A DNA stretch of 55,895 nt from Longimicrobiales bacterium (GCA_028822645.1 JAPKDG010000010.1:1-55895); one strand, 5' to 3'. Numbered from the stretch's first letter, positions 1-55,895 are shown. Made by a program: numbers and translations. Notes: generated by a model not told the origin, from the sequence alone.

Positions 1-973
1 TGGGTATCGAAGCTTTTCTATTCAAGAGGTTGTCATCCACTATTTCCTTTAGATCGTCTACGTTATAGAGAAAAACGTTGGGCTCTCCACCTACGTCCGC
101 CTCAATATCTCTTGGTATTGCGAGATCAAGAATCAGTAAGGGTTTTTCTCTATAACCCCCCAAAGCATCACGAAAACCCTCTAGGGTGACCAAGGTATAA
201 GGAGCAGCAGTGGACGCAACCAAAATATCCACCTTATTTAGATTGAAAGGCATTTCCGTAAAATGGACGGCTCGTCCAGAAAAACGCTTTGCGAGTTTCT
301 GAGCATGACCTAGACAACGGTTGGAAACGATCAGTCCTGATATTCCATTCCTCTCCATTGACTCTACGACCAATTCAGCGGTGTTGCCAGCACCTAGAAT
401 CATGACGGTTCGATCCTCCAGTCCACCAAAGATTTTCTTGGCTAGACCCACTGCAACAGATGCCACACTAGCTGCCCCTTGGCCCACTGGAGTTTCTGAC
501 CGAACCTTTCCTCCCACCGCAAGGGCGGATTGGAAAAGTCTATTCAGGATTGGTCCAACTAAAGGTCGGACCGTAGATGCGTTTCTGATCGAATCATATG
601 CTTCCTTCACTTGGCCCTGGATTTCAGCTTCTCCAAATACCAATGATTCTAAGCCCGCTGTAACTTTATATAGATGTTCTGCCGCTAGTGCGCCGGAATA
701 ATGGTAGAGGTACTGATCTGTTCCTCCGACTAGATCGCCCACTTTTCGTTTTAAAGCAGAAACAGCGGAATCCATTAAGTCCAGGTCTATGCCAGGACAC
801 ACATAAAGCTCAGTTCTATGACAAGTAGATAATATTACCCCTTCGGTCATACCAGAATAATCACGCAGCGATTCCAGAAGTACCAATGCTTCCGCATTAG
901 TAAAAGAGAAGCGCTCCCTGACGCTTACAGGTGCTGTCTTATGACTGACACCGACTACAGCTACTGGTATCAC
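1..973 (-). CDS. hemA: Glutamyl-tRNA reductase, 3' end cut by window edge
   Basis: HemA reduces glutamyl-tRNA to glutamate-1-semialdehyde, the first committed step of C5-pathway tetrapyrrole synthesis, in the cytoplasm. The N-terminus reads VGVSHKTAPVSVRERFSF followed by LSTCHRTELYV, the family signature with the catalytic Cys. Further on the NADPH-domain motif (VMILGAGNTAELVVE-like) is visible. About 324 codons are present of the usual 420-450; the frame is still open at base 2. The start is a GTG at 973-971 that overlaps the TGA of the upstream ccsA-like gene (GTGA), so the two are probably translationally coupled. A hemX/ccsA-hemA pairing is known in several phyla. Identity is secure; only the C-terminal dimerisation part is missing. 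Confidence 0.95.
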   Translation of the reverse strand, partial: MIPVAVVGVSHKTAPVSVRERFSFTNAEALVLLESLRDYSGMTEGVILSTCHRTELYVCPGIDLDLMDSAVSALKRKVGDLVGGTDQYLYHYSGALAAEHLYKVTAGLESLVFGEAEIQGQVKEAYDSIRNASTVRPLVGPILNRLFQSALAVGGKVRSETPVGQGAASVASVAVGLAKKIFGGLEDRTVMILGAGNTAELVVESMERNGISGLIVSNRCLGHAQKLAKRFSGRAVHFTEMPFNLNKVDILVASTAAPYTLVTLEGFRDALGGYREKPLLILDLAIPRDIEADVGGEPNVFLYNVDDLKEIVDDNLLNRKASIP

Positions 974-1779
974 AAAAAGAATCCCTTCGTCGACACTAAC
1001 AGACGTAAGCCAATATAAGACATTACAACTACTGTAAATCCTAACACACTCGCCCAAGCGCCTCTTTGAGGTTTCATCCGACTAAAATTTCGAGTCAGGA
1101 AAATTCCTAAAAACACAAACCACGTCATAATTGACCACAGCACCTTCGGATTGAATTGATCTAAAGATTGTCTAAAGCTGATAGTCCAAAACCATCCGAG
1201 AGCCAACGCTAGAGTGAAAGCCACAAAACCAGTCACCAACGCAACTCTACTGATGCGATCCAAGGTTGCCAGTGGTGGAGTGAACTGAAACAGTCGGCCC
1301 ATTCTCTTGTTGTTCAGTTCTCCAAGTTGGATCACATAAAGCGAGCTAGCTGCAAAGGATAACGTCATTCCTCCAAAGCCGACAAATGCCATCATTACAT
1401 GCAGTGAGAACCAAGCACCCTGGAAATCCAAGACTTCAAACGACGGCCTTACACCTAAGATTATAGCTACTGTCTCAAGAAGGATTATGACAGGAATGAC
1501 GACAATCCCTACCCTGCGGCCTTCCCCAAAAACAATTGTACCTAAGAGCGCCAAGCCTATGACCAAGGCCAAGCTTGAAAGAGATGGGCCAATCCCAGTT
1601 AAAGGCAATTGACCGTAAGAAGAAGTGAAAGCGATCAAGGAATATACGTGAACTAGAACACCAAGTGATGCTAGACCAAAAGCGATAGAAGGATCTAGAC
1701 CCCTGCCCCCTTTCACTAGGGATCGAAGCCAAACGATTAAAGATCCTATATACAAAAACAGCGAAATAAAATGGGCCAA
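970..1779 (-). CDS. ccsA: CcsA/HemX-family cytochrome c assembly membrane protein
   Basis: A 269-residue integral membrane protein with about eight hydrophobic segments. It matches the CcsA/ResC/HemX family, whose members deliver haem for cytochrome c maturation or, as HemX, modulate HemA. Visible family features are the central GFGGMTLSFAASSLYVIQ helix and the late WSIMTWFVFLGIFL helix with conserved aromatic residues. The only plausible start is TTG at 1779-1777, preceded by GAGG (plus-strand 1785-1788) at good spacing. It overlaps hemA by 4 bases, which suggests a haem-related operon. Whether it acts in cytochrome assembly or as a HemX-type regulator cannot be decided from sequence alone. 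Confidence 0.85.
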   Translation of the reverse strand: MAHFISLFLYIGSLIVWLRSLVKGGRGLDPSIAFGLASLGVLVHVYSLIAFTSSYGQLPLTGIGPSLSSLALVIGLALLGTIVFGEGRRVGIVVIPVIILLETVAIILGVRPSFEVLDFQGAWFSLHVMMAFVGFGGMTLSFAASSLYVIQLGELNNKRMGRLFQFTPPLATLDRISRVALVTGFVAFTLALALGWFWTISFRQSLDQFNPKVLWSIMTWFVFLGIFLTRNFSRMKPQRGAWASVLGFTVVVMSYIGLRLLVSTKGFFL

Positions 1780-1969
1780 CTGAACCTCAGTACTCTACAG
1801 GTGTAGGGTCGGACCTATCCAATCTCACCACATCATGAGACTTCCTTCCGTACTTGCAAGTGTATACTTGAACTATTAAATAACAAAATATTTTCTAAAT
1901 CATACCCATAAATCTATCTCTAAACGGAAGAAAAACAACAATCTTAACTTTAGGAATTTTAATCCTGCG

Positions 1970-2431
1970 CTAGTCTAATGCCTTACTTAGGATCAGAGCA
2001 TCTTCTGTGGGCTTCCTATAGTAACCCTTTCGCTTTCCTGCCAGATGGAAACCAAAGCGTTGATACAATGAAATTGCTTGTTGATTAGAACTCCTAACTT
2101 CCAGAAAAATATTTTCAACGTTACGACCAACTGCCACATCAAGTACTTTTGATAACAATGTAGAACCGATTCCTTGGTTTCTTTCCCCTTGCCTAACAGC
2201 AATATTGGTTAATTCTGCTTCATCTCTTACACAAGTTAGAACAGCATAACCTAACAAAAACTCATTTTGTGTGGCCACCCAGACTTCGACACTAGGACTC
2301 ACTAATATTCGCTGAAATATTTGAGGAGACCATGATTTTCCGAATGACAATTTCTCGATCGAAACCACATCTTTAATATCCTGTAATTCCATCCGTCGCA
2401 GTTTCAAGCATTCCCCAGAAAGACTGGTCAT
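1970..2431 (-). CDS. rimI: Ribosomal protein alanine N-acetyltransferase (GNAT)
   Basis: A 153-residue single-domain GNAT protein. RimI acetylates the N-terminal alanine of ribosomal protein S18 using acetyl-CoA. The core shows the GNAT motif A: ELTNIAVRQGERNQGIGSTLL (residues about 74-94), containing the R/Q-x-x-G-x-G CoA pyrophosphate loop. It is followed by FLEVRSSNQQAISLYQRFGF, the RimI-typical strand and helix, and YYRKPTEDALIL near the end. It lies 4 bases downstream of tsaB, the common rimI-tsaB pairing. The start is ATG at 2431. The 190 bases between its stop and ccsA hold no gene and only weak dyad symmetry. Confidence 0.93.
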   Translation of the reverse strand: MTSLSGECLKLRRMELQDIKDVVSIEKLSFGKSWSPQIFQRILVSPSVEVWVATQNEFLLGYAVLTCVRDEAELTNIAVRQGERNQGIGSTLLSKVLDVAVGRNVENIFLEVRSSNQQAISLYQRFGFHLAGKRKGYYRKPTEDALILSKALD

Positions 2432-2435
2432 CGGT

Positions 2436-3233
2436 TTAAGGGGCCTTCTCTTTTTTCAGTCTCTCTGCTGATGACACTCTTAGATACTTAGGTTCCCATG
2501 CGAGAATGTTTTCCACCCGAAATTTGTTGCCAGAATCCATGACAATCTTGCAAAGAGCTTCAGCAGTTGGTCTTCCAGTAGGATGCATGACCACCTGAAA
2601 GCCGGCCTCACAAATCTGGTCGAAATGTCGATGGGCACCATCTCCTCCAAAAATCGTTGAAACTTCACAGGCGAGCAAAATGCTCTCAATTGTAGTTGAA
2701 TGTGGCGCCAAAATTGTCTCTGTTCCTACAGAACCTTTCGGACGGTAGCAAGCAGCGTAAACTCTATTGCCTCTAGCATCGAAAAGAACACATATATTCG
2801 GAGAGCAATGTTCACGCCATCTCCCAGTGCTATCACTAGGGGTGATTTGTTTCTCAGAATTGACATGCATTGAACCCTCTGAATACATGTCAAAGGAAAC
2901 TGCACTTGCCCTGAGAGATGAAACAGCCCAAAGTGGAACCCCCAATGAATAGCACAGCCCTTTCGCTGTTGCTGCTGCCACCCTAACGCCCGTGAATGAA
3001 CCCGGTCCTTCACCTACAATTACTCCCTGTATATCAGCAATGGTTAATTCTTCTTTATCGATGACCTCCTGAATTTTTGATAATAGATCTGCAGAATGTC
3101 TTCCTTGTCCTGAGAAAATTATCGAATTCAAAATCTTTCTATTCTGACAAATACAAACCGACCCAACTTCGGTGGAAGTATCGAAAGCCAAGTAGATATC
3201 ACTAGAAGACGAAGAGAGAAAATGATTTTTCAT
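2436..3233 (-). CDS. tsaB: tRNA t6A37 threonylcarbamoyladenosine synthase subunit TsaB
   Basis: TsaB is the non-catalytic partner of TsaD in the complex that transfers threonylcarbamoyl to A37 of ANN-decoding tRNAs. The 265-residue protein has the ASKHA fold signatures YLAFDTSTEVGSVCI at the N-terminus, then GQGRHSADLLSKIQEV and the diagnostic GVIVGEGPGSFTGVRVAAATAKGL (residues about 85-108). A region near 120-145 carries a short insertion relative to the usual 220-230 residues, and the C-terminus ends in WEPKYLRVSSAE. The ATG overlaps the tsaE stop (ATGA). Its neighbours tsaE and rimI are functionally linked or commonly adjacent. Confidence 0.93.
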   Translation of the reverse strand: MKNHFLSSSSSDIYLAFDTSTEVGSVCICQNRKILNSIIFSGQGRHSADLLSKIQEVIDKEELTIADIQGVIVGEGPGSFTGVRVAAATAKGLCYSLGVPLWAVSSLRASAVSFDMYSEGSMHVNSEKQITPSDSTGRWREHCSPNICVLFDARGNRVYAACYRPKGSVGTETILAPHSTTIESILLACEVSTIFGGDGAHRHFDQICEAGFQVVMHPTGRPTAEALCKIVMDSGNKFRVENILAWEPKYLRVSSAERLKKEKAP

Positions 3234-3694
3234 GGTGACGCCGAGATCAATAAGCTCGGCAGGAACCCTGGATTTCCATGCTTTTCTATTACCAGGTTCC
3301 GGACAGATTCTTCACCTTCGACAAAACTCAACTGTATCTCCCAGCTGTCCTCAGGAAGAAAAGTATCCGCCCTCTCTGGCCACTCGACAATTACTATTTG
3401 ATCTTTAACTCCCAGATCCTCCCAGCCCAACTCCCAGAGATCTCTCGGATCACTCAATCTATACAAATCCAAATGAGCAATTTGATATCCTCTGAGCGAA
3501 GGATAAGTGATCAAAAGATTAAAAGTGGGAGATATAACTGGAGTTTTCACTCCCATTCCTTCTGCTATAGATCGTGCCAGGACAGATTTTCCAGATCCTA
3601 AAGGACCACTAAGAAGGAGAAACATTGGAGGCTCTATAAATTTACCAATTCTGGTCCCCCACTCAACTAATTCATTCTCTTTTACAACCGTCAT
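3230..3694 (-). CDS. tsaE: tRNA t6A biosynthesis ATPase TsaE
   Basis: TsaE is the P-loop ATPase that drives turnover of the TsaB-TsaD complex in t6A tRNA modification. The 154-residue protein has Walker A LSGPLGSGKSVLARSIAEGMG (residues about 28-48). It also has the family sequence SPTFNLLITYPS and HLDLYRLSDPRDLWELGWEDL, the latter carrying the Walker-B-like Asp, and IVIVEWPERADTFLP. The ATG overlaps the uvrB TGA by 4 bases, and its own stop overlaps tsaB, so uvrB-tsaE-tsaB-rimI look co-translated. Length is normal for the family. Confidence 0.95.
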   Translation of the reverse strand: MTVVKENELVEWGTRIGKFIEPPMFLLLSGPLGSGKSVLARSIAEGMGVKTPVISPTFNLLITYPSLRGYQIAHLDLYRLSDPRDLWELGWEDLGVKDQIVIVEWPERADTFLPEDSWEIQLSFVEGEESVRNLVIEKHGNPGFLPSLLISASP

Positions 3695-5673
3695 TCAGAA
3701 GTCTTCAACTCAAAGATTTCATCCCTAAGTAGAGCTGCCTTCTCAAAGTCCATCTCAGCAGCAGCCTCCTCCATCTCTTGATCAAGCACTTTAATATATG
3801 CCTCTTTATTTAGCTGCTCAGCGTAACCGACCTTTTCATGCGAGTGAAGCATCCGATCAACACCAGCATCAGCCACCCGTGTGGACAATTCGATCTCTTG
3901 AATACTCTTGGTAATAGTTTTAGGAGTTATTCCAAATTTTTCATTGTGGGACATTTGTATTTCCCTGCGGCGGCTGGTCTCTTGAATACAAATCTTCATT
4001 GATTTTGTAACTCTCTCGGCATATAAAATCGCCTTGCCATTGGCGTTGCGTGCGGTGCGGCCAATCGTCTGGATTAGGGAACGACTATCTCTCAGGAATC
4101 CCTCTTTATCAGCATCCAGTATGGCTACGAGTGACACCTCTGGAAGATCGAGCCCTTCCCTCAACAAATTTATTCCTACCAGAACGTTGATATGCCCAAG
4201 GCGTAAATTTCTCAGTATTTTCATTCTTTCTATCGTGTCTATATCTGAATGCATATAGTTAACTTTGACGCCAAGAGACTGAAGGTACGTCGATAGATCT
4301 TCCGCCATTCTCTTAGTCAGAGTAGTGACCAACACTCTCTCGTTACTAGCCACGCGGTCCCTGATTTCAGACAGAAGATCATCCACTTGTCCTTCAATCG
4401 GCCGCACTTCCACTATTGGATCCAGGAGACCCGTAGGTCTTATAACCTGCTCTACGACAATGCCACCTGATTGGTCTAGCTCCCAACCTCCCGGAGTAGC
4501 TGAAACGAACACAACTTGGGGAATCAATTTATTCCATTCTTCAAAATTCAATGGCCTATTATCCAAAGCGCTAGGAAGCCGAAAGCCATGTTCTACAAGC
4601 GTTTTCTTACGAGAACGATCTCCTTTTGACATACCATGAATCTGTGGGACGGACACGTGTGACTCATCAACAACCAGTAAAAATTCTTCTGGGAAATAAT
4701 CCATCAAACATGCTGGCCTATCGCCTGATTTCCGACCACTCATATAAAGCGAATAGTTTTCAATTCCAGGGCAAGTTCCTATTTCCAACATCATCTCCAA
4801 GTCAAAGTTGGTCCGACTCTCGATTCGCTGTGCCTCCAGAAATCTTGAAGACTCCTTAAAGCTAGAAATCTGTTCATTCATTTCTTTTCTTATTCTGGGT
4901 GCTACTTTTTGTATCTTGTCTCTCGGCGTAACGTAGTGACTAGCAGGATAAATAGAACTTTTATCCATTGAAGTGACAGTGTGTCCTGTTATAGGGTCGA
5001 AACGTGTAATCCTATCAATCTGGTCTCCCCAAAGTTCCACTCTAACAGCCTGTTCCTCATAGGCCGGGAAAATATCGACAGTGTCGCCACGAACTCTGAA
5101 CGTTCCAGGATCAAATTCGAAGTCATTTCTCCTATAGAGTATAGCCACTAGAGCACTCAATATTTCTTTTCTCAAAATCCTCTGTCCAACTCGAAGGTGT
5201 AACATCTGTGACCGATAATCAGAGGGGTTCCCCAGTCCATAAATACAGGAGACAGAAGCGACTACAATGACATCTTCGCGTTCCATTAGAGAAGAAGTAG
5301 CCCTTAAACGTAAACGTTCGATATCCTGATTTATACTGGAATCTTTTTGAATGTAAGTATCGGTTGAAGGAACATAGGCCTCAGGTTGATAGTAGTCGTA
5401 ATAAGAAATGAAATATTCGACAGCATTTGATGGGAAAAGAGCTTTCATCTCTCCGTACAGTTGAGCTGCCAGAGTTTTATTGTGGGATGCTATCAGCGTA
5501 GGGCGTCCATAGTCAGCAATGACGTTGGCTATTGAAAAAGTTTTTCCCGTACCTGTCGCACCCATTAGTGTCTGACGACGATCGCCTCGGAAAAGGCCTT
5601 CGGTCAGTTCCCTGATCGCCCTGGGCTGATCACCTTTAGGATCAAATTCTGAAGAAATCTTAAACTGAGGCAT
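3691..5673 (-). CDS. uvrB: UvrABC excinuclease subunit B
   Basis: UvrB is the damage-verification helicase of nucleotide excision repair; it loads with UvrA and recruits UvrC. The 660-residue protein is full length. Visible parts in order are Walker A MGATGTGKTFSIANVIADYG (about 38-57) and the beta-hairpin region YYDYYQPEAYVPSTDTYIQKD (about 92-112). The DExH-type LLVVDESHVSVPQ box and the helicase motifs LREGLDLPEVSLVAILDADKEGFLR and QTIGRTARN follow. The C-terminal UVR coiled coil (VLDQEMEEAAAEMDFEKAALLRDEI) mediates UvrC contact. It leads the four-gene overlap run into tsaE. It is 14 bases downstream of rel, so co-transcription with rel is likely. Confidence 0.97.
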   Translation of the reverse strand: MPQFKISSEFDPKGDQPRAIRELTEGLFRGDRRQTLMGATGTGKTFSIANVIADYGRPTLIASHNKTLAAQLYGEMKALFPSNAVEYFISYYDYYQPEAYVPSTDTYIQKDSSINQDIERLRLRATSSLMEREDVIVVASVSCIYGLGNPSDYRSQMLHLRVGQRILRKEILSALVAILYRRNDFEFDPGTFRVRGDTVDIFPAYEEQAVRVELWGDQIDRITRFDPITGHTVTSMDKSSIYPASHYVTPRDKIQKVAPRIRKEMNEQISSFKESSRFLEAQRIESRTNFDLEMMLEIGTCPGIENYSLYMSGRKSGDRPACLMDYFPEEFLLVVDESHVSVPQIHGMSKGDRSRKKTLVEHGFRLPSALDNRPLNFEEWNKLIPQVVFVSATPGGWELDQSGGIVVEQVIRPTGLLDPIVEVRPIEGQVDDLLSEIRDRVASNERVLVTTLTKRMAEDLSTYLQSLGVKVNYMHSDIDTIERMKILRNLRLGHINVLVGINLLREGLDLPEVSLVAILDADKEGFLRDSRSLIQTIGRTARNANGKAILYAERVTKSMKICIQETSRRREIQMSHNEKFGITPKTITKSIQEIELSTRVADAGVDRMLHSHEKVGYAEQLNKEAYIKVLDQEMEEAAAEMDFEKAALLRDEIFELKTSE

Positions 5674-5687
5674 CTGGCTCTTGTCAT

Positions 5688-7898
5688 TTAATCCAAATGA
5701 TTGGGATTGATAAAATCCCGTCGCTTAACGCCGGAAATTCCTTTCACCAACTTCATAGCACTCATAACTTTATTAAGGTGAGTGAGATCTTTTACCTTTA
5801 CCAGAAAGTCACCCACTACTCCTAATTCAGACTCTCTCATCTCAGCCTGCATGATATTTGTAGAAGTATTGGAAATGGCTTTGGCCATATCATATAACAG
5901 GCCACGCCTATCCACACCCTCTACTTCAAGGTTTACAACAAATGTATCCCCCTTTCCAGCAACCCATTCTATTTCTAAACTTTTGTCGTCAGAGTAATCC
6001 AGCACACTTGGACAAAATTTTCTATGTAAAAACACTCCCTTCCCTGAACCAATATACGCCATCACTTTGTCTCCAGGAATCGGCTGACAACAGTCAGAGT
6101 AGACCGCCAAACCATCTTCGATACCTTTGATCTTAACGGCTTCACTGCCCCGACGGATACGATCCGCGATTCGCTCTAAAACTTTATGCGATCGATTCAC
6201 CACAACATGAGGGTCCTCTCCAGGGTAAAGTGCCTCTATAATTTTTTGGGGGCCAACCTCACCTCCGCCCAAAGATGCCAGAACTTCTTCAAAAGAATCA
6301 CACCCCAAAACACGAGCCGCCTCTTTTCTTTGTTCTTCTTTAGGTGCACTGATCTTTGCCTTTTTTATTTCACGGGCAAACAGTTCTCTCCCAAACCTCA
6401 AATTAGAATTATACTCTTCTTTACGGACCCAATCCCCAATTCCTCGACGTGCACGGGACGTCTTTACAAAATCCAACCAGTTCCGACTAGGACCCCGTTT
6501 GTGTTCTGTTAGTATTTCTACTGTATCCCCATTGACCAATTTCTGAGAGAGTGTGGTTCTTTTACCATTAATTCTACTTCCAGCGCAATGATTGCCAATT
6601 TCTGAATGAACCGAGTAAGCAAAATCAATTGGTGTGGCATCCACCGGCAGTTGCTTGACTTCACCCTTAGGTGTGAAAACAAAAATTTCTCCTCTAAATA
6701 AATCCATACGAAGAAATTCCATGAACTCTTCTGGCTCATCGGCATCCTTTTGCCAATCTAAAACTTGACGAAGCCACTGCAATGCTTCATCAGCTTCATC
6801 AGCCTGATCCGTCGACTGCAAAGCGATCAAGCCCTCCTTGTAACGCCAGTGTGCTGCTATACCATTTTCCGCCCTACGGTGCATTTCGTGACTCCGGATT
6901 TGAATCTCATATCTCCGTCCCGAAGGGCCTACGACCGTAGTATGTAAAGACTGGTACATATTAGATTTCGGTGTGGCAATAAAGTCATGGAACCGGTCTT
7001 GTACAGGTGTCCAGTTACTATGAATAATACCCAGAGCAGCGTAGCAATCTTCCACATTCTCTGTTAGAACCCTCATAGCCATTAAATCAAAAATTTCTTC
7101 ATAAGGAAGATCCCTACTCTCCATTTTCCGATAAATAGACCAGAGGTGCTTTGGTCTTCCTGTAAGCTCGACTTGGATGCCCGCAGTTTCCAGAGCTCGA
7201 GTGAGCGGTCCCTGCATCTCTAAGACCTGCTGTTCTCTCTCCTTTCGTCTTTGCCGAACTTTCTTTGTGAGGTCTCTGTAAGCTTTGGGTTCGAGATGTT
7301 TAAAGGCAAGGTCCTCCAGCTCCCAGCGGATTGCTGCCATACCTAAACGATGAGCAAGAGGAGCATAGATCTCCCTGGTCTCTAGAGCTATGCGGTTTTG
7401 TTGGTGCTCGGTAAGTGCTTTCAAGGTTCTCATGTTATGCAGACGGTCAGCTAATTTCACCAGAATGACACGAGCATCTTTAGCCATCGAAAGTAACAAT
7501 TTGCGATAGTTCTCAACCTGTTTTTCAGTGTGAGAGTGGAATTCAACCCTGCTGATTTTGGTTACTCCGTCAACAATAGTTGCAACCCCTTTCCCGAACC
7601 GTCTATCGATCTCATCCAGGTCGACAGAGGTGTCTTCTACCACATCGTGGACCAACCCAGAGACTACTGCATCTGTATCGAGACCCAAGCCTGCCAGTAT
7701 AGTTGCTACTTCCACAGCATGAGTAACAAATTCTTCTCCAGAGGCACGACGTTGACCAGAGTGTGCCTCTTCAGCCAAAGCATACGCTTCTCGAATTGCT
7801 GAAAGATCAAAGCGATCCGCATTGTTTTCTACCACACTAGCTAAGTTATGTGGGATTCCCTTCATAAACCTTTTTCTGTGTAAGAGCACCCCCATCAC
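5688..7898 (-). CDS. rel: Bifunctional (p)ppGpp synthetase/hydrolase Rel/SpoT
   Basis: A long RSH protein of 736 residues that makes and degrades the alarmone (p)ppGpp. The N-terminal HD hydrolase domain contains THAVEVATILAGL and the intact GLVHDVVEDTSVDLDEI motif (HDxxED), which suggests active hydrolase. The synthetase domain shows DRFHDFIATPKSNMYQSLHTTVVGPSGRRYEIQIRS. A TGS domain (VFTPKGEVKQLPVDATPIDFAYSVH) and a C-terminal ACT domain follow. Possible starts are GTG at 7898, ATG at 7895 and ATG at 7865; the last begins closest to the conserved core. Synthetase activity is probable but not provable here. The 204 bases upstream contain no gene and presumably its promoter. Confidence 0.95.
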   Translation of the reverse strand: MMGVLLHRKRFMKGIPHNLASVVENNADRFDLSAIREAYALAEEAHSGQRRASGEEFVTHAVEVATILAGLGLDTDAVVSGLVHDVVEDTSVDLDEIDRRFGKGVATIVDGVTKISRVEFHSHTEKQVENYRKLLLSMAKDARVILVKLADRLHNMRTLKALTEHQQNRIALETREIYAPLAHRLGMAAIRWELEDLAFKHLEPKAYRDLTKKVRQRRKEREQQVLEMQGPLTRALETAGIQVELTGRPKHLWSIYRKMESRDLPYEEIFDLMAMRVLTENVEDCYAALGIIHSNWTPVQDRFHDFIATPKSNMYQSLHTTVVGPSGRRYEIQIRSHEMHRRAENGIAAHWRYKEGLIALQSTDQADEADEALQWLRQVLDWQKDADEPEEFMEFLRMDLFRGEIFVFTPKGEVKQLPVDATPIDFAYSVHSEIGNHCAGSRINGKRTTLSQKLVNGDTVEILTEHKRGPSRNWLDFVKTSRARRGIGDWVRKEEYNSNLRFGRELFAREIKKAKISAPKEEQRKEAARVLGCDSFEEVLASLGGGEVGPQKIIEALYPGEDPHVVVNRSHKVLERIADRIRRGSEAVKIKGIEDGLAVYSDCCQPIPGDKVMAYIGSGKGVFLHRKFCPSVLDYSDDKSLEIEWVAGKGDTFVVNLEVEGVDRRGLLYDMAKAISNTSTNIMQAEMRESELGVVGDFLVKVKDLTHLNKVMSAMKLVKGISGVKRRDFINPNHLD

Positions 7899-8073
7899 AA
7901 AATGTGCCCTGAGTTTAGCCTTCTGGGAATTCTTGAGGTCCCAGTTTTACCTGAATGAGATTGTATTTTTCCAGACCCCACTGATTCGACTTCGCCGACA
8001 CACTTGTAATTTGCTATCGGTCCTGCTCAGAACAATAAGCCTCAGAGGGCGATAGTACAATTATCGAGACAGG

Positions 8074-8100
8074 TAAAGTTCCGCTCACTGCTGAACTTTA
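8074..8100 (-). terminator. Hairpin just after secA stop (weak terminator candidate)
   Basis: An 8-base perfect inverted repeat (plus-strand taaagttc at 8074-8081 and gaacttta at 8093-8100, with an 11-base loop) begins 2 bases past the secA stop codon. There is no downstream T-run, so it may be a transcript 3'-end stabiliser or a Rho-dependent end rather than an intrinsic terminator. Confidence 0.35.
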
Positions 8101-8102
8101 TG

Positions 8103-11100
8103 TCAACCCTTCCCATGACACTTCTTATATTTTTTCCCGGATCCGCAAAAACAAGCATCATTTCTCCCTAAAGATTTATCTGTGGTCACTGGAGTCCTGA
8201 CTACGTCTGGGTCCCTGTTAGTGGAAAGGCTTCGGGGAGCAGTATTCATAAATTGGCTACCTGAAGAACCAATCGGCAACTGTACTTCTTCAGGGGATGC
8301 TTGACTGGAACGATTCAATTCTCTAAAGGATGATGCATCGCCAATCTTACTACTTGAGCCCCTGGAAGAGCCAGAATAATTAAGAGCTTGAGGCTGACCA
8401 GAAGTCCTCCTGCTAGGATCACCCAACTGAGCTTTAAGTGTCAAATTTGCAACGGTTCTCTTTAAGTCTCCCATTAGGTCTACAAACATGTCATAGGCCT
8501 CTTTTTTGTATTCTACCAGAGGGTCTTTTTGGCCCCAACCTCTAAATCCGATAGAAGCTTTGAGGTGGTCTAGGTCATAAAGATGATCTTTCCATTTACC
8601 ATCAATGACATTCAACATTATGTAGCTGGTAACAGCTTCGGCGTGCACTCCAAATCCCTCGATTTTGCGGTCAAACTGGAGCTGTACAGCTTCCAGGATT
8701 ACGCTTGTGATTTTCGATCGGTCTAAATCGCTCATTGAATTTAGACGATGATCTGGAATCAGAGTAAAATATTCTAGAGCCAATCTCCTCTTCAGTGCAT
8801 CAAGGTCCAACTCCTCACTGTGCTCGTAGTTCAAATACTCATCTAAGACATCCTCGACACTCTGCTCGATCATTTCCCACATCTCACCTTTAAGGTCCTC
8901 CCCACCTTCTAAGGCGAACAACCTAAGGTCGTAAATCACTTCACGCTGTTGATTCATAACATCATCGTAATCGAGCAAACGCTTTCGAGCTTCAAAATTG
9001 TTCCCTTCCACTCTTTTTTGAGCAGTTTCAATAGATCTGGTCACCATGCGGTGTGTAATTACTTCTCCTTCACTAGCACCGAGAGTGTCCATCACATTTG
9101 CCAACCTGTCCCCTACAAATAACCTCATTAGGTCATCTTCAACTGAAATGAAAAATTGACTTACACCTGGATCTCCTTGGCGTCCCGAACGACCTCTAAG
9201 TTGCCGGTCAATCCGTCTTGACTCGTGACGTTCAGAGCCTAGTATATGCAAGCCTCCCACTTCGATTACGAAATCGTCGGATGCATTTTCCAAGTTCGAT
9301 TTCCGAGTTGGGTCAACCGAGATTAGATCCTCTAGATTCAAACCTCTGTTCTTTGCCCATGCTACTGTCCTGGGTTCAGTCACCCCTCCCCCAAGTTTAA
9401 TGTCAGTTCCCCTTCCTGCCATGTTCGTAGCTATTGTTACAGCACCGGGCTTGCCAGCTTCAGCCACAATTTCTGACTCTTTTTTATGCTGTTTAGCATT
9501 CAGCACATTGTGAGTGATACCTCGGCGCTTAATCATTCGAGAAAGCGTCTCAGAAATTTCGACATTGGTAGTTCCCACTAAAACTGGAAGTTCCAGTTTG
9601 TTTAGACGTTCGACTTCGTCGATGAGAGCTTGATATTTTTCTCGCTTAGTCCTGAAGATTAAGTCTTCTCTATCCTCACGAACTATTGGTTGGTTGGTTG
9701 GAATAACGAAAACATCAAGCTTGTATATCTCATGGAATTCAGTCTCTTCAGTCTCAGCAGTACCAGTCATCCCAGCGAGCTTGTCGTACATACGGAAATA
9801 GTTCTGGATAGTAATTGTAGCAAGAGTTTGGGTCTCTCCCTTTATTTCTACTCCCTCCTTGGCTTCAACGGCCTGGTGAAGGCCGTCACTCCATCGACGG
9901 CCTGACATCTGACGTCCAGTAAATTCATCAACAATTACGACATTGCCATCTTCCCCAATGATGTATTTCTCATCTTTTTGAAATAGCGTATAAGCCTTCA
10001 AAAGTTGGTGAATTACATGCATTTTTTCATTTTTAGCAGCGTACTCTGCCTCGATCTTTGAAATAAATTCTAGTCTCTCGTCAACCGACAACGTGTCATC
10101 TTCTTCTATCTCACCCAACATCTCAGAAAGATCAGGAATGATAAAAGCTTCGGGATCTTCAGGAGAAAGCTCATCCAAGCCAACATCTGACAAGTGTACA
10201 TTCTGCCCTTTCTCGTCCATAGCAAAAAAGAGTAACTCATCTATCTCATGCAACTTCTTTTCCCTCATGTAATCTGCTTCGACTTTGAGCACTAATTTTT
10301 GAATCCCAGGATCCTCAGAAAAAATCTTTATAAGCCTTTTGTTACGGGGGCCTCCTCTCTTTGCAGCTAGCAATTTTTCACCGGCAGAAAACTCTTCGCC
10401 TTGTTCTAAGTCTCTTTCAGCGTCAGCTATCAATTGATTTACTAAACGAGTCTGTTTCTGGTAAAGGCCCCCTACCAACCTATTATACTCTTTGAACGGA
10501 GTTGCTGTATCTTTACCTACTGGACCACTAATGATAAGTGGTGTCCGAGCCTCGTCTATCAAGATAGAGTCCACTTCATCAATTATTGAGTACCAATGTC
10601 TGGGTTGGACCCTCTGGTCTAAAGAATGGACCATGTTGTCGCGAAGATAATCGAATCCGAATTCGTTATTAGTCCCATAAGTAATGTCACTCCGATAAGC
10701 GGCAACTCTCCCGGGTGAGTGTGGTTCATATTTGTCAATACAATCGACTGTTAGGCCTAAGTAATTGTAAATGCTCCCCATCCATTCGGAATCTCTTTGG
10801 GCCAAGTAAGTATTCACTGTGACGAGGTGTGCTCCTTTGCCGACAAGAGCATTCAAGTAAAGTGGCATTGTGGCGGCCAAGGTTTTCCCTTCCCCAGTTG
10901 CCATTTCTGTCGCTTTGCCACGATGTAGTGCGATGCCTCCAACCAACTGGACGTCATATGGGATCATGTCCCAAGTCTGTTTCTGGCCGCTAACGATGAC
11001 TTCAGTCCCGACCAGTCGACGACAAGCTTCTTTGACTGCGGCAAAAGCTTCTGGTAGAATTGTATTTAATATTCCTTCGGTTATTACCAACAGTTTTTCA

Positions 11101-11381
11101 TCATATTCAGCTATTTCTTCCTGCAACTGCTGTCGCCTATCAGGATCTTCAGAATCCCTTTTTTCTTTCTGTAATTGATCGATCTTTAATGTGACTTCCG
11201 ACGTAGCATCGTTGATTCTATTCCGAAATTCTGAAGTTTTCTCTTTGAATTCACTCTCCGAAAGATTCTCGTAATCGGCGTAGATTTCATTGATCTCATC
11301 AACCAGAGGTTCGAGGTTTTTAGCTTCTCGGAGATGTTGGGAGCCCAGAATCTTCTTTGCTACTGCTTTAAGGATACTCAA
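8103..11381 (-). CDS. secA: Preprotein translocase ATPase SecA, long form
   Basis: SecA is the motor that pushes unfolded preproteins through SecYEG. The 1092-residue protein shows NBD1 with VQLVGGIALHRGKATEMATGEGKTLAATMP (Walker A) and the DEVDSILIDEARTPLIISGPV segment. NBD2 has TNMAGRGTDIKLGGGV, GLHILGSERHESRRIDRQLRGRSGRQGDPG and the IRA2 region. The C-terminal zinc motif is CFCGSGKKYKKCH. It is about 200 residues longer than E. coli SecA. Much of the excess is an insertion between GPVGKD and YIIGEDGNVVIVDEFTGRQM, plus a Ser-rich linker before SEC-C. The start is TTG at 11381, with AAGGA upstream. A 150-base gap separates it from nadD. Confidence 0.97.
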   Translation of the reverse strand: MSILKAVAKKILGSQHLREAKNLEPLVDEINEIYADYENLSESEFKEKTSEFRNRINDATSEVTLKIDQLQKEKRDSEDPDRRQQLQEEIAEYDEKLLVITEGILNTILPEAFAAVKEACRRLVGTEVIVSGQKQTWDMIPYDVQLVGGIALHRGKATEMATGEGKTLAATMPLYLNALVGKGAHLVTVNTYLAQRDSEWMGSIYNYLGLTVDCIDKYEPHSPGRVAAYRSDITYGTNNEFGFDYLRDNMVHSLDQRVQPRHWYSIIDEVDSILIDEARTPLIISGPVGKDTATPFKEYNRLVGGLYQKQTRLVNQLIADAERDLEQGEEFSAGEKLLAAKRGGPRNKRLIKIFSEDPGIQKLVLKVEADYMREKKLHEIDELLFFAMDEKGQNVHLSDVGLDELSPEDPEAFIIPDLSEMLGEIEEDDTLSVDERLEFISKIEAEYAAKNEKMHVIHQLLKAYTLFQKDEKYIIGEDGNVVIVDEFTGRQMSGRRWSDGLHQAVEAKEGVEIKGETQTLATITIQNYFRMYDKLAGMTGTAETEETEFHEIYKLDVFVIPTNQPIVREDREDLIFRTKREKYQALIDEVERLNKLELPVLVGTTNVEISETLSRMIKRRGITHNVLNAKQHKKESEIVAEAGKPGAVTIATNMAGRGTDIKLGGGVTEPRTVAWAKNRGLNLEDLISVDPTRKSNLENASDDFVIEVGGLHILGSERHESRRIDRQLRGRSGRQGDPGVSQFFISVEDDLMRLFVGDRLANVMDTLGASEGEVITHRMVTRSIETAQKRVEGNNFEARKRLLDYDDVMNQQREVIYDLRLFALEGGEDLKGEMWEMIEQSVEDVLDEYLNYEHSEELDLDALKRRLALEYFTLIPDHRLNSMSDLDRSKITSVILEAVQLQFDRKIEGFGVHAEAVTSYIMLNVIDGKWKDHLYDLDHLKASIGFRGWGQKDPLVEYKKEAYDMFVDLMGDLKRTVANLTLKAQLGDPSRRTSGQPQALNYSGSSRGSSSKIGDASSFRELNRSSQASPEEVQLPIGSSGSQFMNTAPRSLSTNRDPDVVRTPVTTDKSLGRNDACFCGSGKKYKKCHGKG

Positions 11382-11530
11382 GGGATAATTTTCCTTTTGA
11401 GAAAGTTAGACTTCACTAGAACCATATCTTTACAAATCCGGATGCCCAGTAAAATTATTGCAAGGCGATCAATTATCCCAGTCCAGAAACAAATTACCTT
11501 CTAACGAGCTGCTCTTGATCAAGCCACAAC

Positions 11531-12142
11531 TTATGTTTGATAAAGACTCTCTCTGACAATTATTTCTCTTACGGATTCCGAGACCAGGTGACTGTATGGC
11601 AAATTTTGTTGGACTTTTTTTCGAATCTCCGAAGAGGAGACATCAACCTCTTCAAAGGGTGCAAGCATCCAATCAACAGATGCATTCGAAGGTGGGCTCT
11701 GGCTAAGAACAACATTACCCCTGCGAGGAAGAACGCAGATCTGAGCAAGTCCAGCCAAGCTTTTGGCCTCTCTCCATTCAGACAAACTGTGGAACTGATC
11801 CGATCCCATTATCAGAAGAAGATCCTTCTGTGGATGAGCTTCCTTTAGCACTCTCAAGGTTTCGACTGTATATGAGTATCCACCTCGAAGAATTTCCATG
11901 TTACTCACATCTTGACCAGTAATTCCTTTAATCGTCTCACTGACCATTCTTAATCGAATACTGGCTGGAGTAACCTCGGATTCAGCTTTGTGAGGCGACT
12001 TAGATGTCGGAATCCACAACACTTTCTCTAGTTTTCCAAAGTCAAGTAAGAATCGTGCTACTTTTACGTGGGCCAAGTGAGGAGGATCGAATGTGCCTCC
12101 AAAGACTCCAATCCGACCAGAGCTACTGCTATTTTCCTCCAT
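11531..12142 (-). CDS. nadD: Nicotinate-nucleotide adenylyltransferase NadD
   Basis: NadD adenylates nicotinate mononucleotide to deamido-NAD in NAD biosynthesis. The 203-residue protein has the nucleotidyltransferase signature IGVFGGTFDPPHLAHVKVARF (residues about 11-31, GxFDPxHxxH). Also present are the substrate loop WIPTSKSPHK, LLLIMGSDQFHSLSEWREAKSL, and the C-terminal DVSSSEIRKKV (ISST/SxxR motif). The ATG overlaps the bamD stop by 14 bases, so it is probably translated together with the upstream lipoprotein gene. Length is typical. Confidence 0.94.
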   Translation of the reverse strand: MEENSSSSGRIGVFGGTFDPPHLAHVKVARFLLDFGKLEKVLWIPTSKSPHKAESEVTPASIRLRMVSETIKGITGQDVSNMEILRGGYSYTVETLRVLKEAHPQKDLLLIMGSDQFHSLSEWREAKSLAGLAQICVLPRRGNVVLSQSPPSNASVDWMLAPFEEVDVSSSEIRKKVQQNLPYSHLVSESVREIIVRESLYQT

Positions 12143-12893
12143 TCTCTAACATTTGTGCAGGTTCCGATTCAGGATAAGAATCAAGAAGAAGCTCCTTAGT
12201 GGTTTCAGCGTCTCGAGCATAATTAATCATTTCAAAAGCCCCTATCATCTGGTAAAGAGCCCAGGGAGCCCATTTACTATCAGGAAAACTCTCCACAACT
12301 TCTTCGAAATAGAGGAGCGAAGAGTCTATTAAACCTCTCTTTAGATAATGCGATCCTGTGTTATAATCACGTTCTGCCAATTTATTTACCATGTCAGTGG
12401 AAAATTCCGACGCTCTTAATCCTACTACTGTTCCTGCAAACTGGGCGGCCACTTGACCACACGTGATCTGGGCTTGCCTAGTAAATGTCTGATCGCGCTG
12501 TGGAATCGGAGACATTCCTGCCAGAGATCGACAAACCCCAAGTGCAGCATAAACTGTAGTAGTATCTGTGGGCCATCTATCAATAACTCTCTGGAATTCC
12601 GTACGTGCTGCTATGAAACGACCAGCTCCGAAGTGAGATTCGGCCAACTGTAATCCCGCTTCAGGCATCCGATCGAATCCCGATGAGACAAGAACTTCTT
12701 CAAAAGCTTTTGTGGCTTCTTTCCAGTTTTGTTCTTCAAGCGCTCCAACTCCTAAGTTGTACACCTCTTCCACACTCAGTCCGGGATAAGGCAATCCGCC
12801 ACTGCATGCTAAAAAGGATGCTCCTGTGATAACTACAAGCCAATACCTGACTTCCCTAAAGGGTGACTTCACACTCTTAGCTAAAAATTCCAT
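12129..12893 (-). CDS. bamD: BamD-like outer-membrane assembly lipoprotein
   Basis: A 254-residue predicted lipoprotein with TPR-like repeats, resembling BamD/YfiO of the beta-barrel assembly machinery on the periplasmic face of the outer membrane. The signal peptide ends in a lipobox, ASFLAC at residues about 25-30. Mature repeats include VYNLGVGALEEQNWKEATKAFEEVLVSSG, AGLQLAESHFGAGRFIAARTEFQRVIDRWPTD and SLLYFEEVVESFPDSKWAPWALYQMIGAFE; the W-P-D/F-P-D-S spacing is BamD-like. The ATG at 12893 is preceded by a purine-rich stretch. It overlaps nadD. A generic TPR lipoprotein is the alternative. Confidence 0.75.
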   Translation of the reverse strand: MEFLAKSVKSPFREVRYWLVVITGASFLACSGGLPYPGLSVEEVYNLGVGALEEQNWKEATKAFEEVLVSSGFDRMPEAGLQLAESHFGAGRFIAARTEFQRVIDRWPTDTTTVYAALGVCRSLAGMSPIPQRDQTFTRQAQITCGQVAAQFAGTVVGLRASEFSTDMVNKLAERDYNTGSHYLKRGLIDSSLLYFEEVVESFPDSKWAPWALYQMIGAFEMINYARDAETTKELLLDSYPESEPAQMLENGGK

Positions 12894-12926
12894 TCTAATA
12901 ATCCCACCCTCTTTTTGATTTTTCCT

Positions 12927-13874
12927 CTAACACCCTCTATCTCCCACTCCACCCAGAGATCCCAGAAAGCGAAGTTCATCGTAGCGCCACAGTGCCCTGG
13001 ACACCAAGGGACTTGTACCCGTTTGATCGGCACGGGAAACTTCTAGAAAAGCCTGCATTGCAGCTTCACATCTATTCAAGTCGAACAGAATTTCACCGAT
13101 CTCAAAATGAGCAAGGCTTTGCAAGCTCCGTGGTTCACCAATCGCTACTGCACGCTCAAGATAAACCAAAGCTTCTTCATCTGCATTGATGGATCGCAGT
13201 TCTCTTGCAAGGAGAATCGAACAATTCCCTATTCTCCAGTCCACTTCACCTCTTCTCCAGCTAGCAATCATCCCCCTATATTGCTCATAGTGTAGCAAAG
13301 CTCTTCTACAGTCCCCCACCTCATCGTAAGCAGAGGCTGCCTCAAAAATTACTTCGGGGATGGTATCCTTTCGGCCCCCTGAGATAGCGGACTGATAGTA
13401 AGACAGAGCAGTCGCATATTCTCCGCTGTTGAAGTAATGGCGAGCTAATGGAAGTGCCATTCCATCCACTGTAATCCCAGGACGAAACATTTTAGCAATT
13501 TCCATAGCAGAAGCCAGACCAAACAAGTCGGACCGATTCATAGCTTCCCGCGCTAATTGTACTAGATCGGAAACAGCTTGATCGATTAGATCTGAATCGA
13601 ATTTGACTGCCTGTTGGTAAGAATCTCCAGCTTCATCAATGTTGCCCATAAGAGCATGGGTGTGAGCCACACGAACCAGAGCTGAAGGATCTTCTGATCC
13701 ACCTCTCTGCACAGCCATCCTATACTCCGCAAGAGCTGCTGGTAGGTCTCCTCTCACAATTGCCTCGTCACCTCGAATCAGAAAGGATTCATCTGCTGTT
13801 GTAGAGAAACACCCTCCGAATACCCACAACAAGCCTACTAGACTCACCAAAACCTTATATCGATGCTTAAACAC
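12927..13874 (-). CDS. TPR-repeat lipoprotein of unknown function
   Basis: I do not recognise a specific family beyond tetratricopeptide repeats. I prefer GTG at 13874 as the start because it gives a short signal peptide (FKHRYKVLVSLVGLLWVFGGC) with a lipobox Cys about residue 22. An upstream TTG at 13952 would add 26 residues before the basic region. At least six TPR-like helical pairs follow, for example GDEAIVRGDLPAALAEYRMAVQRGG, ARHYFNSGEYATALSYYQSAISGG and ASAYDEVGDCRRALLHYEQY. Protein-protein scaffolding in the periplasm is the usual role of such proteins. It lies 33 bases upstream of the BamD-like gene, so an envelope-biogenesis role is plausible. Confidence 0.8.
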   Translation of the reverse strand: MFKHRYKVLVSLVGLLWVFGGCFSTTADESFLIRGDEAIVRGDLPAALAEYRMAVQRGGSEDPSALVRVAHTHALMGNIDEAGDSYQQAVKFDSDLIDQAVSDLVQLAREAMNRSDLFGLASAMEIAKMFRPGITVDGMALPLARHYFNSGEYATALSYYQSAISGGRKDTIPEVIFEAASAYDEVGDCRRALLHYEQYRGMIASWRRGEVDWRIGNCSILLARELRSINADEEALVYLERAVAIGEPRSLQSLAHFEIGEILFDLNRCEAAMQAFLEVSRADQTGTSPLVSRALWRYDELRFLGSLGGVGDRGC

Positions 13875-14173
13875 ACCAACATTGTAATCTGATTGTTGAA
13901 TTCTTCTAGAAAATATCACAGACCGTTCCCGTACTGACGTACTGACAAGCAAACAAAGTCGCCTAAGTTAGCTGCCTTTCCCTTGTTGTTTATCCTAATG
14001 AATACAGCACTAACATCCTATAGGTCCCTCTTGACCCAAAATCCCCCAACTCATCGGATCCCACACGCTTAGATTTACAACAAGGCGATAAAAATTCATA
14101 TTAGCTCTATATGCGATCCTCTTAGATACTTCCAATCACAAACGAAGCTGTTCTAACAAAATACTGGTTCTAA
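13875..14173. other. Divergent intergenic region
   Basis: About 300 bases between the minus-strand TPR lipoprotein and the plus-strand barrel gene must carry promoters in both directions. I see AT-rich tracts (around 14086-14115, ATAAAAATTCATATTAG) but no pair of elements convincing enough to call a promoter, and no RNA gene. Confidence 0.4.
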
Positions 14174-15577
14174 ATGAGAAACCTGAAGAAGATATCGGAT
14201 CAATTGTTCGGAACAGTTTTGACCAAATCTCATATCATACTCTGGTGTCTTGTCATCACCGCATCAATTCCAAGAATATCTTTAGCCCAAGAACAAGTTC
14301 TGCAATACGGCAGCCTACAGACTTGGGAGGAGAACCTATGGCTATTCTTTTTAGACCGAAACGATTCATTTCAAGGAAGACTCAGCGAGAAAGGCATCCT
14401 AAAGAGATTCACCCCCCTCGTCGATAGCAAATACCAACTCGACGTCCTAGGCTCACAATTTAATCCACTGGAAGATTCGCGCTGGAACGAGACGGCCAAC
14501 GGGGTCCGGTGGAGGGGGACTAGCGCCACCACCCTTCTACTGACGTCTTTTGCAGAGTTTAAAACATCTGTCGCTCTAGGTGGACCATGGACGATGAATG
14601 CACTTTTCAATCAAACCACAGATCGAGGATTTGAGGGCAGTGCTATCAGGCTCCAAGTCGCACGAACGTTAGGTCAATCTGCGAAGATATCCAGTGGCAT
14701 TCATCTAGATCCACATAAGGCTGGAGGTGATTTCTGGATTGGAGCTGAATGGAACAAAGGGCCGAATCGAGTCACCAGTCAATTCACCATTTTAGACCCT
14801 TTAAATAATTTCCTCCATGTCACACTAGATGCCTCACTCCATCCCCACGGTGATACAACCGTTGTTTATACTCAACAACCTGTGGCTGTAAGATTAGCAG
14901 ATCACTTGAATCTCCACGAAAATATCCGTATCGAAGCTTATGCAATGTTAATGCCAACGGCTCTACTGGACAGTTCAAGCAAAAAGGAAGAGTATGGGGG
15001 ATTTACTCTGGGAGAATCCGCAAAATATTTGGGTGGACTTATCGAATGGACCCCTACTAAACGACTTTTGCTGGCTGGATCTATTACAGAAGTAAATACC
15101 AATTCAGATAGGACTACCAATAATACTCTGAGGGGAAACTCCAATCATGAACTATCTGAAATGACCCGAGAAATCACTGGTTTCGGCATATTTCGGGCCA
15201 ATAATCATTGGAGCTTCAGTGCAACTGGCGTAAAAAAAACCATGATGGAAAAACGCACTTTACGCCAAGATCGCACAAACAATGTTGATTATCTTCTAAA
15301 CATTAAGATGGGCAAGCTCGCTGTCTCATATTCGAACCCGAATGGGTTCATAACTAAGACCAGCCTATTACACAGCGTTTCAGAAGTCCCTAAAGGAATT
15401 GGGGAAATGAACGTCACCAACTACTTAGCTGGCAAATTTTACAGATTTCTTTTGAATTTGGGATGGGAGTTTGATAACAGTACTGTTTCAATTGGCGGTG
15501 CTTACGATTATCAAAGTGGCCAAAATCCAAGTTGGATCTGGGGGACCGCGAGTGGACGATTCTCAATGTATTGGTAA
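14174..15577 (+). CDS. Predicted outer-membrane beta-barrel protein (orphan)
   Basis: A 467-residue protein with a clear Sec signal peptide (hydrophobic HIILWCLVITASIPRISLA then QEQ, cleavage about residue 39). The rest alternates hydrophobic and polar residues in many short strands, and the chain ends in the aromatic GRFSMYW, as expected for a BAM-dependent barrel. It loosely recalls Wzi-like capsule assembly barrels (helix, then 'W.W.' strands), and it directly precedes the polysaccharide locus. I see no definitive family motif, so the capsule-attachment idea is inference from context. It starts at ATG 14174 and stands alone, flanked by a divergent and a convergent gene. Confidence 0.7.
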   Translation: MRNLKKISDQLFGTVLTKSHIILWCLVITASIPRISLAQEQVLQYGSLQTWEENLWLFFLDRNDSFQGRLSEKGILKRFTPLVDSKYQLDVLGSQFNPLEDSRWNETANGVRWRGTSATTLLLTSFAEFKTSVALGGPWTMNALFNQTTDRGFEGSAIRLQVARTLGQSAKISSGIHLDPHKAGGDFWIGAEWNKGPNRVTSQFTILDPLNNFLHVTLDASLHPHGDTTVVYTQQPVAVRLADHLNLHENIRIEAYAMLMPTALLDSSSKKEEYGGFTLGESAKYLGGLIEWTPTKRLLLAGSITEVNTNSDRTTNNTLRGNSNHELSEMTREITGFGIFRANNHWSFSATGVKKTMMEKRTLRQDRTNNVDYLLNIKMGKLAVSYSNPNGFITKTSLLHSVSEVPKGIGEMNVTNYLAGKFYRFLLNLGWEFDNSTVSIGGAYDYQSGQNPSWIWGTASGRFSMYW

Positions 15578-15650
15578 CCCTGTACTAACCAAAGATCGGA
15601 AATTATATTTGCTGGCCTAAGATAAAATAATGGTCCGATTAGAGATTCAG

Positions 15651-16592
15651 TCAGGATACGGAAATCGCAGTTTCGAAGTGTCTGATGGTTTTGACCAATC
15701 CTTCTTTCAAAGATGTCTTCGGACTCCATTTCAAAAGACTCTCGGCCATTGAAATATCAGGATTACGAATCTGCGGATCGTCTTCTGGCAACTCTACAAA
15801 ATGTATTCGGGACTCAGAATTGGTCATTTTAATAATCAATTCGGCCAATGCAACTACATCTATCTCATTTGGATTACCAATGTTCATTGGGCCAGTGAAC
15901 TTAGACTGAAACAGCCTATAGATACCATCCACTTCGTCATCTACATAGCAAAAAGACCGGGTTTGACTGCCATCACCATAAACGGTCAGTGGCTGTCCTC
16001 GAAGGGCTTGGACAATAAAATTAGAAACAACCCTGCCATCGCTGATACGCATCCTAGGCCCATAAGTATTGAAAATTCTAGCAATCCTAACTTCGATATC
16101 GTGAGCCCGATTGTATGCTACCGTTAGTGCTTCGGCGTAACGTTTTCCTTCATCATAAACGCTACGAGGACCCACTGGGTTCACATTTCCCCAATAGTTT
16201 TCAGATTGAGGATTTACTTTGGGATCCCCGTATACTTCAGATGTGGAGGCGAGAAGGAATCGACACGCCTTAGCTTTTGCAATACTTAACATATTCTGGG
16301 TGCCTGCGCTGCAAACTCCTAGAGTCTCGATTGGGTATTTCAGATAGTCCACAGGACTAGCTGGACAAGCCAAATGCAATACACCATCCAACTCTTCGTC
16401 CAGATACAGTGGGTTAGAAACATCGTGCAGCAAAAAAGAGAAGTTCTTATTTAGTTCTAGGTCTGAAATGTTATTTCTAACACCTGTTAGATAGTTGTCA
16501 GCACCTATCACTTGGTAGCCTTTGTCGAGAAAAAGACTGGCGAGGTGAGAGCCCAAGAAGCCTGCCGCACCTGTAATTAACACTCTAGACAA
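15651..16592 (-). CDS. uxs: UDP-glucuronate decarboxylase (UDP-xylose synthase)
   Basis: A 313-residue extended SDR that probably converts UDP-glucuronic acid to UDP-xylose. It has the NAD loop VLITGAAGFLGSHLASLFL and the UXS-type sequence HLACPASPVDYLKYPIETLGVCSAGTQNML. The catalytic LLASTSEVYGDP and SVYDEGKRYAEAL (Y-x-x-x-K) follow, then RIFNTYGPRMRISDGRVVSNFIVQAL. This arrangement is characteristic of Uxs rather than generic epimerases. The start is TTG, three bases after the stop of ugd, which makes its substrate; the ugd-uxs pair is therefore convincing. It converges on the barrel gene across 73 bases without a strong terminator. Confidence 0.9.
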   Translation of the reverse strand: MSRVLITGAAGFLGSHLASLFLDKGYQVIGADNYLTGVRNNISDLELNKNFSFLLHDVSNPLYLDEELDGVLHLACPASPVDYLKYPIETLGVCSAGTQNMLSIAKAKACRFLLASTSEVYGDPKVNPQSENYWGNVNPVGPRSVYDEGKRYAEALTVAYNRAHDIEVRIARIFNTYGPRMRISDGRVVSNFIVQALRGQPLTVYGDGSQTRSFCYVDDEVDGIYRLFQSKFTGPMNIGNPNEIDVVALAELIIKMTNSESRIHFVELPEDDPQIRNPDISMAESLLKWSPKTSLKEGLVKTIRHFETAISVS

Positions 16593-16595
16593 AGT

Positions 16596-17921
16596 CTACT
16601 CAGTCCTCTCATAGTTTGTCTCAGAAGAGACTGCTGAATAATATTCTAAACCCTTACTAACTAACCAATCTGGATCATATAAATTGCGGCCATCGACGAC
16701 TATAGGCTTTCTCATATTGGACTTGACCCTTTCGAAATCTGGGTGACGATAGCAATCCCATTCAGTGTGTACTACAAGTGCTGACGCATCATTTAGTGCC
16801 TCATATTGATCTTCACAAAAACTGATACGCATTCCAAACCTTCGTCTTGCTTCCTCCAGTGCTCTTGGATCGTGTGCTGATACTGAAGCGCCATGTTCCA
16901 ACAACGCCTCTATCGTTACAAGACTGGGAGCCTCGCGCATGTCATCTGTGTTTGGCTTGAAGGACAAACCCCAGATTGCAATTTTCTTGCCTGTCAAATC
17001 GTTGCCGAGCCTGCCAACCACCTCATGATGTAGTAAGGTTTTCTGGTGTTCGTTTTGCTCTTCAACAGCTAACAGAATTGACGGGTCCAAGTTCAGGTCG
17101 CTCATCATTTTAATAAGTGCTTTCATGTCTTTCGAGAAACAAGAACCCCCGTAACCCGCTCCAGGATTTAAATAATCAAGCCCTATTCTACAATCGGTCC
17201 CAATGCCCTTCCGAACCATTTGGATGTCTGCATTTTTTTCCTTACAAAGCGCCGCAATACTGTTGATAAAACTGATACGAGTCGCCAGCATGGCGTTAGC
17301 GGCATACTTAGTCATTTCTGCCGAAGCCAAATCCATCACCATGATGGCATCAGTATTTTTCATGAAAGATCCGTACAAATCTTTCAAACGAGATTCAGCA
17401 AACTTGCTAGCCACACCCAAGATTACTCTATCAGGGTTAATGAAATCTGAGATGGCAGAACCTTCCCTTAAGAATTCTGGGTTGGAACACACATGAACTG
17501 GAATGCTACTAAGATTTTCTATTGTCTCACGGATTTCCTGTGATGTACCTACTGGGACAGTGCTCTTAGTGACTACTATTTTCTCTTCTCTCATCTCTGC
17601 GCCAATGATACGGGAGACTTCCAAAATATTCCTTATATTGGCGGAACCATCTCGGTTTGAAGGAGTTCCTACGGCGATAAATATTACGTCTGTCGTTCGG
17701 ACTATTTCTGTCAGATTTGTCGTAAAATCAAGACGCCCAGTATCCACATTTTTCCGAACTAATTCCGCAAGGCCAGGCTCGTAAATAGGCATCTCGCCCA
17801 GTTTGAGGCAAGAAACCTTTGTGTCGTCAATGTCACCACAGAGCACACTTATTCCGGCTTCAGCGAAGCAAGCACCAGTGACCAAGCCGACGTAACCAGC
17901 ACCTATTACTCCAATTCTCAT
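16596..17921 (-). CDS. ugd: UDP-glucose 6-dehydrogenase
   Basis: Oxidises UDP-glucose twice to UDP-glucuronate with NAD+. The 441-residue protein is full length. The N-terminal Rossmann motif is MRIGVIGAGYVGLVTGACFAEAG. The middle domain has AEMTKYAANAMLATRISFINSIAALC and the catalytic-Cys loop NPGAGYGGSCFSKDMKAL. The C-terminal UDP-binding domain has IWGLSFKPNTDDMREAPSLVTIEALLEHGA. It starts at ATG 17921, 61 bases after the Wza-like gene, and feeds uxs immediately downstream. The family also includes GDP-mannose dehydrogenase, but the sequence and the uxs partner favour UDP-glucose. Confidence 0.93.
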   Translation of the reverse strand: MRIGVIGAGYVGLVTGACFAEAGISVLCGDIDDTKVSCLKLGEMPIYEPGLAELVRKNVDTGRLDFTTNLTEIVRTTDVIFIAVGTPSNRDGSANIRNILEVSRIIGAEMREEKIVVTKSTVPVGTSQEIRETIENLSSIPVHVCSNPEFLREGSAISDFINPDRVILGVASKFAESRLKDLYGSFMKNTDAIMVMDLASAEMTKYAANAMLATRISFINSIAALCKEKNADIQMVRKGIGTDCRIGLDYLNPGAGYGGSCFSKDMKALIKMMSDLNLDPSILLAVEEQNEHQKTLLHHEVVGRLGNDLTGKKIAIWGLSFKPNTDDMREAPSLVTIEALLEHGASVSAHDPRALEEARRRFGMRISFCEDQYEALNDASALVVHTEWDCYRHPDFERVKSNMRKPIVVDGRNLYDPDWLVSKGLEYYSAVSSETNYERTE

Positions 17922-17982
17922 AGTCCGTGAGCACTTAGAATGGGGAGGAAACTAAACAATTTTAGGAAGCCTAGATCTTTAT

Positions 17983-20463
17983 TTATGGGCTACCTGTCAT
18001 ACTAGCCACTGCAACCAATACAGTAGCCATTGACATAACCCTGGTTAGCCATTGATCGACGTTGAAACCTCCTGTTGCCTCCATCTTTTGCGGCACTGTG
18101 ATAGTACTTCCCGGCTTAATTTCTGGATCCGAATGGCCAAACAAAAACTTACTGCTTCGTCGTCTCTCATTATTGGAGTATGTAACCACGGAGCGGCTCC
18201 TGTCCCCATCCTCGCGAACACCACCAGCCTGGTTTAAATAGTCTCCCATTTTCAACCCTGGTATCCAACGGGCACGAGATTCAAATTCTACTGCGCCTCG
18301 GATAGTAACAATCGGATTGTAAGCGGGCACAAAAATGCTGTCCCCAGAGAAAATTCCTAAATTATCTGAGCTTCCAGGATTTTGTAGCGCTGCTTGCAAA
18401 TCCAAACCCAAAGTCAATTCATCCCGTGTTATTTGAACTCCTGCTATGTCAGCTTCACTCGTTAACCCACCCGCTCTTTCAATCAGATCTACAATTTTTT
18501 CTGTTTTCATACTTAGCGGATACGCACCAGGACGAGAAACCTCACCAGCCACTAAGACATCCTGGAAAGCTCGGCGATTCTCTAGACGACGGACAAACAC
18601 CCTGTCGTCTGGTTGTAATATTAGACCACTGGCTGGAAAACGGGAATTTTCTGCGGAAGAAAGTTGTCCTGTTATCGAACTCTGTGGAATTCTCCCAGTT
18701 TCAAAATAGACTTCTAAGACTTCAGACACTATTCCCTGATCAGCATTACCATCGATTCTTCGGTTTACTTCCACAAACGACGGATCTGCATCAGGGCTAA
18801 AGCCACCTCCTAATAAAACGAGATCTTCAACGGTCATCCCCAAATAAAACTCGTAACTTGATGAATTCTTGACTTCACCGCCAAGATATACTGATCCCTT
18901 AGTCTTTAGAGAGGAATTCGCATAAATTACTATTTTATCGAAATCCTGGAGTAGAACATTAGGATTGGCTCGTCCTTCAGCATCCAGGGCTACCTGAGTC
19001 AAAACATAGGAGCTGTCTGAAACATCAAGTCTAACTAAGTGTGCGATGTTTTCAAACGCATCTCTCCTCAGTCCTCCACTCCTACTAATCAGATCTTCAA
19101 CGGTCATCCCTGGAAGTAGTTGGTAGTCTCCGGGACGCTGCACTTGACCATCTGAACTAACCCTACCAACTCGCTCATCTTGAACAGATTCAACAAAAAT
19201 TCTATCACCATCCATTAAGGGAAAAGGTTCACTGGGAGTAAGGTTCCCAAGGTCAACATCTACCAAAATTCGGTCTCTCCCTGGAGTTCTCTGATCGGGG
19301 GACAGGATACGGTCAACTTGAATTTTTTCAGAAAAAGCCGAAGCTGTTAAGCCACCACTGAACTCAATCAAATCCAACAATCCTTCACCAGATTTAATCT
19401 CATAAATTGCTGGCCTTTTGACATCTCCTTCTATGGAAACCTGAGGACCGGCAAGAGGAACAAAAATAAAATCTCCTTGTTCAAGACGAAAATCTCCAGA
19501 TGCGTCACCCATCAAGAGATAATCGTACACATCCAATTCCCCAGTCAATTCCCCACTGCGCCTAACTTGAATTGACCTCATAGACCCTTCCCCTCTGGGA
19601 CCATTAGCACTATACAGTGCGTTGAACACTGTAGCTGCAGGACTCATCTGATATGCACCTGGACGAGACACCTCTCCAATTACGAAGATTTGATTAGTGC
19701 GTAACCTTCCGAGAGAAACGTGAAATCTTGTGGTTGCTTCTGGGCCACGCTTCACTCCAGAGTAGACAGAGGACAATCTCGGATACAAAGTTTCCCCCAA
19801 AGAACTCAGAGTTAGACCATTAACTGAAATTTGTCCAACGTCAGGGATCACTATAAATCCTTCCCGAGTGACATCCAAATTGTAAGCCAGTTCTATTTCT
19901 CCGGTTAGGAACAATTGAATTTGATCTCCAGGACCCAGTAAATAGTCTGGGTCTACAGGACCTATGTTCAATGGTTGAAATTCAGTAGTGATATTCTCAA
20001 AGATGCTACTACCAAAAACGGACAGTACTGGATCCATTACCACACTATCGAGTGCAAGGCTATCAAGTTCAAGGGAGCCCAGAGTAGATTCATTGTCAGG
20101 ATCTCCTACCGTTGAGATCAGACCCATCTCTGATAGAGCTGAAACGAACTGGGAAGATTGGCTATCGCTTACCGAACTTGCATTTATGGCCCCTTCGGAT
20201 CGATCAAAATACGATTCCATCGCTGGGACCATGTCATCATATCCCGCAGCCAGTAGTCGGCCCCGCAAATCAGCACGGGATAAACCCAACGATGAAATGC
20301 GGTCAACAATCTCTTCTTGGGTTAACTGTTCGCCCATCAGGCGTGTGACGTCCTGCGGCACCACATCCTGACCTCTGGCGCTGGACCGCATCAAGAAAAA
20401 CAAACTAAATATAAAAATTACGATCGGCACCCAACCGACTGATACTCTTGTGTCAGTCATCAT
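17983..20463 (-). CDS. Wza-like polysaccharide export protein with multiple SLBB domains
   Basis: An 826-residue outer-membrane or periplasmic export protein. A Sec signal (WVPIVIFIFSLFFLMRSSARG) is followed by a region containing LTQEEIVDRISSLGLSRADLRGRL. The Poly_export domain reads PDYLLGPGDQIQLFLTGEIELAYNLDVTREGFIVIPDVGQISVNGLTL. About six SLBB repeats follow, recognisable by LLDLIEFSGGLTASAF, VEDLISRSGGLRRDAF, VEDLVLLGGGFSPDA, IVDLIERAGGLTSEAD and MGDYLNQAGGVREDGD. A C-terminal hydrophobic segment follows. E. coli Wza has two or three SLBB domains in about 380 residues, so this is a long form. No lipobox is visible. ATG at 20463 follows GGGGGAGG at workable spacing. It exports the product of the Wzx/Wzy block. 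Confidence 0.88.
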   Translation of the reverse strand: MMTDTRVSVGWVPIVIFIFSLFFLMRSSARGQDVVPQDVTRLMGEQLTQEEIVDRISSLGLSRADLRGRLLAAGYDDMVPAMESYFDRSEGAINASSVSDSQSSQFVSALSEMGLISTVGDPDNESTLGSLELDSLALDSVVMDPVLSVFGSSIFENITTEFQPLNIGPVDPDYLLGPGDQIQLFLTGEIELAYNLDVTREGFIVIPDVGQISVNGLTLSSLGETLYPRLSSVYSGVKRGPEATTRFHVSLGRLRTNQIFVIGEVSRPGAYQMSPAATVFNALYSANGPRGEGSMRSIQVRRSGELTGELDVYDYLLMGDASGDFRLEQGDFIFVPLAGPQVSIEGDVKRPAIYEIKSGEGLLDLIEFSGGLTASAFSEKIQVDRILSPDQRTPGRDRILVDVDLGNLTPSEPFPLMDGDRIFVESVQDERVGRVSSDGQVQRPGDYQLLPGMTVEDLISRSGGLRRDAFENIAHLVRLDVSDSSYVLTQVALDAEGRANPNVLLQDFDKIVIYANSSLKTKGSVYLGGEVKNSSSYEFYLGMTVEDLVLLGGGFSPDADPSFVEVNRRIDGNADQGIVSEVLEVYFETGRIPQSSITGQLSSAENSRFPASGLILQPDDRVFVRRLENRRAFQDVLVAGEVSRPGAYPLSMKTEKIVDLIERAGGLTSEADIAGVQITRDELTLGLDLQAALQNPGSSDNLGIFSGDSIFVPAYNPIVTIRGAVEFESRARWIPGLKMGDYLNQAGGVREDGDRSRSVVTYSNNERRRSSKFLFGHSDPEIKPGSTITVPQKMEATGGFNVDQWLTRVMSMATVLVAVASMTGSP

Positions 20464-20641
20464 CTGGAAATCAACCTCCCCCTGTTCGCTCTGTATATAG
20501 GTCAGAGCCTGTACTTTTAGTTTCTAAGGCGATGGCTTAAAACAGCTACGGAGAAGCCCCTAGCCAAACCGTATTGCTCTATATATCACCTGTTAAAACA
20601 TAGCCACACAGGGACACCCTGCGTACCCCAAGTCTAAATCC

Positions 20642-21199
20642 TTAGCCAGGTATCAACTCTTGTTGTTTTCGATCATCCAGCCATTCATCTATGCGGGATA
20701 ACAAAATCCGTGCTCCTTCCTCTATGGTTTTTTCATTTGTATCGATGCTGATATCTGGGGAACTGGGAACTTCAAAAGGTACGTTTGGCGAAACCCCAAT
20801 CAGATTTTCTATCTCGCCAAGTTCAGCTTTCCTGTACAACCCCTTGGTATCTCGGTTCTTACATATATCCAGAGAAGTAGATACAAATATTTCAAAATAA
20901 GAAGGTTCCAGCCGTGCTCGAGCTTCTGTCCTGACCACTTCAAAGGGAGTTATCACAGCGACTATAACATAATCGTTGATCATTCGTTCCTTCTCACATA
21001 ATTCAATGACATAAAAGCCATTTCGTTCAATGTCATTCCTGGAAAATCCTAATTTTTTCTTCCGAGAATCTCGAACTCTGTCACCATCAATTAAAGTCGC
21101 AGTCGATCCACCCTTTATCAGTTCTATCAGCATAGCTTCGGCCAAAGTACTTTTTCCTGATCCTGAGAGGCCAGTTAGCCACACCACATTACCCATCAC
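20642..21199 (-). CDS. cysC: Adenylylsulfate (APS) kinase
   Basis: Phosphorylates adenosine 5'-phosphosulfate at the 3' position to give PAPS, the universal sulfuryl donor. The 185-residue protein has Walker A VWLTGLSGSGKSTLAEAML (residues 6-24) and LIDGDRVRDSRKKKLGFSRNDIERN, the APS-binding D-G-D-x-x-R region. EIFVSTSLDICKNRDTKGLYRKAELGEIENLIG carries the family RDxKGLY motif. The start is GTG at 21199 or ATG at 21196, inside the last codons of the upstream ATP-sulfurylase fusion (overlap 8-11 bases), so coupling is very likely. No sulfite-forming genes (PAPS reductase, sulfite reductase) are nearby, which points to sulfation rather than assimilation. Confidence 0.93.
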   Translation of the reverse strand: MMGNVVWLTGLSGSGKSTLAEAMLIELIKGGSTATLIDGDRVRDSRKKKLGFSRNDIERNGFYVIELCEKERMINDYVIVAVITPFEVVRTEARARLEPSYFEIFVSTSLDICKNRDTKGLYRKAELGEIENLIGVSPNVPFEVPSSPDISIDTNEKTIEEGARILLSRIDEWLDDRKQQELIPG

Positions 21200-23393
21200 T
21201 TACAAATGCCTCTTCTCTAAGCAACAGAATCCGATCGGACACCTCTGGTCTCATATACCACTTCGGAGGACGCTCTCCACTCCGAATAATCGCTCGAACT
21301 TCCGTTCCGCTGATATCAAGAGTGTCACTATCTAGTACTTCTGATCCGTAAGATTTTCTGGAAGAGCTGTACTTTACTTCGTCGAAAAACACTGGCTGAA
21401 TCTCTATTTGGAAATTATTTTCAAAGAGATCCTTGGCTTGGCTTCCCGAATAAAAGTTCCCTACACCAGTGTGATCTCTACCGACAATAAAATGAGTGCA
21501 CCCGTAATTCTGTCTACAAAGAGCGGTGAACAAAGCTTCTCTGGGCCCTGCATATCTGGAGTATGTGGAGAATGTTGAGAATAGAGCTCTTGGCGTCAGT
21601 TCCGAAACCTCAAGTAACCCTTGATATCCTTCTATGATTGCTGCGCTGGAGAAATCTCCAGATTTTTTCATTCCAACAGCCGGATGAATCAGAATGCCAT
21701 CAGCACCAGTATTTTCTAGGGCCATAGTCATTATGTGCTCATGAGCTCTATGTGGAGCGTTACGAGTGTGAAATCCCACGATCCTAGACCATCCCCTGGC
21801 GGCGAACACTTGCCTGGTTTCTGCAGCTTTTAGTTCGTACCCCTTCCCATTTCTGGGAACTCTATTGATCAACCATACTGGTCCCGACAATGCTGTTTCA
21901 CCTTCAGATAAAAACTTCCTGACTCCAGGGTGGTCCATAGACAGAGTCCCGAAGAGAAGCTCGGCTGCCAATTGCCAATCGGTAGTGTGGTGTTCTTCTA
22001 TTTCCATTACACCGATCGGCTCTCCATCAAAAGTCAGAACCACTTCACCCGTGGGCAATTTTGATCCAGATCTTCTCAATAGAATAGGTAGAGGCCAAGC
22101 AGCTCCATCTTGAAGTTGGTAGGCTCTCATCACAGAATCCAAATCGCCCTTATTCATAAACCCTCGTAACGGACTATATCCACCCAATGCGATCTGCTCT
22201 ACATCCATCGCCTCATTGACTGATAACTCCAACCTTGGAATACCTTCTGGAATTTCACCTTTCCAGCGTTGGTCTACCAAGACTCCTCCGTGAGGTGCTA
22301 TTAGTCCACAACCTAAAGCTGGACTAGTGATATAATTGGTATCATATGCGCTCGGAAGGACCCCTCCATTCGGCACTTCAAGATCCTTGATGGATCTCTT
22401 GAATCGCACTACTTCATCACACAAACCCACGAGGAATGACACTGTTTCCACAGGGTGTTGGCCGATAGCCGTCTCTGCGGCTAAAACGAGACCGGTCGCG
22501 CCATCAAGCAGTGTGTTGACAATGTCGTTGGTTTCAGCCCTACTGGCGGATCTGCTTTCCATCATAGTATCCAAGAAATTCGTAGCCACTAGTACTGGCT
22601 TTTCGGCTAGATTTACCTTGTTAATAACATATTTTTGCGCAAAGGGTATTCTTTCCAAAGGCACCTGCCTGCTCAAGTCCCCTCGATCGATTAAAACTCC
22701 ATCTGAAACTTCTATAATCTCTTCAAGGTTCTCTATCGCTAGACTCGTTTCTACTTTAGATAAAACAAAAGCATCTGGATGGTAGTGTCTGAACCCTCTT
22801 ACGTCATCAGCTCCATCCACAAATGAAAGGCAGAAATTCTCAATCCCAATTTCCCGAGCTATTTCTAAGGCCTGGACATCTTTATCAGACAAAGAAGGCA
22901 TTTGAAAGCTTTGGTCGAAGACTGTGACAGCTTTATTACTTTGAATAGTGCCCCCACTCATTACGGTGCACTGTACAGTGCCCTCTTCCCTATGCATCGA
23001 TAAGGAATTGACCCTCAAGAGGACGGAATCAAAATCGAGAGAAATCAGATCTCCTTCTTTAAGTACCATCAGAACTTCATCTGGACGCAAAGGAACCATG
23101 CCGTATTTCCAGCCCCCCTGAGTAGCAAGAAGCACCTCTTCGTTCTCTGTTACCGACTTAGCTTCTGGTAAAACCCCTGTCCTCACTTGGGATCCCTCAG
23201 TATCTAACATCAGTGGGATGGTGCAATGTGAACGAATGAAATCGACAGTGCTCTCCAGCGACTCAATTGGAGTATGGCTGAGGTTGATTCTTACAAAAGA
23301 GATCTTCCTTTGAGAGAGTTTCTTTAGAACTGTTTCATTCATTGAAGTGGGTCCGAGGGTGACCACAATCATGGGATACTCAATATTTTTCAT
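21189..23393 (-). CDS. sat: Fusion: pyruvate-kinase-like barrel plus ATP sulfurylase
   Basis: A 734-residue fusion, numbered from ATG 23393 (GAGAAGG upstream; a TTG at 23420 is less likely). Residues about 5-335 resemble the pyruvate kinase barrel: VRINLSH (34-40), MLDTEGSQVRTG, VLSKVE with the catalytic-type Lys and Glu (210-215), RGDL (237-240), VATNFLDTMM, SRAETNDIVNTLLDGATGLVLAAETAIGQHP. The C-terminal allosteric domain of pyruvate kinase is absent. Residues about 350-730 are ATP sulfurylase: GGYSPLRGFM, HTRNAPHRAHEH (542-553), YAGPREALFTALCRQNYGCTHFIVGRDH, ISGTEVRAIIRSG. Sat makes APS and PPi from ATP and sulfate, and cysC follows. The barrel may regenerate ATP or be regulatory; I know no characterised example. 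Confidence 0.9.
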   Translation of the reverse strand: MKNIEYPMIVVTLGPTSMNETVLKKLSQRKISFVRINLSHTPIESLESTVDFIRSHCTIPLMLDTEGSQVRTGVLPEAKSVTENEEVLLATQGGWKYGMVPLRPDEVLMVLKEGDLISLDFDSVLLRVNSLSMHREEGTVQCTVMSGGTIQSNKAVTVFDQSFQMPSLSDKDVQALEIAREIGIENFCLSFVDGADDVRGFRHYHPDAFVLSKVETSLAIENLEEIIEVSDGVLIDRGDLSRQVPLERIPFAQKYVINKVNLAEKPVLVATNFLDTMMESRSASRAETNDIVNTLLDGATGLVLAAETAIGQHPVETVSFLVGLCDEVVRFKRSIKDLEVPNGGVLPSAYDTNYITSPALGCGLIAPHGGVLVDQRWKGEIPEGIPRLELSVNEAMDVEQIALGGYSPLRGFMNKGDLDSVMRAYQLQDGAAWPLPILLRRSGSKLPTGEVVLTFDGEPIGVMEIEEHHTTDWQLAAELLFGTLSMDHPGVRKFLSEGETALSGPVWLINRVPRNGKGYELKAAETRQVFAARGWSRIVGFHTRNAPHRAHEHIMTMALENTGADGILIHPAVGMKKSGDFSSAAIIEGYQGLLEVSELTPRALFSTFSTYSRYAGPREALFTALCRQNYGCTHFIVGRDHTGVGNFYSGSQAKDLFENNFQIEIQPVFFDEVKYSSSRKSYGSEVLDSDTLDISGTEVRAIIRSGERPPKWYMRPEVSDRILLLREEAFVSDG

Positions 23394-23416
23394 TGGTAAT
23401 GCCTTCTCATAAACTT

Positions 23417-24562
23417 TCAAGAAAAAATTCCTTTGACCACGGAGACGACCCTACTTAAGTCCGAATCAGCCAAGCCCGTGGAACTTGGTAGATTCAGACA
23501 TTGCCTATAAAGAACTTCTGATACCTTACAATCTTCGAACCAACTCCCTTTGTGAGCAGGACTCATGTGAAGCGGTTGCCACAACGGCCTAGTCTCTATC
23601 GAGGCATCTTTCAGCAATTTGTGTAAAATCTTCCGATCAGTGTTAGGGTCGGTGAATCTCATAGTATTCAACCAAAATACAGATTGAGCCCAGCTGGCCT
23701 CACCGACCATCGCACAGGTCCCTAGTTCGGCCACGCCTTCTACATAAGAGTGGTGAATGGCTTTCTTCCTTGATAAAAATTCATCCAGTCTTCCCAGTTG
23801 AGCCACCCCCATAGCAGCCTGAACGTTAGTTAATCGATAATTGAAACCCACTTCGTTATGCACAAACTCTATCGGATCGTCCTTCGCCGTAGTAGTGAGA
23901 TATCTCGCCCGATCAGCCAGTTTTTTATCTTGGAAGGTAATCATGCCTCCACCACCAGTAGTAATAAGTTTGTTGCCATTAAAACTGAAGCAGGAAACTC
24001 CTTCGCTCCCTATCATTCTCCCTTTATAGGTGGACCCCAAAGATTCAGTGGAGTCCTGCACAACAAAAAGGCCGGCTTCTTCAGCGAGCGAAACAATTGG
24101 GTCTAAATCTACTGGATGTCCGAGTATATGGACGGGTAATACACCCACTACTCGACGTTGGGTATGCCTGTTCGTTAAAACTCCATTTACTCTAATACAA
24201 TCTTTCTCTATAAAAGATGCTAGTTTAGAAGGGTCCATTTGTAGTGAATCTTCTTGGACATCGATAAAAGTTGGCCATCCCCCGAGGTACCGGACTGCAT
24301 TTGCCGGAGCGATAAAGGTCAAACTCGGCAGAACAACCTCATCCCCAGCCTCAACACCAGCCATCTTCAAGGCTACATGAAGAGCAGCTGTGCCGCTAGA
24401 AGTGGCGACAGCCCCAGTAGCACCTACTTTCTTCGCAAATTCTTCCTCAAATTTAGTGACAAAACTTCCAACGGACGACACCCACCCAGTTTCCAAACAT
24501 TCACGTACTAACTCCCATTCTTGACGACCTATGTTGGGTATACTCAAAGGAATGAAGTTCAT
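23417..24562 (-). CDS. legC: LegC-family sugar aminotransferase (DegT/DnrJ/EryC1)
   Basis: A 381-residue PLP-dependent aminotransferase. LegC aminates C4 of a UDP-4-keto-6-deoxy-GlcNAc intermediate in legionaminic acid synthesis. Visible features are GWVSSVGSFVTKFEEEFAKKVGA, ATSSGTAALHVALKMAGVEAGDEVVLPSLTFIAPANAVRYLG, DSTESLGSTYKGRMIG and the PLP-Lys segment SFNGNKLITTGGGGM. These are more like LegC/NeuNAc-cluster aminotransferases than ArnB or PerA. ATG 24562. Its stop codon lies close to the Sat-fusion start. ptmE-like, legG and ptmF-like genes are immediately upstream in the same direction, which supports the pathway assignment. The exact substrate is inferred. Confidence 0.85.
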   Translation of the reverse strand: MNFIPLSIPNIGRQEWELVRECLETGWVSSVGSFVTKFEEEFAKKVGATGAVATSSGTAALHVALKMAGVEAGDEVVLPSLTFIAPANAVRYLGGWPTFIDVQEDSLQMDPSKLASFIEKDCIRVNGVLTNRHTQRRVVGVLPVHILGHPVDLDPIVSLAEEAGLFVVQDSTESLGSTYKGRMIGSEGVSCFSFNGNKLITTGGGGMITFQDKKLADRARYLTTTAKDDPIEFVHNEVGFNYRLTNVQAAMGVAQLGRLDEFLSRKKAIHHSYVEGVAELGTCAMVGEASWAQSVFWLNTMRFTDPNTDRKILHKLLKDASIETRPLWQPLHMSPAHKGSWFEDCKVSEVLYRQCLNLPSSTGLADSDLSRVVSVVKGIFS

Positions 24563-24602
24563 TCTCGTACAGACCCATCGACTACATCAGGAACAATGAC
24601 TA

Positions 24603-25664
24603 TCAATCGTCTTTCCTGGCTTTACGCAGTTGACTCGGGTCTCCTATATCTATCCATTCTCCCTCGGCTAGATAACCTCCAACCTTCCATTGTTTCTGCA
24701 GACATTTCTCCACCAACCAAGTAATAGGAGTATTTTCGTTATCGGGCATGAGTTCCAATGCCTTGGGAGAAACCACATACATGCCACAATTGATCAGTTG
24801 GCTTATCCTAGGCTTCTCAGATACACCTTGAATCAACCCTTCTTTTACATCAACAACTCCATAAGGAACCTCAGTGGAATGCGTCCGAATCGCCACGGTC
24901 AAATCACAATTCTTAGTCTTCTGAAATTGGATGAACTGAGTCACATCTATCTGGGTCACGAGGTCCCCATTCATCACTACCAAGTCGTGTTCGGGAGTTT
25001 CTGGCAACAAAGATAGGGCTCCCCCTGTGTTTAGCGGTTTCGTCTCTCGCAAGTATTCTATGTCACATCCGAATTTAGCACCGTCTTCAAAGTACTCCTC
25101 TATGACTTCAGATAAATGATTCACCGCAATAAAAATCCTGCCAATTCCATAGCTTGCCAAATGGATGACCAATCGCTCCAGGATAGGTTTCCCTCCTATG
25201 GTGAGCATCGGCTTAGGTGTGCGAGCCGTTATCGAACCTAGTCGAGACCCTTTGCCTCCTGCCATAATCACGGCCCAATTCTCTTTCTTATCCCGACCAA
25301 TAAGTTCAGTCCACTGATGGATTCCCACCAACCTACCGTCTTGATCCACTACCGGTATCACCTGGACACTATTCAATCTCATCAAATCCAAAATTTCATT
25401 GCTACCAGCCTGCACACTCACAGATACAAAATTCGAATTCATTATCCTAGAAATCGTTCTGGATTCCAGAGGCTCACCCCGGATAATCGCTCTGCGAATA
25501 TCTCCATCAGTCAGACAGCCAACCAATTTCTGGCTTTCATCTAGAACAAAAGCTATTCCTTGTCCACTTAAATCAATCGCTTTCACACAGTCAAAAAGAG
25601 TCTGATCAAGTCCAACACAGAAAGACCTTGAAGCTAGATTTTCACCTGTCTCGTAATTTTGCAT
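24603..25664 (-). CDS. ptmE: CBS-domain nucleotidyltransferase, PtmE-like
   Basis: A 353-residue fusion of two CBS motifs (residues about 10-120) with a sugar nucleotidyltransferase domain (about 130-350). Motifs are LVGCLTDGDIRRAIIRG, VIPVVDQDGRLVGIHQW, then VIMAGGKGSRLGSITARTPKPMLTIGGKPILERLV and DLVVMNGDLVTQIDVTQF. Campylobacter PtmE has this layout and is a glucosamine-1-phosphate guanylyltransferase that opens the GDP-sugar route to legionaminic acid. ATG at 25664 follows AGGA; TTG at 25667 would add one residue. It lies between legC and legG. GDP specificity is inferred from the family and neighbours. Confidence 0.83.
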   Translation of the reverse strand: MQNYETGENLASRSFCVGLDQTLFDCVKAIDLSGQGIAFVLDESQKLVGCLTDGDIRRAIIRGEPLESRTISRIMNSNFVSVSVQAGSNEILDLMRLNSVQVIPVVDQDGRLVGIHQWTELIGRDKKENWAVIMAGGKGSRLGSITARTPKPMLTIGGKPILERLVIHLASYGIGRIFIAVNHLSEVIEEYFEDGAKFGCDIEYLRETKPLNTGGALSLLPETPEHDLVVMNGDLVTQIDVTQFIQFQKTKNCDLTVAIRTHSTEVPYGVVDVKEGLIQGVSEKPRISQLINCGMYVVSPKALELMPDNENTPITWLVEKCLQKQWKVGGYLAEGEWIDIGDPSQLRKARKDD

Positions 25665-25734
25665 CAATTGTTCCTAACCTATTCAAGCAGTCACTCACTA
25701 CTGTCTCAATCCATCAAAGGTTTTCATCCGAAAT

Positions 25735-26883
25735 CTAGAGGGAATGGAAACTTTTCCGAAGAGGTGCTTTATTATCCCATTTTACAATCGCTTCAATAAG
25801 CCTCTCGGAAACCAACCTGGAATCAAAATCCCAATCCCCAGCCTCGTCAGTCAAAACCCAATCTTGCTCAATAGCTTGCATCAGCCACTTAGTTATCTCC
25901 GCGGCGTTGGAAGGCACATCTCTTATACGAGAATTTCGAATCCTACCGAATTGTCTGTCACCAACATTTACAACGTTCACCCCAGCTAATGGACCTTCTA
26001 CCATTCCACTAGATGAATTGCCCAACATTACCTTGGCACAGTTCAACAAGGACCAGTATCGGGCTTCGCCAAGCACTTCTTTAACGACAATGTTCTCTCT
26101 ACCTTGCGACCAATTCAACCAATAATCTCGGATATCCGCTCCCCCAGCGTCTGAGTTGGGGAGAGTCACTATATAGGTGGCTTCAACTTGTGTCATAGCC
26201 TCAGAAACAGCCAATACTTCCGACAAAGAGCTCTGTGTGTCCAAGGTAGTAGGATGCATAGTCACAAGAACCACCGGATCTACCAAACTTAACCCAAAAA
26301 ATCCCTCTAATTCATGGATAGACGGCAAATCATCACGGAACCTATTGTCTAACCCAGGAGCACCGACTACCACAATATTTCGAGGAGCTTCTCCCATCTG
26401 TGCGACCCTTTTTCCATAGATAGGGTGGCTGACTAAATGAAGATGACTGAGCTTAGTAAGCGCATGCCGCATGACGTTGTCTATGGCGCCCTCTGTTTCT
26501 TCTCCCCCATGAAGGTGTATTATCGGAACAGTACCGATAGTAGCTGCCATTCCAGCCGCTAGTGTCTCGGCTCTATCGCCCACCAATAAAAGTGCATCAG
26601 GAGAGTCGGCCACTAAAGCTTCTCCCACCAAATCTAGTGCGCGACTGCAGTCCTTGATGGAGTCAGGAGGGTCTCCTTGAAAGTCTAACTGTTGAGAAAT
26701 AGGAATATTCTCTGCTCCGATTAATTCTATACTCTTCCCAAACCGATGGCTCAAATGCATACCTCCGACCCACAGCCTCAGGTCAAATCTCGGGTCTTTG
26801 TGCATAGCTTGGATAGTGCTTCTAAGAACTCCATAATCCTGTCGCCCAGTCGTCAAAACAGCTATTCGCAAACAGTCACTCAA
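25735..26883 (-). CDS. legG: NDP-sugar 2-epimerase (hydrolysing), LegG/NeuC family
   Basis: A 382-residue GT-B-fold hydrolysing 2-epimerase that releases the nucleotide and inverts C2 to give the 6-deoxy-diacetamido-mannose precursor of legionaminic acid. Family segments are RIAVLTTGRQDYGVLRSTIQAM, LLLVGDRAETLAAGMAA, IIHLHGGEETEGAIDNVMRHALTKLSHLHLVS and LGNSSSGMVEGPLAGVNVVNVGDRQFGR. The only sensible start is TTG at 26883, six bases after a strong GAGGTGA ribosome-binding site. NeuC-type enzymes of sialic acid synthesis are the close alternative, but legB, legC and ptmE homologues in this window favour legionaminic acid. Confidence 0.88.
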   Translation of the reverse strand: MSDCLRIAVLTTGRQDYGVLRSTIQAMHKDPRFDLRLWVGGMHLSHRFGKSIELIGAENIPISQQLDFQGDPPDSIKDCSRALDLVGEALVADSPDALLLVGDRAETLAAGMAATIGTVPIIHLHGGEETEGAIDNVMRHALTKLSHLHLVSHPIYGKRVAQMGEAPRNIVVVGAPGLDNRFRDDLPSIHELEGFFGLSLVDPVVLVTMHPTTLDTQSSLSEVLAVSEAMTQVEATYIVTLPNSDAGGADIRDYWLNWSQGRENIVVKEVLGEARYWSLLNCAKVMLGNSSSGMVEGPLAGVNVVNVGDRQFGRIRNSRIRDVPSNAAEITKWLMQAIEQDWVLTDEAGDWDFDSRLVSERLIEAIVKWDNKAPLRKSFHSL

Positions 26884-26942
26884 TTTTTATCACCTCAGTA
26901 AAAAGTTAATAATCTTATTTTTAACTCTGAGAATCACTTCGC

Positions 26943-27929
26943 TCACTCAATTCCGAGATCTGGGATAGTTTCCCAAGCTTGTGAAAAAGAAGATTTCCGA
27001 GCGGTGTCCGATAAAGCCACCACCCTGGCTCCTTCTTCGTAAGAAGCAAGTAATTTAGCATCGTCACTTGAACCCAAAAAAGCTTTTATTTGGCGAACTA
27101 ACATCGCATTTCTCTCGTCCGAAAACTGGTGCTTCTGTTCTGACCCATCGTCCGCTTCTATCAAAACTGTAGATTTCAAAAGATCCCAGGTTATGGTTCC
27201 CTTCTCTCCACAAGCCTTCATAGACCTGACAGGAATCTTGCTGAGATAGTCTAACCGCAGAGACACCGTTGCCCCATCAGGAGTAACCCAAAGAATATCC
27301 GCAGATTCTTCAGATCGAATCCCAAGCTGATCGTCATTGGACAGAAGACCAGATATTTCACTCGGATAACCAAACAACCAAACAGCATAATCTATTTCAT
27401 GAGCGAGATCTCTCAGGACTCCTCCCTCTGCTTCCCTTGCAGAATAAGATTCTCTATAATCGGTTCCAGGGCGCCAATCAGGTAAAAATGAGCTGCATTC
27501 AATCCTCACATGATAAACCTGTCCCAATGTTGCAAGCGCCTCTTTGACAAAATTAACGGCCAGCGAAAACCTTAAACAAAATGCGACAGAAATTGATCGA
27601 GTATCGACATCGCCGTTTTGATTGAAACCCTCAAGGTCACTAAGTGAGGGTGCAAGTGGCTTCTCAATCAACACTTTTCCGAACTGGGCCAATAAATGTG
27701 CGTCTTTCAGGTGCTCGTCAGTATTTGTCGCGACGATAGAATAGAGTGTATTGTACTGCTCAAGTTCTTCAAGACTCTCTATTGTCTGAAACCCCTGGTC
27801 ACGCAACTCAGAAGCCCTGGCAGGTCTCTTTGGATAAGCCACCACTGGAACTCGTAGCTCATCGCGAAGCAAGTATAGATAACGAGACCCCATAGAGCCC
27901 GATCCCCGCACCAGAAACTGAGCATTCAC
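26943..27929 (-). CDS. Gfo/Idh/MocA-family oxidoreductase, possibly PtmF-like
   Basis: A 328-residue NAD(P)-dependent oxidoreductase. The N-terminal Rossmann domain begins FLVRGSGSMGSRYLYLL and includes YSIVATNTDEHLKDAHLLAQFGKVLIEKPLAPS, carrying the EKP motif of the Gfo/Idh/MocA family. The C-terminal domain has GGVLRDLAHEIDYAVWLFGYPSEI with the usual Asp/His pair. It starts with GTG at 27929 after an AGGG. Such a gene sits beside ptmE in several legionaminic acid loci and is often labelled ptmF, with no settled reaction. I therefore call only the family with confidence. It is the first gene of the minus-strand leg operon. Confidence 0.8.
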   Translation of the reverse strand: MNAQFLVRGSGSMGSRYLYLLRDELRVPVVAYPKRPARASELRDQGFQTIESLEELEQYNTLYSIVATNTDEHLKDAHLLAQFGKVLIEKPLAPSLSDLEGFNQNGDVDTRSISVAFCLRFSLAVNFVKEALATLGQVYHVRIECSSFLPDWRPGTDYRESYSAREAEGGVLRDLAHEIDYAVWLFGYPSEISGLLSNDDQLGIRSEESADILWVTPDGATVSLRLDYLSKIPVRSMKACGEKGTITWDLLKSTVLIEADDGSEQKHQFSDERNAMLVRQIKAFLGSSDDAKLLASYEEGARVVALSDTARKSSFSQAWETIPDLGIE

Positions 27930-28152
27930 AAAAACACCCTACTGGAAGGAAACCTCAACGAAAAACAATCAACTTTAAGCATATGTTTCAACGTGTTCGC
28001 AAGACTGAAGATTGGTAGTAGTGATCACAGAAAATTCCATATAATCCACAGATTCATATATATTATTATAATGAATTCGACACTTCCCAACAAAGTAAAA
28101 GGTCAAATATCGGACAAGGAAAGGAGTAGGAACAGCTATTAATACGAAACAA
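27930..28152. promoter_or_regulatory. Divergent promoter region between ptmF-like and wzx
   Basis: 223 AT-rich bases separate the outward-facing sugar-synthesis and assembly operons. A perfect TATAAT lies at 28067-28072 on the plus strand, flanked by a 6-base dyad (ATTCAT and ATGAAT around 28052-28076), but no good -35 element is visible. A single promoter site is therefore only a suggestion. Confidence 0.35.
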
Positions 28153-29442
28153 GTGCAAACTCTACTCTCAACAGTAACAGCCAATCTTTTCCTTCGTGCT
28201 ATAACAATCCTATCGAAATTTGCTTTGCTCATATGGTTAGGGCGCTATATGTCACTCTCAGACCTTGGGACCTATGGGATCCTGGTAACTTCTATAGCAC
28301 TGTCGGTTCAATTCCTCGGGATGGAATTTTATATTTTTAACACCAGGGAAATCCTAGGGTCCGATCAAGCAAAAAGAACCACACTAGTTCGAGACCAACT
28401 AGCGTTTCATGGCTTGGCATACCTCCTGTTTCTGCCTGTATTTTCTATTCTATTTTTCATTAATATCCTACCTTGGTCACTCATAGTCTGGTTTTATATA
28501 CTAGTCATAGTGGAACATCTATCACTGGAGATCAGTAGGTTCCTAACAGTTATTGGACGACCAGTCCTAGCAAGTTTCCTAGAGTTTATCCGTACTGGGT
28601 CTTGGGTGGCTATCGCGATCGCGATCGGCTTACAAATCCCAGAGTACCGATCTATCCAAACCATTGTGGTATTTTGGATTTTAGGCGGACTTCTTTCTCT
28701 GCTTATTGGAGGGAAACCGTTACTGCAATGGGATTGGTCTGCCACCCTGAAAACCCGTCCCAATTTAGATTGGATACGCAAAGGGATATCGGTAGCCATG
28801 CCTTTTTTCGTGTCCATGGTAGCTTTGAGCACTATATATTTTTCCGACCGATTTATCATTCAGCACTTCAGTGGCATAGAACAAGTCGGACTATACACAT
28901 TCCATCAAAGTGTCGCAGGGTTGGTGTCTATAGGGGTTATGGGGATAATAGTCATCATCTCCCCGAAACTCGTGAGAGCTTTTCTCATCCGAGACATGCC
29001 TCAATACACCCAGGAGCTCAAAACATTAGCGTTTTCAGTAATCTCAGGAAGCATACTGATAAGTCTGTTTCTTATCCTAGTGTTCCCCTACGTAGTTGAC
29101 TTCATGAAAAATCCGCAATTCTTGGAAACGCGTTCTACTTTCCTTGTTCTATTGCTTGGCCATATTGCACAGAACCTGAGCTTTATTCCACACTATGTTT
29201 TATATGCTAGAAATTTCGATAGAGATTTGCTGTGGGCAACTTTGTCCGGTGCAGTAGTGAACATTGGTCTCAATCTCCTCTGGATACCTAAATTCGGAAT
29301 CCTTGGAGCTGCCTGGGCAACAACCGCAGCATTTACTGTCTTACTGGGGGGGAAATTCGGTTTAGTCAAAATCCGATCCAAGCAACCAAACTGGACACCA
29401 CCTGCTTCCGAAACAGATATGGAGAGATCCCACCTCACATGA
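28153..29442 (+). CDS. wzx: Wzx-type oligosaccharide flippase (MATE/MOP superfamily)
   Basis: A 429-residue polytopic membrane protein with about 12 hydrophobic segments. Wzx flips undecaprenyl-linked repeat units across the inner membrane. The N-terminus TLLSTVTANLFLRAITILSKFALLIWLGRYMSLSDLGTYGIL is typical of polysaccharide biosynthesis proteins (PST family). Loops are short and basic, and IPKFGILGAAWATTAAFTVLLGGKF is the usual end of the second half. The called start is GTG 28153, though the purine-rich GGAGTAGGA lies about 20 bases further upstream; an ATT at 28138 would be better spaced. It overlaps the next gene (ATGA) at the head of a plus-strand assembly operon. Confidence 0.87.
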   Translation: MQTLLSTVTANLFLRAITILSKFALLIWLGRYMSLSDLGTYGILVTSIALSVQFLGMEFYIFNTREILGSDQAKRTTLVRDQLAFHGLAYLLFLPVFSILFFINILPWSLIVWFYILVIVEHLSLEISRFLTVIGRPVLASFLEFIRTGSWVAIAIAIGLQIPEYRSIQTIVVFWILGGLLSLLIGGKPLLQWDWSATLKTRPNLDWIRKGISVAMPFFVSMVALSTIYFSDRFIIQHFSGIEQVGLYTFHQSVAGLVSIGVMGIIVIISPKLVRAFLIRDMPQYTQELKTLAFSVISGSILISLFLILVFPYVVDFMKNPQFLETRSTFLVLLLGHIAQNLSFIPHYVLYARNFDRDLLWATLSGAVVNIGLNLLWIPKFGILGAAWATTAAFTVLLGGKFGLVKIRSKQPNWTPPASETDMERSHLT

Positions 29443-30608
29443 CGCCTAGTAAATCCAATGAGATAGCCCAGACAAGCCCATGGATTCTTTGGGCAATGCT
29501 CTGCATTTTCCTGAACTTAGAAATCGGTGGTGGATTTTACGGTTCAACTCTGTGCCTCGCCTGGATATTCGGACTCTGGACCATCAACGATTTAAGAAAT
29601 AGAGGGGCCAAAACCGGGTTGGCGTTGCTGGTGATTTTATTAGTGACAGCACTGGGAGCCGCTGGACTAATGTGGAACAGCTCCAAAGAACTAAGGGTTT
29701 ACGAAGAGCTAGGTAAAGTCCTACTACTTATTCTTGGCACACTATCTCTCAAGGAACTACCCAAGCGCGTATACCAATCCTTGGTATTTTGGATCCCAAT
29801 CGGTTTAGCTGGAATTGCAGCGCTCACCTTTCTATCTGGCAATGGAAATGAGTACGATCTACTAAGATTTAGCATCCCTAGCATGGGTTCTTCAAACAGT
29901 ACGGCTTACGGTATTGCCATTGGTTTACTCATGGCTCACTTCTCCTGGGAAAACACTCAGGGTCAGCTGAAAAAAATCATAATAATCACAGTAGGGTCTG
30001 TACTACTAGTAGCGCTAATAGCCACTGTTTCAAGAGGAGGTCTTCTTCAATATTTACTAGGATTCCTGGCATTCACCAATAGGAAGAAGCTACTCCTATT
30101 TGGGATTTTCTGTACAATCTTAGGCGTCTTTTTGTGGGTGCCCAATATCTTGGAATTACTGACCACTTTCAGCCGCCTTATCGACTTCCAGGAATTACAA
30201 GGAAATGCACGTATGGGCATCTGGACAAATCTAGTGGGAGAACTCTTAGCAAGCCCCTGGCATCTAATGGTAGGCTTTGGACCTGGAAGCATCTGGGTCC
30301 GACAAGTGAATATGGTCACAAACATGCAAAACTCTGCTCACTCATTGTACGTTGAAATTTTCTATTCTTTTGGAGTAATTGGAGGTTCAATTTTTCTTTG
30401 GTGGCTTTGGAGAACTTTGCAAAGGATCCTCCAATCACCCGCGAGCGATTCTTGGAGAAGATTGAGATTCGGGCTACTAATAACCATTGTGGCTGGAGGC
30501 CTACTGGACTCTTACCTATTCACCGCCCAGCTTCTCTGGCTAAGCTGCCTCACTCTTGCGATACTTGAAAACCAAAGAATACACGACCCGGAGACAATAG
30601 AATTCTAA
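29439..30608 (+). CDS. wzy: Wzy-type O-antigen/capsule polymerase
   Basis: A 389-residue membrane protein with about 11 predicted helices and the WaaL/Wzy_C-like periplasmic loop. That loop is seen as VSRGGLLQYLLGFLAF followed by RMGIWTNLVGELLASPWHLMVGFGPGSIW and NSAHSLYVEIFYSFGVIGGSIFLWWLW. Wzy polymerises flipped repeat units on undecaprenyl diphosphate; ligase WaaL has the same fold. Position between wzx and a wzz-like gene favours polymerase. The ATG overlaps the wzx stop, and its own TAA overlaps the next ATG (TAATG), so the three genes are coupled. Confidence 0.83.
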   Translation: MTPSKSNEIAQTSPWILWAMLCIFLNLEIGGGFYGSTLCLAWIFGLWTINDLRNRGAKTGLALLVILLVTALGAAGLMWNSSKELRVYEELGKVLLLILGTLSLKELPKRVYQSLVFWIPIGLAGIAALTFLSGNGNEYDLLRFSIPSMGSSNSTAYGIAIGLLMAHFSWENTQGQLKKIIIITVGSVLLVALIATVSRGGLLQYLLGFLAFTNRKKLLLFGIFCTILGVFLWVPNILELLTTFSRLIDFQELQGNARMGIWTNLVGELLASPWHLMVGFGPGSIWVRQVNMVTNMQNSAHSLYVEIFYSFGVIGGSIFLWWLWRTLQRILQSPASDSWRRLRFGLLITIVAGGLLDSYLFTAQLLWLSCLTLAILENQRIHDPETIEF

Positions 30609-31750
30609 TGTCAATTTTACATGTTTTCATATACGTATGTCCCGCTCAAGAGGATATTTTTGCAGGAGTTCGCAACGGGATTGAGGGAGACAGTCTTAAC
30701 CAGCATATCAGCAAAAATCTGCATTTAGAAGACAAAGAATACGACTATATCACACGGGTTGAATTTTCAATTCGTAGATACGCTCGTTTCTTATTTTATG
30801 GTCCTATTTTCAAAAAAATAGAAGGCTTGATCATTGAGATTTTGCAAACTCATGGAATGGATCAGCCAGTTGTGTTCTACCTGGCTGACGAGGGGGTTTG
30901 GGCAGAACTCATTAGAGATATTATAAAAAGGCATGCCCACACTAGAACCTCTCTATTAGTAAATGTTCAGCACGGATTGATGGGGTTGGAGATACCTAGC
31001 CTTCTTTGGCTAAGAAAATCTTTGAACTCTATAGCCAGATTGTTTTCCGGATACCCAATATTTGGTTACGGGTTTGGGGGCGGAGCTTGTGACATCCATC
31101 TGGTTTATGGCGAAAAAGAGGTGGAATTCCTGAAAATTCGTCAAATTAAACTTGCACTTTCAGCTCCTACTCTGATTAAGTATGACCTACGCCAGCAATA
31201 CCAAAAGACTGTGAACAATCAGGCAGTCGATCCAGGCTTAGTACTAGTTGTATTGCCCGCCTGTGTCCCAGGTTCTGATATGCGCTGCAATCTTCCAGAG
31301 CTTCTTAATACTATATCTCCAGTGGTACAGTGGGTCGAAGAAAACACCGAATACCAAATCTTAGTGCGTCCACACCCTGGAAGGCGCGATCGAGATACCA
31401 TAAACCTGATAAACCAGAGTGCGTTGGGTCCATTCGTCGAGATTGACCTTGAAAAGCAGCTGATTTCAGGACTCTCTAGAGCTGCCTTTGTTATGGGAGC
31501 TCAATCCACAGTCTTATTTGATTCTCTCTGCCTGGGCAAAGTTCCAATAGAGATAAGGAGTGATTGTTTCGATGAAGCATTGCCATTCCCCCACGAAGTA
31601 ATAGATGTTCGGTCCGCTTTCGCTGACAAGCTTGGGCATGTCCTGAGTTCTAAGACAAGAGAACACTACACATCTAGTTTAAACAAGCCCGAATTAGATT
31701 GGAAACACGAAATTGAGAAATTTGTCACCCAATGTCCAGACACGAACTAG
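30608..31750 (+). CDS. Putative GT-B glycosyltransferase, sialyl/nonulosonyl-transferase-like
   Basis: A 380-residue cytoplasmic protein without a confident family name. It carries three motifs in the order seen in bacterial sialyltransferases and polysialyltransferases: D-E-G at residues 94-96 (YLADEGVW), H-P at 256-257 (VRPHPGRRD) and a Ser motif at about 300 (GAQSTVLFDS). A QHG at 121-123 recalls the wider capsule-synthesis and glycerophosphotransferase fold. In this locus, which makes CMP-legionaminic acid, transfer of a nonulosonic acid is the natural guess, but this is inference. It is coupled to wzy by TAATG. It could instead be another GT-B polysaccharide transferase. Confidence 0.5.
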   Translation: MSILHVFIYVCPAQEDIFAGVRNGIEGDSLNQHISKNLHLEDKEYDYITRVEFSIRRYARFLFYGPIFKKIEGLIIEILQTHGMDQPVVFYLADEGVWAELIRDIIKRHAHTRTSLLVNVQHGLMGLEIPSLLWLRKSLNSIARLFSGYPIFGYGFGGGACDIHLVYGEKEVEFLKIRQIKLALSAPTLIKYDLRQQYQKTVNNQAVDPGLVLVVLPACVPGSDMRCNLPELLNTISPVVQWVEENTEYQILVRPHPGRRDRDTINLINQSALGPFVEIDLEKQLISGLSRAAFVMGAQSTVLFDSLCLGKVPIEIRSDCFDEALPFPHEVIDVRSAFADKLGHVLSSKTREHYTSSLNKPELDWKHEIEKFVTQCPDTN

Positions 31751-32054
31751 TACATGTAAAAAACGAGAATCCTCATAGAGCAAAACACAATTCTTTCTAT
31801 GTTGTAAAAAACGAAATTCTTATACAATGACTGAAACAACATCGCATTGGACAAAGGAACTAGTCATCCGTTTCCAAAATAAAACCCATGCCATTTTTTA
31901 ATATTATCGACCGATTGTCCTATGTTTCTGAGACACAAACGTACACATATAGTCTCGAAGATCTTTCTATTGGTTTCCAGTGTAGAATCGATAGAGACCC
32001 TGATGTCTACAACGTTAGATTTTGGGATCACTTCATCAATGTTTATATTTAATT
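31751..32054. other. Gap with a 12-base direct repeat
   Basis: Between the GT gene and the Wzz-like gene are about 300 AT-rich bases. TGTAAAAAACGA occurs at 31755-31766 and again at 31803-31814, and a weak promoter-like TTGTAA/TACAAT pair (31802-31807, 31823-31828, 15-base spacer) overlaps the second copy. I see no gene or terminator. Confidence 0.35.
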
Positions 32055-33128
32055 ATGACACAAAATCATTCCTATAATACTATCCAGAAAGATCCTAAAC
32101 CGGGCTTGTCCGTGCTCTGGCTAATAACATTGGTCCTACAACGTCTTTCATTTGTATCTTGGACGGTCCTAGGGGTAGTCTTCACTTCGTCTATCATCTC
32201 TTTTCTAACAAGAGAATACAGATCTACTTCACTGTTTATGGCTGAATCTGAATCTGCCACATCAGACGGCGGATTTGGAGCCCTCGCTCAAAGCATGGGT
32301 GTTCCTGGAGCAGGCGCAATCCTGAGAGACAACTCAAACCCCCCTCAATTCTACGTCGCAGTTTTGAATTCCCATGATTTCCTAGCTGACATAGCACAGA
32401 GAGAATATCTAAACCCTGATCAAACTGGAAACTCAGGGGGGCCTGCAGTTACCAGACCAATTGATCAGTTTTCTGATCCCGAACTAGAACTAACTGCAAG
32501 ACTCTCAGAAACAGTAGCAGAACTTAGAGATAGGTTAAGTGCAAACGTCGATCCTTTTTCAAATATTATAACCCTGGAAGTCACATCCCAATGGCAATGG
32601 CTATCAGAAAGCCTCAATCGGAGCATGTTGGATGCGCTCAACGACTTCAATGTTGAGAAACGTGAGAATAGAGCCAACCTTGAACGTGTCTTCATCGAAA
32701 ATAGACTGGATAAAGCTCAAGCAGATCTTGAAGTAGCAGAAGATTCGCTGGCAGCATTTTATAATCGTAATAGAAGGATGGAGGATTCCCCTGCTTTAAT
32801 GGCAGAAGCAGCCCGTTCGCAAAGACGAGTAGAGGTTAGGCAACAAGTATACCTGACCTTATCCCAATCTTATGAACAGGCCCGCCTTGAAGAAGTCCGG
32901 AATACGCCCCTGATTTCTATCATTGATTATCCCGAAGGTTCTGCCGAATCTCTATGGTCCCTAATCCGTCAAGGTTTCTTGGCATTATTACTAGGACTTG
33001 GGATAGCACTAGCTTATATCCTCTGGATCGAATTTATGAAAATTCAAAACATTAAACACCTTCCAGAATACCTGGAATTTCAAGAAACACTGCGGAAATT
33101 GTGGCCTTTCTCCAAGAGGAATCGTTAG
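32055..33128 (+). CDS. Wzz/GumC-like chain-length determinant, no kinase domain
   Basis: A 357-residue inner-membrane protein with transmembrane helices near both ends (LSFVSWTVLGVVFTSSIISFL and LIRQGFLALLLGLGIALAYILW). Between them is a long periplasmic coiled coil (VEKRENRANLERVFIENRLDKAQADLEVAEDSLAAFYNRNRRM). This is the Wzz/polysaccharide co-polymerase layout that controls chain length. There is no Walker motif or Tyr-rich tail, so it is not a fused Wzc kinase, and none is encoded nearby. ATG at 32055 fits best; TTG at 32022 would add 11 residues. It is separated from the GT gene by about 300 bases, so it may have its own promoter. Confidence 0.82.
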   Translation: MTQNHSYNTIQKDPKPGLSVLWLITLVLQRLSFVSWTVLGVVFTSSIISFLTREYRSTSLFMAESESATSDGGFGALAQSMGVPGAGAILRDNSNPPQFYVAVLNSHDFLADIAQREYLNPDQTGNSGGPAVTRPIDQFSDPELELTARLSETVAELRDRLSANVDPFSNIITLEVTSQWQWLSESLNRSMLDALNDFNVEKRENRANLERVFIENRLDKAQADLEVAEDSLAAFYNRNRRMEDSPALMAEAARSQRRVEVRQQVYLTLSQSYEQARLEEVRNTPLISIIDYPEGSAESLWSLIRQGFLALLLGLGIALAYILWIEFMKIQNIKHLPEYLEFQETLRKLWPFSKRNR

Positions 33129-33203
33129 GAGACGCACTAGGTTGAGATCACCATTTCAATCAAATCCACAGGTTGGATCGAGCATATTTCCAGGGGGAAA
33201 GTA

Positions 33204-34523
33204 TTAATCTTCTACAGACGACATCCACCTTGAAAGGCTTTCATCAGCAGTGACCCATCGACGCCACACCAGGAACACTGTCTGAATCATTATCTTAATA
33301 TCCAGGAAAACAGAGTAATTTCGAACATATGCAAGGTCCATTTTCACTCTTTCTCTCAAGACAAGATTGTCCTCATGAAAACGCCAGAGTCCTGTCAATC
33401 CTGGGCGCATCGTGACAATCTCTGGCCTCAACTGGTGAGCCTCCACAGCATCGGTTACAGGTATCGGAATCGGTCCCACCAAACTCATTTGACCTTTCAA
33501 AACGTTCAGCAAACCAGGAAGTCTCCGGAGAACCCAATCAGGCGAAATCAGATCGGGGCAAAAGCTCAAAAATGAAAAATTCCTTCCTCCTACTCCCTGT
33601 ACCAATTCCTTGTGGAGAAACTCCACACCAGTAACCTTGCTTTTGAGAAAAATACCTATCCATAACGGACTGAGAACCAAACCGATTGATGCGGCAAGAG
33701 AAAATTCAATGGTTGTTTTCCACCAAATGTTAAACCCCCTCAAGCAGAGTGGGGTTACAGTAAATAAAGGCAAATGTCCCCTATAGCCGATCTCGGAAGA
33801 GCTCGACAACAATTCACTAAAACTAGGTGCTATCCTGGTTTCCCATCGATTATCTCTAAGCACCCCAGCTTCAGCCATCACCCTTTCAGATTCCCAAGAT
33901 AAAGCCCCACCGATCAGTATTACTTCATCCACATTTTCCCTCTCAGCTATTTCCTTCAAATCTTGCGGATGACCCAACACTCTTGTTCCAGGCAACATCT
34001 CTGACCCAGGACGCAAATAGTCATCTAAAAATCCTATTACAGTCGATCCCTTGTCTCCATGTTCTAAGTCTTTTGCCAGTGAGATCCCTCCGGGATTCGC
34101 CCCGACAATTAAAACCCTAAAAACCCTGTTTTGATAGATACGTATCAATTGGAGGGTCTTTTTGGAAAAGAATCTAAAAGTGATTAGGAATAGGCAGCCA
34201 ACCAACCAGGTCGTCAACAACCATAAACGCGAAACAATTGGAGATCCCCCCAACAAATAGCTCAATACAATAGTCAAGAACATTCCATATGAACCTGCCA
34301 ATAGTATCTTGCTTGAGATCCAAGAGGTTTCCCTATAGATCCCATGACCCCAAGCAGAAATGAATGTGACGGCACAGAATACTATAGTCATCAGCTGATA
34401 GTTTTCCATATTCGGCCCATACCACGCACCAAGTCTAATCTGACTTGCTATTGCCGACGCTAATACAATCGCCAGCATGTCACCCGCCGCAACTACTAGT
34501 TGGCTGTTCCGTCTAACAGTCAT
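33204..34523 (-). CDS. Polyprenyl-phosphate sugar-1-P transferase homologue, degenerate active site
   Basis: A 439-residue WbaP/WcaJ-like protein: four N-terminal membrane helices, a CoA-binding/Rossmann-like domain (FRVLIVGANPGGISLAKDLEHG), and a bacterial sugar-transferase domain from about 265. The C-terminal block LPGLLNVLKGQMSLVGPIP and RPGLTGLWR is well conserved. Yet the catalytic Asp-Glu that precedes the LPQLWNVL segment in active enzymes is Arg333-Arg334 (VLRRLPGLLNVL). The usual KFRSM-type segment is replaced by FSFLSFCPD. It may be inactive, regulatory or have changed chemistry. The ATG overlaps the hddA stop. A second such transferase lies at 40.4-41.0 kb. Confidence 0.82.
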   Translation of the reverse strand: MTVRRNSQLVVAAGDMLAIVLASAIASQIRLGAWYGPNMENYQLMTIVFCAVTFISAWGHGIYRETSWISSKILLAGSYGMFLTIVLSYLLGGSPIVSRLWLLTTWLVGCLFLITFRFFSKKTLQLIRIYQNRVFRVLIVGANPGGISLAKDLEHGDKGSTVIGFLDDYLRPGSEMLPGTRVLGHPQDLKEIAERENVDEVILIGGALSWESERVMAEAGVLRDNRWETRIAPSFSELLSSSSEIGYRGHLPLFTVTPLCLRGFNIWWKTTIEFSLAASIGLVLSPLWIGIFLKSKVTGVEFLHKELVQGVGGRNFSFLSFCPDLISPDWVLRRLPGLLNVLKGQMSLVGPIPIPVTDAVEAHQLRPEIVTMRPGLTGLWRFHEDNLVLRERVKMDLAYVRNYSVFLDIKIMIQTVFLVWRRWVTADESLSRWMSSVED

Positions 34524-35566
34524 AATGAAATCTCGGGGAAAATCAATCCGGAAATTGGAGGCATCGAATTTACCAGGACTTGAGCTCCACCGTGGTCAAA
34601 ATGAAAAGTCATTCTTTTGAAATTCAGAGCAGACAAACTTTCTGTCACCTTATCCTGATGGCTCGGATCACAGATCAGGAGTAAATATCCTCCTCCTCCA
34701 GCACCAGCAATTTTACCTCCGTCCGCTCCCATCTTAAGTGCAAGATCGTAAGCCTCATCAATCGCAGGGTTTGAAACACCTTCAGCAAGCCTCTTCTTCA
34801 TCTCCCAAGAATTGTGAATGATCTCACCAACAGCTCTTATATCTCCCAGCCTGAATACCTCTAAGAGATCTTCGGAACTTTGTTTGATACCATGAAGGCT
34901 ATCTATAACCACTGGCTTTTTTTCTGCGGAAGATTGTGACTGTTCTTTGAGAATAGTCGCGGCATCACGGGACTCTCCAGTGAAAAACAACATCACACTT
35001 CTTTCAAATTTTTCCTGAAGTTCAAGCGGCAATCCCACTGGGTTCACCTCTACCCCCTCATCGCTAAACCGCATGACATTCAATCCGCCATATGATGAAG
35101 CATACTGATCCTGCAGGCCAATCGGACGCTTCAATTTTCCAATTTCAATTCCAGAAGCCATATCTGCAGTATGAGACTTTGTGACATTGCGTCCGCAGAG
35201 CGTGGAAAGTGCCTTAATGAGAGCTACGGCCACAGTGCTGGAACTTCCCAAACCAGTTCCTGGTAGAACTTCAGAGGCAGTAAACACAGAGACTCCCTGC
35301 TTTAGTCCGAACTCCTGAAGTATCAGCTTAAGATACCCAAGATCACCTTGAATATTGAAAGGTTCCCCACTTTTTTGCCTTTCAGACATTCCGAAATCAG
35401 CGGAAGTTATTTCCAGGGCGTCATCCATGCTAGGATTAAGCATCACATAGAAATATTTACTAATAGTCGAGCTTACTACCATTCCTCCATAGTCAGAAAA
35501 ATAGGCTGGGAGATCCGTTCCTCCCCCAGCAAAAGAAATTCTGAAAGGTGCTCGGGCTATAAGCAT
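34520..35566 (-). CDS. hddA: D-glycero-D-manno-heptose 7-phosphate kinase-like (GHMP)
   Basis: A 348-residue GHMP-superfamily kinase. HddA phosphorylates C1 of D-glycero-D-manno-heptose 7-phosphate on the way to GDP-heptose. The N-terminus ARAPFRISFAGGGTDLPAYFSDYGG is the HddA/heptose-kinase signature. The ATP loop VLPGTGLGSSSTVAVALIKAL and the C-terminal KIAGAGGGGYLLLI follow. ATG 35566 has GGAG six bases upstream. gmhA and an hddC-gmhB fusion occur 6-8 kb away on the same strand, which supports the heptose assignment over fucokinase or other GHMP enzymes. Confidence 0.87.
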   Translation of the reverse strand: MLIARAPFRISFAGGGTDLPAYFSDYGGMVVSSTISKYFYVMLNPSMDDALEITSADFGMSERQKSGEPFNIQGDLGYLKLILQEFGLKQGVSVFTASEVLPGTGLGSSSTVAVALIKALSTLCGRNVTKSHTADMASGIEIGKLKRPIGLQDQYASSYGGLNVMRFSDEGVEVNPVGLPLELQEKFERSVMLFFTGESRDAATILKEQSQSSAEKKPVVIDSLHGIKQSSEDLLEVFRLGDIRAVGEIIHNSWEMKKRLAEGVSNPAIDEAYDLALKMGADGGKIAGAGGGGYLLLICDPSHQDKVTESLSALNFKRMTFHFDHGGAQVLVNSMPPISGLIFPEISL

Positions 35567-35591
35567 TAAATCTCCAAGTTATTTTTAAGTA

Positions 35592-36719
35592 TTACGATGG
35601 AGTGAGCTCTTTTATAGCAGCTGATATAGTTTCTATTTTCTGTTCTTCCAAGTGTGAAGAGGATGGCAAATAAAGGCCGTTATCGGAAAGAAAATCCGAT
35701 ACCGGGAATTCTGACGTAATCCTGTAGCCCCGGGTCTTTAGCACTGGCTGGCGATTCATTCCTACGAACAGGCGTCTAGTCTGTATTTGTTTACTTATTA
35801 GATGTTTCTCGAGATCATTTCTGCTGAACCCAGCCTGTTCTGGATCTATGGTAATAGCAGTCATCCAGTAGACATTCTTCGCCCAAGACAGTTCGTCTTG
35901 AAAATGAATTCCTGGCACTCCTGCTAAAGAATGACGATACATAGTATTCACCCTGCGACGTCCGGCAATCAGTTTGTCGATTTTACCTAGTTGGGCCCAT
36001 GCCAGAGCTGCTTGAATATTGGTCATACGATAATTGTATCCCACATCCTCATGAATGAAGTGGCGTGGGCCAGCTAACGGAAAACATTGGTTTCGATAGT
36101 AACGACATTTGTTCGCCAAGTCTTCAGAGTTAGTAACGATCAATCCCCCTTCTCCACTAGTTATAATCTTGTTCGCAAATAGACTGAAAGTCGCTATGGT
36201 TCCCAATGAACCAGCTCGCCGACCTTTATATTCCGCACCATGTGCTTGTGCCGCGTCCTCAATGATCGGCAGACCGTGTTTTTCTGCTATATCTGAAATG
36301 ACATCCATGTCACAAGGATGGCCATATAGGTGGACTACCATTATTGCTTTTGTCTTGGAGGTGATCGACTTCTCTATCAAGTCAGGATCGATATTCCAGG
36401 TTATTGCTTCAGCTTCTACTGGAACCGGAGTTATCCCTTCGTACATCAGCGCATAGATTCCGTAGATTCCGTTGTGATTAGGTACTATTACTTCATCTCC
36501 AGCAGACAACTCCAAGGCTCTAATGGCCAAATGGATCGCTACTGTGCCATTACAAACCGAGACTCCGTGTTTGGTATGACTATATTTTGCAAAATCAGCC
36601 TCAAGCTTATCATTGTATTTTCCACCAGAAGATACCCATCCGCTATCAAATGCATCTATAAGTGCCTGTCTCTCCTCAGATCCATATGTTGGCTCACAAA
36701 CTGGTATAAATTCACTCAC
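35592..36719 (-). CDS. GDP-perosamine-synthase-like 4-aminotransferase
   Basis: A 375-residue DegT/DnrJ/EryC1 PLP aminotransferase most like PerA/RfbE, which aminates C4 of GDP-4-keto-6-deoxymannose. Family features are PVCEPTYGSEERQALIDAFDSGWVSSGGKYNDKLEADFAKY, GVSVCNGTVAIHLAIRALEL, EDAAQAHGAEYKGRRAGSLGTIATFSLFANKIITSGEGG (PLP-Lys) and GYNYRMTNIQAALAWAQLGKID. GTG start at 36719. It follows a Gmd homologue with an altered active site (57 bases), so the real substrate may be a 4-keto sugar that still bears its C6 hydroxyl. GDP-perosamine remains possible; see findings. Confidence 0.8.
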   Translation of the reverse strand: MSEFIPVCEPTYGSEERQALIDAFDSGWVSSGGKYNDKLEADFAKYSHTKHGVSVCNGTVAIHLAIRALELSAGDEVIVPNHNGIYGIYALMYEGITPVPVEAEAITWNIDPDLIEKSITSKTKAIMVVHLYGHPCDMDVISDIAEKHGLPIIEDAAQAHGAEYKGRRAGSLGTIATFSLFANKIITSGEGGLIVTNSEDLANKCRYYRNQCFPLAGPRHFIHEDVGYNYRMTNIQAALAWAQLGKIDKLIAGRRRVNTMYRHSLAGVPGIHFQDELSWAKNVYWMTAITIDPEQAGFSRNDLEKHLISKQIQTRRLFVGMNRQPVLKTRGYRITSEFPVSDFLSDNGLYLPSSSHLEEQKIETISAAIKELTPS

Positions 36720-36776
36720 GTCCCTTCACTCCTCATTATGGACTTCTCCGACCTCAACTTGTCTTCCGCCTAGATC

Positions 36777-37754
36777 TTAGTTCTTCTCCATCTCAAGATC
36801 ATTTTCCACCATCATCCTAACAAGATCAGAGAAACTAACTTTAGGGTTAAATCCCAATACTTTTTTCGCTTTTGCAGAATTTCCAACTAGCGTACTCGTC
36901 GGGGTAACTCTATAAAATTCCTGTGAGCTTTTAACATAGTCTTTTGGGTCTAACCCTACGGTGGCAAAAGCTACATCTACGAAATCCTGCACCGAGTGTG
37001 CCTCCCCCGTAGCAATTACATAGTCATCGGGCTCGTCCTGCTGTAGGGCCAACCATTCCGCTTCTACATAATCTCCTGAAAAACCCCAATCTATCTTCGC
37101 CGATGTGTCTCCCAGGACCAGCTCACTCTGTTTTCCAACGGAAATCCTAGCAACCGATTGAGAAATCTTTCTAGTCACATAATCTGCGGGACGACGTGGG
37201 GATTCATGATTGAATAAAATCACATTAGAAGCATGCATACCGTAGGCTTGCCTATAGTATCTAGTCATGTAGTAGGCAAACGTTTTGGCGACAGCGTAGG
37301 GGCTCTGCGGATTGAAACGAGTTGATTCATCCTGGGTCTCCGATTCAACTTTCCCAAACATATTGGAAGTACAGGGTTGGAGATATCGAATATTCACGTC
37401 GATTTGCCTGATAATTTCCAAGATCCGAGCCACAGCAGCGGCAGTGATATCACTTGAGTATCCCACCATATCGTAGCTCCAACGGACATGGTCCTGATCT
37501 GCCTCATTGTAAATCTCATTGGGGCGTATTTCTGCGATTATTCTATAAAGTGAAGTAGGATCAGCTAAATCACCCTGATGTAAAAAAAACTGCTTGTTAA
37601 AAACATCTTGGTCTGAAATAATATGGGAAATGTTAACAGTATTCCCTGTGGCCGACTTTCTTATCAGACCATGAACTTCGTATCCCTTGGCCAGCAACAA
37701 ATCGGCCATGTAACTTCCATCTTGTCCCGTGACCCCAAAAATCAATGCTTTCAT
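36777..37754 (-). CDS. Gmd-family GDP-sugar dehydratase/oxidase, catalytic Glu replaced
   Basis: A 325-residue extended SDR closest to GDP-mannose 4,6-dehydratase: GVTGQDGSYMADLLLAKGYEVHGLIRKS at the N-terminus, SPYAVAKTFAYYMTRYYRQAYG with Tyr153/Lys157, and ILFNHESPRRPADYVTRKISQSVARI. The motif read as STSELYG in active Gmd is CTSNMFG here (Thr129-Ser130-Asn131), so the Glu that acts in C5 proton transfer and water loss is Asn. The upstream block EIYNEADQDHVRWSYD also departs from EIYNLAAQSHV. The Rossmann and Tyr-Lys residues for C4 oxidation are intact. It may stop at a 4-keto product. Neighbours are a perosamine-synthase-like aminotransferase and gmm. Confidence 0.82.
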   Translation of the reverse strand: MKALIFGVTGQDGSYMADLLLAKGYEVHGLIRKSATGNTVNISHIISDQDVFNKQFFLHQGDLADPTSLYRIIAEIRPNEIYNEADQDHVRWSYDMVGYSSDITAAAVARILEIIRQIDVNIRYLQPCTSNMFGKVESETQDESTRFNPQSPYAVAKTFAYYMTRYYRQAYGMHASNVILFNHESPRRPADYVTRKISQSVARISVGKQSELVLGDTSAKIDWGFSGDYVEAEWLALQQDEPDDYVIATGEAHSVQDFVDVAFATVGLDPKDYVKSSQEFYRVTPTSTLVGNSAKAKKVLGFNPKVSFSDLVRMMVENDLEMEKN

Positions 37755-37763
37755 ATGAATTCC

Positions 37764-38183
37764 TTAACCCTCTTGTACAACAAATTTTTCTGGTAACTCT
37801 TTAGCCCAAGTGAAATCAGTACTTTGCCTATCCAAAGAAATAGCTTCTGAGTCTGTTAATCTAGCCTGATAAACTAACGATATAGTATGATATGGTATAT
37901 CCTTTCCTCTGCAATCCACGGCGAATGTTTCCTCAAAAAATCCAAAAAATTCCAAAGAGGTCAGACCAACCCCCAATTCCTCTCTTCCTTTTCGAAAAGC
38001 TCCATCGATTGCTTTCTCTGCATGTAAGAGCCTGCCCCCTGGAACCCACCACTCACCCTTAAGAGGATGGTTAGCTCTCTTCACTAGCAGGAAATTACCT
38101 TTTGAATTTTCAATCACTAGATCTACACACACCACTGGAAGTACTTTGGTGATAGAAGCGTACAGAGTCTCTGGTATTCTCAT
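37764..38183 (-). CDS. gmm: Nudix GDP-sugar hydrolase, Gmm-like
   Basis: A 139-residue Nudix protein resembling GDP-mannose mannosyl hydrolase. The Nudix region is VPGGRLLHAEKAIDGAFRKGREELGVGL (residues about 47-74). It keeps the GxxxxxE spacing and the REELG end, but has Lys where the first Glu of the canonical RE pair would be, as in Gmm. An N-terminal VVCVDLVIENSKGNFLLVKRANHPLKGEWW is typical of Gmm. Gmm usually accompanies gmd in GDP-sugar clusters and may clear or regulate GDP-mannose pools. ATG 38183, 10 bases upstream of gmd. Substrate is inferred. Confidence 0.82.
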   Translation of the reverse strand: MRIPETLYASITKVLPVVCVDLVIENSKGNFLLVKRANHPLKGEWWVPGGRLLHAEKAIDGAFRKGREELGVGLTSLEFFGFFEETFAVDCRGKDIPYHTISLVYQARLTDSEAISLDRQSTDFTWAKELPEKFVVQEG

Positions 38184-38211
38184 GATCGAAAAGAGTGGCT
38201 AGCCATATTTC

Positions 38212-39408
38212 TTAAGATCCAATGAGGATCTGTTCATATTCCTTAGCTATTAAATCCCAATCGAATCTTTTGGCGTTTTCGATCACTGCCAGTCGCATCT
38301 TTTGTAGGATTTTCTTATCAGAAAGAACTGAGTACAAACCATCCGCCAATGCTTCTGGCGTAACTGGATCTATCCAGAGTCCTGTCGTTCCGTGAACTAT
38401 AAGATCGGGATCCATCCCATCAGGACATCTGAATCCTAACACGGGAAGCCCACATCCATAAGCCTCATAGAGAGTGACATTGCCAGCCCCTCCTCCAATC
38501 GTTGGAATCACACACAAAGAACATTCCTTCATAATGGCGTACACTTCTTTGTTATCTGGGATCAGACCGTAAAATGTCACCTGATCAGAAATCTTCAGTT
38601 TTTCTGAGAGACCAGTAAGTTTCTTCCTCTCAGGACCGTCGCCTATTAGAGCCAAACTGACTTTCAGTCCATATCTTTCTCTCAAAGAAGCGACAGCTTT
38701 CAATAGTAGATTCACACCCTTATGATTTTTTAAACGACCCAGGCAGACTATATCAAATAGTGGCAATTGTAACTCGCTGAGCTCCCCAATTTCTTCTTTG
38801 GGAACTCCACTAGGCAGAAAATGGACTCCTTCTTCCTGGCCACTCACTCTCCGTATTCGTTCCTGTTCAACTCTGGAATCAGTCACTAAATCAGCCACAT
38901 GCACGGTATACCGAAGAAGGATTTTTTCAAGAAGCAATCCTATCCAACCAACTGACTTAGAATACCGAATCCACAAATTATCCCACACTTCAAACCAATC
39001 GATAACCAGTGGTTTATTTTTGTGGTGGCAAGCGATAGCAATCGGCAGAAGATGACTCATAGGCCACTGGCTAGCCCAAACAAAGTCATACTGCTTAACT
39101 CTCCAAAGGTTCGCCAGAATTCTAAGAAAGAAATGGATCGGTTGAATCTTACTACGTTTCCCTTTCTTATTATAAAATTGAGGACTCTGACCTAGGCCTA
39201 TATATTTTATGCCATTTTCGACCTTAGTTTTACCACCTTCCCAACTTTGGTAAGACAACAGATCGACTTCCCAGCCGAGCTTGACCAACCTTCTGCCTAC
39301 TTCGAATTGTCGCCTCTGGGCACCACCTTTCACATAGGGATATGCCACGTCAGCAACCATAAGCAACTTCTTCCCTCTTGTATCTCCCTCACGGTGTGTT
39401 TTTTTCAT
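38212..39408 (-). CDS. GT4-family glycosyltransferase
   Basis: A 398-residue retaining GT-B glycosyltransferase. The N-terminal domain has VADVAYPYVKGGAQRRQFEVGRRLVKLGWEVDLLSY. The C-terminal nucleotide-sugar domain has FDIVCLGRLKNHKGVNLLLKAVASL, VSLALIGDGPERKKL and the E-x7-E motif in NVTLYEAYGCGLPVLGFRCPDG. Such enzymes add a sugar to the lipid-linked repeat unit on the cytoplasmic face. The donor cannot be told; GDP-heptose, GDP-amino sugar or UDP-xylose are all made here. ATG 39408 is preferred over TTG 39411. Confidence 0.88.
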   Translation of the reverse strand: MKKTHREGDTRGKKLLMVADVAYPYVKGGAQRRQFEVGRRLVKLGWEVDLLSYQSWEGGKTKVENGIKYIGLGQSPQFYNKKGKRSKIQPIHFFLRILANLWRVKQYDFVWASQWPMSHLLPIAIACHHKNKPLVIDWFEVWDNLWIRYSKSVGWIGLLLEKILLRYTVHVADLVTDSRVEQERIRRVSGQEEGVHFLPSGVPKEEIGELSELQLPLFDIVCLGRLKNHKGVNLLLKAVASLRERYGLKVSLALIGDGPERKKLTGLSEKLKISDQVTFYGLIPDNKEVYAIMKECSLCVIPTIGGGAGNVTLYEAYGCGLPVLGFRCPDGMDPDLIVHGTTGLWIDPVTPEALADGLYSVLSDKKILQKMRLAVIENAKRFDWDLIAKEYEQILIGS

Positions 39409-39430
39409 CAAAAATTTTCCTAAACTGATC

Positions 39431-40366
39431 TTATCTAGTTTCTATAATCTTCTTAACTGCCAGCTTCACTGATTCGAAAGAAGTGGCCGGCGGGCCCCAT
39501 CCCAACATTTGCAATTTTTGAGTGTCATACTCATACGTGGGAACGTCTCCTTTCCACCCTTGGCTTCCACCCGTGTAAGCAATATCTTGCGTCGCCCCAT
39601 AGCCTTCTAAAACTAATTTCGCAATATCAGCAACAGTCGTTCGGTCAGATGGACCAATATTAAACAGATTCATCTTCTCGTCAGCATTCTCAAAAATATA
39701 CAACAGAGCTTCAATCAATTCGTGAACGTACATGTAAGGCTTACTCTGTTTTCCGTCACCGAGCACTTCGAGTTGTGCAGGATTTCCGTCGAGTTTTTCT
39801 AAAAGATCGTAGATAATTCCATGAGTGGATCGGTCTCCAACAACATTTGGAAAGCGACATACCCATGCCTGGATATCATAAAGCCCCGAAAACGCAGAGA
39901 TAAAAGCTTCTGACGCTAACTTGCTAGCACCATACAGTGATTCTGGTAATGCTGGAGAATCCTCTCTCAGCCTCCCCGCCTGCTCTCCAAAAATAGCCCC
40001 TGTAGAAGCAAACAAGATCTTCCTGACATTATATTTCTGCATACATTCTAACACATGATAACTCGTCATGAACGTCAGCTGCAGGTCCCTTTCCGTAGAT
40101 TCTGTTCCAGCTCGGATATCAGAATTAGCTGCAAAGTGGAACACTGCATCAAAAGATTCACGTTCGAATAACCCGTCCAACTTATCCAGCTCTAGTAAAT
40201 CCAAGTCGTACAATGAAAAATCTGGATGCTCCATTGCATCCTTTAGGTGTTCTCTGCGTCCTAAAATGAAATTATCAACACAGACAACCTGGTTCCCTCG
40301 CTCCAACAATTGGTCTACCAGGTGACTACCTATAAATCCAGCTCCTCCTGTTACCAATATCTTCAT
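39431..40366 (-). CDS. NAD-dependent sugar epimerase/dehydratase (extended SDR)
   Basis: A 311-residue extended SDR, starting at ATG 40366 (MKILVTGGAGFIGSHLVDQLL); a TTG 33 bases upstream would overlap the previous gene. Motifs are the Rossmann loop, FHFAANSDIRAG, ILFASTGAIFGEQ with Ser-Thr, and LYGASKLASEAFISAF (Y-x-x-x-K). It resembles UDP-glucose 4-epimerase or nucleoside-sugar epimerases of GT clusters rather than a dehydratase, as no DE pair follows the Thr. The reaction is not determinable. It lies 13 bases downstream of the small phosphoglycosyl transferase and upstream of the GT4 gene. Confidence 0.82.
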   Translation of the reverse strand: MKILVTGGAGFIGSHLVDQLLERGNQVVCVDNFILGRREHLKDAMEHPDFSLYDLDLLELDKLDGLFERESFDAVFHFAANSDIRAGTESTERDLQLTFMTSYHVLECMQKYNVRKILFASTGAIFGEQAGRLREDSPALPESLYGASKLASEAFISAFSGLYDIQAWVCRFPNVVGDRSTHGIIYDLLEKLDGNPAQLEVLGDGKQSKPYMYVHELIEALLYIFENADEKMNLFNIGPSDRTTVADIAKLVLEGYGATQDIAYTGGSQGWKGDVPTYEYDTQKLQMLGWGPPATSFESVKLAVKKIIETR

Positions 40367-40379
40367 CTGGACACCATCC

Positions 40380-41021
40380 TCAATATGCTCCTTTACCAAT
40401 GATTACTTTCCAGGGTGTGAGTAAAAAAATCTTGAGATCCATCCTCAAAGACCTACCAGCAAGATACAATCTGTCGAACTCTATCCTCTCTTCATAACTC
40501 ACATTGTTTCTTCCACTTACTTGCCACAGGCCAGTAATTCCAGGCCGAACCGAATGTCGGTGCTGCAAAAAATCCTCACCCGCAATTTCTATATACCTAA
40601 ACTCTTCTGCTTTAGAAATCGGCCTTGGACCAACCACGGACATTTCTCCACATAGGACATTCCAGAACTGTGGAAATTCATTTATGCTTGTTTTTCTCAG
40701 TAGATTTCCAAGTCCAGGAAGGACCCTGGGATCTTCTTTTAATTTGTAGTCCCTTTCCCACTCTAATCTCAATACAGGATTGTCCTGCAATATTTTCTCT
40801 ATCTTTAAGTGGGCGTCAGCTTCCATCGTTGAAATTTTCCACAATTTAATTTTAGCCCCTTCCATTCCGACAACGGGGACTCCAAAAAAGAAGGGGACAC
40901 CTGGATAGCTGAGCTTGAAAACAACCCAAATCAACATCAATGGAAGAGCCGAAATTAGCAGGACTACACTGGAAAACATAAGATCAAACAAACGTTTCAA
41001 GCTTCTATAGATCAATCCCAT
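40380..41021 (-). CDS. Undecaprenyl-phosphate sugar-1-phosphate transferase (PGT)
   Basis: A 213-residue monotopic phosphoglycosyl transferase with one N-terminal membrane hairpin (LFDLMFSSVVLLISALPLMLIWVVFKL). The conserved block is LLRKTSINEFPQFWNVLCGEMSVVGPRPI (107-135), then RPGITGLWQVSGRNNVSYEER. It initiates the repeat unit by loading a sugar-1-phosphate on undecaprenyl phosphate. The dyad that normally reads Asp-Glu is Asn114-Glu115 here, and the substrate loop KLWKISTM stands in for KFRSM. It is more intact than the homologue at 33.2-34.5 kb. ATG 41021, 13 bases downstream of hddC-gmhB. Confidence 0.85.
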   Translation of the reverse strand: MGLIYRSLKRLFDLMFSSVVLLISALPLMLIWVVFKLSYPGVPFFFGVPVVGMEGAKIKLWKISTMEADAHLKIEKILQDNPVLRLEWERDYKLKEDPRVLPGLGNLLRKTSINEFPQFWNVLCGEMSVVGPRPISKAEEFRYIEIAGEDFLQHRHSVRPGITGLWQVSGRNNVSYEERIEFDRLYLAGRSLRMDLKIFLLTPWKVIIGKGAY

Positions 41022-41034
41022 ACTTGTGCCTGCC

Positions 41035-42342
41035 TCACTGGTCCCTTGAGCTTTCTGTAATCAGCTCACAAGCTTCTTCAATACTGTCCATAACAAAGTC
41101 AGGCTTCTCCTCATAAAGGTCGGCGTCGTGACCATCGTGACCCGTTCGCACTAAAATAGTCTTGCTCACCCCTGCTGCTTGTCCCGCAGCAATATCACAC
41201 AATCTATCCCCTATTAACCACGAATTCTCCATGTCCAAATTATGTTCTTCTAGCGCCTTTAGTATTAACCCTGGAGCTGGTTTCCGACATTCACACTCTC
41301 TCTTGAGCGTTTTATTTTCGCCTGAAAATCCCTTGTCAGGGTGGTGAGGACAAAAATAAATAGCGTCGACAAAAGCTCCATCCAACCCCAAAATCCACTC
41401 CAATTGAGCATGGATTTTCGACAATCCTTCTAAAGTCATAAATCCCTTAGCAAGAGCTGGTTGATTTGTAACTACAATAACCAAAAATCCGTTCTGGTTT
41501 AGCTTACGAATCGATGTAGACGCTCCAGGTATAAGGCTTAACTGGTCAGTCCTGCTCAGATCTCCAACCTCTTTATTGATTACACCGTCTCTATCCAGGA
41601 AACATACTTTTCGTGCAACGCCGCGATTCATTCGACTAATTTTACCAGCCTGAAAGTCCCTTGTCACAGCAGCAAGTCTTTCGCGGGTACCCATATCCTT
41701 AACATATTCTGTGGTAAGATAAGCTCGAATTTTTCCACCAGATTTGACTACTCTAGGAAAAATATCTCGTCCGAAATCACTTGGTTCATTTTCGGGGACC
41801 ATCTCCAAAATGGACGGGTCCAAGACATAGACCGCAGCGTTAACAAGGTTTCGCCGACCAGCAGACTCAGCATGAGGCTTTGCAAAAAATTGTTTAACGA
41901 AGGCCTCGTCATCTATTTCAACTAAATCACTATCCAAGGGGTGGTCATTTGGATGAACTACCAGGGTGGCTAAACTCTCTCGGGATTTATGAAACTCTAC
42001 GAGATGGGTCAGATCAATGTCTACCATCAGATCAGAGTAAATGACTAGAAAAGGATCTTTATGACATTTGGCAAATGCCTTGACAGCCCCAGCTGTTCCA
42101 AGAGGAGGGTCCTCTTTAACTATCTCTAGATCAACTCCAAACTCTGCTCCATCTCCAAAATATTCTTCTATTCTCTCTGCCTTATAGCTAGCCAACACTG
42201 TGACTTGATAGAATTGATGAGATTTTAGTAGCCTGATCTGATGTTCCAACACGGGTATGCCTCCTACTTCGACCATGGGCTTAGGTATATCACTCTTCCC
42301 TAGCCTAGTACCTTTTCCTCCGGCAAGGAGAACCGCCCTCAT
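41035..42342 (-). CDS. hddC-gmhB: Fusion: heptose-1-P guanylyltransferase (HddC) and heptose bisphosphatase (GmhB)
   Basis: A 435-residue two-domain enzyme. Residues about 1-235 are a nucleotidyltransferase: VLLAGGKGTRLGKSDIPKPMVEVGGIPVLEHQI and LVIYSDLMVDIDLTHLVEF. Residues about 245-430 are a HAD phosphatase of the histidinol/heptose-bisphosphate type: VCFLDRDGVINKEVGDLSRTDQLSLIPGA, VTNQPALAKGFM, CPHHPDKGF with CECRKPAPG (zinc), and WLIGDRLCDIAAGQAAGV. Together these would remove the C7 phosphate and attach GMP to heptose-1-P, giving GDP-D-glycero-D-manno-heptose. hddA and gmhA supply the other steps. ATG 42342. The GDP-heptose reading depends on these neighbours. Confidence 0.88.
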   Translation of the reverse strand: MRAVLLAGGKGTRLGKSDIPKPMVEVGGIPVLEHQIRLLKSHQFYQVTVLASYKAERIEEYFGDGAEFGVDLEIVKEDPPLGTAGAVKAFAKCHKDPFLVIYSDLMVDIDLTHLVEFHKSRESLATLVVHPNDHPLDSDLVEIDDEAFVKQFFAKPHAESAGRRNLVNAAVYVLDPSILEMVPENEPSDFGRDIFPRVVKSGGKIRAYLTTEYVKDMGTRERLAAVTRDFQAGKISRMNRGVARKVCFLDRDGVINKEVGDLSRTDQLSLIPGASTSIRKLNQNGFLVIVVTNQPALAKGFMTLEGLSKIHAQLEWILGLDGAFVDAIYFCPHHPDKGFSGENKTLKRECECRKPAPGLILKALEEHNLDMENSWLIGDRLCDIAAGQAAGVSKTILVRTGHDGHDADLYEEKPDFVMDSIEEACELITESSRDQ

Positions 42343-42392
42343 AAACGACCTTCAATCCTCATCGTTTTCCCTAATTGGGGTTCACCAGATTA

Positions 42393-42959
42393 CTAATGCT
42401 CAGATTCATGAAATATATTTGTCAAAATATGATGCAAAACCACATGGCCAGATTCCACCCAACCATAGTCCCAGGAGGGTAATATTATCGGATGGTCTAA
42501 CAAGTCTCTACACACACCTCCATCTTTCCCTAGGAATCCCACTGTAGTCATCCCTATGTCTCTAGCTTTCGAAACCGCTCTAACTAGATTAGGAGAGGAG
42601 CCACTAACGGAAATGACTAAAAGGCTATCGCCTTCTTCAGCCAATGCTTCTAGTTGCTTTTCAAATACAACGTCAAAAGATTCATCGTTACTCCAAGCGG
42701 TTATCAAACCAATGTTCTCGGAAAGCGATATTACTTTTGGCCGCACTCCAGCAGGAGAGATACCCGCTTTCTGAAGATCCAGAGCCAAATGATTTGCTGT
42801 AGAAGCACTCCCACCATTTCCAGCCACAAACATGGTACCGTTGGCGTTTCTCACCCTGATAAGATCTTCAGCAGCGCTTGCCATTGATCTTACGTCTATG
42901 TCACGAATCAGAGTTGCTGCACCCTCCAGCCAAGAACTTATTCTGTCGTCATAATCCAT
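42393..42959 (-). CDS. gmhA: Phosphoheptose isomerase-like SIS protein
   Basis: A 188-residue SIS-domain protein matching GmhA, which converts sedoheptulose-7-phosphate to D-glycero-D-manno-heptose-7-phosphate. Diagnostic pieces are GNGGSASTANHLALDLQKAGI, GDSLLVISVSGSSPNLVRAVSKARDIGMTTVGFLGKDGG and the C-terminal ESGHVVLHHILTNIF. These correspond to the phosphosugar-binding GNGGSA and SGSSPN loops. ATG 42959 (TTG 42962 adjacent). It is 50 bases upstream of hddC-gmhB. The 98 bases between it and legF hold no gene. Confidence 0.9.
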   Translation of the reverse strand: MDYDDRISSWLEGAATLIRDIDVRSMASAAEDLIRVRNANGTMFVAGNGGSASTANHLALDLQKAGISPAGVRPKVISLSENIGLITAWSNDESFDVVFEKQLEALAEEGDSLLVISVSGSSPNLVRAVSKARDIGMTTVGFLGKDGGVCRDLLDHPIILPSWDYGWVESGHVVLHHILTNIFHESEH

Positions 42960-43060
42960 CAAAACTACTCCTAGGAACAGTCGAACTGTTTTTCTATGTT
43001 TGCGGGCCTGCTGAAGTTTTCATGGGGCTGAGACACTGGGTCCATCAATATACCAAGAGG

Positions 43061-43756
43061 TCAATCCCTCAAGAAGAACTCTGCCATTCTGAAATCCAAG
43101 TGAGTGTCAATATCCAAAGCTCGTTCTTTCGGTATAAAAACCGTTCGTACGACACCTTCGAACACTCCATTCTTGGCCATTACAAACTCTGGTTTTACCA
43201 CATATGCCACCGTAGTCACATCAAACACCACAGGTGAATCCTGACGCCTTATTATTGTTCTTTCAGGACGAATAGCTAAGTGAGCCTGTCCTTTATCATT
43301 GATTTTAACCTGATTAAAATAAGGGCTACGATGGGCATCAGTCACAGTAATCACTATATCTGCTTGTCCTTGTTCGTACTCATCCAAACACGCTTCCAAG
43401 TCCTCATTGGACCGCAAAGGAGCGGTGGGTGGCATCACCATCAACAAATCCGGGTCACTCCCTTCCACTTCCTTCATATAACTGAGTGCATGCCTCCAGA
43501 CTCCCCATTCAGGGCTATCATCCCTGGCCAAATCAGGTGGTCTCATAAAGGGGACTTCTGCACCTGCTACCCTTGCGACTTCTGCAATATCGCCACTATC
43601 CGTAGAGACAATCACTCGATCAATTCGCTCGATCTCATGAGCCTGCTGGATTGCTCGCGTAATTAAAGGCACTCCATCTAAGACTTTTAGATTCTTGCCT
43701 GGCAAGCCCTTAGACCCTCCTCTAGCACAGATCAGGGCTACTCTAGTTATGGGAAT
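43061..43756 (-). CDS. legF: CMP-legionaminic/sialic acid synthetase with no canonical start codon
   Basis: A CMP-nonulosonate synthetase of the NeuA/LegF family, which activates legionaminic acid with CTP. The catalytic loop reads ALICARGGSKGLPGKNLKVLDG. Later motifs are IVSTDSGDIAEVARVAGAEVPFMRP, LLMVMPPTAPLRSNEDLEACL and ALDIDTHLDFRMAEFFL. The first in-frame ATG/GTG/TTG after the upstream TGA is a TTG at 43705, which would delete the CARGGSKG loop. An ATT (43756) or ATA (43750) could initiate, or the ATG at 43763 could be the true start, out of frame by one base. I give ATT 43756. Function is secure, start is not. Confidence 0.82.
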   Translation of the reverse strand: MPITRVALICARGGSKGLPGKNLKVLDGVPLITRAIQQAHEIERIDRVIVSTDSGDIAEVARVAGAEVPFMRPPDLARDDSPEWGVWRHALSYMKEVEGSDPDLLMVMPPTAPLRSNEDLEACLDEYEQGQADIVITVTDAHRSPYFNQVKINDKGQAHLAIRPERTIIRRQDSPVVFDVTTVAYVVKPEFVMAKNGVFEGVVRTVFIPKERALDIDTHLDFRMAEFFLRD

Positions 43757-43796
43757 TTCTCATTTTACTTGCTTTCTTCGAAGATTAACTTCGTAA

Positions 43797-44570
43797 TTAA
43801 TTATCAACTTTCTTTTTTTTAGTAAATATAAAATTGTATTCATATGAATACTTTTTTATACTTGGTAACAAATAGTGTAAAAATGAGTCAATTCGTCCAA
43901 CCAAGGCATACATTTTCCCATTTCCCGGAAAAACAACATGAGCAATTTTCTCGAAAAACATAAATTTACAAGGAATTGATTCAATCACGAACTGACCCTC
44001 ATAATTTGTGAGATCAGCTTCTTCGATAGGTTTTTCGAAATCATCTCCCCTTCTTTTAAAAATCCAACGTTTTCGCCGTCTGCCCACCCGTCCCTTACCA
44101 AATAATTTTTCATAGGTATACTTGAACAATGGGTTAAAAAATGTGGCTTCATCAACAAAAATAGCCGCTCCATCATCTTTTAAAATTCTATCCAATTCTT
44201 TCGCATACTTCTCATGGTCCAGATGATGCAGAACTGAGCTTCCCCAAATCACATCAAAGAAATTTGTATCAAAAGATGTTTTAGCTGCATCGCCAACCAC
44301 CATTGTTCCGCTCAGTAAATTAGCAATGAGCATTTCCTGAGCATTCCTTACTGCATTACTTGAAATATCAATACCATAAACCTGAGCCCCTGCACGAGCC
44401 GCCTTTACGACTTCCTTGCCAGTTCCAACGGCTACTATCAAAACCCGCTTGCCTTTCAAGTTTATATTTTGATTAGCTAAGTCTAAATCACCTTCAACCT
44501 CTTCATTGACATTAAAGGACGCATACTTTTCATCCCAAAATTCTTTAACATCTCTAGGATTATCTGTCAT
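43797..44570 (-). CDS. Class I SAM-dependent methyltransferase
   Basis: A 257-residue methyltransferase. Motif I is KRVLIVAVGTGKEVVKAARAGAQVYGIDIS (the usual ExGxGxG is VAVGTGK here, one Gly short). Post-motifs are MVVGDAAKTSFDTNFFDVIWGSSVLHHLDHEKYAKELDRILKDDGAAIFVD. The C-terminal 80 residues are basic and hydrophobic without a recognised family. It sits between legI and legF, so methylation of the nonulosonic acid or its amidine is plausible, as proposed for PtmH of Campylobacter, but this is inference. It starts at ATG 44570, six bases after legI, with GGAG upstream. Confidence 0.82.
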   Translation of the reverse strand: MTDNPRDVKEFWDEKYASFNVNEEVEGDLDLANQNINLKGKRVLIVAVGTGKEVVKAARAGAQVYGIDISSNAVRNAQEMLIANLLSGTMVVGDAAKTSFDTNFFDVIWGSSVLHHLDHEKYAKELDRILKDDGAAIFVDEATFFNPLFKYTYEKLFGKGRVGRRRKRWIFKRRGDDFEKPIEEADLTNYEGQFVIESIPCKFMFFEKIAHVVFPGNGKMYALVGRIDSFLHYLLPSIKKYSYEYNFIFTKKKKVDN

Positions 44571-44576
44571 ATAACT

Positions 44577-45578
44577 CTACTCCTCGATTAATTCATCAGG
44601 AACAAAATCTCTGGGTGCAATACTTCCCATGATTTCGTTCCAACGCATAGGAGAAATCCCTGTACCTGGCCGTTTAACGGCCAGATTTCTCTGATCAAAG
44701 ATATCCCCCTTAGCAATAGCACAAGCAGCTACTAAAGATTTTCTAGCAATTTTCCTGTTCTTTTTTTCACTTTCGGTGACCGACTTGATACCATTTCCAA
44801 TCGCTATCTCTACATTCCTTATCGCTTTTACCATCGCTTTTAATTCTTGTGGTTCAAGGCTGGCCCGGTGATCCGGACCTGAAAGATTGCGATCAAGTGT
44901 GAAATGTTTTTCTATCACATGTGCACCCATAGCTACTGCTGCTATGGGAACCTCTATGCCTATACTGTGGTCGGAATAACCCACTTTTACTCCAAATGCC
45001 TGCCTGATAGACTCCATAGCTCGTAAATTGACGTCGATCATCGGTGTTGGATACTCAGTGTTACAATGAAGGACAGTGATCTGTTCGAGCTCCATTCCAC
45101 CATCTTGCAATACGCTCAGGGCTGTTCCAATTTCCTCAAGCTCGCTCATCCCAGTAGAAAGAATGACTGACTTGGCTCGCTTAGATATGTGCTCCAGATA
45201 AGGGAAGTTAGTAATTTCCCCAGATGGAATTTTCATGCAATCCAAGCCTAAGTCCAGCAAAAAATCAATGCTTTCTAAATCAAAACCTGAAGAGAAAAAT
45301 TGAATACCATGTTCCTCACAGCACTCCATCAGGACATGGTGGTCTGCTGTTGACAATTCTAACTTGGAAATCATCTCGAACTGTGATTCGTCCGCGTCAG
45401 TCGTCCGAGTTTGATAATCTGCTTTCTTAGCGTTTCGAGTAACTACATTCCGGGATTTATAGGTTTGGAACTTGACTAGGTCGGCACCCGCTTCTGCCGC
45501 AACCTTCACTAGATTGCGGGCCATACCCAGATCGCCGTTGTGATTCACTCCGGCTTCAGCAATGACGAGAGTACTCAT
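44577..45578 (-). CDS. legI: N,N'-diacetyllegionaminic acid synthase (NeuB family)
   Basis: A 333-residue NeuB-family synthase that condenses the 6-deoxy-mannose derivative with phosphoenolpyruvate to form the nine-carbon acid. Motifs are VIAEAGVNHNGDLGMARNLVKVAAEAGADLVKFQTYKS, FFSSGFDLESIDFLLDLGLDCMKIPSGEITNFPYL, LHCNTEYPTP and GYSDHSIGIEVPIAAVAMGAHVIEKHFTLDRNLSGPDHRASLEP. The C-terminal SAF (antifreeze-like) domain includes RKSLVAACAIAKGDIFDQRNLAVKRPGTGI. LegI versus sialic acid synthase is settled by the legB, legC and legG neighbours. It uses PEP, the same cosubstrate as the pyruvate-kinase-like domain at 21-23 kb. Confidence 0.9.
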   Translation of the reverse strand: MSTLVIAEAGVNHNGDLGMARNLVKVAAEAGADLVKFQTYKSRNVVTRNAKKADYQTRTTDADESQFEMISKLELSTADHHVLMECCEEHGIQFFSSGFDLESIDFLLDLGLDCMKIPSGEITNFPYLEHISKRAKSVILSTGMSELEEIGTALSVLQDGGMELEQITVLHCNTEYPTPMIDVNLRAMESIRQAFGVKVGYSDHSIGIEVPIAAVAMGAHVIEKHFTLDRNLSGPDHRASLEPQELKAMVKAIRNVEIAIGNGIKSVTESEKKNRKIARKSLVAACAIAKGDIFDQRNLAVKRPGTGISPMRWNEIMGSIAPRDFVPDELIEE

Positions 45579-45598
45579 GTTAGCTCAATTCCATCTTA

Positions 45599-46594
45599 TC
45601 AAATATTGTATATGTCAGGCTTATAAAGTTTTAAATTATCATCCGTACTAAACCAATCTATCGTTTTTCTTAAGCCTCTGGCAAACCCATCCAAGCCTCC
45701 ATACCTAGGTTGCCATCCAAGCAGTTCTTGTGCTTTATCAGTTGAAGCCAGCAACCTTTCTACTTCACTGTCTTCCGGACGAAGTCGTTCTTCTTCTGTC
45801 ATAATTTCTATTTCCTGCCCCATCGCTTCGGCTATAAGTTGGGCCGTTCTACCTATAGATATGTCAAAGCCACTCCCAACATTGATCACTTCCCCAATCC
45901 CCTTGTCAGAATCTAATTGTGCCATAAAACCAGCTACGGTATCTGACACGAAACTGAAGTCTCGAGTAGGTCTCGTACTACCCAGCTTGATCGTTCTCTG
46001 TCCATTCGCGATCTGAGTTATAATGGTTGGGATAACCGCCCTCGCTGACTGCCTAGGTCCGTAGGTGTTGAAGGGACGAAGAACCGCAACTGGCGTTTCA
46101 AAAGATTTATAAAATGACATCGCTATCTGGTCAGCTCCTATTTTACTGGCCGAGTAAGGTGACTGGCCCTGCAGCGGATGGCTTTCCGTCATCGGCACTG
46201 TTTGTGCGGTACCGTAGACTTCACTCGTTGATGTGTGTACCACCTTAGACACACCCAGGTCACGAGCGGCTTGTACAATATTGAGGGTGCCCTTGATGTT
46301 AGTATCCACATAAGTGTCAGGAGAATGGTAAGAATATGGAATAGCTATAAGAGCTGCCAGATGAAGTACTGCGTCACAATTTTTCATCGCAGTCCTGACC
46401 CCGTTAGGATCTCTCACATCTCCAGCCCAAACTTCAAATCCCCCCTTAACTTCTGGAATACAGTGGTCCAGCCACCCCCAGGTGCCAAATGAGTTGTAAA
46501 GCACAAAAGCGGTTGTTTCGTGGCCCGCTCGTACTAGCGCCTCTGTAAGATGAGAACCAATAAATCCGTCCGCACCTGTGACAAGGACTTTCAT
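45599..46594 (-). CDS. legB: NDP-GlcNAc 4,6-dehydratase, LegB-like
   Basis: A 331-residue extended SDR. LegB converts GDP- or UDP-GlcNAc to the 4-keto-6-deoxy intermediate that LegC aminates. Features are MKVLVTGADGFIGSHLTEALVRAGHETTAFVLYNSFGTWGWLDHC, HLAALIAIPYSYHSPDTYVDTNIKGTLNIVQAARDLGV, VVHTSTSEVYGTAQTVPMTE and SPYSASKIGADQIAMSFYKSF. The N-terminal YNSFGTWGWLD is typical of LegB. ATG 46594 has GGAG five bases upstream; a GTG at 46600 is the alternative. It is 20 bases upstream of legI. Confidence 0.9.
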   Translation of the reverse strand: MKVLVTGADGFIGSHLTEALVRAGHETTAFVLYNSFGTWGWLDHCIPEVKGGFEVWAGDVRDPNGVRTAMKNCDAVLHLAALIAIPYSYHSPDTYVDTNIKGTLNIVQAARDLGVSKVVHTSTSEVYGTAQTVPMTESHPLQGQSPYSASKIGADQIAMSFYKSFETPVAVLRPFNTYGPRQSARAVIPTIITQIANGQRTIKLGSTRPTRDFSFVSDTVAGFMAQLDSDKGIGEVINVGSGFDISIGRTAQLIAEAMGQEIEIMTEEERLRPEDSEVERLLASTDKAQELLGWQPRYGGLDGFARGLRKTIDWFSTDDNLKLYKPDIYNI

Positions 46595-46693
46595 AATCAC
46601 TCCATAGATTTTTTGGACATTGTAATTGTAGCTGACACAGTAGAAGTCACTGACCTGCTCTTACGGATCACATACTCGACTTTAATAATGCTT

Positions 46694-47653
46694 TCACCTT
46701 AGCATCCCACCCTTATCTTCATATAAAGAATTCAATTCCTGAAGCATCTCGAAGCACTGTTCGCTTGCCAGGCTCTTAATGACATTGAGCTTCTCAGACC
46801 TCTTCCCTTTGGGATGATCATTTGGAAGATTTTCCCTGGCCAATATAGCTGTGATTATCGGAAGGACTTCCCTGTCCAAAAATCTAGCCATCGATTCAAC
46901 TTCTTTCAAAGGCTGGGTTACAATATCCTCATAAGAAATAAATAAGATTTTACTCCTGTTGAGCTTGGTCAAGCTATTGAGCTTCGTCTTACTCATCTCA
47001 TAGACTTGGGATTGAGCTAATATGATCTTGTCCATCTCATTGGAGTTTTCCCACTGTTCATAAATCTTATAAACAAACCAAGGGATAGGCCCTTCAGTCC
47101 CCTCAAACGACATGGAGAAATCAATCGGATCAACTCCCCAACGCCTACCCCACCCCTTCCGATACCATGAATACACTAGATCTACAGGGTTTCTCTCTAC
47201 GTTGATCACCTTAAGATCAGGATAAGTCTCAAAATACACATCAATATTCGGCAAGGTTTCGTGAACGATATAGGTAAAATATCGTTCTCTTTTCTTAACC
47301 TCATCAGTGATCCTTTGACCATCATCATCCAAAGTTCTACGCAAATACTCTTTAAAATGAGGAGATCGATAGATTGATGATTTATCTCCTATCCTGGAAT
47401 TCAAATTCCTTCCAACCATCAGATCATATGCACTATTGTCGACCTGGCACTGCAAGATCGCTCCCGAGACTTCTTTCTCAATTACACCCATTCGAACCAT
47501 ATAGGCTAAATGTTCAAAGAGTCCAAAATACTGGACGTGCTCAACGTTCTTACAGCCGGCCAGCAGGTCCGCTAAAAGAAATTTTCCCGCCCTAGTAATT
47601 CCATCTACCAGTAACAGATCATCTACTAGTTTTTCTCTCTGAAAAATCTTCAT
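46694..47653 (-). CDS. Sulfotransferase (PAPS-dependent, predicted)
   Basis: A 319-residue protein with the two sulfotransferase signatures. A 5'-phosphosulfate loop is LLLVDGITRAGKFLLADLLAG (residues about 13-33), and the 3'-phosphate region is VINVERNPVDLVYSWYRKGWG with Arg154 and Ser162. Between them KSSIYRSPHFKEYLRR and a YFETYPDLKVI strand fit the fold. It would move a sulfuryl group from PAPS to a sugar or lipid hydroxyl. The window encodes PAPS synthesis at 20.6-23.4 kb, so donor supply is present. The ATG overlaps the stop of the upstream SDR. Acceptor unknown. Confidence 0.78.
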   Translation of the reverse strand: MKIFQREKLVDDLLLVDGITRAGKFLLADLLAGCKNVEHVQYFGLFEHLAYMVRMGVIEKEVSGAILQCQVDNSAYDLMVGRNLNSRIGDKSSIYRSPHFKEYLRRTLDDDGQRITDEVKKRERYFTYIVHETLPNIDVYFETYPDLKVINVERNPVDLVYSWYRKGWGRRWGVDPIDFSMSFEGTEGPIPWFVYKIYEQWENSNEMDKIILAQSQVYEMSKTKLNSLTKLNRSKILFISYEDIVTQPLKEVESMARFLDREVLPIITAILARENLPNDHPKGKRSEKLNVIKSLASEQCFEMLQELNSLYEDKGGMLR

Positions 47654-48609
47654 GTCGTAACCCTGATCACTTTTTCTGACCCTGTTCTTGAGTCCGTATG
47701 AAAATCTTGTAACAAGACAGTCCTTATCCCTTCTGAAAGATGGATTTTCGCTTCATATCCAAATTTTTCATTAGCTTTATTACAAGATACTCTATAACGT
47801 ATTGTTGGTTCACGCGGCGCAACTCCTGGTTTGATAGTCACCCTGCCCGTACCAACATTTACAACGCAAGCATTAGCGATTTCCTCTATACTCACTTCGC
47901 TCGGACCCGCCAAGTTAAAAACCCCCGACACGCCACTCTCGATCGCGTCGAGACTGGCCCTAGCTACATCACTCGAATGAATCAGATTGATTTTATCATT
48001 TACCGGAGGTTGAAGTAAGATCTCTTCCCCATCCAATGATTTACGTAAAAATTTTGGAATCATTTTTTCTTCAGACAATCCTGGTCCGTAAATCGAAGTC
48101 GGGCGCAACACAATCAAGTCTAATCCTTTCTCTTCAAGGGAAAACAGGACCTGTTCCGCCAGAAATTTTGTCGAACCATAAAATCCACCCAAACCTGTGC
48201 TATTTACTGGCGATGTTTCCACCATCCTGTCCTGTCCTGAGTCCTCGTAGACAACGGCACCTGAGACATAAACTAGCGGTACCTCTCGGTCTATTGCCCA
48301 TTCTCCAAGTGCCAAGCAAGATCTAACGTTGGCGTCGAACAGTTGTTTGTTACTTAACTCTGGACCTGAACCAGGAACGCTTGCTCCAGCATGGATCACA
48401 GCATCGACACCACTAAAAATATTGTCTATCCCGTTGGGGGTTTTCCATTCAATCAAATCCCATGGAGACCAGTGCAATGAAGGATGGTTCACCTCAGGAG
48501 TTTTCCTTGAAGACAAGCGACCGGTCATACCACGGGCCAGCACCTCACGGATGATAGCTCCTCCCACCATCCCAGAAGCTCCCGATAGTCCGACCTTACT
48601 CAAAACCAC
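47650..48609 (-). CDS. NAD-dependent epimerase/dehydratase of unknown substrate
   Basis: A 319-residue extended SDR with KVGLSGASGMVGGAIIREVLARG at the N-terminus, AVIHAGASVPGSGPELSNKQLFDANVRSC, LVYVSGAVVYEDSGQD and GGFYGSTKFLAEQVLFSLEEKG (Y-x-x-x-K). RPTSIYGPGLSEEKMIPKFL follows. The Thr of STS is replaced by Gly (VSGAVVYE), common in non-dehydratase epimerases. The GTG at 48609 overlaps the ATP-grasp stop, and its own stop overlaps the sulfotransferase ATG. I cannot assign the reaction. Confidence 0.8.
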   Translation of the reverse strand: MVLSKVGLSGASGMVGGAIIREVLARGMTGRLSSRKTPEVNHPSLHWSPWDLIEWKTPNGIDNIFSGVDAVIHAGASVPGSGPELSNKQLFDANVRSCLALGEWAIDREVPLVYVSGAVVYEDSGQDRMVETSPVNSTGLGGFYGSTKFLAEQVLFSLEEKGLDLIVLRPTSIYGPGLSEEKMIPKFLRKSLDGEEILLQPPVNDKINLIHSSDVARASLDAIESGVSGVFNLAGPSEVSIEEIANACVVNVGTGRVTIKPGVAPREPTIRYRVSCNKANEKFGYEAKIHLSEGIRTVLLQDFHTDSRTGSEKVIRVTT

Positions 48610-49631
48610 TGGAGTTTAGTCCCCTTAGTAGGCAAAGTCGAAATAGTATCAACGGAACGGTCATCGAGAAAAACTTCCTCTAGATATCTGAAAGAGATTC
48701 CCGTCCGATGACGAACTTCACTCAGAGATTCACCCAAGTAATAATTTCTCACTGTCATTTCAGGTTCATTGAACCCAAAATAGCTTCGAACAGCTGTAGT
48801 ACCAGAAAACCTAGCGTTGAACTCAAAAGGTATGGGACCCTCATCTCCCAACATCAATTGGATATTTAACGTGCCCATAGATGGTAACAAAGTTCCGATG
48901 CTGTTAAGAAGTGGATAGAATTCCTCGAAATGTCCCACCTCTACTACCCAAGAATTTCCACCTTTTAGCGTGCGCCTTGCGGTGAACGGACCTAATACTT
49001 TTCCATCACTAGTTTTAAATATGCTACAGGTGTACTCGGCGTTCAGTTCGTCGCTGGGCATGTTGATTAGTCGCTGCATCATTGGTTTAGGCACAGAATT
49101 AAATGCTTGGACTAACTGGTCTAGGCCTTCTATAATGTGCACATGTCTGTTGGAAGTCCCAACCCTAGTCTTGAAGACAAGAGGAAACCCCCAGTCTCTA
49201 GCTTTATCAATTGATTCATCCAGATTCCTCGGAACAAAAGCTTCCGCGTATGGCAGTCCGTTTTCTCTGAGGAATTCAGTTGTAAGCCATTTGTCATTTG
49301 AAATCTCTACTGTTTCCAAGCTCGAGGCCACTATCAAAACACCTGTGTCTGCTTCAATACGATCTTTGTGACGAGAAAAGAACTCTAATTCGAACTCTGA
49401 TCCGATCATCAATATGTCGATCTTTTTTTTTGCTATCAAATCGGATATATGCTGCCTGGCCCCACTTTCCTCCACTTTGGGAATTAGAAAACTTTCTGAA
49501 GTACGGTACAGCCCAGCGTTAAATGGTGATATATCAGCACTTAGGACAGTGAGGTCTAGAGAACTAGCATGGAGTGACTTTATCACGCCCTGTCCCACAC
49601 CACTCCCAGCTCCAGTGACTAAGATTCTGAT
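48600..49631 (-). CDS. ATP-grasp (carbamoyl-phosphate-synthase-like) protein, non-canonical start
   Basis: An ATP-grasp ligase of the CarB-like type found in polysaccharide clusters. The N-terminal RILVTGAGSGVGQGVIKSL is followed by DILMIGSEFELEFFSRH, the ATP-binding FPLVFKTRVGTSNRHVHII and EGPIPFEFNARFSGTTAVRSYFGFNEPE. Reading back from the glycine loop there is no ATG, GTG or TTG before the preceding gene; in-frame GTG 49598 would cut the loop. ATC at 49631 or CTG at 49640 (GGAGG four bases upstream) could initiate. I use 49631. It overlaps the PHP gene by about 13 bases. Such ligases join an amine and a carboxylate; substrate unknown. Confidence 0.75.
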   Translation of the reverse strand: MRILVTGAGSGVGQGVIKSLHASSLDLTVLSADISPFNAGLYRTSESFLIPKVEESGARQHISDLIAKKKIDILMIGSEFELEFFSRHKDRIEADTGVLIVASSLETVEISNDKWLTTEFLRENGLPYAEAFVPRNLDESIDKARDWGFPLVFKTRVGTSNRHVHIIEGLDQLVQAFNSVPKPMMQRLINMPSDELNAEYTCSIFKTSDGKVLGPFTARRTLKGGNSWVVEVGHFEEFYPLLNSIGTLLPSMGTLNIQLMLGDEGPIPFEFNARFSGTTAVRSYFGFNEPEMTVRNYYLGESLSEVRHRTGISFRYLEEVFLDDRSVDTISTLPTKGTKLQWF

Positions 49632-50362
49632 GGATTCCAGGGTGCCTCCTCTCCTTTTAAAACACGAACAATCTGACCTACGCTGGTCAAGTCATGAGCA
49701 TTGGAACCCAAAGAAATCATTGCCCCATCCTCCAAACACCACTTTATCCATAGCCAAGGATTTGGGTGATAGCGAGAGTTGATCTCTATCGCCTTTCCAT
49801 TTCTTGATGCTTGGTTGATTACCTGACGGACTCTTTCCTCATCAGGCTGCACATCAAATCGCCTATAACTCATTCCAAACGGGTGTCCCAAGATATCAAG
49901 ATCGGGATTCTCAAGTGCCGCCATAGACAAACGATATTCAGTTTCAATCGCTTCTGTTGGATCAACCTCTCCAAACCCTCTGACCTGACCTTTTTCCCCT
50001 GGAAAACGATGGACACTTCCCATAACCAAGTCACAAACGGACAGCATCTCATTCGTAGCATCCAGGGTTCCATCCCAATCTTCCACTTTCGTTTCCAGGC
50101 CGACGAAAGGCACGCAAGGATCAGATGGAAGACTTTTCACTTCATCTACATACTCAAAAAACCAATCTTCCGACGACTTACGTCCGTGCTCAGAATATAG
50201 GATGGCTTCCAGTCCAACTGAAACCGATTGCTGATACATTTCCTTCACTGTATTAGCTCCGTCCGTCCAGCTAGTATGGAGGTGGAAATCAAAGGAGGGA
50301 CTCGAACCAATTTCTTCAGAATAACATGAATCCTGGAGATAAGCTCGATGCTGGCTATTCAT
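49619..50362 (-). CDS. PHP-domain phosphoesterase-like protein
   Basis: A 247-residue PHP-domain protein. The metal-binding residues are visible: DFHLHTSWTDGANTVKEMYQ (H-x-H), AILYSEHGRKSSEDW, GLETKVEDWDG, DLVMGSVHRFPG, DILGHPFGMSYRRFD and GSNAHDLTSVGQIVRVL. This fits the PHP/HisJ-like fold that hydrolyses phosphoesters. It lies 8 bases after the WbpG-like gene and overlaps the ATP-grasp gene. A histidinol-phosphatase label is unlikely given the context. A role in trimming a sugar phosphate is possible but unproven. Confidence 0.78.
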   Translation of the reverse strand: MNSQHRAYLQDSCYSEEIGSSPSFDFHLHTSWTDGANTVKEMYQQSVSVGLEAILYSEHGRKSSEDWFFEYVDEVKSLPSDPCVPFVGLETKVEDWDGTLDATNEMLSVCDLVMGSVHRFPGEKGQVRGFGEVDPTEAIETEYRLSMAALENPDLDILGHPFGMSYRRFDVQPDEERVRQVINQASRNGKAIEINSRYHPNPWLWIKWCLEDGAMISLGSNAHDLTSVGQIVRVLKGEEAPWNPSES

Positions 50363-50369
50363 AGAATCT

Positions 50370-51560
50370 TCAGATGACTGGGTATTTCATGACCCACGAC
50401 CCATTTTCTTTCTCCCACACATTCGATTTTTCCCGATAAAAATCCATCACAGCCCAAAAATATTCTTCCTTGACATCCATATATTGCAGAAACCATTTAA
50501 AGTGACGACGGGGAAACTCTCCATCATATCGATTGACTAGTGCGACCCCTTCTTCACGGGTAATGTGGTGTCTCCTTATATCCGTTTGAGCATCTCTAGA
50601 ACATCTGCACATACCAAATTTCATATAGGCCAGATACCAGTGGAAACCATCCGCTTTGTCATCCAAGCTTACATGTTTAGTATACGTCCCTTCCGAATGA
50701 CCCTCTGGGTTCGTCTGAAGCCCTGTATTCTTGACCGCATAATAGAAATTTTCTTGTGGGGTCCATCTGTGATAGTAGGAGTACCAATGCATTTCTAAAT
50801 CTCTCTCACTGATTTCTTCAGGCGGTGGAGGACGGTACAAATTCATAGCAGGAGAAACTGATTCCTCTTTAGAAAGGATGCCTCGCTCAAGACCTACTCG
50901 AATAAGGTCGGTCACGCCTGAACCCTTGTAATACTCATACTCCCACTCTTCAGGAGTCTCCATTGGGCGATTCATGTATTTCTCTGAACCTCCGTATTCA
51001 AGCTCTCCATTCTCTCCGTAAAAAATCAGTTTTATATCAAATTTATTGGCGATATGAAAGGCCCAAGCCTTCTGACCGTAGGCGAAAGGCTCCCAAGCGT
51101 CACCTTTCAGCTCAAAAGATAGTCGGGTCATCTTTCTGTGAATCAAACCGTCGGGTTGTCCAAGAATGTTGGTGAAACCACTGTTTACAAATGCTTCAAG
51201 GTTCTTCCATCCAATATCCGTATACTCAAAAGGTGACCACGTGACGCACAACGGATGCATACCATATCGAACTTTCAATTGATGGGCTACATACGCGCTA
51301 TCCTTACCCCCACTTCCTGGGACGATACAGTCAAACTCTCCATCTGAACGTCGGAATCTGTCGCACAGATCTGCAAGCTCTTTAGCTCTTGTATCCCAAT
51401 CAACGACCTGATCTTTCTTCAAAGCCCACTGACAAGCGGAACAAATGCCTTCCTCATTGAAACGTGTCCGAGGCCGCTGATTGGATACGACACAGTTCTT
51501 ACAATACACTACATCCTTAGGCAATTCATCAAACTGTTTGTCTAATGACAACTCGAACAT
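50370..51560 (-). CDS. N-acetyl sugar amidotransferase (WbpG/PtmG-like)
   Basis: A 396-residue PP-loop ATPase of the WbpG/PseA/PtmG type, which with a HisH/HisF pair converts an acetamido group to an acetamidino group. The N-terminus has a zinc-like YCKNCVVSNQRPRTRFNEEGICSACQW. The PP-loop is CIVPGSGGKDSAYVAHQLKVRYG (SGGxDS, about residues 80-101). Later KLIFYGENGELEYGGSEKYMN and RHHITREEGVALVNRYDGEFPRRHFKWFLQYM are typical. hisH and hisF lie immediately upstream on the same strand, as in wbpG-hisH2-hisF2 of Pseudomonas. It may amidinate legionaminic acid. Confidence 0.9.
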   Translation of the reverse strand: MFELSLDKQFDELPKDVVYCKNCVVSNQRPRTRFNEEGICSACQWALKKDQVVDWDTRAKELADLCDRFRRSDGEFDCIVPGSGGKDSAYVAHQLKVRYGMHPLCVTWSPFEYTDIGWKNLEAFVNSGFTNILGQPDGLIHRKMTRLSFELKGDAWEPFAYGQKAWAFHIANKFDIKLIFYGENGELEYGGSEKYMNRPMETPEEWEYEYYKGSGVTDLIRVGLERGILSKEESVSPAMNLYRPPPPEEISERDLEMHWYSYYHRWTPQENFYYAVKNTGLQTNPEGHSEGTYTKHVSLDDKADGFHWYLAYMKFGMCRCSRDAQTDIRRHHITREEGVALVNRYDGEFPRRHFKWFLQYMDVKEEYFWAVMDFYREKSNVWEKENGSWVMKYPVI

Positions 51561-51585
51561 TATATATTCCCCTAACTCACCGTAT

Positions 51586-52230
51586 TTAGTGATTGATAAA
51601 AGATTTCAGAATTCCTAAGCCGACCTTCCCACTTCGTTCTGGATGAAACTGACAACCCACAAGATTATCCTTCATCAGAACCGAACAAAAAGTGTCTCTA
51701 CCATAATTGGTCTCGGCGAGTACACAGCCTGCATCCTCTGGGATTACATAGTATGAATGCAAAAAATAAACGTAAGCAGTATCCTCAGTATCCAAAGATT
51801 CCAAGACTGAATTCTTCCAATTGACATCTAAACTTTCGGGCTTGCTGATACTGTTCCAGCCAATCTGAGGGATTTTATAGGGCTCCCCCGTTTGTGCTGG
51901 TTCAGTGAACCGGACGACCCTTCCTTCTATGAGATCCAAACCAGGCCAATCTCCATTTTCTTCAGAGGCACTCAGCATCAACTGCATACCCAAACAAATA
52001 CCCATCATAGGACGTCCCGAATCAGCAAACTCTCGCACAACTTCATCTATCCCATTCTCTTTCAATGCCGTTATCCCGGCCTCGTACGATCCAACCCCCG
52101 GAAGTAACAATCTTTCAGAGTTAACTATCTCTTCAGGGTTATTAGAAATCCTTACGTCCGAACCCAAAGACTGGAATGCTTTCTGAATATTAAAGAGGTT
52201 TCCTACCCCATAATCGACTATAGTCAACAT
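51586..52230 (-). CDS. hisH: HisH-type glutamine amidotransferase
   Basis: A 214-residue class I glutamine amidotransferase. Motifs are DYGVGNLFNIQKAFQSLGSDV, LLLPGVGSYEAGITALKENG, the nucleophile elbow MMGICLGMQLML (Cys about residue 83) and VGCQFHPERSGKVGLGIL with the His/Glu pair. In histidine synthesis it feeds ammonia to HisF. Here the neighbours are wbpG-like and hisF-like genes, not his genes, so it most likely supplies ammonia for amidine formation on a sugar. ATG 52230; 25 bases upstream of the WbpG-like gene. Confidence 0.9.
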   Translation of the reverse strand: MLTIVDYGVGNLFNIQKAFQSLGSDVRISNNPEEIVNSERLLLPGVGSYEAGITALKENGIDEVVREFADSGRPMMGICLGMQLMLSASEENGDWPGLDLIEGRVVRFTEPAQTGEPYKIPQIGWNSISKPESLDVNWKNSVLESLDTEDTAYVYFLHSYYVIPEDAGCVLAETNYGRDTFCSVLMKDNLVGCQFHPERSGKVGLGILKSFINH

Positions 52231-52263
52231 ATTAGTTCATTTGTCTCCAAAATAGTTATTTTC

Positions 52264-53160
52264 TTATGTGATCCGAGTTTCAACACCATTATTATTGAGG
52301 AATCCCTTTATTTCAGACATCGAACAAGGCTCTACCATCAATCCATCCTCACCCCCATACCCTTCATTCAAGAATTCGATATTCCCTGAATCAATCTGTG
52401 CGCCCATTCGAAGATCTGCAGAGCTATAGGACATAGTGGGCTGGTTAACAGGTCGACAGTAGTGGTAATGAAAGATGGACGCGGCGGCGACTGCATCGGC
52501 CTTACCTTCAATCACTACCTCTTTGAAATGCTCTGGCTTGCCTGCACCACCACAGGCTATGACTGGGACCGAAACTGAACTAGATACAGCCTCAACAATC
52601 TCAACGTCAAACCCATTTCCCATACCTTCATTATTGATTGAAGTAAGAAGAATCTCACCAACCCCTAACTCTTCTGCCCTTTTTGCCCACTCAACAGTCT
52701 CAAAATTGGAAACCTCACGTCCATAGTCAGTCCATACTTCGCATCTTCCATTTTGCTGCCGGTAACTTTCAATGGATAGGACAATACACTGTGATCCAAA
52801 GATCCGAGCTGCTTCACTGAGAAAATTCGGATCAGATACGGCTGCCGTATTTATTGCAACTTTATCGGCTCCAGCTCTCAGCAAGTCGTTTATGTCTTCA
52901 ATACTTCTGATGCCACCGGCCACAGTAAGAGGAATGGCCATGGTTTCAGAAGTCTTTTGAACAATCTCTTTGAGACTATTTCTCTTGTAGAGACTAGCCA
53001 CTACATCCTGATAAATAAGCTCATCAGCACCTTCATGGTAATAAATCTCAGAAAATTGTTGAGCTGTGCCCAACACCCTATTACCTTCAAACTGCAGGCC
53101 TTTCACGAGATTGGGACCCTTAATATCTAACCTGGATATCACTCGAGTTGGATGACTCAT
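52264..53160 (-). CDS. hisF: HisF-like cyclase/ammonia-channel barrel
   Basis: A HisF2-type (beta/alpha)8 barrel of 298 residues from ATG 53160, which has GGGGAGG upstream; a TTG at 53190 is less convincing. The N-terminus VISRLDIKGPNLVKGLQFEGNRVLG and ADELIYQDVVASLYKRNSLKEI are typical of the polysaccharide-associated HisF2 subgroup, followed by VAGGIRSIEDINDLLRAGADKVAINTAA. The C-terminal 50 residues after ASIFHYHYCRP are longer than in ordinary HisF (about 250). It probably channels ammonia from HisH to the WbpG-like enzyme. It is the first gene of the long minus-strand run. Confidence 0.88.
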   Translation of the reverse strand: MSHPTRVISRLDIKGPNLVKGLQFEGNRVLGTAQQFSEIYYHEGADELIYQDVVASLYKRNSLKEIVQKTSETMAIPLTVAGGIRSIEDINDLLRAGADKVAINTAAVSDPNFLSEAARIFGSQCIVLSIESYRQQNGRCEVWTDYGREVSNFETVEWAKRAEELGVGEILLTSINNEGMGNGFDVEIVEAVSSSVSVPVIACGGAGKPEHFKEVVIEGKADAVAAASIFHYHYCRPVNQPTMSYSSADLRMGAQIDSGNIEFLNEGYGGEDGLMVEPCSMSEIKGFLNNNGVETRIT

Positions 53161-53268
53161 CCAGCCTCCCCTTGAAATCTCCCAAGACAATTTCCTGGGG
53201 ATTTTATTCAGTGTATGTTTTTTAGTAGTTAACTTACATTTACCTGATAAATAACATTGAGCACTAAA

Positions 53269-53307
53269 TTTTTAAGAAACAGGGTGCTTTTTTAAGAAAC
53301 AGGGTGC
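53269..53307. repeat. Two-copy direct repeat, period 20
   Basis: TTTTTAAGAAACAGGGTGC occurs at 53269-53287 and again, with an extra leading T, at 53288-53307. It lies between hisF and the AT-rich plus-strand island. It may be a binding site or a junction trace; nothing else in the window repeats it. Confidence 0.7.
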
Positions 53308-53468
53308 CTGAAGGTAAATAAAGAAGAATAAACAAACAACTATGTGCGTTATCGGTTCGGAACAACTAATGGAATCACGCAAGATGGTTGTTACAAATGC
53401 TCAAAAATAAATTGCACTCAGATTTTGATCCTGCTATTTTTGTGTTTGATTTAACTTTCTCGACATAA

Positions 53469-53490
53469 AATTTCAGATGAGTCTGAAATT
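53469..53490. promoter_or_regulatory. Inverted repeat upstream of GNAT-like gene
   Basis: A perfect 9-base dyad (AATTTCAGA at 53469-53477, TCTGAAATT at 53482-53490, 4-base loop TGAG) lies about 60 bases before the GTG at 53552. There is no T-run after it, so an operator or 5'-leader hairpin is more likely than a terminator. Confidence 0.45.
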
Positions 53491-53551
53491 GAAACTTGGG
53501 AGTTAGATATTTCAGATTTTGTAGCGCTTGATTTTCCTATGAGGCTTACCT

Positions 53552-54571
53552 GTGTCTAAAAAAAATGAATTAAGCATTGCTAAGATAAAAGACGTAGACG
53601 AAATCATGAAATACATCGATCTTGAATGGAAAAAAGACCATATCTTATCTATTAATAAAGATTTCTTTAATTTCCAACACGAAAATGGTGAAAATATTAA
53701 TTTCATTATTTCTCGAAATGAAGACCAAAAGATTAATGGAATTATAGGGTACATCTTAGCTTCGGATGATTTAAAAGCAGATGCTTGGACAACCACCTGG
53801 AAAGTTTCAAGGAATAATGGGGAATCCATGTTGGGCGTACGTATTCTTGAATGCTTGAGGTCAATGGGTCATAGGACAATTATGTCTGTTGGTATAGGTA
53901 TTGATACGATTGATATTTATGAATACTTAGGGTATTCGACGGGTAAATTGAAGCATTTTTTTATTCCAAATATAGAAGTTAATACTAATAAAATTGGAAG
54001 CATACCGAATTGGCTAAAAGAGAAGACGTCATTTGATGACAAAAAAACAAAATATGAAATCTCAAAAATTACTTCAGAAGAACTAAAAAATGGATTTCCA
54101 TTTGAGTTATACAAATCCAGAATACCTTATAAAGATTGGGATTATTTTAATAAACGCTATTTTTTACATCCGGTTTTCAATTATGAAATTTACGCCATTA
54201 CTTTAAACGGGGAAATTTTATCAATATTGGTTTTAAGGGAAGTTAATTTTAATTCGTCATCGATTTTGAGGATTGTGGATTACTACGGGGAAGAAATACC
54301 TTTCGGATCTTTAAATAATTTCTTCACAAAATTGATGGTTAGGTCACAATCTGAATATATTGATTTATATTGTTATGGCATGAATGAAGATACCATCAAA
54401 TCATCGGGATTTATTGAAGTTCCAGAAAACTCAGATGAAATAATAATTCCAAATTACTTTGAGCCATTTCTAAAGAAAAATATTCAAATTTATTTTTATA
54501 TAGACCACTCTTTGGAAGATTCTAGAATAAGGATTTTTAAGGCTGATGGCGATCAAGATAGACCAAATTAA
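53552..54571 (+). CDS. GNAT-like protein of unknown function
   Basis: A 339-residue acidic/Lys-rich protein with two GNAT-fold-like halves. The first runs from LSIAKIKDVDEIMKYIDLEWKKDHIL through INGIIGYILASDDLKADAWTTTWKV to VRILECLRSMGHRTIMSVGIGIDTIDIYEYLGYSTG, which has the general shape of an acyltransferase core. The second half (EIYAITLNGEILSILVLREVNF) may be a degenerate copy. I do not recognise a named family. GTG 53552 follows GAGG. Base composition is much lower in GC than the neighbours, as is the overlapping deacetylase gene, suggesting joint transfer. It could supply the missing acetyltransferase, but LegH similarity is not evident. Confidence 0.65.
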   Translation: MSKKNELSIAKIKDVDEIMKYIDLEWKKDHILSINKDFFNFQHENGENINFIISRNEDQKINGIIGYILASDDLKADAWTTTWKVSRNNGESMLGVRILECLRSMGHRTIMSVGIGIDTIDIYEYLGYSTGKLKHFFIPNIEVNTNKIGSIPNWLKEKTSFDDKKTKYEISKITSEELKNGFPFELYKSRIPYKDWDYFNKRYFLHPVFNYEIYAITLNGEILSILVLREVNFNSSSILRIVDYYGEEIPFGSLNNFFTKLMVRSQSEYIDLYCYGMNEDTIKSSGFIEVPENSDEIIIPNYFEPFLKKNIQIYFYIDHSLEDSRIRIFKADGDQDRPN

Positions 54572-55499
54572 AGGAAATTTAACTGTAGTAATGTATCACT
54601 ATGTTAGAGAGATTAAAGAATCTCTGTATCCTGGCATCAAAGGCCTAGAATTTGAAAAATTTAAAACTCAATTGGATCATTTACAATCTAAGTATCAGAT
54701 AATACAAGCAGAAGATGTTATTTCTTCTTGTTTAAATGGAAGTTCAATCCCAGAGAATTCTTGTTTACTTACGTTCGATGATGGCTATAAAGATCATATT
54801 AAGTTTGTATTACCAGAGCTAAAATCAAGAAAAATTCAAGGTACTTTTTTCCCTCCTGCTAAAGCAATTCTTGACCGCGAATTGTTAGGTGTTAATGCTA
54901 TTCATTTTATACTCGAACGATGTAGGAATTATAAGTTATTACTTGAAGAATTATTTGATTTGTGTATTTCTAGAGATATTAAGAAAGAACTTCTTAGTGA
55001 ATGGAAGATTACCTATGGATCAAATGGAAAGTATGATTCAGAGCCCGAACCTGCCTTAATTAAGCGATTGCTACAGTTTCTTCTTCCCGAAAAGATCCGT
55101 GCTGATATTATTTCTATCTTATTCGAGAAATATGTTGGTCAGAAACAGCGTGATTTCGCTGATGATTTATACCTAACAACTGATGATCTGAAAATAATGT
55201 TGGCTAATGGAATGTATATTGGTAGCCATGGTTATAAGCATATTTGGCTTGATAGGTGTAGCGTGGATGACCAGAAAGAGGAAATAATAAATTCACTGAA
55301 ATTTTTAACTCAAATTGGTGCTTCTACTAAAGATTGGATAATGTGTTATCCACACGGCGCTTACAATAATGATACTGTTAAGTTGCTGGATGAGTATAAA
55401 TGTGGAATTGCCTTTAAAGATTCTGGTGGTGAAACTACTCTTAGTATAGATCGTCGTTATGATTTAGCGAGATACGATACAAATGATTTCCCTCAATAG
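54546..55499 (+). CDS. Polysaccharide deacetylase (NodB/CE4 domain)
   Basis: A 317-residue carbohydrate esterase family 4 protein without a signal peptide. Motif 1 is LLTFDDGYKDHI (the metal-binding D-D), motif 2 is YIGSHGYKHIWL (H-x3-H) and motif 3 is MCYPHGAYNNDTVKLL. It starts VVMYHYVREIKES, which is typical of this group. The domain is interrupted by a roughly 90-residue region (about 105-210), which makes it longer than a minimal NodB domain. It would remove N- or O-acetyl groups from sugars. It starts 26 bases before the GNAT-like stop, so the two are co-translated. Codon use is AT-rich. Confidence 0.85.
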   Translation: MAIKIDQIKGNLTVVMYHYVREIKESLYPGIKGLEFEKFKTQLDHLQSKYQIIQAEDVISSCLNGSSIPENSCLLTFDDGYKDHIKFVLPELKSRKIQGTFFPPAKAILDRELLGVNAIHFILERCRNYKLLLEELFDLCISRDIKKELLSEWKITYGSNGKYDSEPEPALIKRLLQFLLPEKIRADIISILFEKYVGQKQRDFADDLYLTTDDLKIMLANGMYIGSHGYKHIWLDRCSVDDQKEEIINSLKFLTQIGASTKDWIMCYPHGAYNNDTVKLLDEYKCGIAFKDSGGETTLSIDRRYDLARYDTNDFPQ

Positions 55500-55565
55500 T
55501 TTAAATTTCGATTCTTTTTTTATTGAGAGCTAAATGTAAGGAATTAGTAGTAAGACAACATCAAA

Positions 55566-55895
55566 TTACCACGTGGTTAGACCACCATCGACAATCAGAT
55601 TCTGTCCAGTCACATAACTAGAAGCATCAGAAGCCAAATAGACTAGCGCTCCCACCATTTCAGAAGCTTCACCCATCCTTCCTAATGGAACCCTTTTCGA
55701 GTACAGCGATTGGAATTGTTCATTCTGTCCGCTTTCGACTCCTCCTGGGGTGATTGCGTTAACTCTTATGTTCTCTTTCGCCCAGTAAGTAGCCAAATAT
55801 TTGGTCAGTCCTATCACAGCAGCTTTCGAAGTAGCATATACTGCAGGAGTGTTGATTTCCACTCCCATATATTCAGATCCCTCATAGATTCTTTG
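55566..55895 (-). CDS. ptmA: Short-chain dehydrogenase, PtmA-like, 5' end outside window
   Basis: The C-terminal 109 codons of a classical SDR; the frame is open to the window end. Visible are VYATSKAAVIGLTKYLATYWAKENIRVNAITPGG (the Y-x-x-x-K catalytic pair and PG motif) and GRMGEASEMVGALVYLASDASSYVTGQNLIVDGGLTTW, the usual SDR C-terminus. Such an SDR (ptmA) occurs in Campylobacter legionaminic acid loci beside legF and ptmE/F homologues. The N-terminal cofactor domain is not in the window, so the name is tentative. It converges on the deacetylase gene across 66 bases with no clear terminator. Confidence 0.7.
   Translation of the reverse strand, partial: QRIYEGSEYMGVEINTPAVYATSKAAVIGLTKYLATYWAKENIRVNAITPGGVESGQNEQFQSLYSKRVPLGRMGEASEMVGALVYLASDASSYVTGQNLIVDGGLTTW

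Follow-up and report, generated by a model that had tools for sequence, protein, structure and literature searches.

The window, the whole stretch of 55,895 nucleotides analysed here, encodes a protein in which a pyruvate kinase (PK) barrel is joined to an ATP sulfurylase (ATPS), followed by an overlapping gene for APS kinase (cysC). The barrel, and not the ATPS, is the constant part of the family to which this protein belongs, in a sample that was chosen by its barrel and in which losses of the barrel are invisible. This uncharacterised PEP-type enzyme seems regularly to accompany the machinery by which bacterial surface sugars are sulfated. From its residues and gene partners we tentatively read the barrel as a PEP-dependent phosphotransferase that would serve the PAPS supply of sulfotransferases, probably by recycling the ADP released by APS kinase.

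The fusion occupies a single uninterrupted frame on the minus strand, with an ATG at 23393 and the stop at 21189; an alternative TTG start at 23420 would extend it from 734 to 743 aa. Pfam analysis of the uninterrupted 734-aa frame confirmed the fusion of both enzymes that had been proposed from the sequence alone. The lack of the C-domain was borne out as well, as PK_C was not matched anywhere in the fusion, where the ATPS stands in its place. In the AlphaFold2 model (mean pLDDT 89.9, pTM 0.84) the barrel is compact, and the linker at residues 340-346 has a pLDDT below 50. Foldseek matched the barrel to E. coli PykF (8eq0, E 2.4e-34); the ATPS half matches 8a8d (TM 0.92 by target length) and its fold also 1v47. 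The fusion stays below the cut-offs of both equivalog models, with 243.7 against 306.4 bits for PK (TIGR01064) and 291.3 against 322.95 bits for Sat (TIGR00339), the latter being exceeded by the triple fusion L086 (354.6). A misassembly joining two genes, which the sequence-only reading had raised, is excluded, since two congeners carry the fusion at 88% and 81% identity together with its neighbours (LegC-type aminotransferase, fusion, cysC), and dozens of unrelated genomes have the same fusion. Two other genera of the family encode it with 44% and 41% identity.

Table 1. Features of the window around the PK-ATPS fusion. Residue ranges refer to the 743-aa numbering.
Feature	Position	Strand	Evidence
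Surface-polysaccharide genes downstream: polysaccharide export (Poly_export/SLBB), UDP-sugar dehydrogenase, epimerase	15651..20463	-	
cysC, APS kinase	20642..21199	-	PF01583 3.7e-39; 11-nt overlap with the fusion
PK-like barrel/ATP sulfurylase fusion	21189..23393	-	734 aa from ATG 23393
ATP sulfurylase catalytic domain	21228..21839	-	PF01747 2.1e-65, residues 528-731
PUA-like (PUA_2) N-terminal domain of the ATPS half	21861..22298	-	PF14306 1.4e-31, residues 375-520
Pyruvate kinase barrel, A and B domains, no C-domain	22440..23369	-	PF00224 5.8e-61, residues 18-327
LegC-family aminotransferase, directly upstream	23417..24562	-	TIGR04181 438.7 bits; beside the fusion also in G001 and G002
Nonulosonate/legionaminate-type sugar genes: CBS-nucleotidyltransferase, NeuC-type epimerase (TIGR03568), GFO/IDH/MocA oxidoreductase	24603..27929	-	profile matches
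NeuB-family sugar synthase, same polysaccharide cluster	44577..45578	-	PF03102 7.8e-100
Sulfotransferase, same polysaccharide cluster	46694..47653	-	PF00685 1e-11, 45.2 bits against a cut-off of 22

The window lies on contig C16; the assembly measures 2.04 Mb and has Gemmatimonadetes MAGs as its nearest named relatives. The linkage to cysC described by the sequence-only reading holds, as the genes overlap (Table 1) and the cysC product passes the apsK cut-off of TIGR00455 with 149.9 against 138.7 bits. The sulfotransferase is likely the PAPS user of the cluster. Genome searches in the window's genus found neither CysD nor PAPS reductase nor another ATPS; therefore sulfation is the sole visible use of PAPS there, and an assimilatory role in this genus was rejected for want of CysD and PAPS reductase. 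Removal of PPi by a soluble pyrophosphatase was rejected for the genus, which has none (PF00719), but an H+-pyrophosphatase that can remove PPi is encoded. The window's genome has a separate canonical PK (G000:C25), so that the role of glycolytic enzyme does not fall to the barrel in this host; the idea that it is the cell's only PK was rejected for the window on the same ground. In the congener G002 the canonical PK gene is split over two frames (G002:C2:108732-110169), possibly by a sequencing error or by decay.

The window barrel keeps the catalytic-type Lys and Glu, as had been claimed, and likewise the Asp and Thr: R35, N37, S39, H40, D64, R71, S190, K213, E215, D239 and T271 are all present (734-aa numbering). 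Across 83 distinct barrels, and in E. coli PykF numbering, R32, N34, S36, H37, D66, R73, S192, E222, R244, G245 and D246 are invariant, K220 and T278 are each kept in 82 and K173 in 75, where conservation within about R32-T38 and A293-N300 is partly by construction, as the two peptide patterns of the scan span these stretches. Only one pattern is matched by 24 members and only the other by 43, with AE.ND in 43/43 and R.N.SH in 24/24. Apart from single changes in L032 and L058 the catalytic core is kept by all 83 barrels, and in the alignment the PK residues of the phosphate, Mg and K+ sites are all retained in the family.

The motifs quoted in the sequence-only reading are present, but several active-site residues of the PK part differ from those of ordinary PKs, and the ATPS carries HTRN, not QTRN. 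In the window the family signature consists of T41, E66, Q69, D236, S241, N272, N289, T294, A305 and A306 (734-aa numbering). Position 243 (PykF) is Asp in 83/83 barrels and Ala in 24 of the 25 ordinary PKs compared, L127 being the exception. G248S, Q279N and S/G296N are found in 83/83 each, A301T and E/K71Q in 82/83 each, K68E in 79/83 and S312A in 78/83; D243, S248, N279 and Q71 lie outside both scan patterns. The family has lost the canonical Ser (rabbit S362) and gained an Asp at A243. The substitutions are identical in fused barrels, in those attached to a dead ATPS and in lone ones, with D243, S248 and N279 in every case. E71 of PykF corresponds to Glu117 of the PK literature (rabbit position 117). 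Glu117 marks K+-dependent and Lys117 K+-independent PKs, and other residues occur in some Crenarchaeota PKs (PMC4374775). With Gln at this position in 82/83 barrels the family fits neither the Glu nor the Lys class.

Relatives were collected by a scan of GTDB genome contigs (84,980 genomes) using the barrel half of five fusions as queries. The scan gave 133 relatives, of which the best 80 were kept and classified by HMM. Among these best 80 of 133 loci, 59 encode barrel and ATPS in one frame and 21 a barrel without ATPS (L102, one of the 21, is cut by a contig end). APS kinase is also on the chain in three of the 59 fusions, L032 from Woesearchaeota and L086 and L103 from Falkowbacteria. When rows from other searches were added, 83 distinct barrels were obtained, 62 of them fused. 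A dozen or so phyla are represented among the hosts, which include Gemmatimonadota, Planctomycetota, Pseudomonadota (Mesorhizobium, Sinorhizobium/Ensifer, Methyloversatilis, Thauera), Omnitrophota, Chloroflexota, Actinomycetota, Acidobacteriota, Verrucomicrobiota, Thermodesulfobacteriota, Bdellovibrionota, several CPR groups and two DPANN archaea. Many are MAGs; the isolates are rhizobia and Methyloversatilis universalis, and two rhizobial plasmids have a copy as well. In the tree all family barrels form a single clade (100/100) apart from the ordinary glycolytic PKs. Within it the window's genus clusters with sequences from DPANN and Desulfuromonadales, and two other Gemmatimonadota fusions cluster with proteobacterial ones; transfer of the barrel family between phyla is therefore likely. 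A viral origin was rejected, as no relative was found among viral contigs and phage records matched about half of the query, with the listed matches all on the PK part. Seven small CPR/DPANN assemblies (G175, G223, G192, G188, G189, G211, G196) have no PK-family match besides the fusion; these are probably incomplete MAGs and carry little weight.

The ATPS half is less constant. In the window HRAH and GRDH are present, and the CxxC...CPH cysteines (Zn-type) of ordinary bacterial Sat are missing. The first residue of the QTRN loop is His in 55/62 fusions and Gln in 13/13 ordinary ATPSs as well as in the five solved ATPSs aligned. In A. vinosum Sat this Gln (Gln199) contacts the sulfate oxygens of APS (PMC3779200). 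The catalytic core of the ATPS is intact in 53/62 fusions, and in seven the catalytic loops are broken (L027, L061, L075, L082, L087, L089, L101). The dead ATPSs have identities to the family of 0.37-0.48 (family median 0.50), and the attached barrels 0.56-0.58 against 0.57, except for L027 with 0.49. A sulfotransferase adjoins L027, L061, L075 and L089, and cysC adjoins L082, L087 and L101.

Of the genomes with an intact fused ATPS, 3/47 encode a separate PF01747 protein as well, compared with 5/7 of those with a dead one and 16/17 of those with a lone barrel, as counted by hand with L032 and L058 (single core changes) and L102 omitted; a sixth of the seven dead-ATPS genomes has CysD. Fisher's test for 3/47 against 21/24 gives 6e-12, but the relatives are not independent, since a few clades account for the lone barrels and L082 is the sister of L087. 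One small clade contains both states, with L101 dead and accompanied by a separate Sat and L100 intact without one. The separate Sat found alongside dead fusions and lone barrels indicates that ATPS can act in trans, and that the fused ATPS then decays and the barrel stays. This decay beside an intact barrel amounts to an experiment of nature on the relative importance of the two halves.

The neighbourhoods link the barrel to APS kinase and sulfotransferases. cysC is adjacent or fused at 26 of the 51 fusions with intact ATPS, at 3 of the 7 with dead ATPS and at 9 of the 21 lone barrels, in the last case directly beside them (best 80 of 133 loci). The family that occurs most often among the 116 neighbours is Sulfotransfer_3 (13), followed by Na_H_Exchanger (9) and Sulfotransfer_1 (8); whole genomes have 0-13 Sulfotransfer_3 matches each. 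When a stricter profile was used, 38/51 intact fusions, 7/7 dead-ATPS fusions and 12/21 lone barrels had cysC or a sulfotransferase; the remaining 13 intact fusions and 9 lone barrels had neither in the flanks that were retrieved, and some of these flanks are short. At certain loci a sulfotransferase is present and cysC is missing nearby, for example at the lone barrels L074 and L077.

Other neighbours were observed as well. Genes of the Na+/H+-exchanger family adjoin the fusion in rhizobia, Planctomycetota and Chloroflexota (L104:17812-19068, L028:4536-5912, L051:8227-9594, L093:8214-9590 and others). A gammaproteobacterial operon (L038, L048, L072, L076; about 3.9-10.2 kb in L048) comprises a CDP-alcohol phosphotransferase, a lone barrel, cysC and a CBS-nucleotidyltransferase, together with proteins of 430 and 548 aa that have no Pfam match (Pfam run on L048 only). 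An iterative profile had suggested the 430-aa genes of these four loci to be sulfotransferase-like; this was dropped, as Pfam finds nothing in the L048 copy.

Unfused PKs with similar changes occur in cysC-sat-pyk operons at L111:10751-13876 (G047, a Gemmatimonadota genome of the same family as the window) and L112:4213-7220 (G217, a Pelagibacterales MAG that carries the fusion elsewhere too). These PKs are full-length, with PK_C confirmed by Pfam for G047, and have MIDRGDLS, the same A243D/G248S change. They branch apart from the fusion clade in the tree, and cysC-sat-pyk is a second, differently built pairing of PK and sulfate activation. In the Parcubacteria MAG G194, which has other PK copies, a PK-like protein with MIDRGDLA (L131:27-1376) is encoded in a glycosyltransferase cluster. 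D243 is thus also found in the PK L127/L131 of a polysaccharide cluster, and no sulfate genes are visible in the L131 cluster; therefore the Asp is no proof of a sulfate role.

For the window we propose that the ATPS half would convert sulfate and ATP to APS and PPi, and that the overlapping cysC would convert APS and a further ATP to PAPS and ADP. Placed beside both ATP-consuming enzymes, the barrel would use PEP to turn the ADP of cysC back into ATP. The sulfotransferase of the cluster would consume the PAPS, and the PPi would go to the H+-pyrophosphatase of the cell. Here we infer that the substrates are PEP and ADP, that the purpose is to recycle ATP and that the polysaccharide of the cluster is what is finally sulfated. 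APS kinase yields ADP and ATPS yields PPi, so that the former is the more natural partner of the barrel, and this partner together with the kept catalytic core favours a PEP:ADP phosphotransferase in PAPS supply. The frequent sulfotransferase neighbours and the unfused cysC-sat-pyk operons also speak for this reading. Plain ATP recycling is doubted because the invariant changes in or near the active site (D243, S248, N279, N296, T301, Q71), with S312 lost in nearly all barrels, exceed the apparent need. In addition, loci that have a sulfotransferase and lack cysC nearby, loci with neither, and the D243 of L127/L131 weaken the ADP-recycling reading.

These changes could instead reflect another reaction, an unlikely but serious candidate, in which the phosphoryl-transfer core of PK would work on a different acceptor or donor of sulfation, for example PAP or a sulfated or phosphorylated nucleotide, and not on ADP. 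The substitutions are clade-wide and the same in fused, dead-ATPS and lone barrels, which points to a chemistry of their own and not to contact with the ATPS. The exchanged Ser and Asp agree with this, and the ATPS half is changed at its sulfate ligand, too. PAP is the by-product of sulfotransferases, and the lone barrels beside sulfotransferases without cysC (L074, L077) would fit a step after PAPS. Rabbit PK reportedly transfers the sulfuryl group from sulfoenolpyruvate to ADP, which we count for the altered reaction. However, the residues of the ADP-phosphate/K+ site are kept (N34, H37 and R73 in 83/83, K173 in 75/83), the steadiest enzyme partner is APS kinase and nothing direct speaks for another substrate. 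Somewhat more doubtful is that the barrel is an unrecognised sulfation enzyme of bacteria and archaea with a non-PK reaction, e.g., a PEP-driven one on PAP, APS or PAPS, to which the ATPS would be an optional attachment.

It is improbable that the barrel is a sensor in which binding of PEP or a nucleotide gates PAPS synthesis by the carbon or energy state without turnover. Its position N-terminal to the ATPS and the lack of its own allosteric PK_C domain would suit such a regulator, but pure sensing would not need K220, E222, D246 and T278, which are kept in 82-83 of 83 barrels over many phyla, and lone barrels and dead-ATPS fusions have nothing on the chain to regulate. The sequence-only reading had suggested that the barrel may use PEP chiefly against the unfavourable equilibrium of ATP sulfurylase. 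The intact ATPS core of most fusions would allow this, but the barrel is retained, unchanged, where the ATPS is dead (7 proteins) and where it is absent (21), there also beside cysC or a sulfotransferase; PK does not use the PPi made by ATPS, and an H+-PPase is present. Such a purpose is thus very improbable. Least probable is that the barrel acts as an inert module for docking or folding, which the compact domain and low-confidence linker of the model would permit, as its catalytic residues would not remain invariant and barrels occur alone.

Both halves are known folds, and the combination is without a characterised relative. Searches of PDB, Pfam and NCBIfam did not turn up the fusion as a characterised unit, and a search of open-licence papers returned none on the fusion or on a characterised relative, in line with the sequence-only reading. 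With pyruvate kinase (EC 2.7.1.40) the family shares the barrel and B domain, the phosphate, Mg and K+ ligands and the catalytic Lys and Thr; it differs by the missing PK_C, its separate clade, Gln at rabbit position 117 and its own D243, S248, N279, N296 and T301. Like homomeric Sat (EC 2.7.7.4) it has PUA_2 and the catalytic domain, with HxxH and GRDH in most members, but the QTRN Gln is replaced by His, the Zn-type cysteines are missing and seven relatives are dead. Bifunctional PAPS synthases likewise make PAPS with linked enzymes, and three relatives are PK-ATPS-APSK chains (L032, L086, L103), whereas in the window the APS kinase is a separate overlapping gene. A PK part is absent from the known PAPS synthases. 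CysD/CysN also attaches a second energy-coupled domain, a GTPase, to sulfate activation; however, the folds are unrelated and the energy of the fusion would come from PEP and not from GTP. CysD often co-occurs in genomes with the barrel.

The activation of sulfate is unfavourable as well as costly, and pyrophosphatase, APS kinase and the GTPase CysN are its known remedies. The isolates that carry the barrel (Sinorhizobium, Ensifer, Mesorhizobium, Methyloversatilis) make the question of its role experimentally tractable. If the barrel is indeed a regular PEP-using partner, it would be a new way to power or steer the PAPS supply, and a function would be gained for a large clade whose members generic models would call pyruvate kinase. 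If its reaction is altered, it would represent a missing step that goes with PAPS-dependent sulfotransferases across a dozen or so phyla.
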